From positions 5,236,540 through 5,282,489 of the forward strand of contig CP070782.1 in the NCBI GenBank assembly GCA_020346325.1: a stretch of 45,950 nucleotides of DNA, read 5' to 3'. A program made the translations under genes and the position numbers. The DNA comes from Phycisphaerales bacterium. GTDB lineage: Bacteria; Planctomycetota; Phycisphaerae; Sedimentisphaerales; Anaerobacaceae. Shown here piece by piece: positions 1-45,950 of this stretch (its first letter is position 1; each line of letters starts with the position of its first letter). Under the pieces are notes generated by a model. It was not told where the DNA came from. It was given only the letters and a program-made list of their open reading frames with translations, and searched no databases.

Positions 1-363
1 AGTTTCGAATGGACGCTGGTGGAAGGGCAAGAGCACGTCATCCACACGGCCAAGAAGCCCGAGCCGGAAATCCCCGAGCGTGTGACGGTGCCCGATTACG
101 CTCATCTACTGCCCGAACCGATTCGCAAGTTCACGCGGTCGATCCAGGACGCCGGGCACCTGTCCTTCATCCAAGGGGGCGGTCACGGCGGTTCGCATCC
201 GCACCTGGTCAACGAATTCGTTTCGGCGCTATTGGAAGATCGCGATCCGTGGCCCAATGCCGTCACCAGTGCCAACTGGACCTGTGTGGGGCTGTGTGCC
301 CATCAATCGGCCGGGCAGGGCGGGGCGATCGTTAAGATGCCCGCCTTTACCCTGGCGGACTAA
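1..363 (+). CDS. Gfo/Idh/MocA-family oxidoreductase, C-terminal part
   Basis: The gene enters from the left edge, so only the last 120 residues are present and the start is missing. The HGGSHPHLVNEFVSALLEDR stretch and the following region, where a family member selects its date and time of visit to the substrate site, match the C-terminal end of Gfo/Idh/MocA NAD(P)-dependent dehydrogenases as I remember them. In planctomycetes these are abundant and act on sugars, inositols or related polyols. The N-terminal Rossmann fold and catalytic Lys are outside the window, so neither substrate nor cofactor can be judged. The reading frame is open from base 1 to the TAA at 361-363. Family call fairly likely, specific function unknown. 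Confidence 0.65.
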   Translation, partial: SFEWTLVEGQEHVIHTAKKPEPEIPERVTVPDYAHLLPEPIRKFTRSIQDAGHLSFIQGGGHGGSHPHLVNEFVSALLEDRDPWPNAVTSANWTCVGLCAHQSAGQGGAIVKMPAFTLAD

Positions 364-395
364 GCGCTCCGCGCCGAGCGCATCGGTGGACCGGT

Positions 396-800
396 TCAGT
401 CTTTCATGGCCTGCTGGACGTCCATCAGCGTGCCGCGACTGAGATAGGGACGGAAGAACTGTTCGTAGTCGTCCTTGGGGACGTCCGGGCAGCGTTTGAG
501 GCATTCTTCGACCGTGTCCATACGCGTCTTGAGCTTCTCGCAGCCGAAATCGGGGCACTGGCCGCAGTTGTCCAGGCCCCGGGCCACCACGCATGGGTGG
601 ACCTGGCAATTCGCGTCCGGTGCGTCGGCCGTGGCCCCGCAGCCTTTGCACGGGCGGATCTGCTCGGGGGGCAGCGTGTAGCCGTAGTATTTGGCCAGGG
701 CCTCGCTCATGCGCTGGCGATCCGCGTCGCCATTGAGGTTGGCCTCGTAGGACAGGCAGAGGTCGCAACGATAACCGCACTTGGCAATGATGTGCTCCAT
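396..800 (-). CDS. DUF3795 cysteine-rich protein
   Basis: A 134-residue cytoplasmic protein with the cysteine pattern of DUF3795: CGYRCDLC near the N terminus, CKGCG around residue 52, then further Cys at CQVHPC, CGQCPDFGC and CLKRCP. The spacing suggests a metal-binding (zinc or Fe-S) fold, but no function is established for the family that I know of. The ATG at 800 is chosen over the TTG one codon upstream because AAAGGAGG lies about 6 nt before the ATG. It is convergent with the upstream oxidoreductase, leaving 32 nt between them. No partner gene is evident. Confidence 0.75.
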   Translation of the reverse strand: MEHIIAKCGYRCDLCLSYEANLNGDADRQRMSEALAKYYGYTLPPEQIRPCKGCGATADAPDANCQVHPCVVARGLDNCGQCPDFGCEKLKTRMDTVEECLKRCPDVPKDDYEQFFRPYLSRGTLMDVQQAMKD

Positions 801-1067
801 CAACGGGCCTCCTTTCTCACAGGCCAGAGACAGGGGTGCCGATCTCAGGCACGGTCCGCATGTCTGCTCGTGCCATAATACCGGGGTGCCGGATTCCGCT
901 GCTCGTGACGGCGATTATGGCCTCTGAAGAGCAACGCGTCAAGGCCGCTTTCGATTTGACAGGCGCTGCGCACGCGACTAATCTCGAACGGCAGGGTGTG
1001 CAGGACTCAGCTTGAGTCGGCCGGAGCCGGCGCATCCTTTTTCTCTCTCTCAGATGGGTAGAAGGCA

Positions 1068-1451
1068 TTGAACGACACGCAGGCACAGCGACGCCATCAA
1101 GTGTTATATATCGTATTTCTGTCAGCCATCGCGGCGGTTCCCCCTTTGGCGACGGACATGTACCTGGCGGCCATGCCCACCATCGCCGTCCAGTGGGGTG
1201 TGCCGGACAGCCACGTCGCACTGTCGCTGGTGCTGTGGTTTGCCGGCTTCATCGCGTTCTACCAGGTTCATGGTCGGCGCCGTCTGCATGCGCATCGCTA
1301 CGGCCTCGTGGGCTCGGCCCATCGTCGCCTTTGGAGTCCTCGCGGTGCTGTTGCCGACGGTGGTGCTGGCATTCTGGCCTGTGTTGTTGCGTCTACTGGG
1401 CACGACGCCTGTGGGGAGCGTGGAGCCGAGACTATCTTGTGTGGCAGGTGA
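1068..1451 (+). pseudogene. Bcr/CflA-type MFS transporter remnant with internal deletion
   Basis: The first 65 or so residues, starting at a TTG, read like the N terminus of a Bcr/CflA drug-efflux MFS protein (AIAAVPPLATDMYLAAMPTI, then LSLVLWFAGF). Around 1262-1272 the sense frame shifts: frame 1 from about 1270 reads FMVGAVCMRI followed by a hydrophobic FGVLAVLLPTVVLAFWPVLL segment, as expected for the last transmembrane helices of the same family. About 300 residues of the normal ~400 are missing and the two ends are out of frame. No functional transporter can be made. The next gene starts 6 nt later, so the remnant may still lie in its leader. Confidence 0.7.
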
Positions 1452-1457
1452 GAGCGA

Positions 1458-2051
1458 ATGAAACGGGTGTGTGTTTATTGCGGCAGTGGGGTAGGGACGC
1501 GAACCGAGTATGCCGATGCCGCTCGAACGCTGGGCCGCGTGCTGGTCCAGCAGGGACTGGACCTTGTCTTTGGCGGCGGGCGCATCGGTATGATGGGCGT
1601 GCTGGCGCGGACGGTGCTGGAACGTGGGGGCAACGTCATCGGCGTGATTCCCGAGGCTTTGCAGGCGATGGAACTCGGGCTCAACGAGGCCACGGAGCTG
1701 CGCGTCGTCAAGGACATGCACGAGCGCAAAGCGACGATGGCAGGATTGGCCGATGGGTTCATCGCGTTGCCGGGCGGGTTCGGTACGATGGAAGAGATGT
1801 TCGAGATTCTGACCTGGGCCCAACTGGCTCTGCACACCAAGCCGGCAGGGCTGCTCAACGCCGCCGGCTACTTCGATCACTTGATTCGTTTCGTCGACCA
1901 CGCGACGGATGAGGGGTTTCTCGACACAGCTCATCGCGACCTCCTGCTGGTTGACCGGACGGCCGACGGACTACTGGCCAAACTCAGGGCCTACCGCCGG
2001 CCCGAGATGGACAAGGTCGATTGGATCCTCCGGGCCAGGCTCGAACAGTAA
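1458..2051 (+). CDS. LOG family protein (TIGR00730)
   Basis: A 197-residue protein with the LOG signature PGGFGTMEE at residues 105-113 and an upstream GGGRIGMMG phosphate-binding loop (39-47). LOG proteins are nucleoside 5'-monophosphate phosphoribohydrolases, first known for releasing free cytokinin; many bacterial members act as nucleotide 5'-monophosphate nucleosidases. The length is normal and there is no signal peptide, so it is cytoplasmic. The PLP decarboxylase gene follows after 32 nt on the same strand and the two may be cotranscribed. The family call is secure; the physiological substrate is not. Confidence 0.9.
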   Translation: MKRVCVYCGSGVGTRTEYADAARTLGRVLVQQGLDLVFGGGRIGMMGVLARTVLERGGNVIGVIPEALQAMELGLNEATELRVVKDMHERKATMAGLADGFIALPGGFGTMEEMFEILTWAQLALHTKPAGLLNAAGYFDHLIRFVDHATDEGFLDTAHRDLLLVDRTADGLLAKLRAYRRPEMDKVDWILRARLEQ

Positions 2052-2083
2052 GAGCGATGACCCTCGCTGGAAAGGGCAGGGCA

Positions 2084-3463
2084 ATGCACGGCGCGAAATT
2101 CATCGGACTCGATAAGGAATCGCTCCACGTTCTGACGACGGCGCTGGCGCGCCTGGAGGCGGGGTTCACGGCGCTGCCGGCAGTGACGGAGACGCGTGTT
2201 GACGTTCAGGCCGTGACGCGCGTGCTGGCGGACGTGGCCGAGCGGCTGGGGGACAACTACCCCTATTTCCATCCGCTGTACGCCGGCCAGATGCTCAAGC
2301 CCCCACATCCGGTTGCGCGTCTCGCCTATGCGCTGGCGCTATGGATCAATCCCAACAACCACGCCCTCGATGGCGGGCGAGCCAGTTCGCACATGGAGAA
2401 AGAGGCGGTGGCCGAGCTCGCCCGCATGATCGGCTGGACCACCCACTTGGGCCATCTGACCAGCGGTGGGACGATGGCCAATCTCGAAGCGCTGTGGGTG
2501 GCAGGGCAGTTGTATCCTGGTGCGACGATTCTCGCGTCCGAGCAGGCCCACTACACGCACGGACGCATCAGTGGCGTGCTGAGTCTGCCCTTCGAGGCGA
2601 TTCCGTGCGACCGTTTCGGACGGCTGGATCGTGACGCCCTGAGGGCACGCCTGGATCGAGGTGGCGTCGGCACTGTGGTCGCGACGATCGGCACGACCGC
2701 TACCGGTTCGGTCGATCCGCTGCCGGCGCTGCTGGATCTGCGCGAGCGGTATGGGTTTTGTCTGCACGCCGACGCGGCTTACGGCGGCTACTTCGGTCTC
2801 GTGGACAACCTCGCCGGCTCCACACGGCGTGCCTACGACCGATTGGGTGAAGTCGATTCGCTGGTCATCGATCCGCACAAACATGGGCTCCAGCCCTATG
2901 GCTGCGGCTGCGTGTTGTTTCGCGATCCGGCAGTCGGTCGCTTCTACAAGCACGACTCGCCGTACACGTACTTCAGCTCGGCCGAACTGCACCTGGGGGA
3001 GATCAGTCTCGAATGCTCACGGGCCGGCGCCGCGGCCGTGGCGCTGTGGGCCACTATGCAGTTGCTACCCCTCGCCAGAGGCGGTGCGTTCGCCAAGGGG
3101 CTCGCTACCGGACGGCGCGCGGCGCTGGAGTTGCACGAGCAGTTGCGCACGGACGATCGTTTCGTGCCGGGCTTCGTGCCGGAATTGGACCTCGTGGTTT
3201 GGATGGTGCGCGCCCCGCGCATCAGCGAAGCCTCGGAGCGGGCCAGGCGACTCTTCGCGGAAGCGGCGCGGCGGCAATTGCATCTGGCGCTGGCGGAGCT
3301 GCCCGTGGACTTCTTCCACCTTGAAGGGACGAACATTCAGCGTGACGCCGACTGCGTGACATGCCTGCGGTCGGTGCTGATGAAGCCCGAGCACGAAGCC
3401 TGGCTCGATCGCATCTGGGCGATTCTGGACGAGGCGACCGGCGCGGCACTCAAAGCGTCTTGA
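2084..3463 (+). CDS. Pyridoxal phosphate-dependent decarboxylase (group II type)
   Basis: A 459-residue protein of the glutamate/aromatic amino acid decarboxylase fold. Visible motifs are TSGGTMANLEAL (126-137), HADAAYGGYF (228-237), where the Asp binds the pyridine nitrogen, and DPHKHGLQPYGCG (263-275) with the PLP Lys at residue 266. It probably decarboxylates an acidic or aromatic amino acid, but the substrate cannot be read from the motifs. The start at 2084 is preferred because GGAAAGGG lies about 8 nt before it; an ATG at 2057 is possible. The last 14 nt overlap the end of the convergent DUF1080 gene. Confidence 0.85.
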   Translation: MHGAKFIGLDKESLHVLTTALARLEAGFTALPAVTETRVDVQAVTRVLADVAERLGDNYPYFHPLYAGQMLKPPHPVARLAYALALWINPNNHALDGGRASSHMEKEAVAELARMIGWTTHLGHLTSGGTMANLEALWVAGQLYPGATILASEQAHYTHGRISGVLSLPFEAIPCDRFGRLDRDALRARLDRGGVGTVVATIGTTATGSVDPLPALLDLRERYGFCLHADAAYGGYFGLVDNLAGSTRRAYDRLGEVDSLVIDPHKHGLQPYGCGCVLFRDPAVGRFYKHDSPYTYFSSAELHLGEISLECSRAGAAAVALWATMQLLPLARGGAFAKGLATGRRAALELHEQLRTDDRFVPGFVPELDLVVWMVRAPRISEASERARRLFAEAARRQLHLALAELPVDFFHLEGTNIQRDADCVTCLRSVLMKPEHEAWLDRIWAILDEATGAALKAS

Positions 3464-4091
3464 TGCGAATGTGGCGGTACCACGCCTCGCTGGGCGGGCC
3501 GCCGTGGATCTGCAGGGCGATGATCCCGGTGCGTTCGATCGAATCGTCGGTCTCGGTGTAGTCGACGGTCAGCGTGCCATTGAGCCAGAGTTGGATGCGG
3601 TCACCCTGGCAGCGAATGATGTAGTCGTTCCACTGTTCGGCCCGGACGATCTCGGCCGCCTGCTCCTTCTCGATGCCCGCCAGGATCTTGTTGCGGCGGG
3701 ATTCATCGTACAGGCAGCCCCAATATTGCTGGCCCATGTCCGCCTGGTAGCCGCTCACTTCGTAGTGGCCGGGAATCCGTCGCGTGCGGAACTGAATGCC
3801 CGCGTTGGCATTTTCGCCCAGCAGCTTGACCTGCAAGCGCAGTTCGAAGTCCCCGTATTCCTGCTCCGTGCAGAGAAAGTCATTGTGCGCAACCGGTTCC
3901 TCCAGTGAACCTCCGACGATCGCGTTGCCCTCGATGCGAAAGACCTCCAGATTCCCCTCCCAGCCGTCGAAGGTCTCGCCGTCGAAGAGCAGTTCGAATC
4001 CCGCCGTGGACGACGACTTCTGGAAGCGCCCACAGCCCCCGACCAACACCAGACACACCAACCCAGCAATCGTCCACCGTCGCGTCGCCAC
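3450..4091 (-). CDS. DUF1080 (3-keto-disaccharide hydrolase domain) lipoprotein
   Basis: A 213-residue exported protein. The N terminus has a hydrophobic segment ending in LVGGC, a good lipobox, so the mature protein is likely membrane-anchored from about residue 20. The rest is a concanavalin-like beta-sandwich of the DUF1080/PF06439 type: FELLFDGETFDGWEG near the start, NAGIQFRTRRIPGHYEVSGYQ in the middle and GIIALQIHGGPPSEAWYRHIRI at the end. Members act on or bind glycosides and are very numerous in planctomycetes. The start is a GTG with AAAGGAG about 6 nt upstream. A second family member lies at 22631-23323. Confidence 0.85.
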   Translation of the reverse strand: MATRRWTIAGLVCLVLVGGCGRFQKSSSTAGFELLFDGETFDGWEGNLEVFRIEGNAIVGGSLEEPVAHNDFLCTEQEYGDFELRLQVKLLGENANAGIQFRTRRIPGHYEVSGYQADMGQQYWGCLYDESRRNKILAGIEKEQAAEIVRAEQWNDYIIRCQGDRIQLWLNGTLTVDYTETDDSIERTGIIALQIHGGPPSEAWYRHIRIKTL

Positions 4092-4222
4092 CGTTGTCTC
4101 CTTTCACCCCTAATCCACATGTCCATCTGCTGCGCCTCCCGAGTCTACCGCTCGTCTTCACCGGGCACAAGCTCTATTCGTGTTTGTCGCTGCATTCGCT
4201 TCCGAGAGACGCCGCGCTGTAT

Positions 4223-4672
4223 ACTTACTACTCACCTGCTACGGGGCTTGGTCCGGACCCGAGTGTGATGCGGTGCGATCCCAGTGGCATCACTGAGGTC
4301 GGCAATCTGTTTCATCTGTGGTATACAAAGAGCCACGTGGCGCATGGCTACGATGCCACGGTCTGGCCCGTCGCTCATGGTGTTGTGACGATGGTCAATA
4401 TCGGACCGGAGGGGATCGGCAAGACCCTACAATATGCCGCCGATGGGCTGAGGTTCTCGAAGATGACGGATCCGGACCGGGTCCCCAGGGCGCCTGGTGC
4501 GTACCGACCGGAAGCCTTCACCGACAACGACGCTGGCCAAATGATCGAATGGGGCCTGCACATCGGCCGTCAGGACGGATTTCTGCCCTTTCCGGAGCGG
4601 TTCGATTGTCACTGGGAGCCGTCCGAAGGGACGTCTTCGGGGACGTTATCGGGCTCAGAAGCCGAGAAATAG
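4223..4672 (+). pseudogene. GH117/GH43-like glycosidase remnant with in-frame internal deletion
   Basis: The frame contains the first and last blades of a five-bladed beta-propeller glycosidase. GLGPDPSVMRCDPSGITEVG and LFHLWYTKS match the N-terminal region of GH117-like proteins, where a conserved Asp follows the Arg. It then jumps from GYDATVW straight into WPVAHGVVTMVNIGPEGIGK and TLQYAADGLRFSKM, which belong near the C terminus. Around 170 central residues are missing, judged from memory of family length (about 340-370). The frame is intact across the junction, so this is an in-frame deletion. No credible start codon with a ribosome site is visible; the frame runs back into the antisense of the DUF1080 gene. 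Confidence 0.6.
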
Positions 4673-4694
4673 TCAAGAAAAACGGGTGACATAG

Positions 4695-4766
4695 CCGACA
4701 AATTCCGCTATCAAAGGGGCGATAACTGCAAAGGGACTGGCCCCGAGCCTAATGTCGGTTTCTTTT
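4695..4766 (+). promoter_or_regulatory. Leader hairpin with T-run just before a ribosome site
   Basis: CCGACA (4695-4700) can pair with TGTCGG (4753-4758), and inside it GGGGC (4716-4720) with GCCCC (4740-4744). TTTCTTTT follows immediately, and AGGAGG (4767-4772) comes next, 6 nt before the ATG at 4779. This arrangement resembles an attenuator: a terminator-like stem directly in front of the ribosome site of the SphA-like gene. The inner GCAAAGGGACTGG...CCTAA recalls part of a c-di-GMP-I aptamer, but the other half of that aptamer is not present. It may simply be the terminator of the upstream transcript. Confidence 0.35.
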
Positions 4767-4778
4767 AGGAGGCACACG

Positions 4779-5705
4779 ATGAAACAGGGAAAAATCTTTG
4801 TAGTGGGCGCAGGCGTGCTGCTCATTCTTCTGGCGGCACCGGTCTGGGCCTACGATCAACCGCTGCCGACGGTCAATCTCGGCTTGACCACGTTCATGGA
4901 CGGTGGTCCGCCCGCCGGGCCGGGCTTTTACTATACCGGCTATCTCCAGTATTACACGGCCGACGAACTGGTTGATCATCCCTCACCCGTGCTTGCCGAC
5001 GCAGATGTAGACGTGTGGGCCTACTTGAATCAGTTCATCTAACAGTCCGATCAGCCCGTCTTGCTGGGCGGCAAATGGGGTCTCAATGTCATCGTGCCGA
5101 TCGTGGGTTTCGACACCACGCCGGATATCGACAACGGCACCGGCGTCGGTGTCGTCCTGGTTGGGCCCTTTCTGCAGTGGGATCCCATCATGGGAGCCAA
5201 CGGTCCCAAGTTTATGCATCGCGTCGAGTTCCAGATGCTGTTGCCGGTGGGCAAGTACGACGAAGACGAGGCCATCAACCCGGGCAGCAACTTCTTCTCG
5301 TTCAATCCCTATTGGGCCGGTACCTACTTCATCACCCCCCAGCTGACGGCCTCGACCCGCGTGCACGACCTGTGGAACGATGAGAACGACGATCCCTTCT
5401 CGCCCCTGGGCTATGACGATACCCAGGCGGGCCAGGCGGTCCACGCCAATTTCACTCTGGCCTACGAGTTCATCCCCAAGAAACTGCGGGCCGGCCTGAA
5501 CGGCTATTACCTCAAGCAGATCAGCGACACGGAGGCGGACGGTGTCAAGGTGGGCAACCGCGAACAGGTTCTCGGTATCGGTCCTGGGGGGATGTGGAGT
5601 TTCTCCCAGGATTCCCATCTATTCTTCAACGCCTATTTCGAAACCGAGACAAAGTACCGTCCCGAGGGCGAGCGCTTCATACTGCGCTACGTGCATCACT
5701 TCTAA
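4779..5705 (+). pseudogene. SphA/phenol-degradation MetA-like outer-membrane protein, in-frame TAA
   Basis: Read through, the gene would encode 308 residues: a signal peptide (MKQGKIFVVGAGVLLILLAA, cleavage near VWA-YD) and a beta-barrel-like domain ending in the outer-membrane pattern FILRYVHHF. The content (GKWGLNVIVPIVGF, FMHRVEFQMLLPVGKYD, NPYWAGTYFITP) matches the SphA/PF13557 family of putative outer-membrane transport proteins. Codon 88 is TAA (5040-5042) in FI-stop-QSDQP; the frame continues unchanged afterwards. A CAA to TAA change is the simplest explanation. The start has AGGAGG 6 nt upstream. No ribosome site is seen for a restart. Confidence 0.75.
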
Positions 5706-5824
5706 ACTTCCTCTGAACCGACGTCGGGGGCACAGTGACGGTGGCGGAGGTCCATAGGACCGATCGGCGACCGGCATTGTGTCCCCGATTCTCTTTCAGG
5801 GGCGCTTGGGAAGGAGTCGAAGCG

Positions 5825-7189
5825 GTGGGAGCCGGAGACCATCGGCGTATCATCACGCGGCGCGCGTTTCTGAGGCGATCCGCGACCGGAGCCCTCGGTC
5901 TGATGAGTGGGGCACTGGCGTGCGGCCGCAGACGGGCCGGGCAGGACCCGCCCAACATCGTCTTCATCCTGGCCGATGACATGGGCTGGGCCGATGTCGG
6001 CTATCACGATTCGGTGATCCGGACATCCCATATTGACCGCCTGGCACGAGATGGCGTGCGCTGCGACCAGCATTATGTCATGCCTACTTGTACGCCGACG
6101 CGGGTCGGGTTGATGACGGGTCACTATCCCAGCCGTTACGGCGTAGTTTCACCTGCCTACGGTGAGATCTTTCACGACGATACCGTGACGCTGCCGGCCG
6201 CTTTGCGGCAGAGCGGCTATACCACGCACATTTCCGGCAAGTGGCACATGGGCTCGCCGCCGCAATGGACACCTCGCAAGTATGGCTTCGACACTTCGTA
6301 CGGCTACTTCCACGGCCAAATCGACCCGTACACGCATCACTACAAGACGGGCGTCCGCTCCTGGCATCGCAACGATGAATATCTGGAAGAGACCGGCCAC
6401 GCGACGGATCTGATTACCGACGAAGCCGTCCGTGTGATCGAATCCGATCATCCCAAGCCGTTCTTCCTCTACGTGGCGTACAGCGTCCCACACTATCCGC
6501 TCGACGAGCCGGAGAAATGGACCTCGATGTACGAGGACAAGATCGCCGAGCCTTCGCGGCGCTGGCTGGCGGCGAGCATCACGCATATGGATCATGGCAT
6601 CGGGCAGATCGTCGCGGCGCTGGATCGTGCGAAGCTGCGTGAAGACACGCTGATCGTTTTCATCAGCGACAATGGCGGCCAACGAACCTGGCACAGTGAC
6701 ACGCAATACCAGGGCCGCTACGCGGATAAGCCGCACACGGTCCTGGGCGACAACAAGCCCCTGCGCGGCTGGAAGGGCGACGTCTACGAAGGTGGAATTC
6801 GCGTGCCCGCACTGGCCAACTGGCCGGGCGTGCTCGAACCGGGGCAGTGTGACGCGCCGATCCACATCGTCGACTGGATGCCGACTCTATGCGCGCTGAC
6901 CGCAGCACAGCCGGCGCGCGATTTGAACTGAGACGGTGTGAACGTCTGGCCCGCGATCGCCCGGACGGGACAGGTCGAGGCAAACCGCTTGCTCTACTGG
7001 AGAGCCCCAAAATTCTCGGCCGTGCGCTCGGGTAGCTGGAAGCTCGTGCTATGGAACGACGGCAGTGCTGCCGAACTCTACCACCTGGCTTCCGATCCGT
7101 ACGAGACGAGGGACTTGGCTGCCGAGCAGCCGCAGCGCGTGGCGCAGCTCAAACGCCAATGGGCGGAAATTGCGACGCGCGACCGCTAG
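5825..7189 (+). pseudogene. Tat-exported sulfatase with in-frame TGA near the C terminus
   Basis: The start is a GTG preceded by AAGGAG (5811-5816) at 8 nt. The N terminus carries a twin-arginine signal (TRRAFLRRS) with a Cys at about residue 33. The sulfatase core follows: NIVFILADDMGWADVGY with metal-binding Asp pairs and CTPTR at residues 89-93, whose Cys would become formylglycine. The reading frame is stopped by TGA at 6929-6931 (codon 369) in DLN-stop-DGVNVWP and then continues in the same frame to 7189 with LLYWRAPKFSAVRSGSWKLV, the normal sulfatase C-terminal subdomain. Family members usually have Trp at this place, so TGG to TGA is likely. A truncated protein would lack about 85 residues. 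Confidence 0.8.
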
Positions 7190-7195
7190 GTTGCG

Positions 7196-8770
7196 TCACA
7201 CGCGCTTCTGCAATGCCATCATCTTCTCGCGGTAGTAGCGCTGTATGGCTTCGCGGTGGCTTAGATCGTGCGGCGGAACGTTTGGCTGGTCGATCTGTGG
7301 TGCGCCTTGGTCCAGATAGGGTTTGGGCTTGCTCTCTTTGCAGCGCCAGGCGGTCAGTTGCGCTTCCATCGCTTTGATCTCGGCGCGGTACGCTGGGGCA
7401 CCGTACCGATTGTTCAGTTCTTGCGGGTCCTTCTCCAAGTCGAAGAACAGGTTCTCGTTATCTCCGCCAGTTAGAATGAGCTTGCGCGTCTGCGAGCGGG
7501 CCATCACATCTCGTCCCCCACGTGCTTCGGCGAAGATCAGCTCGTGCCCCTCGGCATCCTGGAGGGCGTGCCCGTACATGGAGGCCGGCGCTTCGCAGCC
7601 GGCCACGCGGCACAGAGTCGGAGCCAGATCGATATTGTTGACCAGACGCTGGGAGACCGTGCCGGCTTCTCGACTGCCGGGCCACTTGACGATCAGGGGG
7701 ACTTTCACCACCGGATCGTACATGTAGTTGCCCTTGAGCAGCATGTGGTGGAAACCCATGTAGTCGCCGTGATCGGACGTGAAAACGATCAGGGTGCTGT
7801 CGTAGAGTCCTTTGCGCTTGAGAACCTCGATCATGCGTCCGACGTGGTGATCGATCTGGGTAATGGTCGCGTAGTAGAATGCCATGACGCGGCGCAGCGT
7901 CGGCTCGGTGAGTTTGTCGTTGGGAAAGTAGCCGCGATTGTATTTGAAGTCACGGTCGAGGCATTGCGGTGTCCAGCCGGGCAGCAGCGTGAGCTTCTCG
8001 GGGTCGTACAGTTGGTCCCACGGCGCGGGCGGATCGAACGGATGGTGCGGCTTGATGAAACCGACCATCAGCAGGTTCGGCTCGGCGGCGCTCCAGCCCT
8101 GGAGCGTCTCGACAGCGCGATCGGCAGTCCAGGTCGTACTGTGGTGTTCTTCGGGCAGGTTGGAGACCCGGGCGCCGCACGTGTCCCAATATTCCTGCGG
8201 GGCATGCGCACGATACTCGCGCACGAGTTGGTCTTCCAGATCGTTGCGGTCGACCAGACCGTGCTCCCGGAGATAGCGATGATAGTCGTCATCCCACCGT
8301 CCCGGGCCGTTCTGTTCGGCCAGGGTCATCTCACTGAAGCCCACGTCCAGGTAGGTCGGAGTGAAGTGCATTTTGCCCACCGCCTTGGTGCGATAGCCTT
8401 CAGTTCTGAGAACCTTCGGGAACGTCGCGATGGCAGGCGCCAGCGTGCAGTGATTGCTCCAGCCCCGATGCTCATGGACATACTGGCCGCACAACAGCGA
8501 GTAGCGCGACGGCGTGCACACTGGAAACGGGCAGAAGCTGGTGTCGTAGCGCACCCCCTCGGCGGCCAGTCGATCGATGTTCGGTGTTTTGACATCGGCG
8601 TTGCCGTACGCGCCGAGACACTCGATGCGATGCTCGTCCGTGTGAATAATCAGAATATTGGGACGCGTGGCTTGTGCGGTTCGAGCCCGCGACCACGTCG
8701 ATCCCATCGGCGCCGCGGCGACCACGCCGGCGGCCTTCAAGAAGTTTCGTCGATCCCAAGAGTGCTTCAT
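7196..8770 (-). CDS. Tat-exported sulfatase
   Basis: A 524-residue, full-length type I sulfatase. The N terminus DRRNFLKAAGVVAAAP is a twin-arginine signal, so it is exported folded to the periplasm. Metal-binding residues appear in NILIIHTDEHR (38-48) and later in FTSDHGDYMG; CTPSR at 85-89 is the formylglycine site. LMVGFIKPHHPFDPP contributes the usual substrate-side Lys/His. It most resembles sulfatases that act on sulfated polysaccharides, but the substrate is not known. It starts 37 nt after the aspartoacylase-like gene on the same strand and could be the last gene of that operon. Confidence 0.92.
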   Translation of the reverse strand: MKHSWDRRNFLKAAGVVAAAPMGSTWSRARTAQATRPNILIIHTDEHRIECLGAYGNADVKTPNIDRLAAEGVRYDTSFCPFPVCTPSRYSLLCGQYVHEHRGWSNHCTLAPAIATFPKVLRTEGYRTKAVGKMHFTPTYLDVGFSEMTLAEQNGPGRWDDDYHRYLREHGLVDRNDLEDQLVREYRAHAPQEYWDTCGARVSNLPEEHHSTTWTADRAVETLQGWSAAEPNLLMVGFIKPHHPFDPPAPWDQLYDPEKLTLLPGWTPQCLDRDFKYNRGYFPNDKLTEPTLRRVMAFYYATITQIDHHVGRMIEVLKRKGLYDSTLIVFTSDHGDYMGFHHMLLKGNYMYDPVVKVPLIVKWPGSREAGTVSQRLVNNIDLAPTLCRVAGCEAPASMYGHALQDAEGHELIFAEARGGRDVMARSQTRKLILTGGDNENLFFDLEKDPQELNNRYGAPAYRAEIKAMEAQLTAWRCKESKPKPYLDQGAPQIDQPNVPPHDLSHREAIQRYYREKMMALQKRV

Positions 8771-8807
8771 CGCGATACCCTTTATCTTCCTGGTTCAGCT
8801 TGTTGGC

Positions 8808-9854
8808 TCAGACGAGCGGGGGCTCCTGACCGATGGCCGGTTCCGGCGGCAGCGGATCGGTCTGGAAGGCTTCGATGACGCGTTCGGCGGTCTTCGGCGA
8901 TTCGAACGTTGCTACGTGAAACAGAGCTTCGCCCTCATTGACCAAAGGCAGATTGGTCCGGCCGATGACCACGCCGCCGACGTGCGAACGGACCTCGGAT
9001 TCCTCCTGACCGAAGGGATCGGTGATGAGTCCGGCGACGTCGTCCTTGTGCAGTCGTGTCCCCAGCGGTGCCGCCGCGGTGAGAATGCCGCTTTCCGGCG
9101 CGCGCACCCACGTACTGGAGCGGGCGATGACCGGCTGCGTTGCACGCCGCTGCCACCGCCCGACCGGCAGCATGTCCAGCTCGCGCAAGACCGAGATGAT
9201 GCCCTTGACTCCGGCGCGAACCGCGCGTTCGTCGAAGCGCAGGGCCTCGCCGGCTTCGTACAGGACCATGGGGAGGCCTCGTTCGACCGCCTGCTCGCGC
9301 AGCGACCCCTCGCGCACGTCAGCGTTCAGAATAACCGGCACGTTGAACGCGCGGGCCAGCGCCGCCGTTTGCGGGTCGTCCAGATTGGCGCGGACGTGTG
9401 GCAAGTTCTCCCGGTGAATGGCGCCGCTGTGGATATCGACCCCATAGTCGCTCTTCTCCAGAATCTCCTTGAGGAACAGGTCCGCCAGGCGGGCAGTCAG
9501 CGAGCCGCGGGCCGAGCCCGGGAACGAGCGATTCAAATCGCGACGGTCCGGCAGGTAGCGCGAGCGGTTGACGAACCCGTAGACATTGACAATGGGAACG
9601 GCCAGCAGCGTACCCCGCAACTGCTTGAGCACGGGCAAGCGCAGGAGACGACGGATGATCTCGACGCCGTTGATTTCGTCGCCATGCAGAGCGGCGCAGA
9701 CGGACAGGGTCGGACCGGCGTGCCGGCCGCAGATGACGCGGACCGGGATGGCCATCGGTGTATAAGAGTAGAGACTGGCCGCCGGCAGTTCGACGGTCGT
9801 TCGCTGCCCGGCCTCCACGGTGGTGCCCGAGATGGAGATGCCCGGATGTTTCAC
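8808..9854 (-). CDS. Succinylglutamate desuccinylase/aspartoacylase family hydrolase
   Basis: A 348-residue zinc carboxypeptidase-fold enzyme. ALHGDEINGVE supplies the first zinc ligands (His57, Glu60) and DIHSG the third (His142); NRSFPG is the typical substrate loop. The C-terminal part (RAPESGILTAAAPLG, HVGGVVIGRTNLPLVNEGEA) looks like a biotinyl/lipoyl-type beta domain, usual for this subgroup. The start is the GTG at 9854, preceded by AAGGA; it lies 10 nt after the end of rimK. Together with the RimK and RimB-like genes it forms a three-gene unit, so it may act on a RimK product, for example by removing an amino-acid tail. That role is inference. Confidence 0.85.
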   Translation of the reverse strand: MKHPGISISGTTVEAGQRTTVELPAASLYSYTPMAIPVRVICGRHAGPTLSVCAALHGDEINGVEIIRRLLRLPVLKQLRGTLLAVPIVNVYGFVNRSRYLPDRRDLNRSFPGSARGSLTARLADLFLKEILEKSDYGVDIHSGAIHRENLPHVRANLDDPQTAALARAFNVPVILNADVREGSLREQAVERGLPMVLYEAGEALRFDERAVRAGVKGIISVLRELDMLPVGRWQRRATQPVIARSSTWVRAPESGILTAAAPLGTRLHKDDVAGLITDPFGQEESEVRSHVGGVVIGRTNLPLVNEGEALFHVATFESPKTAERVIEAFQTDPLPPEPAIGQEPPLV

Positions 9855-9864
9855 GTGGTCTTCC

Positions 9865-10770
9865 TTATCCTTTGCCTTTGGTGCGTGTCCGGTGCGGCCG
9901 GGCGTTCTTCTCAATGAACTCGTATACCATGCCGGCAATGTCCTTGCCCGTGGCGGCCTCGACCCCTTCCAGCCCGGGCGAGGAATTGACCTCCATCACG
10001 ACCGGGCCGTGATTGGAGCGCAACACGTCGACGCCGCAGACATTCAGACCCATGACCTTGGCGGCGCGAACCGCCGTGGAACGCTCTTCCGGCGTGATCT
10101 TGATCGGCGAGGCTGTGCCGCCCCGATGCAGGTTGGAGCGGAACTCGCCTTCCTTGGCCTGACGCCTCATCGCCGCGACCACGCGATCTCCGATCACGAA
10201 GCACCGAATGTCGGCTCCGTTCGCTTCGCTGATGTATTCCTGGACGAGAATGTTGGCCTTGAGACCCATGAACGCCTCGACCACGCTTTCGGCGGCCTTG
10301 GCCGTCTCCGTGAGCACGACCCCGATGCCCTGTGTGCCCTCCAGCAGTTTGATCACCAGCGGCGCACCACCAACCATCTTGATCAGGTCCTGGATGTCGT
10401 CGGGGGAATGAGCGAAACCCGTCACCGGCAGGCCGATGCCTTTGCGGGCCAGCAACTGGAGCGACCGCAGCTTGTCGCGCGAACGCGTGATAGCCACGGA
10501 TTCGTTCAGCGGATAGACGCCCATCATCTCGAACTGCCGCAGAACTGCGGCGCCGTAGAAGGTCACCGACGCGCCGATACGCGGGATTACCGCGTCACAC
10601 CCGGTAAGGATCTCACCCATGTAATGAATGGCGGGGCGGTGCGAGACGATGTTCATATAGCAGCGCAGTGTATCGATGACCTGGATTTCGTGCCCACGCT
10701 GTCGGCCGGCTTCGACCAGGCGTCGCGTCGAGTAGAGTCTGCGATTGCGTGAGAGAATACCGATTTTCAT
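9865..10770 (-). CDS. rimK: RimK-family ATP-grasp ligase
   Basis: A 301-residue ATP-grasp protein close in length to RimK of E. coli, the ligase that adds glutamates to ribosomal protein S6. Visible: the N-terminal [20 protein letters not shown] domain, the ATP-grasp lid around [18 protein letters not shown], and the C-terminal Mg/ATP segment [20 protein letters not shown] with the GLEGVE end. It overlaps the upstream protease gene by 4 nt (ATGA), meaning translational coupling. Family members also include ligases for tetrahydrosarcinapterin, lysine biosynthesis and beta-citrylglutamate; the neighbours favour a RimK-type function. Confidence 0.9.
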
Positions 10771-11237
10771 GAAGCCGTCTTCTTTCTTTTCTTGGGGGGG
10801 CGGCCCAGGACGTACGAGTGAGCCGGGTCCACCACAAAATGCTTGCTCAATGCCGACCGACCGAGCAGCATGCGGAACTGGAGGTTGTCCCGATTGGCCA
10901 GCGTCAGTTCGATGGGAAAATGAATCTCCGCAATGGTCAGGATCGTCTCAATGACGAAGCGCTTCTCCCGGTGCCCGCCGGAATCGGTGATCCACCGCTC
11001 GTCGGCGACCTCGGCTTCGCAAATGCATTCGACCTTTCGGTTGCGTTGGAGCGGATGCAACCCGAACCGCACCCAGGGCGCCCCGTGCCGGCAGTGCGGT
11101 TCGATGAAGAACGCGTGTAAGGCCGACGTCTTGGCGCCGGTATCCAGCTTGGCCTTGATCCGTTTCAAACTCAGCTGGGGCAGGCTGACCCACTCGCGCC
11201 AGCCCACGACCAACGGTCCCTGCTTCCGATCGAGCAT
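10767..11237 (-). CDS. RimB-like retropepsin-fold protease (ATP-dependent zinc protease family)
   Basis: A 156-residue protein of PF05618. The motif [15 protein letters not shown] (28-42) carries the aspartic-protease-like DTG-x-TSAL core, and [19 protein letters not shown] is the conserved C-terminal flap. In Pseudomonas the homologous RimB is encoded with RimK and modulates S6 glutamylation. Here it is the first gene of a coupled unit with rimK and an aspartoacylase-like gene. A basic tail ([10 protein letters not shown]) ends the protein and overlaps the rimK start. A good promoter lies about 185 nt upstream of the ATG. Confidence 0.85.
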
Positions 11238-11494
11238 GGTTCTCTTACTCAGTTCGACGGCCCCTGCAATTCAGCGCCGGCAGTGTCGCGACACCACGAC
11301 CGGTCTGCTTCGGCAGAACACAACAATGGGCTCCATTCTATGGGATCGTCAGAGGTTTAACAATGGCCCATATGCCGGGGCCAATCGGCCCTCTTTAGGC
11401 ATGGTTCGCAGGGCTGAACGATTAAATTGCCGGTCGCCCGTCTGTCAAACAGGATTTTCGCTTTTTTCTGACACCACGTTCGTGCCGCGCTGGC
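11238..11494. promoter_or_regulatory. Promoter and leader region of the rimB-rimK operon
   Basis: On the minus strand TTGACA (11443-11448) and TTTAAT (11421-11426) are separated by 16 nt, a near-consensus sigma70-type promoter. It would leave a 5' untranslated leader of about 175 nt before the RimB-like start. The leader contains GC-rich stretches able to fold (GGGGCC...GGCCCC near 11378-11394), but I recognise no known riboswitch. The same gap must also hold the end of the 560-residue gene's transcript, for which I see no clear terminator. Confidence 0.55.
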
Positions 11495-13177
11495 TCAGCG
11501 GTGTTCGTGTCTCCGTTCCCAGGTGCTCCCGTCTTCGGCGACCGAGAAGATTCTCTCATAGCCGTGGGGGTCGAACCCTTTGCCGGCCGGCAACACGTCA
11601 TAGGCGATGCCTTCGTTTAGGCAGCGGGCGATTTCTCGGACGGCGGGCGCCAGGACCTCTTTATAGGTCAGGCCGTGCTCGTTCTTGCGGTCCAGCGGGT
11701 AGATGTGTGTGCCCCAGGTGAATAGCTGCCAGCAGGTGGGCAGGCTGTAGCCATAAGGAATAACGATCGCTGTTTTGGCGGCCCGGCGCAGCTTCGCCAG
11801 GTCGCGCGGTGCACGGGTCTGAGCATATGCCGTGATCGCCCGGGCCAGGCGGAGTTGCTCGGTGTACGGGACGTGATGATCGTGGTCGGAGGTCCAGAAC
11901 CAGATGAACTCAGCGCCGAGGTCGTACGCCAGTTTCATCGAAGGCAGGCGCAGGTACGGCTCGGCCTGGCCATAGATGCTCATGCCCCATTTGGAGCCAA
12001 AGACCCGGGCCGGCCCCCGCATCTGGGAATAAGACCAGAGGAAGAGGTTCTCCGGCGTGATCTCAACGTCCACGCCAAACGCTTCGTTGAGGCGCTGGAG
12101 CATCAGAATCTGCTCGGAGTCCGCGTTCGGGTCGATCCGCCAACGGCATTCCTGCACGATACCGTAAGGGTTGGCCTCCAACTGGTAGTAGCTTGTCTCG
12201 ATGTATGTTTCCCAGATGGGAAGCACCGGTTCGGTGAGCGTCAGCGTGCCCAGATCGATGCCGTTCTGAACGATCTGATCGTGATAGTACGTCGGATTGA
12301 GCTTCTCTTGGATGTGTCCGTGAATCATCTGCACCGCATCGAGCAGCGACGCGCCCGGCGGATGCTTGCCCGCCAGGCGACAGGCCGGCTCGTCGATAAA
12401 CATACGCCAACCAAGAAAGTTCGGGCGATACAGTTCTTCTGGAAACGCCACCTCCTCCGTGTACCCGTCGTAGAAGACTGGACGATGACAGATCCAGTCC
12501 ACCTGTTCGCCTTTGTCCGTGAAGTAATTGATGCCCGCCGCGATCATCTCCTCGTAGTTAGCCTTGGTGAAGGGCACGAAGTTGTAGTTGGCCTTGCGGT
12601 CCTTTCGTCCCGTGCCGTCATCGCGGAAATTCCGGCTGGTGCCGACGATCAGATCGCTGCGCAACACCAGCGTGCGCACCGGCGGGGGAGGCGAAGCATC
12701 CTGCGGTTCGAGCGTTTTCTGAAGGGACAACGGCTGGCCCAGATACGTTCCCTTTTTGAATAGTGGGGGGCCGTCGTAGTCGGTGCGCGGCAGCAACTTC
12801 TCGACGAATCCGAACACGGGAACCAGTGCCTTTCCCGTGCGTTGGTCCACGTATTCCGTGGGCGGCTGGTTGGGCTCCTGGAGCAGGTAGCGATGAACGG
12901 TCATCGCCGCGCTCGGGCCGGGCCGGAATGGATTCGCATCGGCGCAGAACCAGACTGTCAAGGCCTGGTCGTTGATTTTGGTCGCCCTCAGTCGGTACCA
13001 CCGGGTCCCGGTCGACTCCGGGCAAGGACTGGTCGCGATTTCCAGTCGTGCCACTTGCTTCGGGTGCGGATTGGGCGGCAGTCCAACTGCATACAGTCCC
13101 CGTTGCCCCACTTGCCCCCACGCTGGGCCTGCAGCCGAGAGCAACAACGCCAAAGTACTCCTGCCCAACCACTTCAT
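11495..13177 (-). CDS. Secreted protein of unknown function, 560 residues
   Basis: Begins with a Sec signal peptide (MKWLGRSTLALLLSAAGPAW, cleavage near GQ), so it is exported. The ATG has GGAG 7 nt upstream. I do not recognise a named family. The middle contains segments typical of TIM-barrel glycosidases: YEEMIAAGINYFT, FLGWRMFIDEPA, LGTLTLTEPVLPIWETYIET and LAYDLGAEFIWFWTSDHDHH. The C-terminal part (KTAIVIPYGYSLP, EIARCLNEGIAYDVLPAGKG) is reminiscent of the GATase-like domain after the barrel in GH42-type proteins. A role in carbohydrate turnover is therefore plausible but not shown. It stands alone between oppositely acting regulatory regions. Confidence 0.75.
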   Translation of the reverse strand: MKWLGRSTLALLLSAAGPAWGQVGQRGLYAVGLPPNPHPKQVARLEIATSPCPESTGTRWYRLRATKINDQALTVWFCADANPFRPGPSAAMTVHRYLLQEPNQPPTEYVDQRTGKALVPVFGFVEKLLPRTDYDGPPLFKKGTYLGQPLSLQKTLEPQDASPPPPVRTLVLRSDLIVGTSRNFRDDGTGRKDRKANYNFVPFTKANYEEMIAAGINYFTDKGEQVDWICHRPVFYDGYTEEVAFPEELYRPNFLGWRMFIDEPACRLAGKHPPGASLLDAVQMIHGHIQEKLNPTYYHDQIVQNGIDLGTLTLTEPVLPIWETYIETSYYQLEANPYGIVQECRWRIDPNADSEQILMLQRLNEAFGVDVEITPENLFLWSYSQMRGPARVFGSKWGMSIYGQAEPYLRLPSMKLAYDLGAEFIWFWTSDHDHHVPYTEQLRLARAITAYAQTRAPRDLAKLRRAAKTAIVIPYGYSLPTCWQLFTWGTHIYPLDRKNEHGLTYKEVLAPAVREIARCLNEGIAYDVLPAGKGFDPHGYERIFSVAEDGSTWERRHEHR

Positions 13178-13668
13178 CGCATGTCTCCGATCATTATTGC
13201 GGCCATCCTAGCGTTCATGGCCGCGAGCGGTCAAGGTCTACGCGGCTCCCCCTGCAGGGCCATCAGGAAACCCTCAAGCAGGAGATATCGCCTCTGGGAA
13301 GCGTAGCAAATTCTACTTGACGTTCAGCAGGCGGCGATGTATGATATGTATACAACGATATATTGAAGTATGGATAGTAAAGCGCAAATAGTCCACTGTA
13401 AGTCTGGGAAGGTTTGGCCGGATGGGGCGAGCACCGAAGATCAGGGGCACACATTCGAATGCGGAGGAGGGCCTACGCCGCCCCATGTCATCATTCGTGC
13501 AAAACAAAGCCAATTTTCTGCGTTTTCAGGCTGGAAATAGGGGTCCGGTAAAGAAGCAAAGCCAATTTTGTTGCCGGAGTAGAGTTGGGTATTCGCCATT
13601 TTGCGACTGGCTGAGTCCGAGTGTTTGGCCTTCGAACAGGGGCATCGCGACTGTGGTATAATCGCCGA
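13178..13668. promoter_or_regulatory. Intergenic region with two promoter-like sites and a short direct repeat
   Basis: Plus strand: TTGACG (13317-13322), 17-nt spacer, TATGAT (13340-13345) is a strong sigma70-type match with no gene directly after it. A perfect TATAAT lies at 13657-13662, only 6 nt before the ATG of the next gene; its -35 is weak. Between them CAAAGCCAATTTT occurs twice (13505-13517 and 13557-13569), 52 nt apart. The region is clearly richer in A/T than the genes around it. No convincing protein is seen. Confidence 0.5.
13505..13569 (+). repeat. Direct repeat CAAAGCCAATTTT, two copies
   Basis: Two identical 13-nt copies start at 13505 and 13557. Translated on the plus strand they give QNKANF- and KKQSQF-like peptides, a pattern I recall from spurious short proteins in environmental planctomycete genomes, which suggests a dispersed repeat family. 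That recollection is unverified. No inverted ends or transposase gene are present. Confidence 0.5.
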
Positions 13669-15495
13669 ATGAGTAAAGGAGTCATATATCCCGATCGATT
13701 CTTGCCGACCACGGCCGCGGAGTTGCGCCGGCGGGGCTGGGACCGGCCGGACGTCATCCTGGTCACGGGCGATGCGTACGTGGACCATCCCTCGTTTGGC
13801 GTGGCCTTGATCGGCCGCTGGCTCGAACGCCTGGGCTATCGCGTGGCGCTTCTGGCCCAGCCTGACTGGCGAACCATCGAGCCCTTCCGAACTCTGGGGC
13901 GGCCGCGTTTGTTCTGGGGGATCACCAGCGGCTGCATCGATTCGCGCCTGAACGACTACGCCTCGCTGGGCCATCGCCGCCGGCAGGACGTCTACAGTCC
14001 CGGCGGGGCACTCGGCCTGCGTCCGAGTCGGCCGCTGTTGGTCTATGCGGCCCGCGCCCGCGAGGCCTTCTCAGGCGTGCCGATCGTGCTGGGTGGTCTG
14101 GAAGCCAGCCTGCGCCGACTCGTGCACTACGATTACATCGAGGACAAGCTCAAACGCTCCGTGCTGATCGATGCCAAGGCGGATCTGCTGATTCACGGCA
14201 TGGCCGAGCAGGCGGTGGCCGAGGTCGCTCGGCGCCTAGATGGGGGCGAGTCGATCCATGATCTGACCGACATTCCGGGCACGGCCTATCTGGCCCGCAA
14301 GGGCATCGCGCCACCGGGCAACGCCGTACACTTACCCTCGCTGTCGCAACAGACCGATGACACTCCGTCTTTTATCACGACCCATCTGGAATACCAGGCC
14401 CAGGCCCGCGCGGCCGGGCGACCGATCGTCCAGGAACAAGATCCAGGCACGCTGGTAGTCCTGCCGCCGGCGGAGGGGATGGACACAGAGCAATTGGACG
14501 CGCTGTACGATTTGCCGTTTACGCGTGCGGCGCATCCGCGCTATGACCGCGACGGAGGCGTGCCGGCGCTGACGCCGGTGCAGTTCTCTATCACGACGCA
14601 TCGTGGCTGCTTCGGCGGCTGCTCGTTCTGTTCGATCGGATGCCACCAGGGCAAGCAGATCCGCTCGCGCTCACTGGCGTCGCTGCTGGAGGAAGCCGAG
14701 CGCGTTCGGCGACATCCGCAGTTTCGCGGTACGATCGAAGACGTGGGCGGACCCTCGGCCAACATGTATTGGATGACCTGTGCCCAGGCCGAGACGTGCC
14801 CGCGGGCTAGTTGCCTGTTTCCCTCGCCGTGCAAGAACGCCCGCTTCGATCATGGGCCCATACTGGAGATGATGGAGGCATTCGTCCGGTGGGCCGAGCC
14901 GGCTAAAGGCAAGAAGCGAACGCACGTCTTCGTTGCGTCCGGGATCCGCCACGACCTGGCGCTGGAGAGCCCTGACTACATAGACCTGCTCGTGCGATAT
15001 TTCGTCGGCGGACATCTCAAGGTCGCGCCCGAGCATTTCTGCCCGCACGTGCTGGACCGGATGGGTAAGCCGCACTTCGACGTCTTTGAGCGGTTCGAGG
15101 AGCAGTTTGCCGCTGGGTGCCGCCGGGCGGGCAAGGAGGCCTATCTCGTACCGTACTTCATCAGCGCCCATCCGGGCTGCCGGCCGGAAGATGCTCTGAA
15201 ACTGACGGAATACCTGCTGTCACGGTCCTGGCGTCCCCGACAGGTGCAGGACTTCGTCCCGAGTCCGCTGTCACTAGCGACGGCCATGTACGTCTCGGGC
15301 GTCGACGAGGCCGGGCGCCGGATCCATATCCCCACCTCCCGCAAGGAGAAGCGGCTCCAGGCGGCGCTGCTTCAGTACTACTTGCCTCAGAATAAGAAGA
15401 TCATTGCGGAGTTCCTGCGCACACGGCGCCGGGACGACCTTCTCGCCGTACTGAACCGTCTCAGTTCACCTGCACGCCGACGGCGTCAAAGATGA
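13669..15495 (+). CDS. ygiQ: YgiQ-family radical SAM protein
   Basis: A 608-residue protein. The N-terminal domain ([33 protein letters not shown]) and [13 protein letters not shown] are hallmarks of the UPF0313/YgiQ group. The radical SAM cluster motif CFGGCSFC has Cys at 314, 318 and 321, binding the 4Fe-4S cluster that cleaves S-adenosylmethionine. [17 protein letters not shown] is a conserved C-terminal element. The reaction is not known to me. The ATG at 13669 gives the family's normal N terminus; there is no Shine-Dalgarno site and TATAAT ends 6 nt upstream, so a leaderless mRNA is likely. Confidence 0.92.
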
Positions 15496-15636
15496 TGCAC
15501 AGAGAGTCCATGAAGATCACTGTTGCAGTCACGTTGTGCAAACATTCCCTGAGCCCGGTCCCTTCGGAGGATAGCATACGTGCCTCGTGAATCGATGCCA
15601 ATCTCGAAACGAATGAAAGTCGACGGGGAATGTACT

Positions 15637-18027
15637 ATGCAGAAACGAAGCGCTGTCGTGCTTGTCGTTTGTGCGATGAGTCTGTCACTGTTAGGCTATG
15701 GACGCTGTGCTGCGGCCTCAGACCGCCGGTGCAGGCTCTGGTACGAGCAGCCGGCCCAGACGTGGGACGAAGCGCTACCTCTGGGCAACGGACGGCTCGG
15801 CGCCATGGTTTTCGGCACGGCACCGAAGGAGCAGTTGTCGCTCAACGAAGAGAGCCTCTGGGCCGGCGCGCCGCTGGATGTCTACCCGGATGAGTTCGCG
15901 AAACATCTCAAAGAACTCCAGCGGTTCGTACTGGCCGGCAATATCGGCGAAGCGCGGCAACTAGGTTTGGAGAAGCTGACGAAGTCGCCCACATCGTTTC
16001 GGTCCTATGAGCCCTTGGGTGATCTCTGGATCGAGATGGACCACGGTGACGACGTGACGGACTACGAGCGCGAATTGGATCTGGAGACGGGCCTGGCGGG
16101 CGTTCGCTATCGCGTCGCTGGCGTTCAGTTCTGGCGGGAGCTCTTCATCTCGGCCGTCGATAACGTTCTGGTCGTGCGGCTTCGCGCCGACCGACCAGGC
16201 AATCTAAACGCCACGATTCGCCTGACCCGCCAGAAAGACACACGGGTGACGACGTTGGGGACTCGCCTGTGCCTGGACGGCCAGATCGTCGATGTGCCCG
16301 CTCCGAAGGGATACGACGACAACCCGGGCGGTTCCGGCCCCGGCGGGGCTCATATGAGGTTCGCCGGACGGCTGGCGGTACAGACTATGGTCGGACACGT
16401 GGAGGCAGCCGGCAATGCTCTCCGGATCGTCATGGCCGATGAGGCGGTCCTGCTGTTCACAGCGGCGACGGACTTCAGTCTGAGGAAGATGGATTTCGAC
16501 CGCTCGCTCGATCCAGGCCGGCGGGCTGATGCCATTATCGAGAGGGCGTTGCTGAAGACCTGGGACCAGTTGCGACGCGATCATATTGCCGAGCACAGCG
16601 CGTACTTCAATCGGGTGAACCTCGACTTGGGAGGAGAGCCTGAGAAAGAGCCACTGCCGACGGACGTGCGCCTGGCAGCAGTGAAGGAAGGGGGCGCCGA
16701 TGACGGGCTCGTTGCGCTGTACTTCCAGTACGGTCGTTATCTGCTGATGTCCAGCTCGCGCGCTCCCGGTCGTTTGCCGGCCAATCTCCAGGGAATCTGG
16801 AGCCATCGCATGTGGGCGCCGTGGGAGGCCGACTACCATCTCAACATCAACCTGCAGATGAATTATTGGCCGGCCGATCTGTGCAACCTCTCGGAGACGA
16901 TCGAGCCCCTGGTAGAGTGGTTCCAGCGCGTCACCGAAAAGGGCAGGGCGTCCGCTCGAAAGCTCTACGATGCGCGGGGCTGGGTCGCCTTCACGACGGT
17001 CAACCTGTTCGGGCGCACGACGCCCGGCGGCTCGACGGAGGGATCGCAATTCCAGAATGGGGTGCTGGACCCGCTGGCCGGCGCGTGGATGGCCCTGACG
17101 TTGTGGCGGCACTACGAGTTCACAGGCGATCGCGCATTCTTGGCCGGTCGGGCCTATCCCATCCTCAAAGGGGCCAGCGAGTTCCTGCTCGACTATCTCG
17201 TGACCGATGCCGACGGGATGCTCGTGATCGTTCCGTCGACCTCTCCGGAGAATGCCTACCTTCATCCCGAGACCGGAGAGGCCGTGCGGATCTCGCGCGC
17301 CTCGACCTATCACACCTCGATCGTTCGCGCCGTCTTCGAGGCTGTCATAGCGGCGGGGGAAATACTCGGCCGTGACCCCGAGTATCGCGACCAATTGCGG
17401 GCGGCTCTGGCGAAGTTGCCGGCGCTGAAGATCGGTCGCGACGGGACCATTCAGGAGTGGATTGAGGACTACGAGGAGCGCGAACCGGGCCATCGCCACA
17501 TGTCGCATCTGATCGGACTGCATCCGTTCTCTTTGGTCACGGCGCAAGATCGCGACCTGTTCACGGCGGCCCGGAGGACGATCGAGCGGCGCCTAAGCCA
17601 CGGCGGGGGCCATACCGGTTGGAGCCGGGCGTGGATCGTCAATTTCTACGCCCGTCTGCTCGATGGGGACACTGCCTACGAGCATGTCACGCTCCTGCTG
17701 CGCAAGAGCACGCAAGCGAATCTGTTCGATACGCACCCGCCTTTCCAGATCGACGGCAACTTCGGCGGTTGTGCGGGAATCGCGGAGATGCTCCTGCAAA
17801 GTCACGCCGGCACGGTACATTTGCTGCCGGCCCTGCCGAAGGCCTGGCCGCGCGGGTCAGTCAGCGGCCTGCGCGCACGTGGCGGCTTCGTGGTCGATGT
17901 TTCCTGGAGGGATGGAGAAGTGACATCGTATCGCATCGAGGCCACCCGTCCGGCTACGCTCCGGCTGCGCCTCGCAGATCGGGTGATCGAGCGACCAATG
18001 GCGCCGGGGGAGGTCTTCAGTGGGTAG
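15637..18027 (+). CDS. GH95 alpha-L-fucosidase/galactosidase, secreted
   Basis: A 796-residue glycoside hydrolase family 95 protein. A signal peptide (RSAVVLVVCAMSLSLLGYG) directs export. The N-terminal beta domain opens with LWYEQPAQTWDEALPLGNGR and LSLNEESLWAG, both typical. The (alpha/alpha)6 barrel shows NINLQMNYWPADLCNL, HRHMSHLIGLHPF and FQIDGNFGGCAGIAEMLLQS, which contain the conserved Asn/Asp/His of the inverting active site. GH95 enzymes release alpha-1,2-fucose or alpha-galactose from glycans. The ATG at 15637 is chosen because it directly begins the signal peptide. Two sulfatases in the window fit breakdown of sulfated fucans or similar algal glycans. Confidence 0.93.
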   Translation: MQKRSAVVLVVCAMSLSLLGYGRCAAASDRRCRLWYEQPAQTWDEALPLGNGRLGAMVFGTAPKEQLSLNEESLWAGAPLDVYPDEFAKHLKELQRFVLAGNIGEARQLGLEKLTKSPTSFRSYEPLGDLWIEMDHGDDVTDYERELDLETGLAGVRYRVAGVQFWRELFISAVDNVLVVRLRADRPGNLNATIRLTRQKDTRVTTLGTRLCLDGQIVDVPAPKGYDDNPGGSGPGGAHMRFAGRLAVQTMVGHVEAAGNALRIVMADEAVLLFTAATDFSLRKMDFDRSLDPGRRADAIIERALLKTWDQLRRDHIAEHSAYFNRVNLDLGGEPEKEPLPTDVRLAAVKEGGADDGLVALYFQYGRYLLMSSSRAPGRLPANLQGIWSHRMWAPWEADYHLNINLQMNYWPADLCNLSETIEPLVEWFQRVTEKGRASARKLYDARGWVAFTTVNLFGRTTPGGSTEGSQFQNGVLDPLAGAWMALTLWRHYEFTGDRAFLAGRAYPILKGASEFLLDYLVTDADGMLVIVPSTSPENAYLHPETGEAVRISRASTYHTSIVRAVFEAVIAAGEILGRDPEYRDQLRAALAKLPALKIGRDGTIQEWIEDYEEREPGHRHMSHLIGLHPFSLVTAQDRDLFTAARRTIERRLSHGGGHTGWSRAWIVNFYARLLDGDTAYEHVTLLLRKSTQANLFDTHPPFQIDGNFGGCAGIAEMLLQSHAGTVHLLPALPKAWPRGSVSGLRARGGFVVDVSWRDGEVTSYRIEATRPATLRLRLADRVIERPMAPGEVFSG

Positions 18028-18051
18028 TCATCGCCTCCATCAGGACATCGT

Positions 18052-18167
18052 GGGTGGCAGCCTCAAGCGGCCGCTTGGGGATGGCGAACGAGACGGTTCG
18101 TTGGGGCGCAGAAGATTCCTCATGCCTCGAACCATCCCCAGGTCCTGCGGACTTGAAGTTGCCACCC
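18052..18167. repeat. Inverted-repeat element (REP-like pair) behind the fucosidase
   Basis: The left arm is at 18052-18084 and the right arm, on the other strand, at 18132-18167. Read on the minus strand the right arm shares 33 of 36 positions (counted by eye) with 40237-40272, including AGTCCGCAGGACCTGGGGAT. The left arm has the same frame GGGTGG..GCCTCAAG....GGGGATGG with a different, self-complementary centre (AGCGGCCGCT). The paired arms can form a long hairpin about 116 nt in length. No protein is needed to explain it. It resembles REP/BIME-type dispersed repeats. Confidence 0.7.
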
Positions 18168-18234
18168 AATGTTCTCAATCAATGCCTGAGCGTTTGAACA
18201 GACACACTGATTAAGTGACAAGGAGTTGTGGTTC

Positions 18235-18528
18235 ATGTCGGTGTTTGAAGCGGTTATGCTAATTTGTTTCGGAGTCAGTTGGCCCGTATCCATCGCCAAA
18301 AGCCTGCGGACCAGGGTGGTCTGCGGCAAGAGCCCGTTGTTCCTGGCGATCGTGTGTCTGGGATACGTCTGTGGGGTCATCCACAAGGCCGTCTACAGCT
18401 ACGACTGGATCATCATCCTGTATACGATGAACATGCTTTTGGTCGCGGCGGATCTTTTCCTGTATTTCCGGTATCGGCCGTCGTGCCAGGCGACCGGGAG
18501 GTTCGCGCGCGTCGAGCGGGCGGCGTAA
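18235..18528 (+). CDS. Small membrane protein, SemiSWEET/PQ-loop-like
   Basis: A 97-residue protein with three predicted transmembrane segments: residues 3-20 (FEAVMLICFGVSWPVSI), 35-51 (PLFLAIVCLGYVCGVIH) and 58-77 (WIIILYTMNMLLVAADLFLY). The SWPVSIAKSLRT segment resembles the PQ-loop and the size fits SemiSWEET-type half-transporters, though the match is loose. AAGGAG (18220-18225) lies 9 nt before the ATG. It precedes the EamA transporter gene by 24 nt and may be cotranscribed with it. Substrate unknown. Confidence 0.65.
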   Translation: MSVFEAVMLICFGVSWPVSIAKSLRTRVVCGKSPLFLAIVCLGYVCGVIHKAVYSYDWIIILYTMNMLLVAADLFLYFRYRPSCQATGRFARVERAA

Positions 18529-18552
18529 TTGGCCTTTGTCGTCGGATGAACG

Positions 18553-19410
18553 ATGCGACCGAAGAGCGTTAGTCTGGTTCAACTCAATGTCGCCGTGCTG
18601 ATGTGGGGCGGGACCGCGATGTTCGCCAAGGGCATCGCACTGCCGGTTACCCAGGTGATCTGTCTGCGTTCGCTGATCGGGGCCGGGGGGGTGCTGCTGG
18701 TTCTCCTGGCGCTGAGGAGTCCGTTGCGTGTGAACCAGACGCGTCACTACGGCCTGATGATGATTCTGGGCCTGCTGTTGTGCCTGCACTGGCTGACGTA
18801 TTTCAAGGCGTTGAAGGTCTCCACGGCGGCAGTGGCAATTCTGGCTCTGCATACCTATCCGGTGATCACAGCGCTGATCGAGCCGTTCCTCTTCGCAGAG
18901 AAGCTGCGCAAATCCGACGTGGCGCTGGCGTTGTTGGTTTTCGCCGGCATCGTGATCATGACACCGACGATGAGCCTCTCGAATTCGACGACGCAAGGGA
19001 TTGTGCTCGGCGTGGTCTCCGGCCTGTTCTTCATGGTGCGCAATCTCCTGACCCGCAAATACGTGCACCAGTATTCCGGCTCGGCCCTGATGTTCTGGCA
19101 GATGCTCGTGACGGGGCTGGTGCTGGTCCCGTGGCTATGGCCGGGCGGATCGGATATCTCGCCCAAGACGGGAGGCCTGCTTGTGCTGCTGGCCCTCGTG
19201 TTCACGGCGCTGCCCCATAGCCTCTTCTCGGCGAGCTTCAAGCACCTCAGCGCCAAGACGGTCGGCATCATCGCGACGCTGCTACCATTCTACGGTGCCT
19301 TCTTCGGCTATCTGATTCACGACGAAACGTTGGCCCTGCGCACGGTGATCGGCGGACTCATCGTACTGGCCGGTATTGTCTTCGAGACGCTGCGCAGCGT
19401 CCGGACGTAG
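18553..19410 (+). CDS. EamA/DMT-superfamily transporter
   Basis: A 285-residue integral membrane protein with about ten transmembrane helices in two EamA repeats: the first from LNVAVLMWGGTAMFAKGIAL to IVIMTPTM, the second from GIVLGVVSGLFFMVRNLL to LIVLAGIVFETL. YFKALKVSTAAVAILALHTY and LPHSLFSASFKHLSAKTVGI are the repeated helix pairs typical of drug/metabolite exporters such as RhaT-like and YdcZ-like proteins. It likely exports a small metabolite. A hairpin terminator lies 26 nt after the stop. Confidence 0.88.
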   Translation: MRPKSVSLVQLNVAVLMWGGTAMFAKGIALPVTQVICLRSLIGAGGVLLVLLALRSPLRVNQTRHYGLMMILGLLLCLHWLTYFKALKVSTAAVAILALHTYPVITALIEPFLFAEKLRKSDVALALLVFAGIVIMTPTMSLSNSTTQGIVLGVVSGLFFMVRNLLTRKYVHQYSGSALMFWQMLVTGLVLVPWLWPGGSDISPKTGGLLVLLALVFTALPHSLFSASFKHLSAKTVGIIATLLPFYGAFFGYLIHDETLALRTVIGGLIVLAGIVFETLRSVRT

Positions 19411-19436
19411 GGAGGGCAGGGCGGCGCGAAAAGGAA

Positions 19437-19467
19437 GCGGGGCCGCGAACGGTATTCGCGACCCCGC
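19437..19467 (+). terminator. Rho-independent-like terminator after the EamA gene
   Basis: GCGGGGCCGCGAA (19437-19449) pairs with TTCGCGACCCCGC (19455-19467) over a 5-nt loop with one G-U pair. A short T-rich GTGTTCTTT follows. It sits between two genes that converge at this point and could serve both strands. Confidence 0.6.
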
Positions 19468-19529
19468 GGTGTTCTTTGGCATCGTAGTCTGTAGATTGGC
19501 CTAGGCCGCCGGTAGGATCGAATGGGTGA

Positions 19530-20102
19530 CTAGTTCAGGCTCTTGTCCTTCCAGTATTTCTGTCCGGCCACCGTGGCCTGGAGGGCCAGGCCTGTTTCGG
19601 TCATCGAGTAGACCTCGATCTGGGAGCGGATGTCACCTTCGGCGCTGGCCTCGGCGCCCTGTTCGCCGGCCTTGGCAGCCGCGTCGGCGTGCGCGCCGAA
19701 ATCCCAGCCACTCTCGACAAACTTGTCCATGGCCGACTTCTCTTTGAAGATCATGACCACGCGGTAATCCTTGGCGCCCAACCCGAGGCCGACGCCGCCG
19801 AGGGCCATCTTCATGTAGGTGCGCTGCCCGGTGGCCTTGTCGACGACGACGCCGTAACCGGAGCCGGCGCTGGCGATCACGAGGTTGACGTTGGCGTTGC
19901 TGAAGACGCCGTAGCCGGGGGCTTGGGCGATCTTGTCCTTGGCTTCCGGAGCCTCCCGGTACAGTCGCTCGAGCGCGGCTTCTTCCATGTCGGCCACCAC
20001 TTGGCGTCTCTCCTCCAGTGTCAGACTCTTCTTGGGTCCACAGCCGGCCAGCGTCGCGAGCAATGCCAGTGCCACCATGGTCACGAACGATGCTTTTTTC
20101 AT
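19530..20102 (-). CDS. SYLF/YSC84-family lipoprotein
   Basis: A 190-residue exported lipoprotein: MKKASFVTMVALALLATLAG followed by Cys gives a good lipobox. The mature part contains APGYGVFSNANVNLVIASAG and GVVVDKATGQRTYMKMALGG and VGLGLGAKDYRVVMIFK, the SYLF (lipid-binding, YSC84) signature. Eukaryotic members bind phosphoinositides; bacterial ones are less well understood. The ATG has AAAGGAG 6 nt upstream. The start of this gene is 16 nt after the MscS-type channel gene, on the same strand, so both are probably one transcript acting at the cell envelope. Confidence 0.85.
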   Translation of the reverse strand: MKKASFVTMVALALLATLAGCGPKKSLTLEERRQVVADMEEAALERLYREAPEAKDKIAQAPGYGVFSNANVNLVIASAGSGYGVVVDKATGQRTYMKMALGGVGLGLGAKDYRVVMIFKEKSAMDKFVESGWDFGAHADAAAKAGEQGAEASAEGDIRSQIEVYSMTETGLALQATVAGQKYWKDKSLN

Positions 20103-20118
20103 ATCTTTGCTCCTTTTC

Positions 20119-21825
20119 TCACAGGTTCTCTCTATCGCGCACGAGTTTGGTCCCCGGGAAGACCTGAGCGTTTTCCTGAAAGAGATGCACGTCGCGCTGC
20201 GGAAAGGGAATGCTGACCCCTTCGGCGTCGAAACGTTCCTTCACACTGCGGGTGACATCCCAGTAGACGGTCCAATAGTCGCTGGTCTTGGTCCACGGCC
20301 GGCAGATGTAATTGACGGACGAATCACCCAGTTCATGCACTTTCACATTGGGGACCGGCTCGTCCAGGACCAGCGGATGGGAGCGCAAAATCTCTTCCAG
20401 GATGCCCTGAGCCTTGCCCATGTCGTCGCTGTAGCCGATCCCGAACATCAGGTCCACCCGGCGGGTGTCGCTGCCGGTGACATTGACGATGTTGTCGCCC
20501 CAGATGGACCCATTGGGTACGACCACCACCTGATTGTCGAAGGTCTTGATCGTCGTGGTGTTCAGGTTCATCGATTGCACGAATCCCGTGATGCCGGCGG
20601 TCTGGACGACGTCACCGACGTCGTAAGGGCGATGCAGCAGGATCATCAAGCCGGCCGCGAAATTACCCAGCGTCCCCTGGAGGGCGAAGCCAATGATGAA
20701 GCCGAGGGCCGCGATCCCACCTACCAACGGACCAATGTTGACGCCCAACACCGACAGGGCGATGACCAGGCCGATGATGAAGACGGCCTTGCGGACGATG
20801 TTGACCAGGAAGTCCCCCAGGAGATCGGAGCACTTCTTGTTCATATCAACCGCCTTGCGCGTCAGTCGGCCCAGAATAAAGGACAAGATCTTGGCGGCTA
20901 TCACGATGAGCATGAAGGACGCGATGCTCCTGGCCCACCGCAGTCCGCCCTCGGGCGACCTGAGCCAGCCGAGGATGATCGCGCGCGTGGCGCTGATGTC
21001 CTTGACGTCAACACGCAAGCCGGACACGGCGTCAACGTACTGCTGGTACTCGGCGACATCTCCCCCCTTGGCCTCCAGGGCGGCAACGACGACCCGCACG
21101 CGGTCGATCAGGGCCGTCTGCTCCTCGCGCAGGCGGTTGATATGGGCCAGCAGTTGCTCGCGCACCTTGGTGTACAGCTCCACCTCCGCTTCGCCGATCT
21201 TCTTGACCTTCTCCTCCAATGCCACATCGGCTTCGCCGACCTCCGCGGCCGCCTGCTTGAGCTTCTCCTTGGCCTCTTCGACCGCTTCAGTCTTTTCCAA
21301 CAGGTCTTTCTCCGACGCGCGCACCTCGTCCTCGTCAGCCGTGTTGATGTCGGCTACCGCCGTCTGATTCACATCCTCAGCTGCCTCCGCGATCTCCTCG
21401 GTCTTTTCGTCGATGGTCTCCAGCTTTTGCTGGATTTCCTGCTCGACTTTGGCCGCGGGCTCGTTGGCTTCGGGGACCGACGTGGGTGCCTCATTGGGGT
21501 CGGCCGTTGGTTTGGCGTCCTCCTTGATCTCCTTGATCTGTTCCTTGATATCTTGTTTGGCCTCGGAGATCTCGCGGCCTTTCTGCTTCATCTCGATTTC
21601 GGCCAGGCTGATTTCCTGGACCTTCGCCTGGAGCAGAGCCAGCCAGGCCTCGGTTTCGACAATCAGCTCGTGCTTGCGCAGGGGCTTGAGCAGCAGTTCC
21701 AGATCTCCCGGTGGGATCTGCGGATCGGCGGTGGTCGTTGCGTGATAGGTGGCCTCCTCGCCGCATAAAGGGGCCACGGCATACAATGCCAGGACCGCGA
21801 TCAGAAACGCTCTTGTTACTTTCAT
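20119..21825 (-). CDS. Mechanosensitive (MscS-type) channel with long coiled-coil N-terminal region
   Basis: A 568-residue protein, about twice E. coli MscS (286). Residues 1-23 are a signal peptide (MKVTRAFLIAVLALYAVAPL). Residues ~35-290 are rich in Glu, Lys, Ala and Gln and should form extended coiled coils in the periplasm. Transmembrane segments follow around 310-330 (ASFMLIVIAAKILSFILG) and 350-400 (VFIIGLVIALSVLGVNIG, then GGIAALGFIIGFALQGTLGN), then the MscS pore and beta domain (HRPYDVGDVV, TTTIKTFDNQVVVVPNGSIW). The ATG at 21825 has AAGGAG 7 nt upstream. It likely relieves osmotic stress; the long domain may sense the cell wall or link to the adjacent SYLF lipoprotein. Confidence 0.88.
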   Translation of the reverse strand: MKVTRAFLIAVLALYAVAPLCGEEATYHATTTADPQIPPGDLELLLKPLRKHELIVETEAWLALLQAKVQEISLAEIEMKQKGREISEAKQDIKEQIKEIKEDAKPTADPNEAPTSVPEANEPAAKVEQEIQQKLETIDEKTEEIAEAAEDVNQTAVADINTADEDEVRASEKDLLEKTEAVEEAKEKLKQAAAEVGEADVALEEKVKKIGEAEVELYTKVREQLLAHINRLREEQTALIDRVRVVVAALEAKGGDVAEYQQYVDAVSGLRVDVKDISATRAIILGWLRSPEGGLRWARSIASFMLIVIAAKILSFILGRLTRKAVDMNKKCSDLLGDFLVNIVRKAVFIIGLVIALSVLGVNIGPLVGGIAALGFIIGFALQGTLGNFAAGLMILLHRPYDVGDVVQTAGITGFVQSMNLNTTTIKTFDNQVVVVPNGSIWGDNIVNVTGSDTRRVDLMFGIGYSDDMGKAQGILEEILRSHPLVLDEPVPNVKVHELGDSSVNYICRPWTKTSDYWTVYWDVTRSVKERFDAEGVSIPFPQRDVHLFQENAQVFPGTKLVRDRENL

Positions 21826-22027
21826 GCAGTTGCTCCTTGATGGACGACCACATTCTTGAGTCTGTGCCCCATCGGGTGGGCCCTTGTTGACACGCCGAAC
21901 GGATGCTGGTTGAGGCGGGACAGCCACCGCCTGTACCTATAGCGGAGCATCGCGCTACAGGCTGAATCCGCCGCTGCGGCCGATCCGAAGGCATGGTGTC
22001 TTGGCAGGCAGCGGCACGTGCACCGTG

Positions 22028-22426
22028 TCACTCGACATACGTATCGAAGACGCGGACGGTTTTCCAATTTTCCCGGTTTTCTTCTATGAATTGGTGGTGG
22101 GCTTCGGCCTCCTGATAGAGGTCGTGGCTGGCTTTGTCTTGGAAGACGATATGCAGGCCGACATCCCAGTCGCGCACGTTGACGTCGCGGGCGTGGGCCT
22201 CGACGAGCTGGCCGGCGGCGAAGAACGTTACGCCGGGATGGTCCCGGAGATACTTCTCGCAGGCTTGCACGAGTGCGGCCTTGGCGGCCGGGGAGTTGTC
22301 GTGCAGTGTGAAATAGACGTCATGGGCCAGGGCGGGCCCGTCGGCCGAATGGCGGGACGATGGAGCGGTACAGCCGCTACACAGGATGGCCGCCATGACA
22401 ACAACCGCAATAAGAGTGTTTCGCAT
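22028..22426 (-). CDS. Dabb (stress-responsive A/B barrel) lipoprotein
   Basis: A 132-residue protein with a lipoprotein signal (MRNTLIAVVVMAAILCSG-C). The mature part, from HDVYFTLHDNSPAAKAALVQ to HHQFIEENRENWKTVRVFDTY, is a Dabb-type ferredoxin-like dimeric barrel: the HxxxFxL start and DVGLHIVFQDKASHDLYQ are typical. Function of bacterial members is mostly unknown; related proteins bind small ligands or heme. ATG at 22426 with AAGGAGA 8 nt upstream. It stands alone between divergent neighbours. Confidence 0.8.
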   Translation of the reverse strand: MRNTLIAVVVMAAILCSGCTAPSSRHSADGPALAHDVYFTLHDNSPAAKAALVQACEKYLRDHPGVTFFAAGQLVEAHARDVNVRDWDVGLHIVFQDKASHDLYQEAEAHHQFIEENRENWKTVRVFDTYVE

Positions 22427-22630
22427 TACAAGGTCTCCTTAAGATTCCCCAGATGTATAGAGGGCAACCGATCTCCGTCAAGAAGCAAGTTGTCGCAAGC
22501 GCGGACGTCGCCGTGGAGCCGTATCAGAGGCTCGGGACTGGCAAATGTGCCGCCGCCCGCGTAGAATGGACCTCGCTCGGCGGAACGGCCGCCGGCGCGG
22601 AAACCTGTCTTTGTGAGAAGGAGCGCCAAC

Positions 22631-23323
22631 ATGAAGAAGACGCTGGTAGTGGGGATGCTGGGCAGTATCCTGTGGCTGTCGTCGTGTAGTCAGGACGTTT
22701 CGATCCCCCCGAAGGCGCATCCCAAGGTGAGCCAGTGGCAGGACCTGTTCGCTCCGGATCTTTCGAATGCCGGGTTTCCCCAGGGCGTCTGGACCTTTGA
22801 CAATGGGATCCTGACGGCCAGTGAGGACCAGGTGATCTGGGCGAAGAAGGACTATGACAACTTCGTCGTCGATCTGGAGTTCAAGACGGCCGAGGGAACC
22901 AACAGCGGCGTGATCGTCTACTGCACCGACACGAAGAACTGGATTCCGAATTCGGTCGAGGTCCAGATTGCCGATGACTTCGCCGAACAGTGGGCCAAGA
23001 GCCCCAAGACCTGGCAGTGCGCGGCGATCTTCGGGCATCTGCCGGCCTCCAAGAGCATGGTGAAGAAGCCGGGACAGTGGAATCGCATGACGGTGACCTG
23101 CAAGGGCCAGATGATCTACGTCGTGCTCAATGGCGAACTGGTCACGGAGATGGACATGGCGTTGTGGACCAGTGCCAAGACGAACCCGGACGGCAGCGAA
23201 ATTCCGTCGTGGTTGAGCACGCCCTTTGCCCAACTGCCGACGCACGGGCGGGTCGGGCTGCAGGGCAAGCACGCCGGCGCGCCGATCTACTTTCGCAACA
23301 TGAAGATCAAGGAAATCGACTAA
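22631..23323 (+). CDS. DUF1080-family lipoprotein
   Basis: A 230-residue exported protein with lipobox SSC (MKKTLVVGMLGSILWLSSC). The remainder is a concanavalin-like DUF1080 domain: WTFDNGILTASEDQVIWAKK, FVVDLEFKTAEGTNSGVIVY, GQWNRMTVTCKGQMIYVVLN and GRVGLQGKHAGAPIYFRNMK, where this last motif is the family's usual C-terminal end. It likely binds or cleaves a sugar. The ATG at 22631 has GAAGGAG 8 nt upstream. Convincing terminator at 23383-23410. Its sequence differs strongly from the other member at 3450-4091, so it is not a recent duplicate. Confidence 0.85.
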   Translation: MKKTLVVGMLGSILWLSSCSQDVSIPPKAHPKVSQWQDLFAPDLSNAGFPQGVWTFDNGILTASEDQVIWAKKDYDNFVVDLEFKTAEGTNSGVIVYCTDTKNWIPNSVEVQIADDFAEQWAKSPKTWQCAAIFGHLPASKSMVKKPGQWNRMTVTCKGQMIYVVLNGELVTEMDMALWTSAKTNPDGSEIPSWLSTPFAQLPTHGRVGLQGKHAGAPIYFRNMKIKEID

Positions 23324-23382
23324 TGTCGTTTCGATAGCCCAGCGCTCCGAGCGCCGGGTGAATAGGGCGATGAGCCTTGCAG

Positions 23383-23412
23383 AAGGCCCGACGGCTTACC
23401 GTTGGGCCTTTT
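23383..23412 (+). terminator. Hairpin terminator
   Basis: AAGGCCCGACGG (23383-23394) pairs with CCGTTGGGCCTT (23399-23410) over loop CTTA, with one G-U pair, followed by TTCC. Its position just after the DUF1080 gene suits transcription termination. Confidence 0.7.
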
Positions 23413-23450
23413 CCATTGTCGCAGCGGCCCGCCGGCGATAGAATGCAGAC

Positions 23451-24194
23451 ATGACCGAGCACGGGGATACGAACAAGGTGGTTCGCCAACATCTGGAGAT
23501 GGAAGCGTTCTTCACGGGATTTGCGATCAAAGGGAGAAGCGACGTGCCTGCCGAACAGCCTCACGCCAGCGAAGAGCCCGTGGTCGAGACTGCGGGAACA
23601 CCGGAGACGGCGGACAACTTGGAGGTTATCGCTGCCGAGGTGCGGCAGTGCCGCCGATGTGATCTCGGTTCCGAGCGCGCCAACGCCGTCCCGGGAGAGG
23701 GCCATTCAAACGCTCGCATCATGTTCGTGGGCGAAGCGCCGGGGGCCGATGAAGATGCTCAGGGCCGGCCCTTTGTCGGCCGAGCCGGCCAATTGCTCGA
23801 TAAGATCATTGCCGCCTGCGGCCTCAAGCGAGGGGATGTCTTCATCGGCAACATTCTCAAGTGTCGCCCGCCGGGCAACCGCGATCCGAGGCCGGACGAA
23901 ATCATCAGTTGTCTGCCCTATCTGCAAAGGCAGATCGAGTGCATCGAGCCCGAGATTATCGTGGCTCTGGGGGCACACGCGGCCCGGACGCTGCTGAATA
24001 CCAGCAAGTCCATCGGTCAGCTCCGGGGCCATTTTGAGGAGTACATCGCCGGCATCGGACGGCCTCCCATCAAACTGATGGCCACCTATCACCCGGCCTA
24101 TCTGCTGCGCAACTACACTCCGGATACCCGCCGGCGCGTCTGGGAAGACATGAAGAAAGTCCTGGCCGAATTGGGCCTGCCCGTTCCGGATTAG
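23451..24194 (+). CDS. Uracil-DNA glycosylase, family 4 (Fe-S type)
   Basis: A 247-residue protein. The cluster ligands begin with CRRCDLG (Cys67, Cys70) and include the Cys in NILKCRPPGN and further Cys downstream (CLPYLQRQIEC). The uracil-binding motif GEAPGADEDAQGRPFVGRAG and the second motif TYHPAYLLRN are both intact. The enzyme removes uracil from DNA in base-excision repair in the cytoplasm. The first ~55 residues are a poorly conserved extension; a later start is possible, but no better ribosome site is obvious. Normal family length is about 200 plus such an extension. Confidence 0.9.
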   Translation: MTEHGDTNKVVRQHLEMEAFFTGFAIKGRSDVPAEQPHASEEPVVETAGTPETADNLEVIAAEVRQCRRCDLGSERANAVPGEGHSNARIMFVGEAPGADEDAQGRPFVGRAGQLLDKIIAACGLKRGDVFIGNILKCRPPGNRDPRPDEIISCLPYLQRQIECIEPEIIVALGAHAARTLLNTSKSIGQLRGHFEEYIAGIGRPPIKLMATYHPAYLLRNYTPDTRRRVWEDMKKVLAELGLPVPD

Positions 24195-24555
24195 GATTCG
24201 GGCGGCCTTCTGGCGATCTTCTCCGGCCTTCGGAGTTCACGCGCATCCGTTGGCCATGCTTTTTATGCGCGTGGTTTCTCACCTCACATTCGAGTTTCTC
24301 AGGCTTTGCCGCCGCCGGTATGTTAACGAAAAGTTGACTTTTTGGCGCAATAGTCGGGCCCAAAGCGCGTCTAGATAAGTAAATGGTCAAATTGCATCGG
24401 TCGGGGGAGGGGCCCGATCGCGGTACGGGCACTCTGAATTGGCTTGCAAAAATGGGCGAACTTGTTTATAAACAACATGTTACGATTCTCGGAGGCAGGT
24501 TAATTCCCGTTCTGTCCTCTTTTAGACGTGCGGATCTATCGGAAAGGTGAGACTC
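24195..24555. promoter_or_regulatory. Intergenic region with hairpin, promoter and palindrome
   Basis: CACGCGCAT (24238-24246) and ATGCGCGTG (24265-24273) form a perfect 9-bp inverted repeat with an 18-nt loop, possibly the UDG terminator. TTGCAA (24444-24449), 17 nt, TATAAA (24467-24472) is a promoter for the next gene with a leader of about 77 nt. The -10 sits inside the perfect 14-bp palindrome TTGTTTATAAACAA (24462-24475), which could be an operator. Confidence 0.55.
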
Positions 24556-27500
24556 ATGAAAAGGACATGTCTGCTCAGCGTTCTTCTAATCGGTACGGCG
24601 GTGGGGCTCGTGCAAGCGGAGGTCAGAATGGTTCCCGCGGAGTACCAGACGATCCAAGGTGCCATCGCAGCCAGCGAGGATGGCGATGAGGTGGTCGTCT
24701 CGCCAGGGATATACTTCGAGCGGATCAATTTCCGGGGCAAGAGCATCACCGTCACCAGCACCGACCCGGATGATCCGCGCGTGGTGGGCTACACCGTGCT
24801 CAACGCGGACGGGGAGGGCTCAGCGGTCGTCTTCATGGAGGGCGAGACGTCCGAGGCCGTGCTGGCGGGTTTCACCATCACCGGCGGCTACGGCACGTTG
24901 AATACTGAAGAGAGCGGTGGCCAGGAAAGGCTTTACATGGGAGGCGGCGTCTACTGCGAACGCAGTTCGCCCACCATCACGAAGAACGTCATCGTGCGTA
25001 ACGAAGGGCCTCTCGAAATCACGGCCGACTTCAGTCAGGTCAACATCTCCTACGGGGGCGGGATCGGTGTCTGGTTTGGCAGCCCGACGATTACGTACAA
25101 CACCATCCGGAACAACGGTGCCTACGCCGGAGGCGGCGTCATCACGTTCTACGGTACACCGATCGTCCACAACAATATGGTCTACGAGAATTCCGCGCAC
25201 ATCGGGGGCGGCCTGATCGCCTTTGGCGGTGACATCTACAACAACACCTTCGTGCGTAACGACAGCGATTATGGCTCGAGGTTTCCGGTCCAGGGCCTGG
25301 GGACCTCGATGGGAGGCAACGTATACATTGCCTTTCTCACGGACTCGGCACCGGCCCGCATTTTCAACAATATCATTGCCGAGGCTCCCTCGGGCGGCGG
25401 ATTGTTCTGGGAGGGCGAGGCCGGTGCCGGCTTGATGGCGTTCAACAACGTCTGGGATAACAGTCCCGACGGGTACGGATCCATCGACTATGAGACCTAT
25501 TCGCCGATCTATGGCGGTGAGATGGACCAGACCGGTATCAATGGCAACATCTCTGAGGATCCGCTTTTTCTGGCTTCGATGAGTAAGAACTTCCACCTGA
25601 CGCTGGACTCGCCCTGTATCAACGCGGGCGATCCGGATTTCATTCCCCTGCCCGGCCTGACGGATATCGATGGCGAAGACCGCATCTACGGCGCTCGGAT
25701 CGACATGGGCGCCGACGAATACGTCGGCTACGTCAAACCGGTCGCGTTCGCCGGCGGGGGCGTGCACGTTCTCGAACCGGGGGATCTGGTGACGCTCGAT
25801 GGGCGCGAGAGCTTCTTCTACGATCCTGCCGACCTCCAGACCTATCGTTGGTCGCAGGTATCCGGTGCGGAGGTCGTCCTCGACAACCCGAATTCGGCGA
25901 CGCCGACGTTCAACCCGCCGGAAGCCGGGGAATACGTTTTCGAACTGGTGGTGGGCGACAGTCAATACGAAAGCGAGCCGGACCAGGTGCTGGTTTTTGT
26001 CGGGCCCAATGTACGTCCCGTGGCGCACGCGGGGTCGGATCGCGTCTGGCAGACACCGGGTGAGGTCGCGTTGGACGGGACGGGATCGTACGATCCGGAC
26101 CCGGTGGACCGACTGACGTACACCTGGACGCAATTGGAAGGACCGACGGCGACGCTGGCGAATGCCGATACGGCCACGCCTACGTTTGCCGCCGATCCAG
26201 GGGGGCAGTATCTCTTCGAGTTGGTGGTCACCGATGGATTTGAAGACAGCCTGCCCAGCCAGGTGCGGCTGATCACGGTCGGCGGGACCACGCAGGTCAG
26301 CGCGCTGAGCGTCACGCCCATCGAGGGGCGGTTTCCACGCTACCCGGACCTCAGTGGCACCAGGGCCGTATTCGCGACCGATTCGCTCTCGAACACCAGT
26401 TGGCGGATTGCGTTCCGGGACTACCGAACGGACGAGACGGATACGTTCGGCGGTTCGGGAACGAATACCCAGCCGAAAATCGCGGGAGATCTCGTGGTCT
26501 GGACGGGGGACATTCGTCTCGGCGGCGGTGGCTCGGCGGGGACGAACGCCAGCGTTTTCGCGCGGAACCTGGCTACCGAAGCCGAGGTGGTCCTGCGGCG
26601 CAAGAGCGATACCGAGTCCTTCAGCCATCCGGCTGTGTCGGGCCATCGGGTCGTCTGGGTCCAGCATCTGGGCCTCGATACGAACGCGGCCGACCAGTGG
26701 CGGGACATGCCCTACGATATTTGTGGTGCGGATCTCAGCGATATGGACAGTCCCACCTACTTTACGGTTGCCACAAATGTCGGACGGCGCGATCCGGTGC
26801 CGGTAGATGACATCTTCGACGACTACGATGATGTGGTCGATATCGACGGCGACATCGTGGTGTGGGAAGGCAACGGTGACATCTATGCGGCCGATATCTC
26901 GGACCTCAGCGCCATACGGGTGTTCACCGTTTGTGCCGACGAAGGGCGACAGTATGACCCGGCCGTGTCCGGATCGTACGTGGTATGGACGGACGAACGT
27001 AACGACGAAGCCGATGTCTACGGCGCCGATATCGCGGACCCCGAGAACGTCAGAGTCTTCGAGATTGTCAAGCGACAAGGTGCCCAGCGGCAGCCCGCCG
27101 TGGAGGGACCCATGGTTGTCTTTATCCAGGGCAGTGCCTCGGTCGGTCGAATCGGCGCCGCCTGCATCACCCGCCAGTACGGCGTCATGGATATCCCGAT
27201 CGCCGAGACGGCCTTCGGCCTTGCTCCCGCTCTCGACGGCAGCGTGGCCGTGTGGATCAGCGACAGCACGTATGGGGCCGTGCAGGGAGTTCGCGTGGCG
27301 TTTGGCTACTCGATTTTCGACGGGACGATCGCGAATGTCACGACGGGCGAGCGCTATGATTATCTCCAGCACGCGATCAGCGACGCCGACAGTGGCAGTG
27401 AGATTGTCGTGCCGGCAGGCGTGTATCAGGAGGCAGTCAATTTCGTCGGCCGGGCCGTGACGGTTCGCTCGACCGATCCCGCCGATCCGGCGGTCGTGGC

Positions 27501-28317
27501 CGCGACCGTCCTTCAAGGCGATGGGCACGTGGTGACGTTTGCCGAAGAAGAGACGGCCGAGAGTGTTCTCGATGGTTTGACGATCGCCGGAGGCAACCGC
27601 GGGATCTACCTCTCCGCGGCTTCGCCGACCATTAAGCGCTGCACGGTTACGGGCAATGAAAGGTCCGGGATGTTGCTGGTCAATCGCAGCCGGCCCCTCG
27701 TGGCGCAGTGCGATATCGTGGGCAACGCGGGCGCCGGCATCGAGATGTGGATTCCGACCGACCGGCGAACCGTCCGGCACAGCCTGCCAACGCTGCAGAA
27801 TTGCATCATTGCTGGCAATCTCGGGGCCGGGATTCTCAGTGGCCAGGCGGAGATCAACAACTGCACGATCGTCGAGAATTTCGGGGCCGGGATCCTCTCT
27901 GTGGTACCGAGGATAACCAACTCAATTGTTCGGGCCAACGACAGTGCCGGGGAAGGTGTCCAGATAGGTGACGACCGGGCGACCGTGACGTACTCGAACA
28001 TTCAAGGCAACTGGTCCGGCACGGGCAACCTCGACGTCGATCCGGCGTTCGTGGCCGCGGGGCAGTGGACCGAGGGCGGCTGGGTCGCCGGCGATTACCA
28101 TCTCCAGAGTCAGGGTTATCGTTGGGATCGCCAGACCGGGCAATGGGTCTCCGACGAGATCACCAGCTCTTGTATCGACGCCGGTGATCCCGCCGCGGCG
28201 CTGCTCGACGAGCCGGTTACGATGGCAGACGACCTGCCGGTGACCAACGAGCGTATCAACATGGGTGCCTATGGCGGGACAGCCGAAGCCAGTGTGGCGC
28301 CGCCAAGCGGCAATTGA
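24556..28317 (+). CDS. Large secreted beta-helix/PKD/beta-propeller protein
   Basis: A 1253-residue exported protein starting with a Sec signal peptide (MKRTCLLSVLLIGTAVGLVQ). Domain order: right-handed parallel beta-helix 1 (about 23-390; YQTIQGAIAASEDGDEVVVS, ends at RIDMGADEYVG); two PKD-like Ig domains (about 395-575; AHAGSDRVWQTPGEVALDGT, SYDPDPVDRLTYTWTQLEGP); a TolB-like propeller with repeats of the type DIVVWEGNGDIYAADISD and VVWTDERNDEADVYGADI (about 585-920); then beta-helix 2 (about 925-1245; YDYLQHAISDADSGSEIVVP, ends INMGAYGGT). No PEP-CTERM, sortase or type IX tail is visible. It likely binds or breaks down polysaccharide outside the cell. The start has AAAGGTGA about 8 nt upstream. 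Confidence 0.88.
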   Translation: MKRTCLLSVLLIGTAVGLVQAEVRMVPAEYQTIQGAIAASEDGDEVVVSPGIYFERINFRGKSITVTSTDPDDPRVVGYTVLNADGEGSAVVFMEGETSEAVLAGFTITGGYGTLNTEESGGQERLYMGGGVYCERSSPTITKNVIVRNEGPLEITADFSQVNISYGGGIGVWFGSPTITYNTIRNNGAYAGGGVITFYGTPIVHNNMVYENSAHIGGGLIAFGGDIYNNTFVRNDSDYGSRFPVQGLGTSMGGNVYIAFLTDSAPARIFNNIIAEAPSGGGLFWEGEAGAGLMAFNNVWDNSPDGYGSIDYETYSPIYGGEMDQTGINGNISEDPLFLASMSKNFHLTLDSPCINAGDPDFIPLPGLTDIDGEDRIYGARIDMGADEYVGYVKPVAFAGGGVHVLEPGDLVTLDGRESFFYDPADLQTYRWSQVSGAEVVLDNPNSATPTFNPPEAGEYVFELVVGDSQYESEPDQVLVFVGPNVRPVAHAGSDRVWQTPGEVALDGTGSYDPDPVDRLTYTWTQLEGPTATLANADTATPTFAADPGGQYLFELVVTDGFEDSLPSQVRLITVGGTTQVSALSVTPIEGRFPRYPDLSGTRAVFATDSLSNTSWRIAFRDYRTDETDTFGGSGTNTQPKIAGDLVVWTGDIRLGGGGSAGTNASVFARNLATEAEVVLRRKSDTESFSHPAVSGHRVVWVQHLGLDTNAADQWRDMPYDICGADLSDMDSPTYFTVATNVGRRDPVPVDDIFDDYDDVVDIDGDIVVWEGNGDIYAADISDLSAIRVFTVCADEGRQYDPAVSGSYVVWTDERNDEADVYGADIADPENVRVFEIVKRQGAQRQPAVEGPMVVFIQGSASVGRIGAACITRQYGVMDIPIAETAFGLAPALDGSVAVWISDSTYGAVQGVRVAFGYSIFDGTIANVTTGERYDYLQHAISDADSGSEIVVPAGVYQEAVNFVGRAVTVRSTDPADPAVVAATVLQGDGHVVTFAEEETAESVLDGLTIAGGNRGIYLSAASPTIKRCTVTGNERSGMLLVNRSRPLVAQCDIVGNAGAGIEMWIPTDRRTVRHSLPTLQNCIIAGNLGAGILSGQAEINNCTIVENFGAGILSVVPRITNSIVRANDSAGEGVQIGDDRATVTYSNIQGNWSGTGNLDVDPAFVAAGQWTEGGWVAGDYHLQSQGYRWDRQTGQWVSDEITSSCIDAGDPAAALLDEPVTMADDLPVTNERINMGAYGGTAEASVAPPSGN

Positions 28318-28725
28318 TCGAGCCTGTCCCCTGGGGGCGGGCGACAGTGTCAGGGGTCGGGGCCCGGGGCGGCACCGACCTTGGGCCGGCGCCGCAACCC
28401 GCAGCGGGTGCCCCGATTGGTCCCGTGGTAATCTGGGAAGTCCAAGTGACTTCTGCTTCGATAAACAGGGGGGCTGCTTCAGCCGGAAAACGCTTCGCGC
28501 TGTCAATCACCTGTGGGGACGATGTGGGTGTCACTTGCCGAGCCCTGTCGCGCTGTCGTGCAGTTGCGGCAACTGACCCGTCGCGCGGATATGCCGGTTG
28601 CGTTTGGCCTGCAACGGGTCGGAGACGGCGGGGGGCACTCGTCGTGACAGTTCCGAAGACAACTAACAGAGTTTCCGTGAAAACCGCAGAACAACCGCGC
28701 AGAAACAAGCGTAAAAATAGTACGA

Positions 28726-28941
28726 TTAAGGGTCGTGAATGGGGTGATTTCCCCAGAGGGGAGGCAAAAAAGTGACGATTTGGTGATTTAATCCTTGATT
28801 ATTCGGGGTGAGGTGATATTTTCTTTGTATCATTGGTTTTTCCTTAAAGAAATCTCGGTGCAGGCTACGATGATTGAGGTAGAGGGTTAGGTTATCAGTA
28901 GTTACTGCCTTCCAGACGAAGGCCGATAAATAGCTTTTCAT
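28726..28941 (-). CDS. Possible small protein, 71 residues
   Basis: The frame begins at an ATG (28941) preceded by GGAGGAGGGTG, an excellent ribosome site, and reads MKSYLSAFVWKAVTTDNLTL onward with many Asn, His and Gln. It matches no family I know, has no clear domain or transmembrane segment, and lies in an A/T-rich gap where open frames are less likely by chance. The strong ribosome site is the only real support. It may be spurious. Confidence 0.25.
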   Translation of the reverse strand: MKSYLSAFVWKAVTTDNLTLYLNHRSLHRDFFKEKPMIQRKYHLTPNNQGLNHQIVTFLPPLWGNHPIHDP

Positions 28942-28954
28942 CACCCTCCTCCGA

Positions 28955-28988
28955 AGCCAGATTCTGTTATATTGGGATCTGGCTTTTT
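28955..28988 (+). terminator. Terminator-like hairpin with T-run
   Basis: AGCCAGAT (28955-28962) pairs with ATCTGGCT (28977-28984) over a 14-nt loop, followed by a run of T to 28988. No plus-strand gene lies directly upstream, so it may end a non-coding transcript or a long read-through from the beta-helix gene. Confidence 0.55.
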
Positions 28989-29350
28989 GAGGGCGACTCC
29001 TGTTAAACTGCACAATTCCAGGGATGGCTAGATGGGTGGTGTGGATCGTTAGGGGTACTGCGGTCGCTCTTGTGCTTTCGTATTGCAGGATTCCATCCTC
29101 CCTTGTTTCACTCTGTTTTCCCATGTTGCACATTTCCGGACGCTGCGAGGCGCTGTTCGAATGAGGTTCCGAGACGATCTGGGCAGAAGACCGTGGCCCG
29201 AAGTCGTGAAGTTTGGCGGAATTCAAATTCAGTGGCGGTACGTTTTTCCCGATGGTGTCGGTGGTAGATGGTCCGAGCGCAGAGGAGTCTTTCCGTCGGT
29301 GGTCAGACCGGGTGCTGGACCACGCGGTGTGCGAGAATGCTGAACAGGCC

Positions 29351-30145
29351 ATGAAGACGATCGCAGTAGTGAATCAGAAGGGCGGATGTGGCAAGACGAC
29401 ATCGGCGGTGAATCTCTCGGTGGCGTTTGCCCGGACGGGTCAGCGTGTTCTCCTGGTGGATTTGGATCCCCAGGGGCACGCCACGATGGGGATGGGTTTT
29501 AACCCGGATGCATTCGAGCAAACCGTCTACGATGGACTGGTCGATCGGACCGTGCCCCTGTCGCGTGTGGTGGTCGCGACCGAAGTCAACGGGCTCAATC
29601 TGCTGCCGAGCAACGTGGGACTGGCGGGGGCCGAGATACACCTGCACAACGCGTTGGGCAAGGAGCTGATCCTGGGTGAATGGCTGCGGACGGAATCCAG
29701 TCGCTACGACATGTGTCTGATCGATTGCCCTCCTTCACTGGGGCTGCTGATGCTCAACGCGCTGGTGGCCAGTACGGAGGTGATCATTCCGGTTCAGGTC
29801 CATTTCTATGCCTTTGAAGGCCTCAAACGCCTGCTGGAAACGATACGGCTGCTGAAGGCCCGTTTTCATCCATGTTCGGCGCGGACGCTCGGGTTGCTCC
29901 TGACCTTCGTCGAGGACCGGCCGCGCTACACGCGTAAGATCCAACTGCAATTGCACGAGCTGTTTGGCGACCTGGTTTTCAACACGGTCATCCACAAGAC
30001 CGTCAGGTTAGTCGAAGCCCCGGACGCCGGTCATTCCATCTTCACTTTCGCTCCGGACAGCAAAGCGGCCCGGGAATATATGCAACTGGCTGAAGAGGTG
30101 CAAGCCCGGCTGCGAGAGAGCGAGCCGGTCTTCGTCGGAACGTAG
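29351..30145 (+). CDS. ParA-family ATPase, no ParB neighbour
   Basis: A 264-residue protein with the deviant Walker A NQKGGCGKTTSAVNLS (8-23), Walker A' region LLVDLDPQGHATMGMGF and Walker B CLIDCPPSLGLLMLNAL. This is a complete ParA/Soj ATPase that would bind DNA non-specifically and form ATP-dependent dimers. No ParB gene or parS-like palindrome is seen nearby, so it may position a different cargo. The ATG at 29351 begins the normal N terminus, although the ribosome site before it is weak; an in-frame ATG at 29252 would add 33 unusual residues. Confidence 0.9.
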   Translation: MKTIAVVNQKGGCGKTTSAVNLSVAFARTGQRVLLVDLDPQGHATMGMGFNPDAFEQTVYDGLVDRTVPLSRVVVATEVNGLNLLPSNVGLAGAEIHLHNALGKELILGEWLRTESSRYDMCLIDCPPSLGLLMLNALVASTEVIIPVQVHFYAFEGLKRLLETIRLLKARFHPCSARTLGLLLTFVEDRPRYTRKIQLQLHELFGDLVFNTVIHKTVRLVEAPDAGHSIFTFAPDSKAAREYMQLAEEVQARLRESEPVFVGT

Positions 30146-30304
30146 CGTCGCTGCTGCAGACCTCCAACGCTCATCACGCCCGTCGTCTCTTGATCGGACG
30201 AGATGCCGGTTGTGTACCGGATGATGCGCCGGTATCATTGGCTCGGCGTGTTCCCAGCCTGTGGTTGGCTGGGTCGCAGCGAAGATTCCTGGGAGTGTTG
30301 AGCT

Positions 30305-31213
30305 ATGGTTCCGCAGATCGATTTGTGCCAAGATGGACCGCGTTTTTCCCGCCTCGTTCACGGTCTCTGGCGGCTGGCCGACTGGAAGCACAGCCCCAAA
30401 GAGACGGCGGATCTGATTGCCCATTGTCTGGACGAGGGGATTACCACGTTCGATCACGCCGATATCTACGGAGAGTATACCTGCGAAAGCTTGTTCGGGG
30501 CAGCCCTGGCCGAGACCGGCGTCGATCGGTCGACCATTCAGATCGTGACGAAGTGCGGGATCAAGCTGGTTTCCGAGAACCGGCCCGCGCACACCGGGAA
30601 ATCCTACGACACCAGCAAGGCGCACATCGTCGCCTCCGTCGAGACGTCCCTGAAGAACCTGCGCACCGACTACATCGATCTACTGCTGATTCACCGCCCC
30701 GATCCCTTGCTTGACCTGGAAGAGGTCAACGCGGCCTTTGTATCATTGCGCGATGCGGGCAAAGTGCGCCACTTTGGGGTGTCGAATTTCCTGCCGTCGC
30801 AGTTCGACATGCTGGCAGCCCATCTGGACGTGCCCTTGGTGACCAACCAGATAGAGTACTCGGTACTGCAGCGCGGCGCCGAAGCCGATGGGAGCATCGA
30901 CCTGTGCCAAGAGCGAGGTCTGCGGCCGATGGCGTGGTCCCCTTTCGGAGGGGGACGATTGTTTCACGAGGACAGCGCGCAGGCCAAACGGGTGCGCGAG
31001 ACACTGCACGAGATCGGTCGGGATCTGGGGGGCGCCTCGAGCGATCAGGTGGCTCTGGCCTGGGTGCTCAAGCATCCGGCGAGTTTTTTGCCGGTGTTGG
31101 GGACGGGCAAGGCCTCGCGCATCACGAAGGCGGTTGAGACCCTCGATCTAACGCTTTCGCGCGAACAGTGGTTCCGGGTCTGGCAGGCTTCGGCCGGCCA
31201 TGACATCCCTTGA
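30305..31213 (+). CDS. Aldo/keto reductase (YdhF-like)
   Basis: A 302-residue NADPH-dependent oxidoreductase. The catalytic tetrad is present: Asp50 and Tyr55 in FDHADIYGEY, Lys83 in VTKCG and His130 in LLLIHRPDP. VRHFGVSNFLPSQFDML and YSVLQRGAEADGSIDLCQER are the usual cofactor-side segments, and the end VLGTGKASRITKAVET binds the adenine-ribose phosphate. Length and order fit the YdhF group. The leader holds a perfect stem-loop CCCAGCC/GGCTGGG (30253-30273) without a T-run. Substrate unknown. Confidence 0.9.
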   Translation: MVPQIDLCQDGPRFSRLVHGLWRLADWKHSPKETADLIAHCLDEGITTFDHADIYGEYTCESLFGAALAETGVDRSTIQIVTKCGIKLVSENRPAHTGKSYDTSKAHIVASVETSLKNLRTDYIDLLLIHRPDPLLDLEEVNAAFVSLRDAGKVRHFGVSNFLPSQFDMLAAHLDVPLVTNQIEYSVLQRGAEADGSIDLCQERGLRPMAWSPFGGGRLFHEDSAQAKRVRETLHEIGRDLGGASSDQVALAWVLKHPASFLPVLGTGKASRITKAVETLDLTLSREQWFRVWQASAGHDIP

Positions 31214-31233
31214 GACGGGGGGCCGTCGGTCCG

Positions 31234-31581
31234 TCAGCGAATGGGTCGCTTGAACCAGAAGACCCAGGTCCCGCGGGTACCGCTCGGCGGGGACAGGTCG
31301 ACTAACTCCCAGCCTTGGCGGCCGAAATGATTGACCAGTGCCGCCTCGGCCCCCGGCTCGGTCAATTGCGTTTTGACGCCAAGCTGTCGGAAGAAGTCGG
31401 GCAGGCCACGGGCGTAGATCTCGCTACTGTCCGTTTGCCATTCGAAGTGGTTTCCAATCGCCCGATACACCGCGTACTCCCACTGGGTAGCCTCTTCCGG
31501 TACGGTGGCGGCGCTGGCCACCAGGGCGGCCGTGGAGCCCAACCCCAGCAATGCCAATAGAATGAAGGCCGTACGATTCAT
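31234..31581 (-). CDS. Small secreted protein of unknown function
   Basis: A 115-residue protein with a signal peptide (MNRTAFILLALLGLGSTAAL, likely cut after ASA) and a compact mature domain beginning ATQWEYAVYRAIGNHFEWQT and ending with the LVNHFGRQGWELVDLSP and GTWVFWFKRPI pattern. This WEY...GWELV...F-KRP pattern is found in DUF4177-like small proteins. Function not known. ATG at 31581 has GAGGAG 6-7 nt upstream. It follows the dcd gene by 74 nt on the same strand and may be part of that transcript. Confidence 0.6.
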   Translation of the reverse strand: MNRTAFILLALLGLGSTAALVASAATVPEEATQWEYAVYRAIGNHFEWQTDSSEIYARGLPDFFRQLGVKTQLTEPGAEAALVNHFGRQGWELVDLSPPSGTRGTWVFWFKRPIR

Positions 31582-31655
31582 GGTTTTCTCCTCGCAAGTG
31601 CGTTCATGGACTCGTCCTGCTGTTTTCCTGCCCGCCGTTCTGTCTTGGCCTCGTA

Positions 31656-32222
31656 TCATACTTCGGGTAGTTTGATGCTGCTCTGGTGTTGATACTTGCC
31701 CTGGCGGTCGGCGTACGAGACGGCGCAGGGGATTTCGGATTCGAAGAAGAGGACCTGGGCGAGCCCTTCGTCGGCATAGACCTTGGCGGGCAGGGGAGTC
31801 GTGTTGGAGATTTCCAGCACGGCTTGCCCCTCCCACCCGGGCTCAAACGGCGTGACATTGACGATGATCCCGCACCGGGCATACGTAGACTTGCCCACGC
31901 AGATCGTGAGAACGTTCCTGGGGATGCGGAACGTCTCGACGCTCAACGCCAGGGCGAAGCTGTTGGGCGGGATCAGACATACGTCGCTTTCGATCTCGAC
32001 CAGGCCTCTGGCATCGAATGCCTTGGGATCGACGACGGACCCATACACGTTGGTGAAGATGCGAAAGTGTCGAGAAACGCGAATGTCATAACCGAAGGAG
32101 GACAAACCATACGAGACGATGGGCCGACCTTCCTGTTGTCGGACTTGCGCCTCGACGAACGGCTCGATCATGCCGTGCTGGGTCGCCATTTCCTTAATCC
32201 ACACATCCGGGCGTATACTCAT
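31656..32222 (-). CDS. dcd: dCTP deaminase
   Basis: A 188-residue protein of the Dcd/dUTPase trimer family. The motif [20 protein letters not shown] and the following WEG contain the catalytic Glu/Arg/Ser region, and [16 protein letters not shown] and [15 protein letters not shown] match the N- and C-terminal structural segments. It converts dCTP to dUTP, feeding dTMP synthesis; a bifunctional deaminase-diphosphatase cannot be excluded. It is the last gene of nrdD-nrdG-metE-dcd: its ATG overlaps the metE stop (ATGA, 32219-32222). Its placement with anaerobic ribonucleotide reductase makes a nucleotide-supply role consistent. Confidence 0.92.
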
Positions 32223-34537
32223 GAGCGGTTTCTCCCCTGTTGACGTTTATGTTGTTGCTGGGCCACTTCGTCGCGCAGTTGCCGGGCGGCAGCGACCATG
32301 TTCTGCAACGATGCCTCGACTTCAGGCCACTGGCGCGTCTTGAGTCCGCAGTCGGGATTGACCCACAACTGCTCGGCGGTCAGGACATCGATCATCTGCC
32401 GCAGCAGTTGTACCATCTCCTCGATGCTGGGCACGCGGGGGCTGTGGATGTCGTAGACGCCGGGCCCGATTTCGTTGGGGTATTCGTAGTCCACGAAGGC
32501 GTCGAGCAGTTCGATGTCCGAGCGCGAGGCCTCGATGGAGATCACGTCGGCGTCGAGGCCGGCGATGGCCTCGATGATCTCGTTGAAGTCGGAATAGCAC
32601 ATGTGGGTGTGGATCTGCGTTTTGTCTTCGACGCCGCAGGTGGCCAGGCGAAACGCCTTGACGGCCCACTCAAGATAGTCCGGTCGCTGCGCTTGACGCA
32701 GAGGTAGGCCTTCGCGCAGGGCCGGCTCGTCGATCTGAATGACGCCGATGCCGGCCGCTTCCAGATCGTGCACCTCGCCTCGGATGCTCAAGGCAATCTG
32801 ATAGGCCGTGTCGCGCCGCGGCTGGTCTTCGCGGACGAAGGACCATTGCAGGATGGTGATCGGCCCGGTCAACATGCCTTTGACGTGCTTGGCCGTCAGC
32901 GACTGCGTGTAGGTGCTCCACGAAACCGTCATCGGCTTGGGGCGATAGACGTCACCGTAGATGATCGGCGGCTTGACACACCGCGAACCATAGCTCTGCA
33001 CCCATCCGTTCCGCGTGAAGGCAAATCCTTCGAGCAACTGGCCGAAGTACTCGACCATGTCGTTGCGTTCGGGCTCACCGTGGACCAGGACGTCCAGGCC
33101 AATGTTTTCCTGAAACCGGATGACCGTTTCGATCTCCCGCTGCATCGCCCGGGTGTACTCGGCGTCGCTGATGCTGCCCTTGCGAAAACCCGCCCGCGTC
33201 TTGCGGATCTCGGGTGTCTGCGGAAACGATCCGATCGTCGTGGTGGGCAGCAAGGGTAGATCCAACTCGGCCTGCTGGGCTGTCCTTCGTTGTGCAAAAG
33301 GACTCTTCCGGCTGAACATTGTATCCGAAAGCGTGGCCAGTCGCTCGCGTACGGCCTGGTCGTGGACCTGGCTCGACTCGCGCTGACGGGCAAAGACCGC
33401 GCGGCTGGCTTCCAGGGCCGAGCCGATAGCATCGCGCCCTTCGTTGCTGGCCTGCGTCAACAGGGCGATCTCCTGCAATTTCTGCCGAGCGAAGGCGAGA
33501 CGTTCCCGGATGGCCGGGTCCAGCTTCTCTTCGCACTCCACGTCGACGGGGCTGTGCAGCAGCGAACAGGACGGTGCCAGCATGATTCGTTCGGGTCCGA
33601 TGGCCGCGACCGTTTCGTCAATCGTGGCCAGCACGCCATCCAGGTCCGTCCTCCAGATGTTGCGCCCGTTGACCACGCCCAGTGACAGCAAGGCATTCTG
33701 ACGTAGCAGAGGCACCGCTTGGCCCCACTGGTCCCGGCCTCGGACCACATCGAGATGGATCGCATCGAAGGGCAGTTTCATTGCCCAATCGAGGTTGTCA
33801 CCCAGGTCCCCGAAGTAAGTAGCCAAGCACAGCTTCAGACCTCGGCGCGCGCCGGCAAGGCTCTCATAGGCCTTGGCAAAGGCGCCGGCGACCGCCGCGT
33901 CCAAGTCAAGCACCAACACCGGCTCGTCGATCTGAATCCACTCGGCGCCGGCTGTCTCCAGTTGCTTGATGACCTCGACGTAAACGGGCAACAGTCGATC
34001 CAGCATCTCGAGAGGTTGCGCATCGGGCGTTTTCATCTTGCCCAGCAGGAGATACGAGACGGGGCCCAACAGCACCGGTCGCGTGAGGATGCCGAGCTTT
34101 TGTGCTTCGGTGAATTCGTCGACCGCCTTGGAGGAGGCGAGGGAGAACTGCTGATCGTCCTCGAATTCCGGCACGATGTAATGATAGTTGGTGTCGAACC
34201 ATTTCGTCATTTCCATCGCCGCCGCTTTGGCGCTGCCCCGAGCCATGGCAAAATACGTGTCCGGGTCGACCTTTGCGCCGGAGAACTGAAACCGTGACGG
34301 CACCGCCCCCACCATGCATGTCGTATCGAGCACCTGGTCGTAGAACGAGAAATCGTTGGAGGGAATATGGGCGATGCCCAGGTCTTTCTGAAGGTTCCAG
34401 TGCTCGGCCCGTAGTTGACGCGCGGTCTCCTGCAGCGACGCCAGGTCGGCGCGACCCGCCCAATAGGCCTCCAACGCCTTCTTGAGTTCTCTGTTCTTTC
34501 CGACACGGGGGAATCCGAGGTTTGCGCTTATGCTCAT
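32219..34537 (-). CDS. metE: Cobalamin-independent methionine synthase
   Basis: A 772-residue protein of full family length. The N-terminal half begins [20 protein letters not shown], as usual for MetE. The C-terminal barrel begins at [14 protein letters not shown] and holds the zinc ligands: His and Cys in HTHMCYSDF, a Glu about 22 residues further on, and Cys in NPDCGLKTR. It transfers a methyl group from 5-methyltetrahydrofolate (triglutamate) to homocysteine without B12. It starts 4 nt after the nrdG stop, with CAGGAGA 8 nt before the ATG, and overlaps dcd. A B12 riboswitch at the head of the operon fits repression when cobalamin is plentiful. Confidence 0.97.
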
Positions 34538-34541
34538 GGCT

Positions 34542-35255
34542 TTATTCTCCTGACAGCAAATCGATATGGTGCGACGAGTCGTTGCTTGCGGGGCCGGGGC
34601 GCATGGGCGGGGACGTCTGGGGGCTGCGGACCCGGCGTTTCGCTGATCGCAAGGATTCGTCCAGGGCATGGTCTGGGACGAACGGTTGCACGGTATACGT
34701 GGCTTGCGGCGGCAGATAAGACCGGATCTCTTCCACGTCGTCTTCGGCGAGCAAGGCCGGCACGAAGGTGGTGCGGAATTCGCACGGCACGTCGCTCTCG
34801 ACCAGCAGTGCCACGCTGTCGCGGATGTCCTGGGTACACGCATCCGTACCGGTCAGTCGCGCGTATTTGTGAAAGGGCGCCTTGATATCCATCGCGACGC
34901 AATCGAGCAAACGGCGGTTCAGCAATTCGCGCAACACGGCGGGCCGACTGCCGTTGGTGTCCAGCTTGACCTTGAGCTTCCGCTGCTTGATGCGATCCGC
35001 AAAATCCACGACATTGTCCTGCAGCGTCGGTTCTCCACCGCTGATCACCACGGCATCGAGTAGGCTCCGGCGCGCCCGCAAGGCCTCCAGGATGTCACGC
35101 TCATCCATCGAACCTTCGGGCGGCGTGCCGGTCGCCAGCAGCGCGGCATTGTGGCAGAACGGACAGCGAAAGTTGCAGCCCTGCGCAAAGACGATAGCCG
35201 CGATGTGCCCAGGATAGTCCGTCAATGTCACTGGTTGAAAGCCACCGATGTTCAC
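34542..35255 (-). CDS. nrdG: Anaerobic ribonucleoside-triphosphate reductase activating protein
   Basis: A 237-residue radical SAM enzyme. CNFRCPFC has cluster ligands at Cys27, Cys31 and Cys34, and ISGGEPTLQ is the SAM-binding GGE motif. The start GGFQPVTLTDYPG is typical of the TIGR02495 group. It generates the glycyl radical on NrdD. Start is a GTG overlapping the nrdD stop by 4 nt (GTGA). The protein is longer than E. coli NrdG (154 residues) by a C-terminal segment (SLRSAKRRVRSPQTSPP), which is low-complexity and may be unstructured. Confidence 0.93.
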   Translation of the reverse strand: MNIGGFQPVTLTDYPGHIAAIVFAQGCNFRCPFCHNAALLATGTPPEGSMDERDILEALRARRSLLDAVVISGGEPTLQDNVVDFADRIKQRKLKVKLDTNGSRPAVLRELLNRRLLDCVAMDIKAPFHKYARLTGTDACTQDIRDSVALLVESDVPCEFRTTFVPALLAEDDVEEIRSYLPPQATYTVQPFVPDHALDESLRSAKRRVRSPQTSPPMRPGPASNDSSHHIDLLSGE

Positions 35256-37411
35256 AACGCCTCCTCAACCTTGAAGTATCGACGTCGTTCGAACTCCGCT
35301 CGTTTGCCGTCGTTCCACTGGTCCACCGGTCGCAGATAACCCACGACGCGCGCGTACACTTCCGTTTTGGCCTGGCAATGCGGACACTGCTCCTGCCGGC
35401 CCGGCAAATACCCATGATCGGGGCAGATGCTGAAGACCGGGGAAATCGTGAAGTAAGGTAGATGGTAGTTGCTGCAGACCCTGCGAACGAAACGCTTCAA
35501 GGCCTCCGGGTCGGGTGCCGCTTCGCCCAGGTTGATGTGCAGCACCGTACCTCCGGTGTATTTGGCCTGGAGGTCGTCTTGGAGCTCGAGGACCTGCCAG
35601 ATGTCACTGGTGTAGTCAATCGGCAGTTGGGTCGAGTTGGAATAGAACGGTGTCTCCGTGGCCTCGGCCGCCCGGGCGTTGGCGCAGGTGATCTGAGGGT
35701 ACTTGCGGCGGTCGAGTTGGGCGAGCCGGTAGGTGGTGCCCTCGGCCGGCGTCGCCTCGAGATTGTACATGTTGCCCGTCTCTTGCTGGAACTCCACGAG
35801 GCGATTCCGCACATGGTTGAGCGTGCGCGACGCGAAGGCGCGGCCTGCCTCGGTCCCGATATCCTGGCCGAACAAATTCAGGCAGGCCTCATTCATGCCC
35901 ACCAATCCGATCGTGGAGAAGTGATTGTGCCAGTACTGGTCGTAATGTTCCTTGACGCTCCGCAGATAGTACCGCGTGTACGGATATAGATTCCGGTTGG
36001 TAAACCGTTCGAGCAGTTTGCGCTTGGTTTCCAGACTGGTTCGGGCCATTTCCATCAGCTTGTCGAGTCTCCGGACAAAATCATTCTCGTCTGTCGCTAC
36101 GTGGCCCAGGCGGGGCAGGTTCATTGTGACGACGCCAATCGATCCGGTCAGGGGGTTGGCGCCGAAGAGGCCGCCGCCCCGTTTTTCCAGGTGACGCACG
36201 TCCAGTCGCAGTCGACAGCACATCGAGCGTGCGTCGGCTGGGGACATGTCGCTGTTGACGAAGTTGGCGAAATAGGGGATGCCGTATCGTGCGGTCACCT
36301 CCCAGAGCCCCTGTAGTTGCGGCGCGTCCCAATCGAAGTCCGCGGAGATATTGTATGTCGGGATGGGGAACGTGAACACTCTGTTCTTCGCGTCGCCCTC
36401 GGCCATGACGTCGAGAAAGGCGCGATTGAACATGTGCATCTCCTCGGTGAACTGGCCGTACGTCCTGTCCTGCAACTGGCCTCCGATGACCACGGGTTGG
36501 TCGGCCAGCAAGGGGGGTGCCTCCAGATCGAGCGTGATATTGGTAAACGGCGTCTGAAAACCGACGCGGGTGGGAATGTTGACGTTGAAGACGAATTCCT
36601 GGAGGGCCTGGCGGACCTCTTTTTCGCTGAGGTTGTCGTAATGGATGAAGGGGGCCAGGAGGGTATCGACGTTGGAGAAAGCCTGGGCGCCGGCGGCCTC
36701 GCCTTGCAGCGTGTAGAAGAAGTTGACGATCTGGCCCAGCGCCGTGCGGAAGTGCTTGGCCGGGACGCTCTCAGCCTTGCCCGCGACGCCTCGGAAGCCG
36801 CTGCGCAGCAGATCGTGCAGGTCCCAGCCCACACAGTAAACGCTGAGGATGCCGAGGTCATGAATGTGGAAGTCGCCGGACAGGTGCGCCTCACGGATAT
36901 CGGCCGGGTAGATCTTGTTGAGCCAGTAGGTCTTGCTGATTTCACTGGAAATATAGTTGTTCAGGCCCTGGAGCGAATAGGACATGTTGCTGTTTTCTTG
37001 GACCTGCCAGTCCAGTCGGTCGAGATAGTTGTCGATCAGGTCGACGTCGGCCTTCTGCACCATCTCACGCAGGCGGGCGTGCTGGTCGCGATAGAGGATG
37101 TAGGCCTTGGCCGTCTTTTTGAATGGTGAGGTGAGCAACACCTCTTCGACGAGGTCCTGCAACTGCTCGACCTCCGGCTGCGTCGTCATGAACGTCATCT
37201 GGGCCAGGTTCAGTACGCGCAGGGCCAGCTGCTGGGCGGTATCGGCTCCGAATTCGTCGGTGGCCTTGCCGGCTTTGAGGATGGCTGCCTGGATCTTTGC
37301 GAAATCGAACCCGACCAGTCGTCCGTCTCGCTTGCGGACCTGGAAGAAGCGGCGTGACGTTGTCTGCGGTGTTCGGGTGCCGGATCGTTGCTCATCTGTC
37401 AGTGGGGTCAT
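35252..37411 (-). CDS. nrdD: Anaerobic (class III) ribonucleoside-triphosphate reductase
   Basis: A 719-residue glycyl-radical enzyme. The N terminus (FFQVRKRDGRLVGFDFAKIQ) is an ATP-cone regulatory domain. The core includes EISKTYWLNKIYPADIREAH, GDFHIHDLGILSVYCVGWDL and EEMHMFNRAFLDVMAEGDAK. The C-terminal zinc site is formed by SICPDHGYL and EQCPHC, and the radical Gly lies in YARVVGYLRP (Gly691). The ATG at 37411 has GGAAGGAG 7 nt upstream. It makes dNTPs without oxygen and without cobalamin. A B12 riboswitch begins about 260 nt upstream on the same strand. Confidence 0.96.
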   Translation of the reverse strand: MTPLTDEQRSGTRTPQTTSRRFFQVRKRDGRLVGFDFAKIQAAILKAGKATDEFGADTAQQLALRVLNLAQMTFMTTQPEVEQLQDLVEEVLLTSPFKKTAKAYILYRDQHARLREMVQKADVDLIDNYLDRLDWQVQENSNMSYSLQGLNNYISSEISKTYWLNKIYPADIREAHLSGDFHIHDLGILSVYCVGWDLHDLLRSGFRGVAGKAESVPAKHFRTALGQIVNFFYTLQGEAAGAQAFSNVDTLLAPFIHYDNLSEKEVRQALQEFVFNVNIPTRVGFQTPFTNITLDLEAPPLLADQPVVIGGQLQDRTYGQFTEEMHMFNRAFLDVMAEGDAKNRVFTFPIPTYNISADFDWDAPQLQGLWEVTARYGIPYFANFVNSDMSPADARSMCCRLRLDVRHLEKRGGGLFGANPLTGSIGVVTMNLPRLGHVATDENDFVRRLDKLMEMARTSLETKRKLLERFTNRNLYPYTRYYLRSVKEHYDQYWHNHFSTIGLVGMNEACLNLFGQDIGTEAGRAFASRTLNHVRNRLVEFQQETGNMYNLEATPAEGTTYRLAQLDRRKYPQITCANARAAEATETPFYSNSTQLPIDYTSDIWQVLELQDDLQAKYTGGTVLHINLGEAAPDPEALKRFVRRVCSNYHLPYFTISPVFSICPDHGYLPGRQEQCPHCQAKTEVYARVVGYLRPVDQWNDGKRAEFERRRYFKVEEAL

Positions 37412-37673
37412 CGTTACACTCCTTCCCAAAACCGTAGGGCGTTCCATCGAAACCATGGGGAACGGATGGGCGGGCAAGCGCGGCTGAGGTGCATGAAACC
37501 GTAGGTACGCGCGCACCCGGCATCCGAACGAGCGACAATCCGAGACAGGATATCACCACAGGCAGGGATACAACCACCGACAGGGAAAACCTGTGGACCG
37601 GCGGCCGTACGATGCAATGGCCTTTCCCGCGAAAGCTAGATTGCCGTTCACCACGCGATTTGCGTGGGTCGCT
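37412..37673 (-). promoter_or_regulatory. Leader between B12 aptamer and nrdD
   Basis: About 260 nt separate the aptamer from the nrdD ATG. A perfect stem-loop (CCACGC/GCGTGG, 37651-37667) directly follows the aptamer and may be the expression platform. No U-run follows it, so a transcription terminator is not evident; control of translation is hard to place so far from the ribosome site. No convincing leader peptide is seen. Confidence 0.45.
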
Positions 37674-37853
37674 GGCAGGTCTTCGGACTTGCGGGCGTCT
37701 CAGAGCCGAGCTCCGAACTCCTACTGGCCATCGCTTCCCGTCCTCGTCGGACAGTGCTTGATGATGGCGTTCGTTCCCACTTACCGCTGCGCGGCAGTTC
37801 CGGATTCACACCGGATTCCCTCTTGGTCGATGTCCCAAACAGCAGGACAAACC
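37674..37853 (-). ncRNA. Cobalamin (adenosylcobalamin-type) riboswitch
   Basis: Read on the minus strand the region has the ordered conserved blocks of RF00174-type aptamers: GGT near the 5' end, AGAGGGAATCCGGTGTGAAT, CCGGAACTGCCGCGCAGCGG followed by TAAG, GCACTG, GGGAAG, and the 3' block CCGAAGACCTGCC. The length is about 180 nt, normal for the class. It follows a promoter by a few nucleotides and leads to nrdD. Binding of cobalamin would normally shut the downstream genes off. Recognition is by conserved sequence, not by computed folding. Confidence 0.93.
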
Positions 37854-37866
37854 AACGACGGCCCCA

Positions 37867-37895
37867 ACTCTACGCACGTCGGCCGCACGCGTCAA
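37867..37895 (-). promoter_or_regulatory. Promoter of the nrdD-nrdG-metE-dcd operon
   Basis: On the minus strand TTGACG (37890-37895), a 17-nt spacer and TAGAGT (37867-37872) form a good sigma70-type promoter. The expected start near 37860 lies just before the first conserved aptamer block. Confidence 0.7.
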
Positions 37896-37947
37896 CTGCA
37901 AAACTTCGAGAATTCTCCGCAGGCGTTCCCGTTGCGATTGCGCCGGG

Positions 37948-39096
37948 CTATTGTTTGCGCAGGAAGCGATTGATCATCAGGGCGCAGACCTTGTCCAGGC
38001 CCTTGGCGGCCTCGTCGCCACCGCGATTGGCGGCGACCAGGACGGCGAAGTCTTTTTCAGGGGCGACCCAGGCCACGGCGTGGTTCATCGTGTTGGTCCC
38101 GCTGTGCGTCAGCGCGTGGCCTCCCCAGGCGCGTTGGCAGGTTTGCCATCCGAGGGCGTAGGAGCCATCGAAAGGTGGCGCCTGCACCGCCGTGTATTGT
38201 GATGCGGGTAAGAGTCCTTCTTCCTGGCGGCAGGCCTTCAGGATGCAACAGACGTAACGAGCCCAGTCGGCCATTGAACAATGCACGCGTCCGCCCGGCC
38301 CGAGGAAGGGGGGATTATCGCTGGCCGGCCCCGGATTGATCGGCACGGTCCGGCCGTTGCGGTACTTGTGTTGCCACGGTGCGTCGATTCGATCGGTGGT
38401 TCCCATGGCGCCAAAGCCAGCGGTCGTCATGCCGAGCGGCGCGAAGAGCCGTTCGGTGATGAGATTTTCCCAGGACTCATCCATGACCTTCTCGATGATG
38501 GCACCGGCGATCGTGTATCCGGCATTCGAATAGAGGTATTGCTCGCCCGGCTGGCGAACCGGCGCCTCGCTGAGCACGATTTCCGTAACGCGCCGGCGCT
38601 GGTCGCGTGGGTCCCGCCCAAGGATTTCCTGGAGTTGGTCGTCGTTAACGGGCGCGAAGCCATTGGTCATCGAAGGCAATCTGGCCCGATGCGACAGCAG
38701 GTGTACCAGCGTCACGGCGCGATAGTCCGCATGCAGACGGTCCCTCAGTTCCGGGAAGAACTCGGCCAGGGTCGTGGTCCAATCGAGTTTGCCTTCCTGT
38801 GCCAGCAGACAGACCAGCGAGGCGGTCATGGCCTTGGTGCAGGAGCCCAGGTGGAAGGGATCGTCAGGCTCGGCCGGGACCTCACTACCATCCTGGCGTA
38901 TGCCCACCACGCCCAGCGCGTGCAGTTCGCCGTCGAGAATGACTGCGGCGGCCAAAGCGGGAAAATCGTACTCCTGCCGGATCGGTTCCAACTCGGCCGC
39001 GATGTCGACCAGGTTGGCCTCGGCGGCCGCAGAACCCGCTGCCACCGAGGCCAAGGCCAGCAAGAGGATGGTGTTGTATTGCATGAGAGTGCTCAT
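37948..39096 (-). CDS. Serine hydrolase, beta-lactamase class C/PBP-like, exported
   Basis: A 382-residue protein with a signal peptide (MQYNTILLLALASVAAGSAA, cut after AAA or AEA). It has the S-x-x-K motif SCTK (Ser85, Lys88), Tyr189 in LYSNAGY and a HSG motif in ALTHSGTNTM. This is the PF00144 fold of class C beta-lactamases, D-aminopeptidases and esterases. Planctomycete members are mostly of unknown substrate. The ATG at 39096 is favoured by GGAG 6 nt upstream; ATG 39084 is possible. A promoter TTGTGG-N17-TATAAT lies at 39119-39147 on the same strand. Confidence 0.9.
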   Translation of the reverse strand: MSTLMQYNTILLLALASVAAGSAAAEANLVDIAAELEPIRQEYDFPALAAAVILDGELHALGVVGIRQDGSEVPAEPDDPFHLGSCTKAMTASLVCLLAQEGKLDWTTTLAEFFPELRDRLHADYRAVTLVHLLSHRARLPSMTNGFAPVNDDQLQEILGRDPRDQRRRVTEIVLSEAPVRQPGEQYLYSNAGYTIAGAIIEKVMDESWENLITERLFAPLGMTTAGFGAMGTTDRIDAPWQHKYRNGRTVPINPGPASDNPPFLGPGGRVHCSMADWARYVCCILKACRQEEGLLPASQYTAVQAPPFDGSYALGWQTCQRAWGGHALTHSGTNTMNHAVAWVAPEKDFAVLVAANRGGDEAAKGLDKVCALMINRFLRKQ

Positions 39097-39232
39097 AGCG
39101 TTCTCCGAATAGGCCGGGATTATAGTCGGTGGGACGCCAGCCCACAAGGCCAGGCAAAAGGCTGGGAAGAGATCGCCATTGCAGGTATAATGCGGTGCAG
39201 AGTGAGGGGAACGAGCAACAGAGGATGCCGAT
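39097..39232. promoter_or_regulatory. Divergent promoter region
   Basis: Minus strand: TTGTGG (39142-39147), 17 nt, TATAAT (39119-39124) toward the serine hydrolase. Plus strand: TATAAT (39186-39191) toward the TPR gene, with a poor -35. The two -10 sites point away from each other, about 60 nt apart. Confidence 0.55.
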
Positions 39233-40213
39233 ATGGCGCCGCTAGAATGCCAGGAATGCAAAGCGCCGCTCTCCAAGTCGGCGGAGAACTGCCCGCTGTG
39301 TGGCGCGTCTGTCCGGGACCGTAAGGCCGGCAAGCGCAAGCCGTGGTACGAGCGGACATCCGTCACTTTGTGCGTGGCGGCCGGGCTGCTCGTTGTCGCG
39401 CTGGGATTCGTCCATATCGTCATTGGCGTCGAGTCGCCTTTCAGGCTGCCGGTGGATATCGTGCGCCGCGAATCCTTCGGGTACCGCGAGACCTTTATCG
39501 ATGCCCGCGCTATCGCGGCACTGCCGTATACTGCGGCAAAACTCAAGTATCCGCTTAGTTGCGAAGTCCTTCAACGCCGGGGCTACCTGCCGTCGGGTCG
39601 CCATTTCGAGGCTCGGACGGTGGTCAGGCAGATGCAGGACATCGGGCGCTGGCAGGCCGAGTTTACTCGAACTCTCGGCCCGTCCGAGCCGCCTTGGGAG
39701 GAGCGTCTGCAGACGGGGATTGTCGAGGAGCAGGCAGACCCGGAGAGCGCTCAGGCGGACAACGCGCGAGGTATCGCCTCGGCCCGAAACGGCGAGTATC
39801 AGGCGGCGCTGGCGGCATTCAGTCGGGCGATTCGCAAGGCCCCGGCCTATGCCGAAGCGTTTCACAATCGCGCCCTGGTCTACATCGCCCTTGGCAACCT
39901 GGGGCAGGGGGCGGCCGACTTCGATAAAGTCGTGGAGATCCGACCGGGGTACATCGAAGGCTATGTCGAGCAGGGCCGCCTCTACCTCAAGACGGGTCAG
40001 CAGGAAGACGCTGTGGCGGTCTTTTCGCGGGCGATTGAAGTTGATTCGACCTGCGCCGAAGCGTACCTGGGTCGGGCCCTGGCCTGCTATGTCCAGGGCC
40101 AATACGACCGTGCCTGGCAGGACGTGCGACAACTCGAGTATCTGGGTACGCCCGCGCCGGCTGGCTTCGTCGTCGCGCTAAGCCACGCTTCGGGCCGCGA
40201 CCCCGGGACGTAA
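39233..40213 (+). CDS. Zinc-ribbon, membrane-anchored TPR protein
   Basis: A 326-residue protein. The N terminus is a zinc ribbon (CQEC at 6-9, CPLC at 20-23), followed by a basic stretch and one transmembrane segment (residues 44-64, VTLCVAAGLLVVALGFVHIV). The region after 180 has three or four tetratricopeptide repeats: NARGIASARNGEYQAALAAF, AFHNRALVYIALGNLGQGAA, GYVEQGRLYLKTGQQEDAVA and AYLGRALACYVQGQYDRAWQ. TPRs mediate protein contacts. The combination suggests a membrane-linked scaffold; partner unknown. AGAGGA lies about 7 nt before the ATG. Confidence 0.8.
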   Translation: MAPLECQECKAPLSKSAENCPLCGASVRDRKAGKRKPWYERTSVTLCVAAGLLVVALGFVHIVIGVESPFRLPVDIVRRESFGYRETFIDARAIAALPYTAAKLKYPLSCEVLQRRGYLPSGRHFEARTVVRQMQDIGRWQAEFTRTLGPSEPPWEERLQTGIVEEQADPESAQADNARGIASARNGEYQAALAAFSRAIRKAPAYAEAFHNRALVYIALGNLGQGAADFDKVVEIRPGYIEGYVEQGRLYLKTGQQEDAVAVFSRAIEVDSTCAEAYLGRALACYVQGQYDRAWQDVRQLEYLGTPAPAGFVVALSHASGRDPGT

Positions 40214-40236
40214 CGGGCGCGGGCGGCCGGCTCATC

Positions 40237-40272
40237 GGGTGGTAGCCTCAAGTCCGCAGGACCTGGGGATGG
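40237..40272 (+). repeat. Copy of the REP-like repeat
   Basis: Shares 33 of 36 positions with the reverse complement of 18132-18167 (counted by eye), including AGTCCGCAGGACCTGGGGAT. It lies between the TPR and HlyD-like genes, about 22 kb from the first element and single here rather than paired. Confidence 0.8.
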
Positions 40273-40378
40273 CGGTCATGCGAGATGGCCCGCAACGCGG
40301 TAACAGACTACAGGCGGGGCCGTCTCTTACGAGGGGGCGACATCGATTCGAGACTGAGATGCGATTGGGAGGTTTGTC

Positions 40379-41551
40379 ATGAAGCGAGAGCGAGGTATTC
40401 GAATACTGGTAGTCACGGTCGCGTTGGCCCAATTGGTACTGGCATCGCAGGGTCAGTCGGGCCAGATGATTCGGGAGGCGGGTAGACTCCAGCCGGTGGA
40501 GTCTCACATGATTCGCAGCCAGGTGCCCCGGCCCACGGTCGTGCTCTACGTGGCACCAGAAGGCAAAGCCGTTGAGAGGGGCGATCTGCTCGTCGAGTTG
40601 GATAGCTCCGTGTGGGACGAGGAAAAGGGGCAGCTGAAGGTTCGATTCGTCGCGGCCGTGGCGCGGCTACGGAAGGCCGAAGAGGCGCTACCGCTGGCGA
40701 AGGAGGAAAGCCGCGCCGCCGTGGAACTGGCCGAGCAGGGCTTTCGCCTGGCGAAGCTGGCGCTGGAGGTGTATGTTGGCGGCGAGTATCCGCAGCAAGT
40801 CGCCGAGGCCGAGGCCGCGGTATCCGACGCCGAGGCACAATACGTCGAAGCGGGCGAGCGTCTGGCGCGGCTGAAGGCCTCGGAGGATGAGACCGATACC
40901 GATCGTGTCCGTCAGACGGAAGCCGCCAGAGCACAGGCAGCGTCGCAAATGAAAGTGGCGAAGAATCGACTCCGTCTTCTCACCGATGTCATGCATGAAT
41001 TCCGCAAGGCAAGTTTGCAGCTGGTTGTTATGGAGAAGGAATTCGCTCTCATGCGGGCCCGGAACGAGGCCAAGCGGGCGGAACGCGAGGCCGAAAGCGC
41101 TCTGGAAATCGCTCAGGCCCGGCTTGCGATGGAGGAGAACAGGCGGGAGGCTCTCGAGGAGACAATCCACGCCTGCAAGCTCCACGCGCCCAGTGCCGGG
41201 ACCGTGCAGTACGTGCGCGCGTCCTGGGGTGACAGCGCCACGACCAGGCCGATCGAACCCGGCAGCATCGTGCACAAGCAGGAGCCGCTCATCCAGGTCG
41301 TGGAGACGGAACGGTTCAAGCTGGCGGTGCTGGTCGATTTGCAGGTGGCCCAGCAAGTGAAGACCGGCCGGGAGGTGAACGTTCGCGTCGATGCGATCGC
41401 GAATGAAACGTTCACCGGCCGCGTCGCCGAGATGCGCGTCGTACCCGACCCCGCCTCCGGTGCCGCCCAGGGTCTCTTGAACGTGATCATCGAAAACCCA
41501 GCCAAACGATTCCGCCCCGGCATGACGGCTCGCGTCGAATTCGAGTTATGA
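40379..41551 (+). CDS. HlyD-like periplasmic adaptor protein
   Basis: A 390-residue protein with an N-terminal signal/anchor (IRILVVTVALAQLVLASQG). A split biotinyl-lipoyl domain surrounds a long coiled coil: GKAVERGDLLVELDSSVWDE, then helices rich in Ala, Glu and Arg (roughly 80-265), then LHAPSAGTVQYVRASWG and a beta-barrel domain (FKLAVLVDLQVAQQVKTGRE, FRPGMTARVEFEL). It would link an inner-membrane pump to the outer membrane. No pump or outer-membrane factor gene is next to it, so the partner is elsewhere. GGGAGG lies 6-7 nt before the ATG. Confidence 0.85.
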   Translation: MKRERGIRILVVTVALAQLVLASQGQSGQMIREAGRLQPVESHMIRSQVPRPTVVLYVAPEGKAVERGDLLVELDSSVWDEEKGQLKVRFVAAVARLRKAEEALPLAKEESRAAVELAEQGFRLAKLALEVYVGGEYPQQVAEAEAAVSDAEAQYVEAGERLARLKASEDETDTDRVRQTEAARAQAASQMKVAKNRLRLLTDVMHEFRKASLQLVVMEKEFALMRARNEAKRAEREAESALEIAQARLAMEENRREALEETIHACKLHAPSAGTVQYVRASWGDSATTRPIEPGSIVHKQEPLIQVVETERFKLAVLVDLQVAQQVKTGREVNVRVDAIANETFTGRVAEMRVVPDPASGAAQGLLNVIIENPAKRFRPGMTARVEFEL

Positions 41552-41561
41552 GACACCGTGT

Positions 41562-42392
41562 CTACCGGTTGCGACTGCGGGGCACAGGCCAGCCGCGATG
41601 GGTGCGTTTCAGGTCTTCGATGCCCTCAACCGTCTGCGGTGTCGGTTGCTGCCAACTCGTGAAGTCGCGGAAGTGCTTGAGTGTTTCGATACTCCATTTC
41701 CAGGTTTCGGCGTGGCCGTCGGCGAATCCGAAGCTGCTACGCGCCCCGTGCCAGACCACCAGCGGATCGGACCAGTTGGTGGCCTCGGTGGCGCCGGCCG
41801 GGTCGATGACCCAAGAGTTGATGTTATAACCGCGCGGGTCGTTCTCTTCGAGCATGACGTAGGCCTGGGCCGGGTTGGCAATCTCGGAGAGGCGCAGCAG
41901 ATTGCGCCAGTTGGCGAAGCCGCCCGGCTTGTCCGTGGACCACCAGCCGTTGAGGCTGTCCGGCATGGAGTAGCTGCGGAAGTTATCTCCGACGCTCTGA
42001 TCGCTGGGGCAGTGGTAGCAGGCGAAGCTCCGGGTGTAGGGATAGAGTGTGCCCCGGCGGATGCCCTCGTAGCGTTCGTCGCGGGTGGCGTTGAAGTAAT
42101 CGCTGACGGCCGCATCGCCATCAACTTGCCACGGCGCCCAGGCCCAATCGGAAGGCTGGCCCCAACCGCCACCATTGTAGTTCCACGAGCCACAAAGTCT
42201 GTCGTCGTTATCGACGGCGTAGGTGTACCACGCGGTCGTCAAGGTCCGCAGGTTTGCCTGGCACTTGACGGTCTTGCCCGCCTCCCGCGCCCGCGACAGC
42301 GCGGGCATGAGAATCGCCATCAACACGGCGACAACGGCAGTCACGACCAGTAACTCGATCAATGTGAACGCGCTGGCTCGTCGACGCCCCAT
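41562..42392 (-). CDS. Prepilin-type N-terminal domain protein (pseudopilin)
   Basis: A 276-residue protein. The class III signal SAFTLIELLVVTAVVAVLMA is cleaved by prepilin peptidase before Phe and becomes the pilin core helix (ending AREAGKTVKCQANLRTL). The long C-terminal domain (WYTYAVDNDDRLCGSWNYNG, SFACYHCPSD, FADGHAETW) is the type found in large numbers in planctomycetes and related groups, here with HxG-like FGFADGHAETW near the end. Its exact role is unknown; it may belong to a type II-like secretion or fibre. GGGAGG precedes the ATG by about 8 nt. Confidence 0.9.
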   Translation of the reverse strand: MGRRRASAFTLIELLVVTAVVAVLMAILMPALSRAREAGKTVKCQANLRTLTTAWYTYAVDNDDRLCGSWNYNGGGWGQPSDWAWAPWQVDGDAAVSDYFNATRDERYEGIRRGTLYPYTRSFACYHCPSDQSVGDNFRSYSMPDSLNGWWSTDKPGGFANWRNLLRLSEIANPAQAYVMLEENDPRGYNINSWVIDPAGATEATNWSDPLVVWHGARSSFGFADGHAETWKWSIETLKHFRDFTSWQQPTPQTVEGIEDLKRTHRGWPVPRSRNR

Positions 42393-42955
42393 GGTCCGAC
42401 CTCCCTAATCGCGACTCCTTCCCTCTCGGTTCCATCGAAACAGCTACCGCGCGCCTGGCCCCATGATACCGCCGTCCAACATCCGATCGCAAGACCGCCC
42501 CTCGGCATCCGACAGAATTTCTCGCCTCAGAATCGGTCCTCCCCGCCGAGCGGCCAAGGTCACCCACTTGATACTCCGGCGGTGCGATTCATTTTGTAGG
42601 CAACCTCTCGACGTCCGCTGCGAAGATTGTCATCCTGAACGCAGTGAAGGACTTGGCCCGAGGAGAAGACGTTGGTTTCGTTGCTAGAGGGACGCCTCGA
42701 TCCCGGGCCAGATGGTTCGCTGGGCTCACCATGACAAGCGTCGGGAGGAGCACGCCGGCCTCCGCTGGGATCACGAGGATAAGGCCACCGGCGGGATTAA
42801 GAAAACCCTGGTGTATCCGAGCGAAATCAAGTAAGAAACATGTTTGGAATCTACGGGCAGGTGCCCGCTGGGGAAGAAGGGAATGTACGCGCCGAGGCGT
42901 GAGGTGGCGGCGGAGACACAAAGCAACGGAAGGACCGGGAGATCGAGTGGTACCG
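42393..42955. repeat. Intergenic region with a possible dispersed repeat
   Basis: No convincing gene. TCATCCTGAACGCAGTGAAG (42630-42649) followed by GACTT matches a short sequence (translated as VILNAVKDL or HPERSEG) that I recall as a frequent dispersed repeat in environmental bacterial genomes; unverified. The following 120 nt can be read as a peptide ending GGIKKTLVYPSEIK at 42834, perhaps the tail of a lost gene. A 20-codon frame starts at 42840. Confidence 0.35.
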
Positions 42956-43303
42956 ATGAAGTCGCGGATCATGTACATCGAGTGCAAGAGCGATGAGCTC
43001 ACGGGCCCGGCCCGGATTGGACGCGTCACCTTTTCGAAAACGGGTCGTACCCTGCGCTATAGAGACCGTGAGTTGGTGCGTATTCAGGGTTATAAGGCCA
43101 ACTATCTCGATCCTGCAACGGAACAAAGATACTGGGTCTCCGGCTGCAAGCAAGCCGGCGACGACGCCCTGTACCCGGGCATCGTTGAAATCGACGAAGA
43201 CGTGAGAGAAGAGTAATGGCTCAACATTCGTAACCGTCCCGACTGTGTTCAATTGTCCTCCTTTCGATCCGAGGGCAAATACTCCAAACGACAGCCCAAA
43301 TAG
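42956..43303 (+). pseudogene. Small conserved protein (often mis-annotated as DXP synthase) interrupted by TAA
   Basis: The frame opens MKSRIMYIECKSDELTGPAR, then IGRVTFSKTGRTLRYRDREL and YWVSGCKQAGDDALYPGIVE, matching a widespread ~100-residue family that many databases label 1-deoxy-D-xylulose-5-phosphate synthase without evidence. The known members continue VEIDEDVREEYW; here VEIDEDVREE is followed by TAA (43214-43216), then WLNIRNRPDCVQLSSFRSEG in the same frame to a TAG at 43301-43303. A Tyr codon has apparently become a stop. The truncated product would have 86 residues and may still fold. Confidence 0.7.
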
Positions 43304-43330
43304 CAATTCAGGGGGGCTGTGGGATATTGG

Positions 43331-44239
43331 CTACTCCCCGTCCTGTGCTTTTGGTGTGATGATGGAGAGTTTTTGGGGCAGGACGGTGTAGTCGACGGTT
43401 TGGTGGAGGCCGGGGCAGAGTTCGCCGTCATTGCAGAGTCGGGAGGGGCGGTTGATGGTGACGGACAGGGACCTTGTGCGAAAACGCGTCGTTTTCTCGT
43501 GTCGCTCCATCGCCTGACGATAGACCAGGGCGATCAGGTGCAGGGCTTCCAGCTTGCCGGCCATCTCGATCAGGAGGCAATCGAGCACGCCATCGTCGCA
43601 CTTGGCGCCGGGCAACATGGTCAGTCCCCCGAAGCGGGGGGCGTTGCCCACGAGCAGCACGGCGTAGTCGCCCGAGAAGGTCCGGCCATCGGCGGTGACC
43701 TGCATGGTCCATCCCGAATCCATTCGGCGCACGACAGACAGGGCCGCGGCGATGTAGCGGGGCGATCCGCGCAGGCCTCTCATGCTGTGGCTGTCGGCTG
43801 CGATATCCGCGAAGTACCCGAGACACGAGGCGGAGCAGAAATAGTGTGACCCGACGCAGCCCACGTCGATCAACCGGGTGTTTCCCTTCGCTACGTTGCG
43901 GCACGCGCCCGGCAGGTCCAAAGGAATCCCCAGGCTCTGGGCCAGATCGTTCGAGGAGCCGGTCGGGATAATGCCGAGGCGGGGCAGCAGATCAGAAGCG
44001 GACGAGCAGAGTCCGTTAACCGCTGCATTGACGGTTCCGTCTCCGCCAATCACGACGATGGTTTCGATTCCCTCCGTGGCGGCGGTTGCGGCGATGTCGG
44101 CCGCATGGCGCGGCGACTCGCTGGTGATCAGGTCGAACGCAAAACCCTGCTCGCGCAAGAGTCGGCACGCGCGTCGTGCCTTGGTCCGGCTTCGCTGCCA
44201 GTCTGCACTTTCGTTGACAATAACGATGTTGGCGCCCAT
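43331..44239 (-). CDS. Diacylglycerol kinase-type lipid kinase (DAGK_cat)
   Basis: A 302-residue soluble protein. IVVIGGDGTVNAAVNG (61-76) is the ATP-binding GGDGT motif, and LGIIPTGSSNDLAQSLGIPL is the second conserved motif of the DgkB/YegS group. The C-terminal domain (FSGDYAVLLVGNAPRFGGLT, VLDCLLIEMAGKLEAL) is the beta-sandwich that completes the active site. It phosphorylates diacylglycerol, sphingoid bases or related lipids; the substrate is unknown. It is convergent with the broken small gene, 27 nt apart. GAGGGGAG lies 10 nt before the ATG. Confidence 0.92.
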   Translation of the reverse strand: MGANIVIVNESADWQRSRTKARRACRLLREQGFAFDLITSESPRHAADIAATAATEGIETIVVIGGDGTVNAAVNGLCSSASDLLPRLGIIPTGSSNDLAQSLGIPLDLPGACRNVAKGNTRLIDVGCVGSHYFCSASCLGYFADIAADSHSMRGLRGSPRYIAAALSVVRRMDSGWTMQVTADGRTFSGDYAVLLVGNAPRFGGLTMLPGAKCDDGVLDCLLIEMAGKLEALHLIALVYRQAMERHEKTTRFRTRSLSVTINRPSRLCNDGELCPGLHQTVDYTVLPQKLSIITPKAQDGE

Positions 44240-44424
44240 AAGCGAGAAACTCCCCTCGCGTGCGATCGGCCCGTACTATACGACGTCTTCCGGATACGAT
44301 CAACCACTGTAGGCGTTCCCGGTCGGGGTGGCGTGTGAAGGTGTCCGGATATCCCGACGCCTAGGCGCGTGGGCTGAGGACCCATCTTGCAGGTCGGATA
44401 AGAAAATGGGGGGCGCGCAGCGGT

Positions 44425-44685
44425 TTAGTCGATGGCGAGTTGGAGAGTGGTGGGCGCGACGCCGTGGATGGTCATCGGGGTCTCGGCGAGGTCGAGGTGG
44501 CGCTCACTGGTGGGCAGGTAGAGATTGTAGGCCATGCCCATGTGGCCGGCGGTTCTGGTCACAACGAGCGAGAAGGTTCGGTCGTTGGGCATGCCGGCAT
44601 AGAGCACGCTAATGCGGGTCATAAGGCCACGTTTGATCTGAATGGAATCGCCGATCTTCAACTGGTGGTGTTGGGTCTGGCTCAT
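44425..44685 (-). CDS. Small protein of unknown function, 86 residues
   Basis: Opens MSQTQHHQLKIGDSIQIKRG and ends MTIHGVAPTTLQLAID. Alternating hydrophobic residues suggest a small beta-barrel (SH3/OB-like), and the LKIGDSIQIKRG start resembles CsrA-type or KOW-like beta strands, but nothing firm. It has no signal peptide. GGGGAG lies 7-8 nt before the ATG, which supports a real gene. Its upstream side contains the structured region at 44855-44978, which would be in its 5' leader. Confidence 0.5.
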   Translation of the reverse strand: MSQTQHHQLKIGDSIQIKRGLMTRISVLYAGMPNDRTFSLVVTRTAGHMGMAYNLYLPTSERHLDLAETPMTIHGVAPTTLQLAID

Positions 44686-45171
44686 GTGGTACTCCCCGTG
44701 TCATTTGAGTGCCCACCCGAAAGGCGAGGTGGCCCCGATTTCCAGTGCTGAAAATGGTCTTTGCGTCTCTACTACAGACGCGTCACAGGCAAGGAAATCG
44801 GACGGAAAATGGGAAGCTTCGGCGCAGGATGCGCCCGGTCCCATGAGGGGATGAACGGGTGGTTCGGGCAGGCGTATGAAAAGACGGTGAGAACCGCCCG
44901 TGCATGGAAGTATGGGGGGACGTTTGCGGCGTGCCGAGGCCGACGCTTGCGGTCAGGCCGAGGCGTCTTTCTCACCGTTGCCCGGCGGCGCGAGATGCGG
45001 TTTCTGCGCGAGTGAGAGGGCGGGCGGTAGGTGCCTTCAGCCGGGGCTTTTCGCCGGCGGATGTCTGTCCACGAATGCAGGTTTGGGCTGGCCGGTGGCG
45101 GGGTGGGACACGAGAAAGGGGCTTGGCAGAAGGCGGGCTGATAAAAATTATCAAAAAAAGAAAAATAGGGA
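44686..45171. other. Structured non-coding region
   Basis: ACGGGTGGTTC (44855-44865) can pair with GAACCGCCCGT (44891-44901) over 11 bp with one G-U pair. ACGGTGAGAA (44884-44893) can instead pair perfectly with TTCTCACCGT (44969-44978). The two stems share 44891-44893 and exclude each other, as in switching RNAs. No known RNA family is recognised, and no convincing protein is seen in any frame. Confidence 0.4.
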
Positions 45172-45200
45172 TTGACCGCCAGTCGATAGGGCAATAGAAT
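45172..45200 (+). promoter_or_regulatory. Strong promoter upstream of the tRNA/23S cluster
   Basis: TTGACC (45172-45177), 17 nt, TAGAAT (45195-45200). The preceding 45141-45170 is almost pure A/T with A-runs, like an UP element of a ribosomal RNA promoter. Transcription would start near 45207. Confidence 0.75.
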
Positions 45201-45206
45201 CGAATT

Positions 45207-45366
45207 TCTGAGGCATGGGTGTGGCGATGCTATACCGTCGCCTAGTATAAAGGACAAACGAGAATCTTGAAGAGCGTGTTCATAACTCGGAAGTTCTTGC
45301 TTTAACTGCTGTGACGGATATTCGTTGCAAGGTGGGAACCGCTGGCAGTGAAGCAGCGGTTTTTTT
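45207..45366 (+). ncRNA. Promoter-to-terminator unit of about 160 nt (small RNA or rRNA leader)
   Basis: Between the strong promoter and a clear terminator lies a segment with no open frame. It contains GGCGAT/GTCGCC (hairpin, 45223-45242). If the terminator works, a 160-nt RNA would be made; if it is antiterminated, it is the leader of the tRNA-Ile/tRNA-Ala/23S transcript. It does not match 6S, SRP or tmRNA conserved sequences that I know. Confidence 0.4.
45337..45366 (+). terminator. Intrinsic terminator
   Basis: AACCGCTG (45337-45344) pairs perfectly with CAGCGGTT (45354-45361) over a 9-nt loop and is followed by seven T. It lies in front of the tRNA genes, not behind a protein gene. Confidence 0.85.
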
Positions 45367-45368
45367 GT

Positions 45369-45380
45369 TGCTCTTTAGAA
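45369..45380 (+). promoter_or_regulatory. boxA-like antitermination site
   Basis: TGCTCTTTAGAA closely matches the rRNA boxA consensus TGCTCTTTAACA. It is placed 3 nt after the terminator's T-run and about 90 nt before tRNA-Ile. In rRNA operons boxA recruits NusB/NusE. Confidence 0.6.
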
Positions 45381-45470
45381 ATTGCAGAATCGAAGGAATA
45401 ACCGGCATTCTAAGCCGATATGGGCTCTAGGGTGTTGTTATTGAGCTTCAGTATGAGGCATCAGGACAAC

Positions 45471-45544
<74 letters not shown>

Positions 45545-45586
45545 TTCCGAACCTCCAGGTCAGCTATCAGGAAGGGCCGGTCGCCC

Positions 45587-45659
45587 GGGGACGTAGCTCA
45601 ATTGGGAGAGCGCCGGCTTTGCAAGCCGGAGGTTGTCGGTTCGAGCCCGATCGTCTCCA
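45587..45659 (+). tRNA. tRNA-Ala (TGC)
   Basis: A 73-nt cloverleaf: acceptor GGGGACG with CGTCTCC (one G-U pair), anticodon loop TTTGCAA giving TGC, T arm TCGG-TTCGAG type, discriminator A. CCA is not encoded. Ile-Ala is the classic spacer pair of ribosomal operons. Confidence 0.97.
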
Positions 45660-45756
45660 ATGACAGAAAATCTGTCGTTGTTCCGATTTTGTTGTTGCAG
45701 TGTTAAGAAGCGGCCGTATAATCACCGTTTTTTATAGTCGCGGTCGACCCCGCGGC

Positions 45757-45768
45757 GTTCTTTGACAA
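45757..45768 (+). promoter_or_regulatory. Second boxA-like site before 23S
   Basis: GTTCTTTGACAA matches the boxA form found in 16S-23S spacers. It is about 125 nt before the 23S start. Confidence 0.5.
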
Positions 45769-45893
45769 GTTCAGATGCGGATATGTGGGAAGTAACGATC
45801 CCATGCAAGTGTCTCCGCCGAGAGGCGGGGAGGCTTGGAATTTTGAGCGCTTATGATAAAGGCGGCGTGACCGGTTCAATCTTAGATTGATAT

Positions 45894-45950
45894 GGTCAAG
45901 TTACTAAGGGTGTATGGGGGATGTCTAGGCGTCGAGAGGCGATGAAGGAC
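45894..45950 (+). rRNA. 23S ribosomal RNA, 5' end (continues beyond the window)
   Basis: GGTCAAGTTACTAAGGGTGT at 45894 and GGCGATGAAGGAC at the window edge correspond to the conserved 5' end of 23S rRNA (E. coli GGTTAAGCGACTAAGCGT...). The gene runs off the window. The exact 5' end is approximate. The 16S gene normally expected upstream of tRNA-Ile is absent. Confidence 0.95.

Follow-up and report, generated by a model that had tools for sequence, protein, structure and literature searches.

Does the short inverted repeat at positions 18052–18167 represent a local peculiarity of one intergenic region, or does it belong to a dispersed family with an enzyme of its own? The window, by which we mean the whole 45,950-nucleotide stretch of DNA from an uncultured Phycisphaerales bacterium that was analysed, sits within one 6.50 Mb contig, and the repeat was followed through the host genome and its relatives. 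The results below make it very probable that these repeats are REPs, many of them arranged as REPINs, of a family in one Planctomycetota order, and that they represent the ends of a RAYT-type (TnpA_REP) Y1 HUH transposase unit, copied in non-autonomous form.

Repeat Copies in the Window

The features on which the analysis is centred are as follows, in window coordinates.

18052..18167, no strand: probable REPIN, a head-to-head REP pair of 116 bp
18053..18084, + strand: left REP arm, a 32-nt match with centre AAGCGGCCGCTT; pattern match G000:C1:5254592-5254623; covariance model E 9.6e-8
18085..18131, no strand: spacer separating the arms of the REPIN
18132..18166, − strand: right REP arm, a 35-nt match with centre AAGTCCGCAGGACCT; covariance model E 1.3e-10
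40238..40272, + strand: single REP copy, found by pattern match; covariance model E 7.3e-11

The inverted pair and the further copy at 40237–40272 are present as an earlier note on this DNA had described them. Inspection by eye confirmed both the agreement at 33 of 36 positions between the minus-strand right arm and the copy at 40237, and the common outer frame of the left arm around a different centre. The arms are arranged head-to-head with their feet on the outer sides, and the outer inverted repeat of the pair (18051–18067 and 18152–18168) is 17 nt long and 88% complementary. A search with a 35-nt consensus, allowing up to 3 mismatches, gives two matches in the window, one at the right arm and the other at 40238; 100 dinucleotide-preserving shuffles of the window contain none. 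The pair is located between a GH95 glycoside hydrolase gene (stop at 18027) and a short ORF (18226–18528). The single copy occurs 25 bp past the stop of a TPR-repeat gene (39233–40213), ahead of an HlyD-family gene (40379–41551), and both sites begin ∼25 bp beyond a stop codon. No Rfam family is assigned to the repeats when the window is searched at gathering thresholds. Elsewhere, the window contains a cobalamin riboswitch (105 bits; 37657–37871, minus strand) just upstream of a same-strand gene for a class III (NRDD) anaerobic ribonucleotide reductase (35252–37516), and two neighbouring tRNA genes on the plus strand (45471–45544 and 45587–45659).

The stems of the right arm and of the 40238 copy each contain an A·C mismatch, and both copies fold poorly on their own as ssDNA, with z values of −0.48 and −0.56, respectively, against −1.96 to −3.94 for the other three copies in the same comparison. 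Because of the mismatch and the poor solo folding, these two copies look partly decayed. The lowest-energy ssDNA fold of the pair is a long arm-to-arm hairpin (−29.0) rather than two hairpins (−18.7), the left arm having been cut by hand one base short for this comparison. In a genome of the same genus (G122), the genes that flank the pair abut; since the whole ∼200 bp intergenic stretch is missing there, the comparison reveals a change at the site and not a precise insertion. The orthologous gene pair needed to recognise an empty site for the 40238 copy was not found in the other five genomes of the genus.

Copies across the Host Genome

Three sequence patterns gave 5, 10, and 10 matches in the host genome, with overlapping hit lists, and the reversed-pattern control of each gave none. 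A covariance model built from 14 copies returns at least 48 matches on the host contig at E ≤ 10, and at least 41 of these have E < 0.01; the 41 copies are a lower bound because 150 of 4754 first-look candidates were scored. The family therefore extends well beyond the copies in the window. Only 4 of 42 host cores (the 41 model copies and one RAYT-flanking copy) lie mostly in predicted coding sequence, versus 5672 of 7736 control positions (73%; Fisher p 7e-18), the coding calls being those of our own codon-usage gene caller, trained on the window. With respect to the neighbouring genes, 22 of the 42 are found in tandem, 11 in convergent, and 7 in divergent contexts, with 2 unclassed.

All nine compact host pairs (<100 bp apart) are head-to-head, and many other host copies are single. 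The densest spot formed by the 41 copies at E < 0.01 consists of one RAYT unit and an extra copy 452 bp off. The comparison with BIME elements made in the earlier note calls for some refinement: the units resemble REPIN pairs, and no larger mosaic cluster is seen among these 41 copies, a set from which weak copies may be missing.

A Conserved Foot and Hairpin

To describe the element, we aligned 138 distinct copies from 100 of at least 119 stretches that carry the pattern. In this alignment, which was fitted to the covariance model and so favours structure, 98.9% of 1588 cells in a 13-pair helix are paired. Seven pairs show changes on both sides, with 98 double-changed cells as compared with 22.6 in shuffles, and sliding the partners by 1–3 columns leaves at most 66% of cells paired. 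A C-G to G-C exchange at columns 15/72 is seen in 36 sequences and is evident in the host’s own copies too; CGTC is found in one stem class only, where it is paired at these columns. The outer-stem classes, for example GCCTC..GGGGA, GCGTC..GGCGA, and GCGGC..GCCGA, substantiate the proposal that the family comprises several subfamilies.

The foot is GGGTGGCA. Among 192 distinct copies, the two G residues ahead of GTGGCA have frequencies of 97% and 84%, GTGGCA itself having been required by the finder behind this count; the foot is likewise present in most of the host model matches, for which GTGGCA was not required. The foot tetranucleotide is GTGG, not GTAG, and it stands three nt from the stem. 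Directly past the tail, the commonest dinucleotide is CT (44 copies), followed by TC (35) and TT (29). The family thus combines an imperfect palindrome of 20–40 bp with a conserved stem, a GTAG-like tetranucleotide 5′ of that stem in the form of GTGG, and many dispersed, mainly intergenic copies, which are the features by which REPs are recognised; two inverted REPs with a short spacer, the arrangement that defines a REPIN, are present as well.

These hairpins could also be host RNA elements placed shortly past genes, as transcript terminators or 3′ mRNA stabilisers, with the association with RAYT being secondary. The ∼25 bp distance of the window copies from stop codons would suit such a role, as would the T-G pair conserved at columns 16/71 in 133 of 138 sequences, a wobble pair that would function in RNA too; the available part of PMC3733652 reads G-T pairs as hinting at a function in RNA. 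However, 7 of the 42 host copies lie between divergent genes, and the flank base frequencies reveal no T-run after the hairpin. Triloops occur in 57 of 106 distinct hairpins, and 38 of the 57 are C(GNA)G; the accessible portion of PMC4686876 describes this loop in DNA mini-hairpins of very high stability. Such loops point to DNA as the working form of the hairpin, although they are no proof of it. As described below, the same hairpins also bound RAYT genes and track the RAYT tree. We consider an RNA element very unlikely, and treat the repeats in what follows as REPs connected with a transposase.

RAYT Genes in the Host

The RAYT/Y1 transposase to which the earlier note had directed attention is encoded in the host, in a gene bounded by the repeat. 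There are two full-length RAYT genes (G000:C1:6193345-6193908 and 1633933-1634493), each between inverted repeat copies. Aligned over 650 columns, these units share 77% identity, and the similarity starts and ends at GGGTGG..CCACCC. A further unit-end remnant is evident as a 64-bp match. Because the same element bounds the transposase gene on both sides, the repeat is most probably a very small mobile passenger of the transposase.

The RAYT protein at locus L023 scores 97.7 bits against the NCBIfam model REP_Tyr_transpos (NF047646; cut-off 80), which all 21 aligned homologues match at E ≤ 0.001. In the PDB, the sequence match is E. coli TnpA_REP (4er8, E 1.3e-4), which was solved together with a REP hairpin, and the predicted fold (pLDDT 90) is nearest to the same structure, with Z 16.9 and rmsd 2.2 over 144 aligned residues. 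Among 21 sequences, H67, H69, W123, Y145, N149, and P150 of the HUH, WQ, and YxxNP motifs are invariant, and Q124 is nearly so. The combination of [EDN]HxH, WQ, mostly YIHxNP, and a length of ∼188 aa falls between rows 2.4, 2.6, and 2.7 of Table 1 in PMC6006769, as far as that article was available. Motifs, family model, fold, and a REP-flanked gene, the features of a RAYT or class 2 (TnpA_REP) enzyme, are all found. A second Y1 gene in the host (L022:1471-2247) was considered as the partner and rejected; it scores 60.3 bits, under the REP_Tyr_transpos cut-off of 80, and no repeat adjoins it.

Another possibility is that the repeats stem from an ordinary IS200-like insertion sequence, as its ends and as copies with internal deletions (MITEs), and not from a REP-type system. 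The RAYT unit is indeed multi-copy in the host, with its two full-length genes, a fragment, and the 64-bp remnant; its ends are sharp, and the IS200 family model, too, recognises 16 of the 21 RAYTs at E ≤ 0.001. Against this, the L023 protein reaches just 20.2 bits with the IS200 model (cut-off 55), and it carries YxxNP, which is a class 2 (TnpA_REP) signature in the consulted part of PMC6006769. The two host units are just 77% identical, whereas IS200 copies are listed at 99.4% in a table of that same part, and single and paired copies far outnumber the enzyme genes. An IS200-like origin is, in our estimation, most improbable, and the reading as REPs of a RAYT is retained.

The intact host RAYTs have GCGTC-type ends, and the window copies are of the GCCTC type; for this reason, the window copies may be orphans in the host genome. 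A third, broken RAYT is represented by a 50-residue 5′ fragment behind a GCCTC-type repeat (L227:2820-3085; G000:C1:834820-835084), where the repeat was read by eye and its model match is weak (E 1.2). The fragment is nearest to a GCCTC-type RAYT of genome G086 (27 of 38 residues identical, part of the stretch being masked).

Association of Repeat and RAYT across RAYT Loci

At the RAYT loci, the covariance model gives 67 matches at E ≤ 0.1 in 94,215 bases. Of 30 RAYT loci, 26 have a repeat match at E ≤ 0.1, a number that falls to 12 at E ≤ 0.001. At 31 other Y1 loci (30 of 53 Y1 matches, and L022), no repeat match is found in 88,568 bases at the cut-off of E ≤ 0.1. The two-sided arrangement, which recurs in relatives and has a plus copy to the left and a minus copy to the right, both within 200 bp, is present at 11 of 25 RAYT loci and was not found at 14, the 25 being the 30 loci without L198–L202, whose matches are partial, fragmentary, or distant. 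In the flanking copies of relatives, the foot GGGTGGCA is mostly kept while the stem varies. In three related RAYT units (L180, L181, and L183), one end carries a CATCC-type stem that is longer and closed by a T-rich loop, and the other copy nearby is ordinary.

When the stem classes are placed on the RAYT tree, 8 changes account for 9 classes in 20 genes, which is the least possible; shuffling gives a mean of 14.2, and in 0 of 200 shuffles is the number as low as 8. The classes for this count were assigned by eye, some from weak matches (E up to 0.09), and the tree holds 20 of the 25 loci, with L192, L194, and L197 lacking a match and L179 and L195 omitted despite their matches. Counted singly, CCTC, CGTC, and CCTTT, which are three of the six classes listed, require two changes each.

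The earlier reading of the repeat as REP-like is upheld by its dispersed and mostly intergenic copies, its foot and hairpin, its head-to-head pairs, and its position at the bounds of a RAYT gene. Taken together, foot, stem, covariation, pair geometry, intergenic bias, repeat-bounded RAYT genes, sharp unit ends, and the clustering of stem types on the RAYT tree argue for a REP/REPIN-RAYT system.

Unequal Arms in Compact Pairs

The different centres of the two arms were at first taken as a difference between subfamilies. The compact pairs argue otherwise. Among 41 distinct compact pairs from relatives, collected with a strict pair finder (GTGGCA foot, at least 7 pairs, identical pairs counted once), the outer-stem class is common to both arms in 35, with 16.1 expected, and the arms always differ in length: equal lengths occur in 0 of 41, with 8.3 expected (p 1e-4), although the pairs are not fully independent since several come from the same genome. 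Close neighbours in the relatives are head-to-head in 51 of 54 cases. The host’s nine compact pairs all have unequal arms as well, as judged by model match length; since the host is one contig, it is unlikely that this results from palindromes having collapsed in a short-read assembly. Pairs that span a RAYT gene, in contrast, have equal arms in 5 of 11 cases (Fisher p 2e-4 against the compact pairs). In compact pairs, therefore, the same ends with changed centres come close to a rule.

In 45 pairs, the long hairpin is favoured over the two-hairpin form by a median of 12.4 kcal/mol, and by 32.1 kcal/mol once the arms are equalised in silico. The two-hairpin form is the better one in 4 real and 0 equalised pairs; this contrast is partly true by construction, as a perfect inverted repeat always pairs best. 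On the basis of these data we tentatively put forward, at somewhat less than even chances, a two-part rule. The outer stem would match between the arms and follow the RAYT lineage, while the inner stems would have to differ, with equal arms tolerated only across the transposase gene and the difference being functionally required. Unequal arms would weaken the long arm-to-arm hairpin and thereby let each arm fold alone and be read by the RAYT; alternatively, they would spare the pair from deletion by replication and palindrome nucleases. In the accessible part of PMC3116915, it is suggested that REPINs are hidden from the RAYT in the long hairpin and exposed to it in the two-hairpin form. According to the available part of PMC3733652, where SbcCD is also mentioned, most REP families show heterodimers, for which no explanation is obvious. 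If true, the two-part rule would answer why REP pairs are mostly heterodimers, and the unequal arms offer a comparative handle on that question.

Distribution in the Order and Phylum

With at most 42 candidates scored per genome, the repeat is detected at E ≤ 0.001 in 49 of 148 genomes of the order, which belong to groups f1 (37), f5 (6), and f7 (6). A RAYT protein match is present in 62 of the 148, and in 27 at E ≤ 1e-30, the threshold for a close RAYT, which was set with the results of the RAYT search already known. The repeat is present in 15 of 27 genomes with a close RAYT versus 34 of 121 without one (p 0.012), and 20 or more repeat matches occur in 11 of 27 versus 12 of 121 (p 0.0003). 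The repeat and a close RAYT co-occur only moderately. Of the 49 genomes with the repeat, 34 have no RAYT detected at E ≤ 1e-30, as have 12 of the 23 that are rich in it, most of these being draft assemblies; no repeat is detected at E ≤ 0.001 in 12 of the 27 genomes with a close RAYT. Either persistence without the enzyme is common, therefore, or the enzyme was missed in many of the repeat-bearing genomes.

In the phylum, 2 of 392 genomes match at E ≤ 1e-5, both within the order; divergent families elsewhere would be missed in this survey because 16 candidates were scored per genome. The exact pattern is found in at least 119 stretches of GTDB contigs. Among the matches listed, 118 are labelled Planctomycetota, as Sedimentisphaerales, Phycisphaerae, Phycisphaerales, or the phylum alone, and one is labelled Verrucomicrobia. 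Judging from these labels and from coinciding genomes, the order is probably Sedimentisphaerales. That sole other label belongs to Verrucomicrobia bacterium RA.bin27 (L153), which carries the repeat and has no RAYT match at E ≤ 0.001 in its genome; a mislabelled genome, a mixed bin, or transfer would each account for it.

Proposed Mechanism

Binding, cleavage, and movement, as well as the assignment of a RAYT to its copies, are steps that we infer from these features. When the DNA is single-stranded, for example in the lagging-strand template, each arm would fold into a hairpin. A gene elsewhere in the genome would supply the RAYT, which would read the GTGG foot and the outer stem, cut beside the hairpin using its single tyrosine, and move or copy the pair to another site. 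Intergenic copies would be those retained. Since several stem classes have RAYTs of their own (9 classes in 20 genes), the question of which hairpin part is read by a RAYT comes within reach of a test.

Comparison with Known Systems

The family is a REP/REPIN family with its own RAYT, new but otherwise ordinary and of a known kind. Its presence in three families of one planctomycete order enlarges the REP/RAYT record of a phylum with few REPs described; REPs were already reported in Planctomycetes, R. baltica included, in the available text of PMC3733652. A literature search combining REP, RAYT, and REPIN with planctomycete names, from which subscription papers were mostly absent, returned no paper that apparently describes the family.

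One close likeness is to the GTAG-type REPs and REPtrons of E. coli, Stenotrophomonas, and Marinomonas, as presented in the accessible parts of PMC3733652 and PMC8266576. These share the foot tetranucleotide 5′ of the hairpin, the intergenic and mostly head-to-head placement, the RAYT gene flanked by the same repeats, and a stem mismatch near the base, and E. coli TnpA_REP has the fold nearest to that predicted for the planctomycete enzyme. In the biochemical model within the consulted part of PMC8266576, foot and hairpin are combined with a cut at CT. The planctomycete foot GGGTGGCA, however, has GTGG in place of GTAG, a tetranucleotide that most O. terrae GTAG-20 elements also have in the available part of PMC3733652. 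The planctomycete host further differs in having the RAYT unit twice, and the compact pairs in being always unequal-armed in the sets examined.

The CGTC-tagged REPs share head-to-head pairs, and one stem class here starts with GCGTC. In the account of them available from PMC3733652, however, the tag is unpaired and has no known transposase, whereas here CGTC is paired in one stem class and a RAYT is associated; the family was therefore not assigned to that group. Class 3 TnpA_Y1 enzymes of Planctomycetes, Acidobacteria, and Proteobacteria (PMC6006769, in part) likewise include planctomycete Y1 enzymes flanked by genome-repeated hairpins, but with a Y----Q signature and a CnGA foot where the RAYT described here has YxxNP and GTGG. 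Finally, the REPINs of Pseudomonas fluorescens, as far as described in the available part of PMC3116915, are also inverted, intergenic REP pairs with a short spacer that form one long hairpin or two, and the planctomycete host differs from them in having fewer copies (at least 41) and arms with unlike inner stems.
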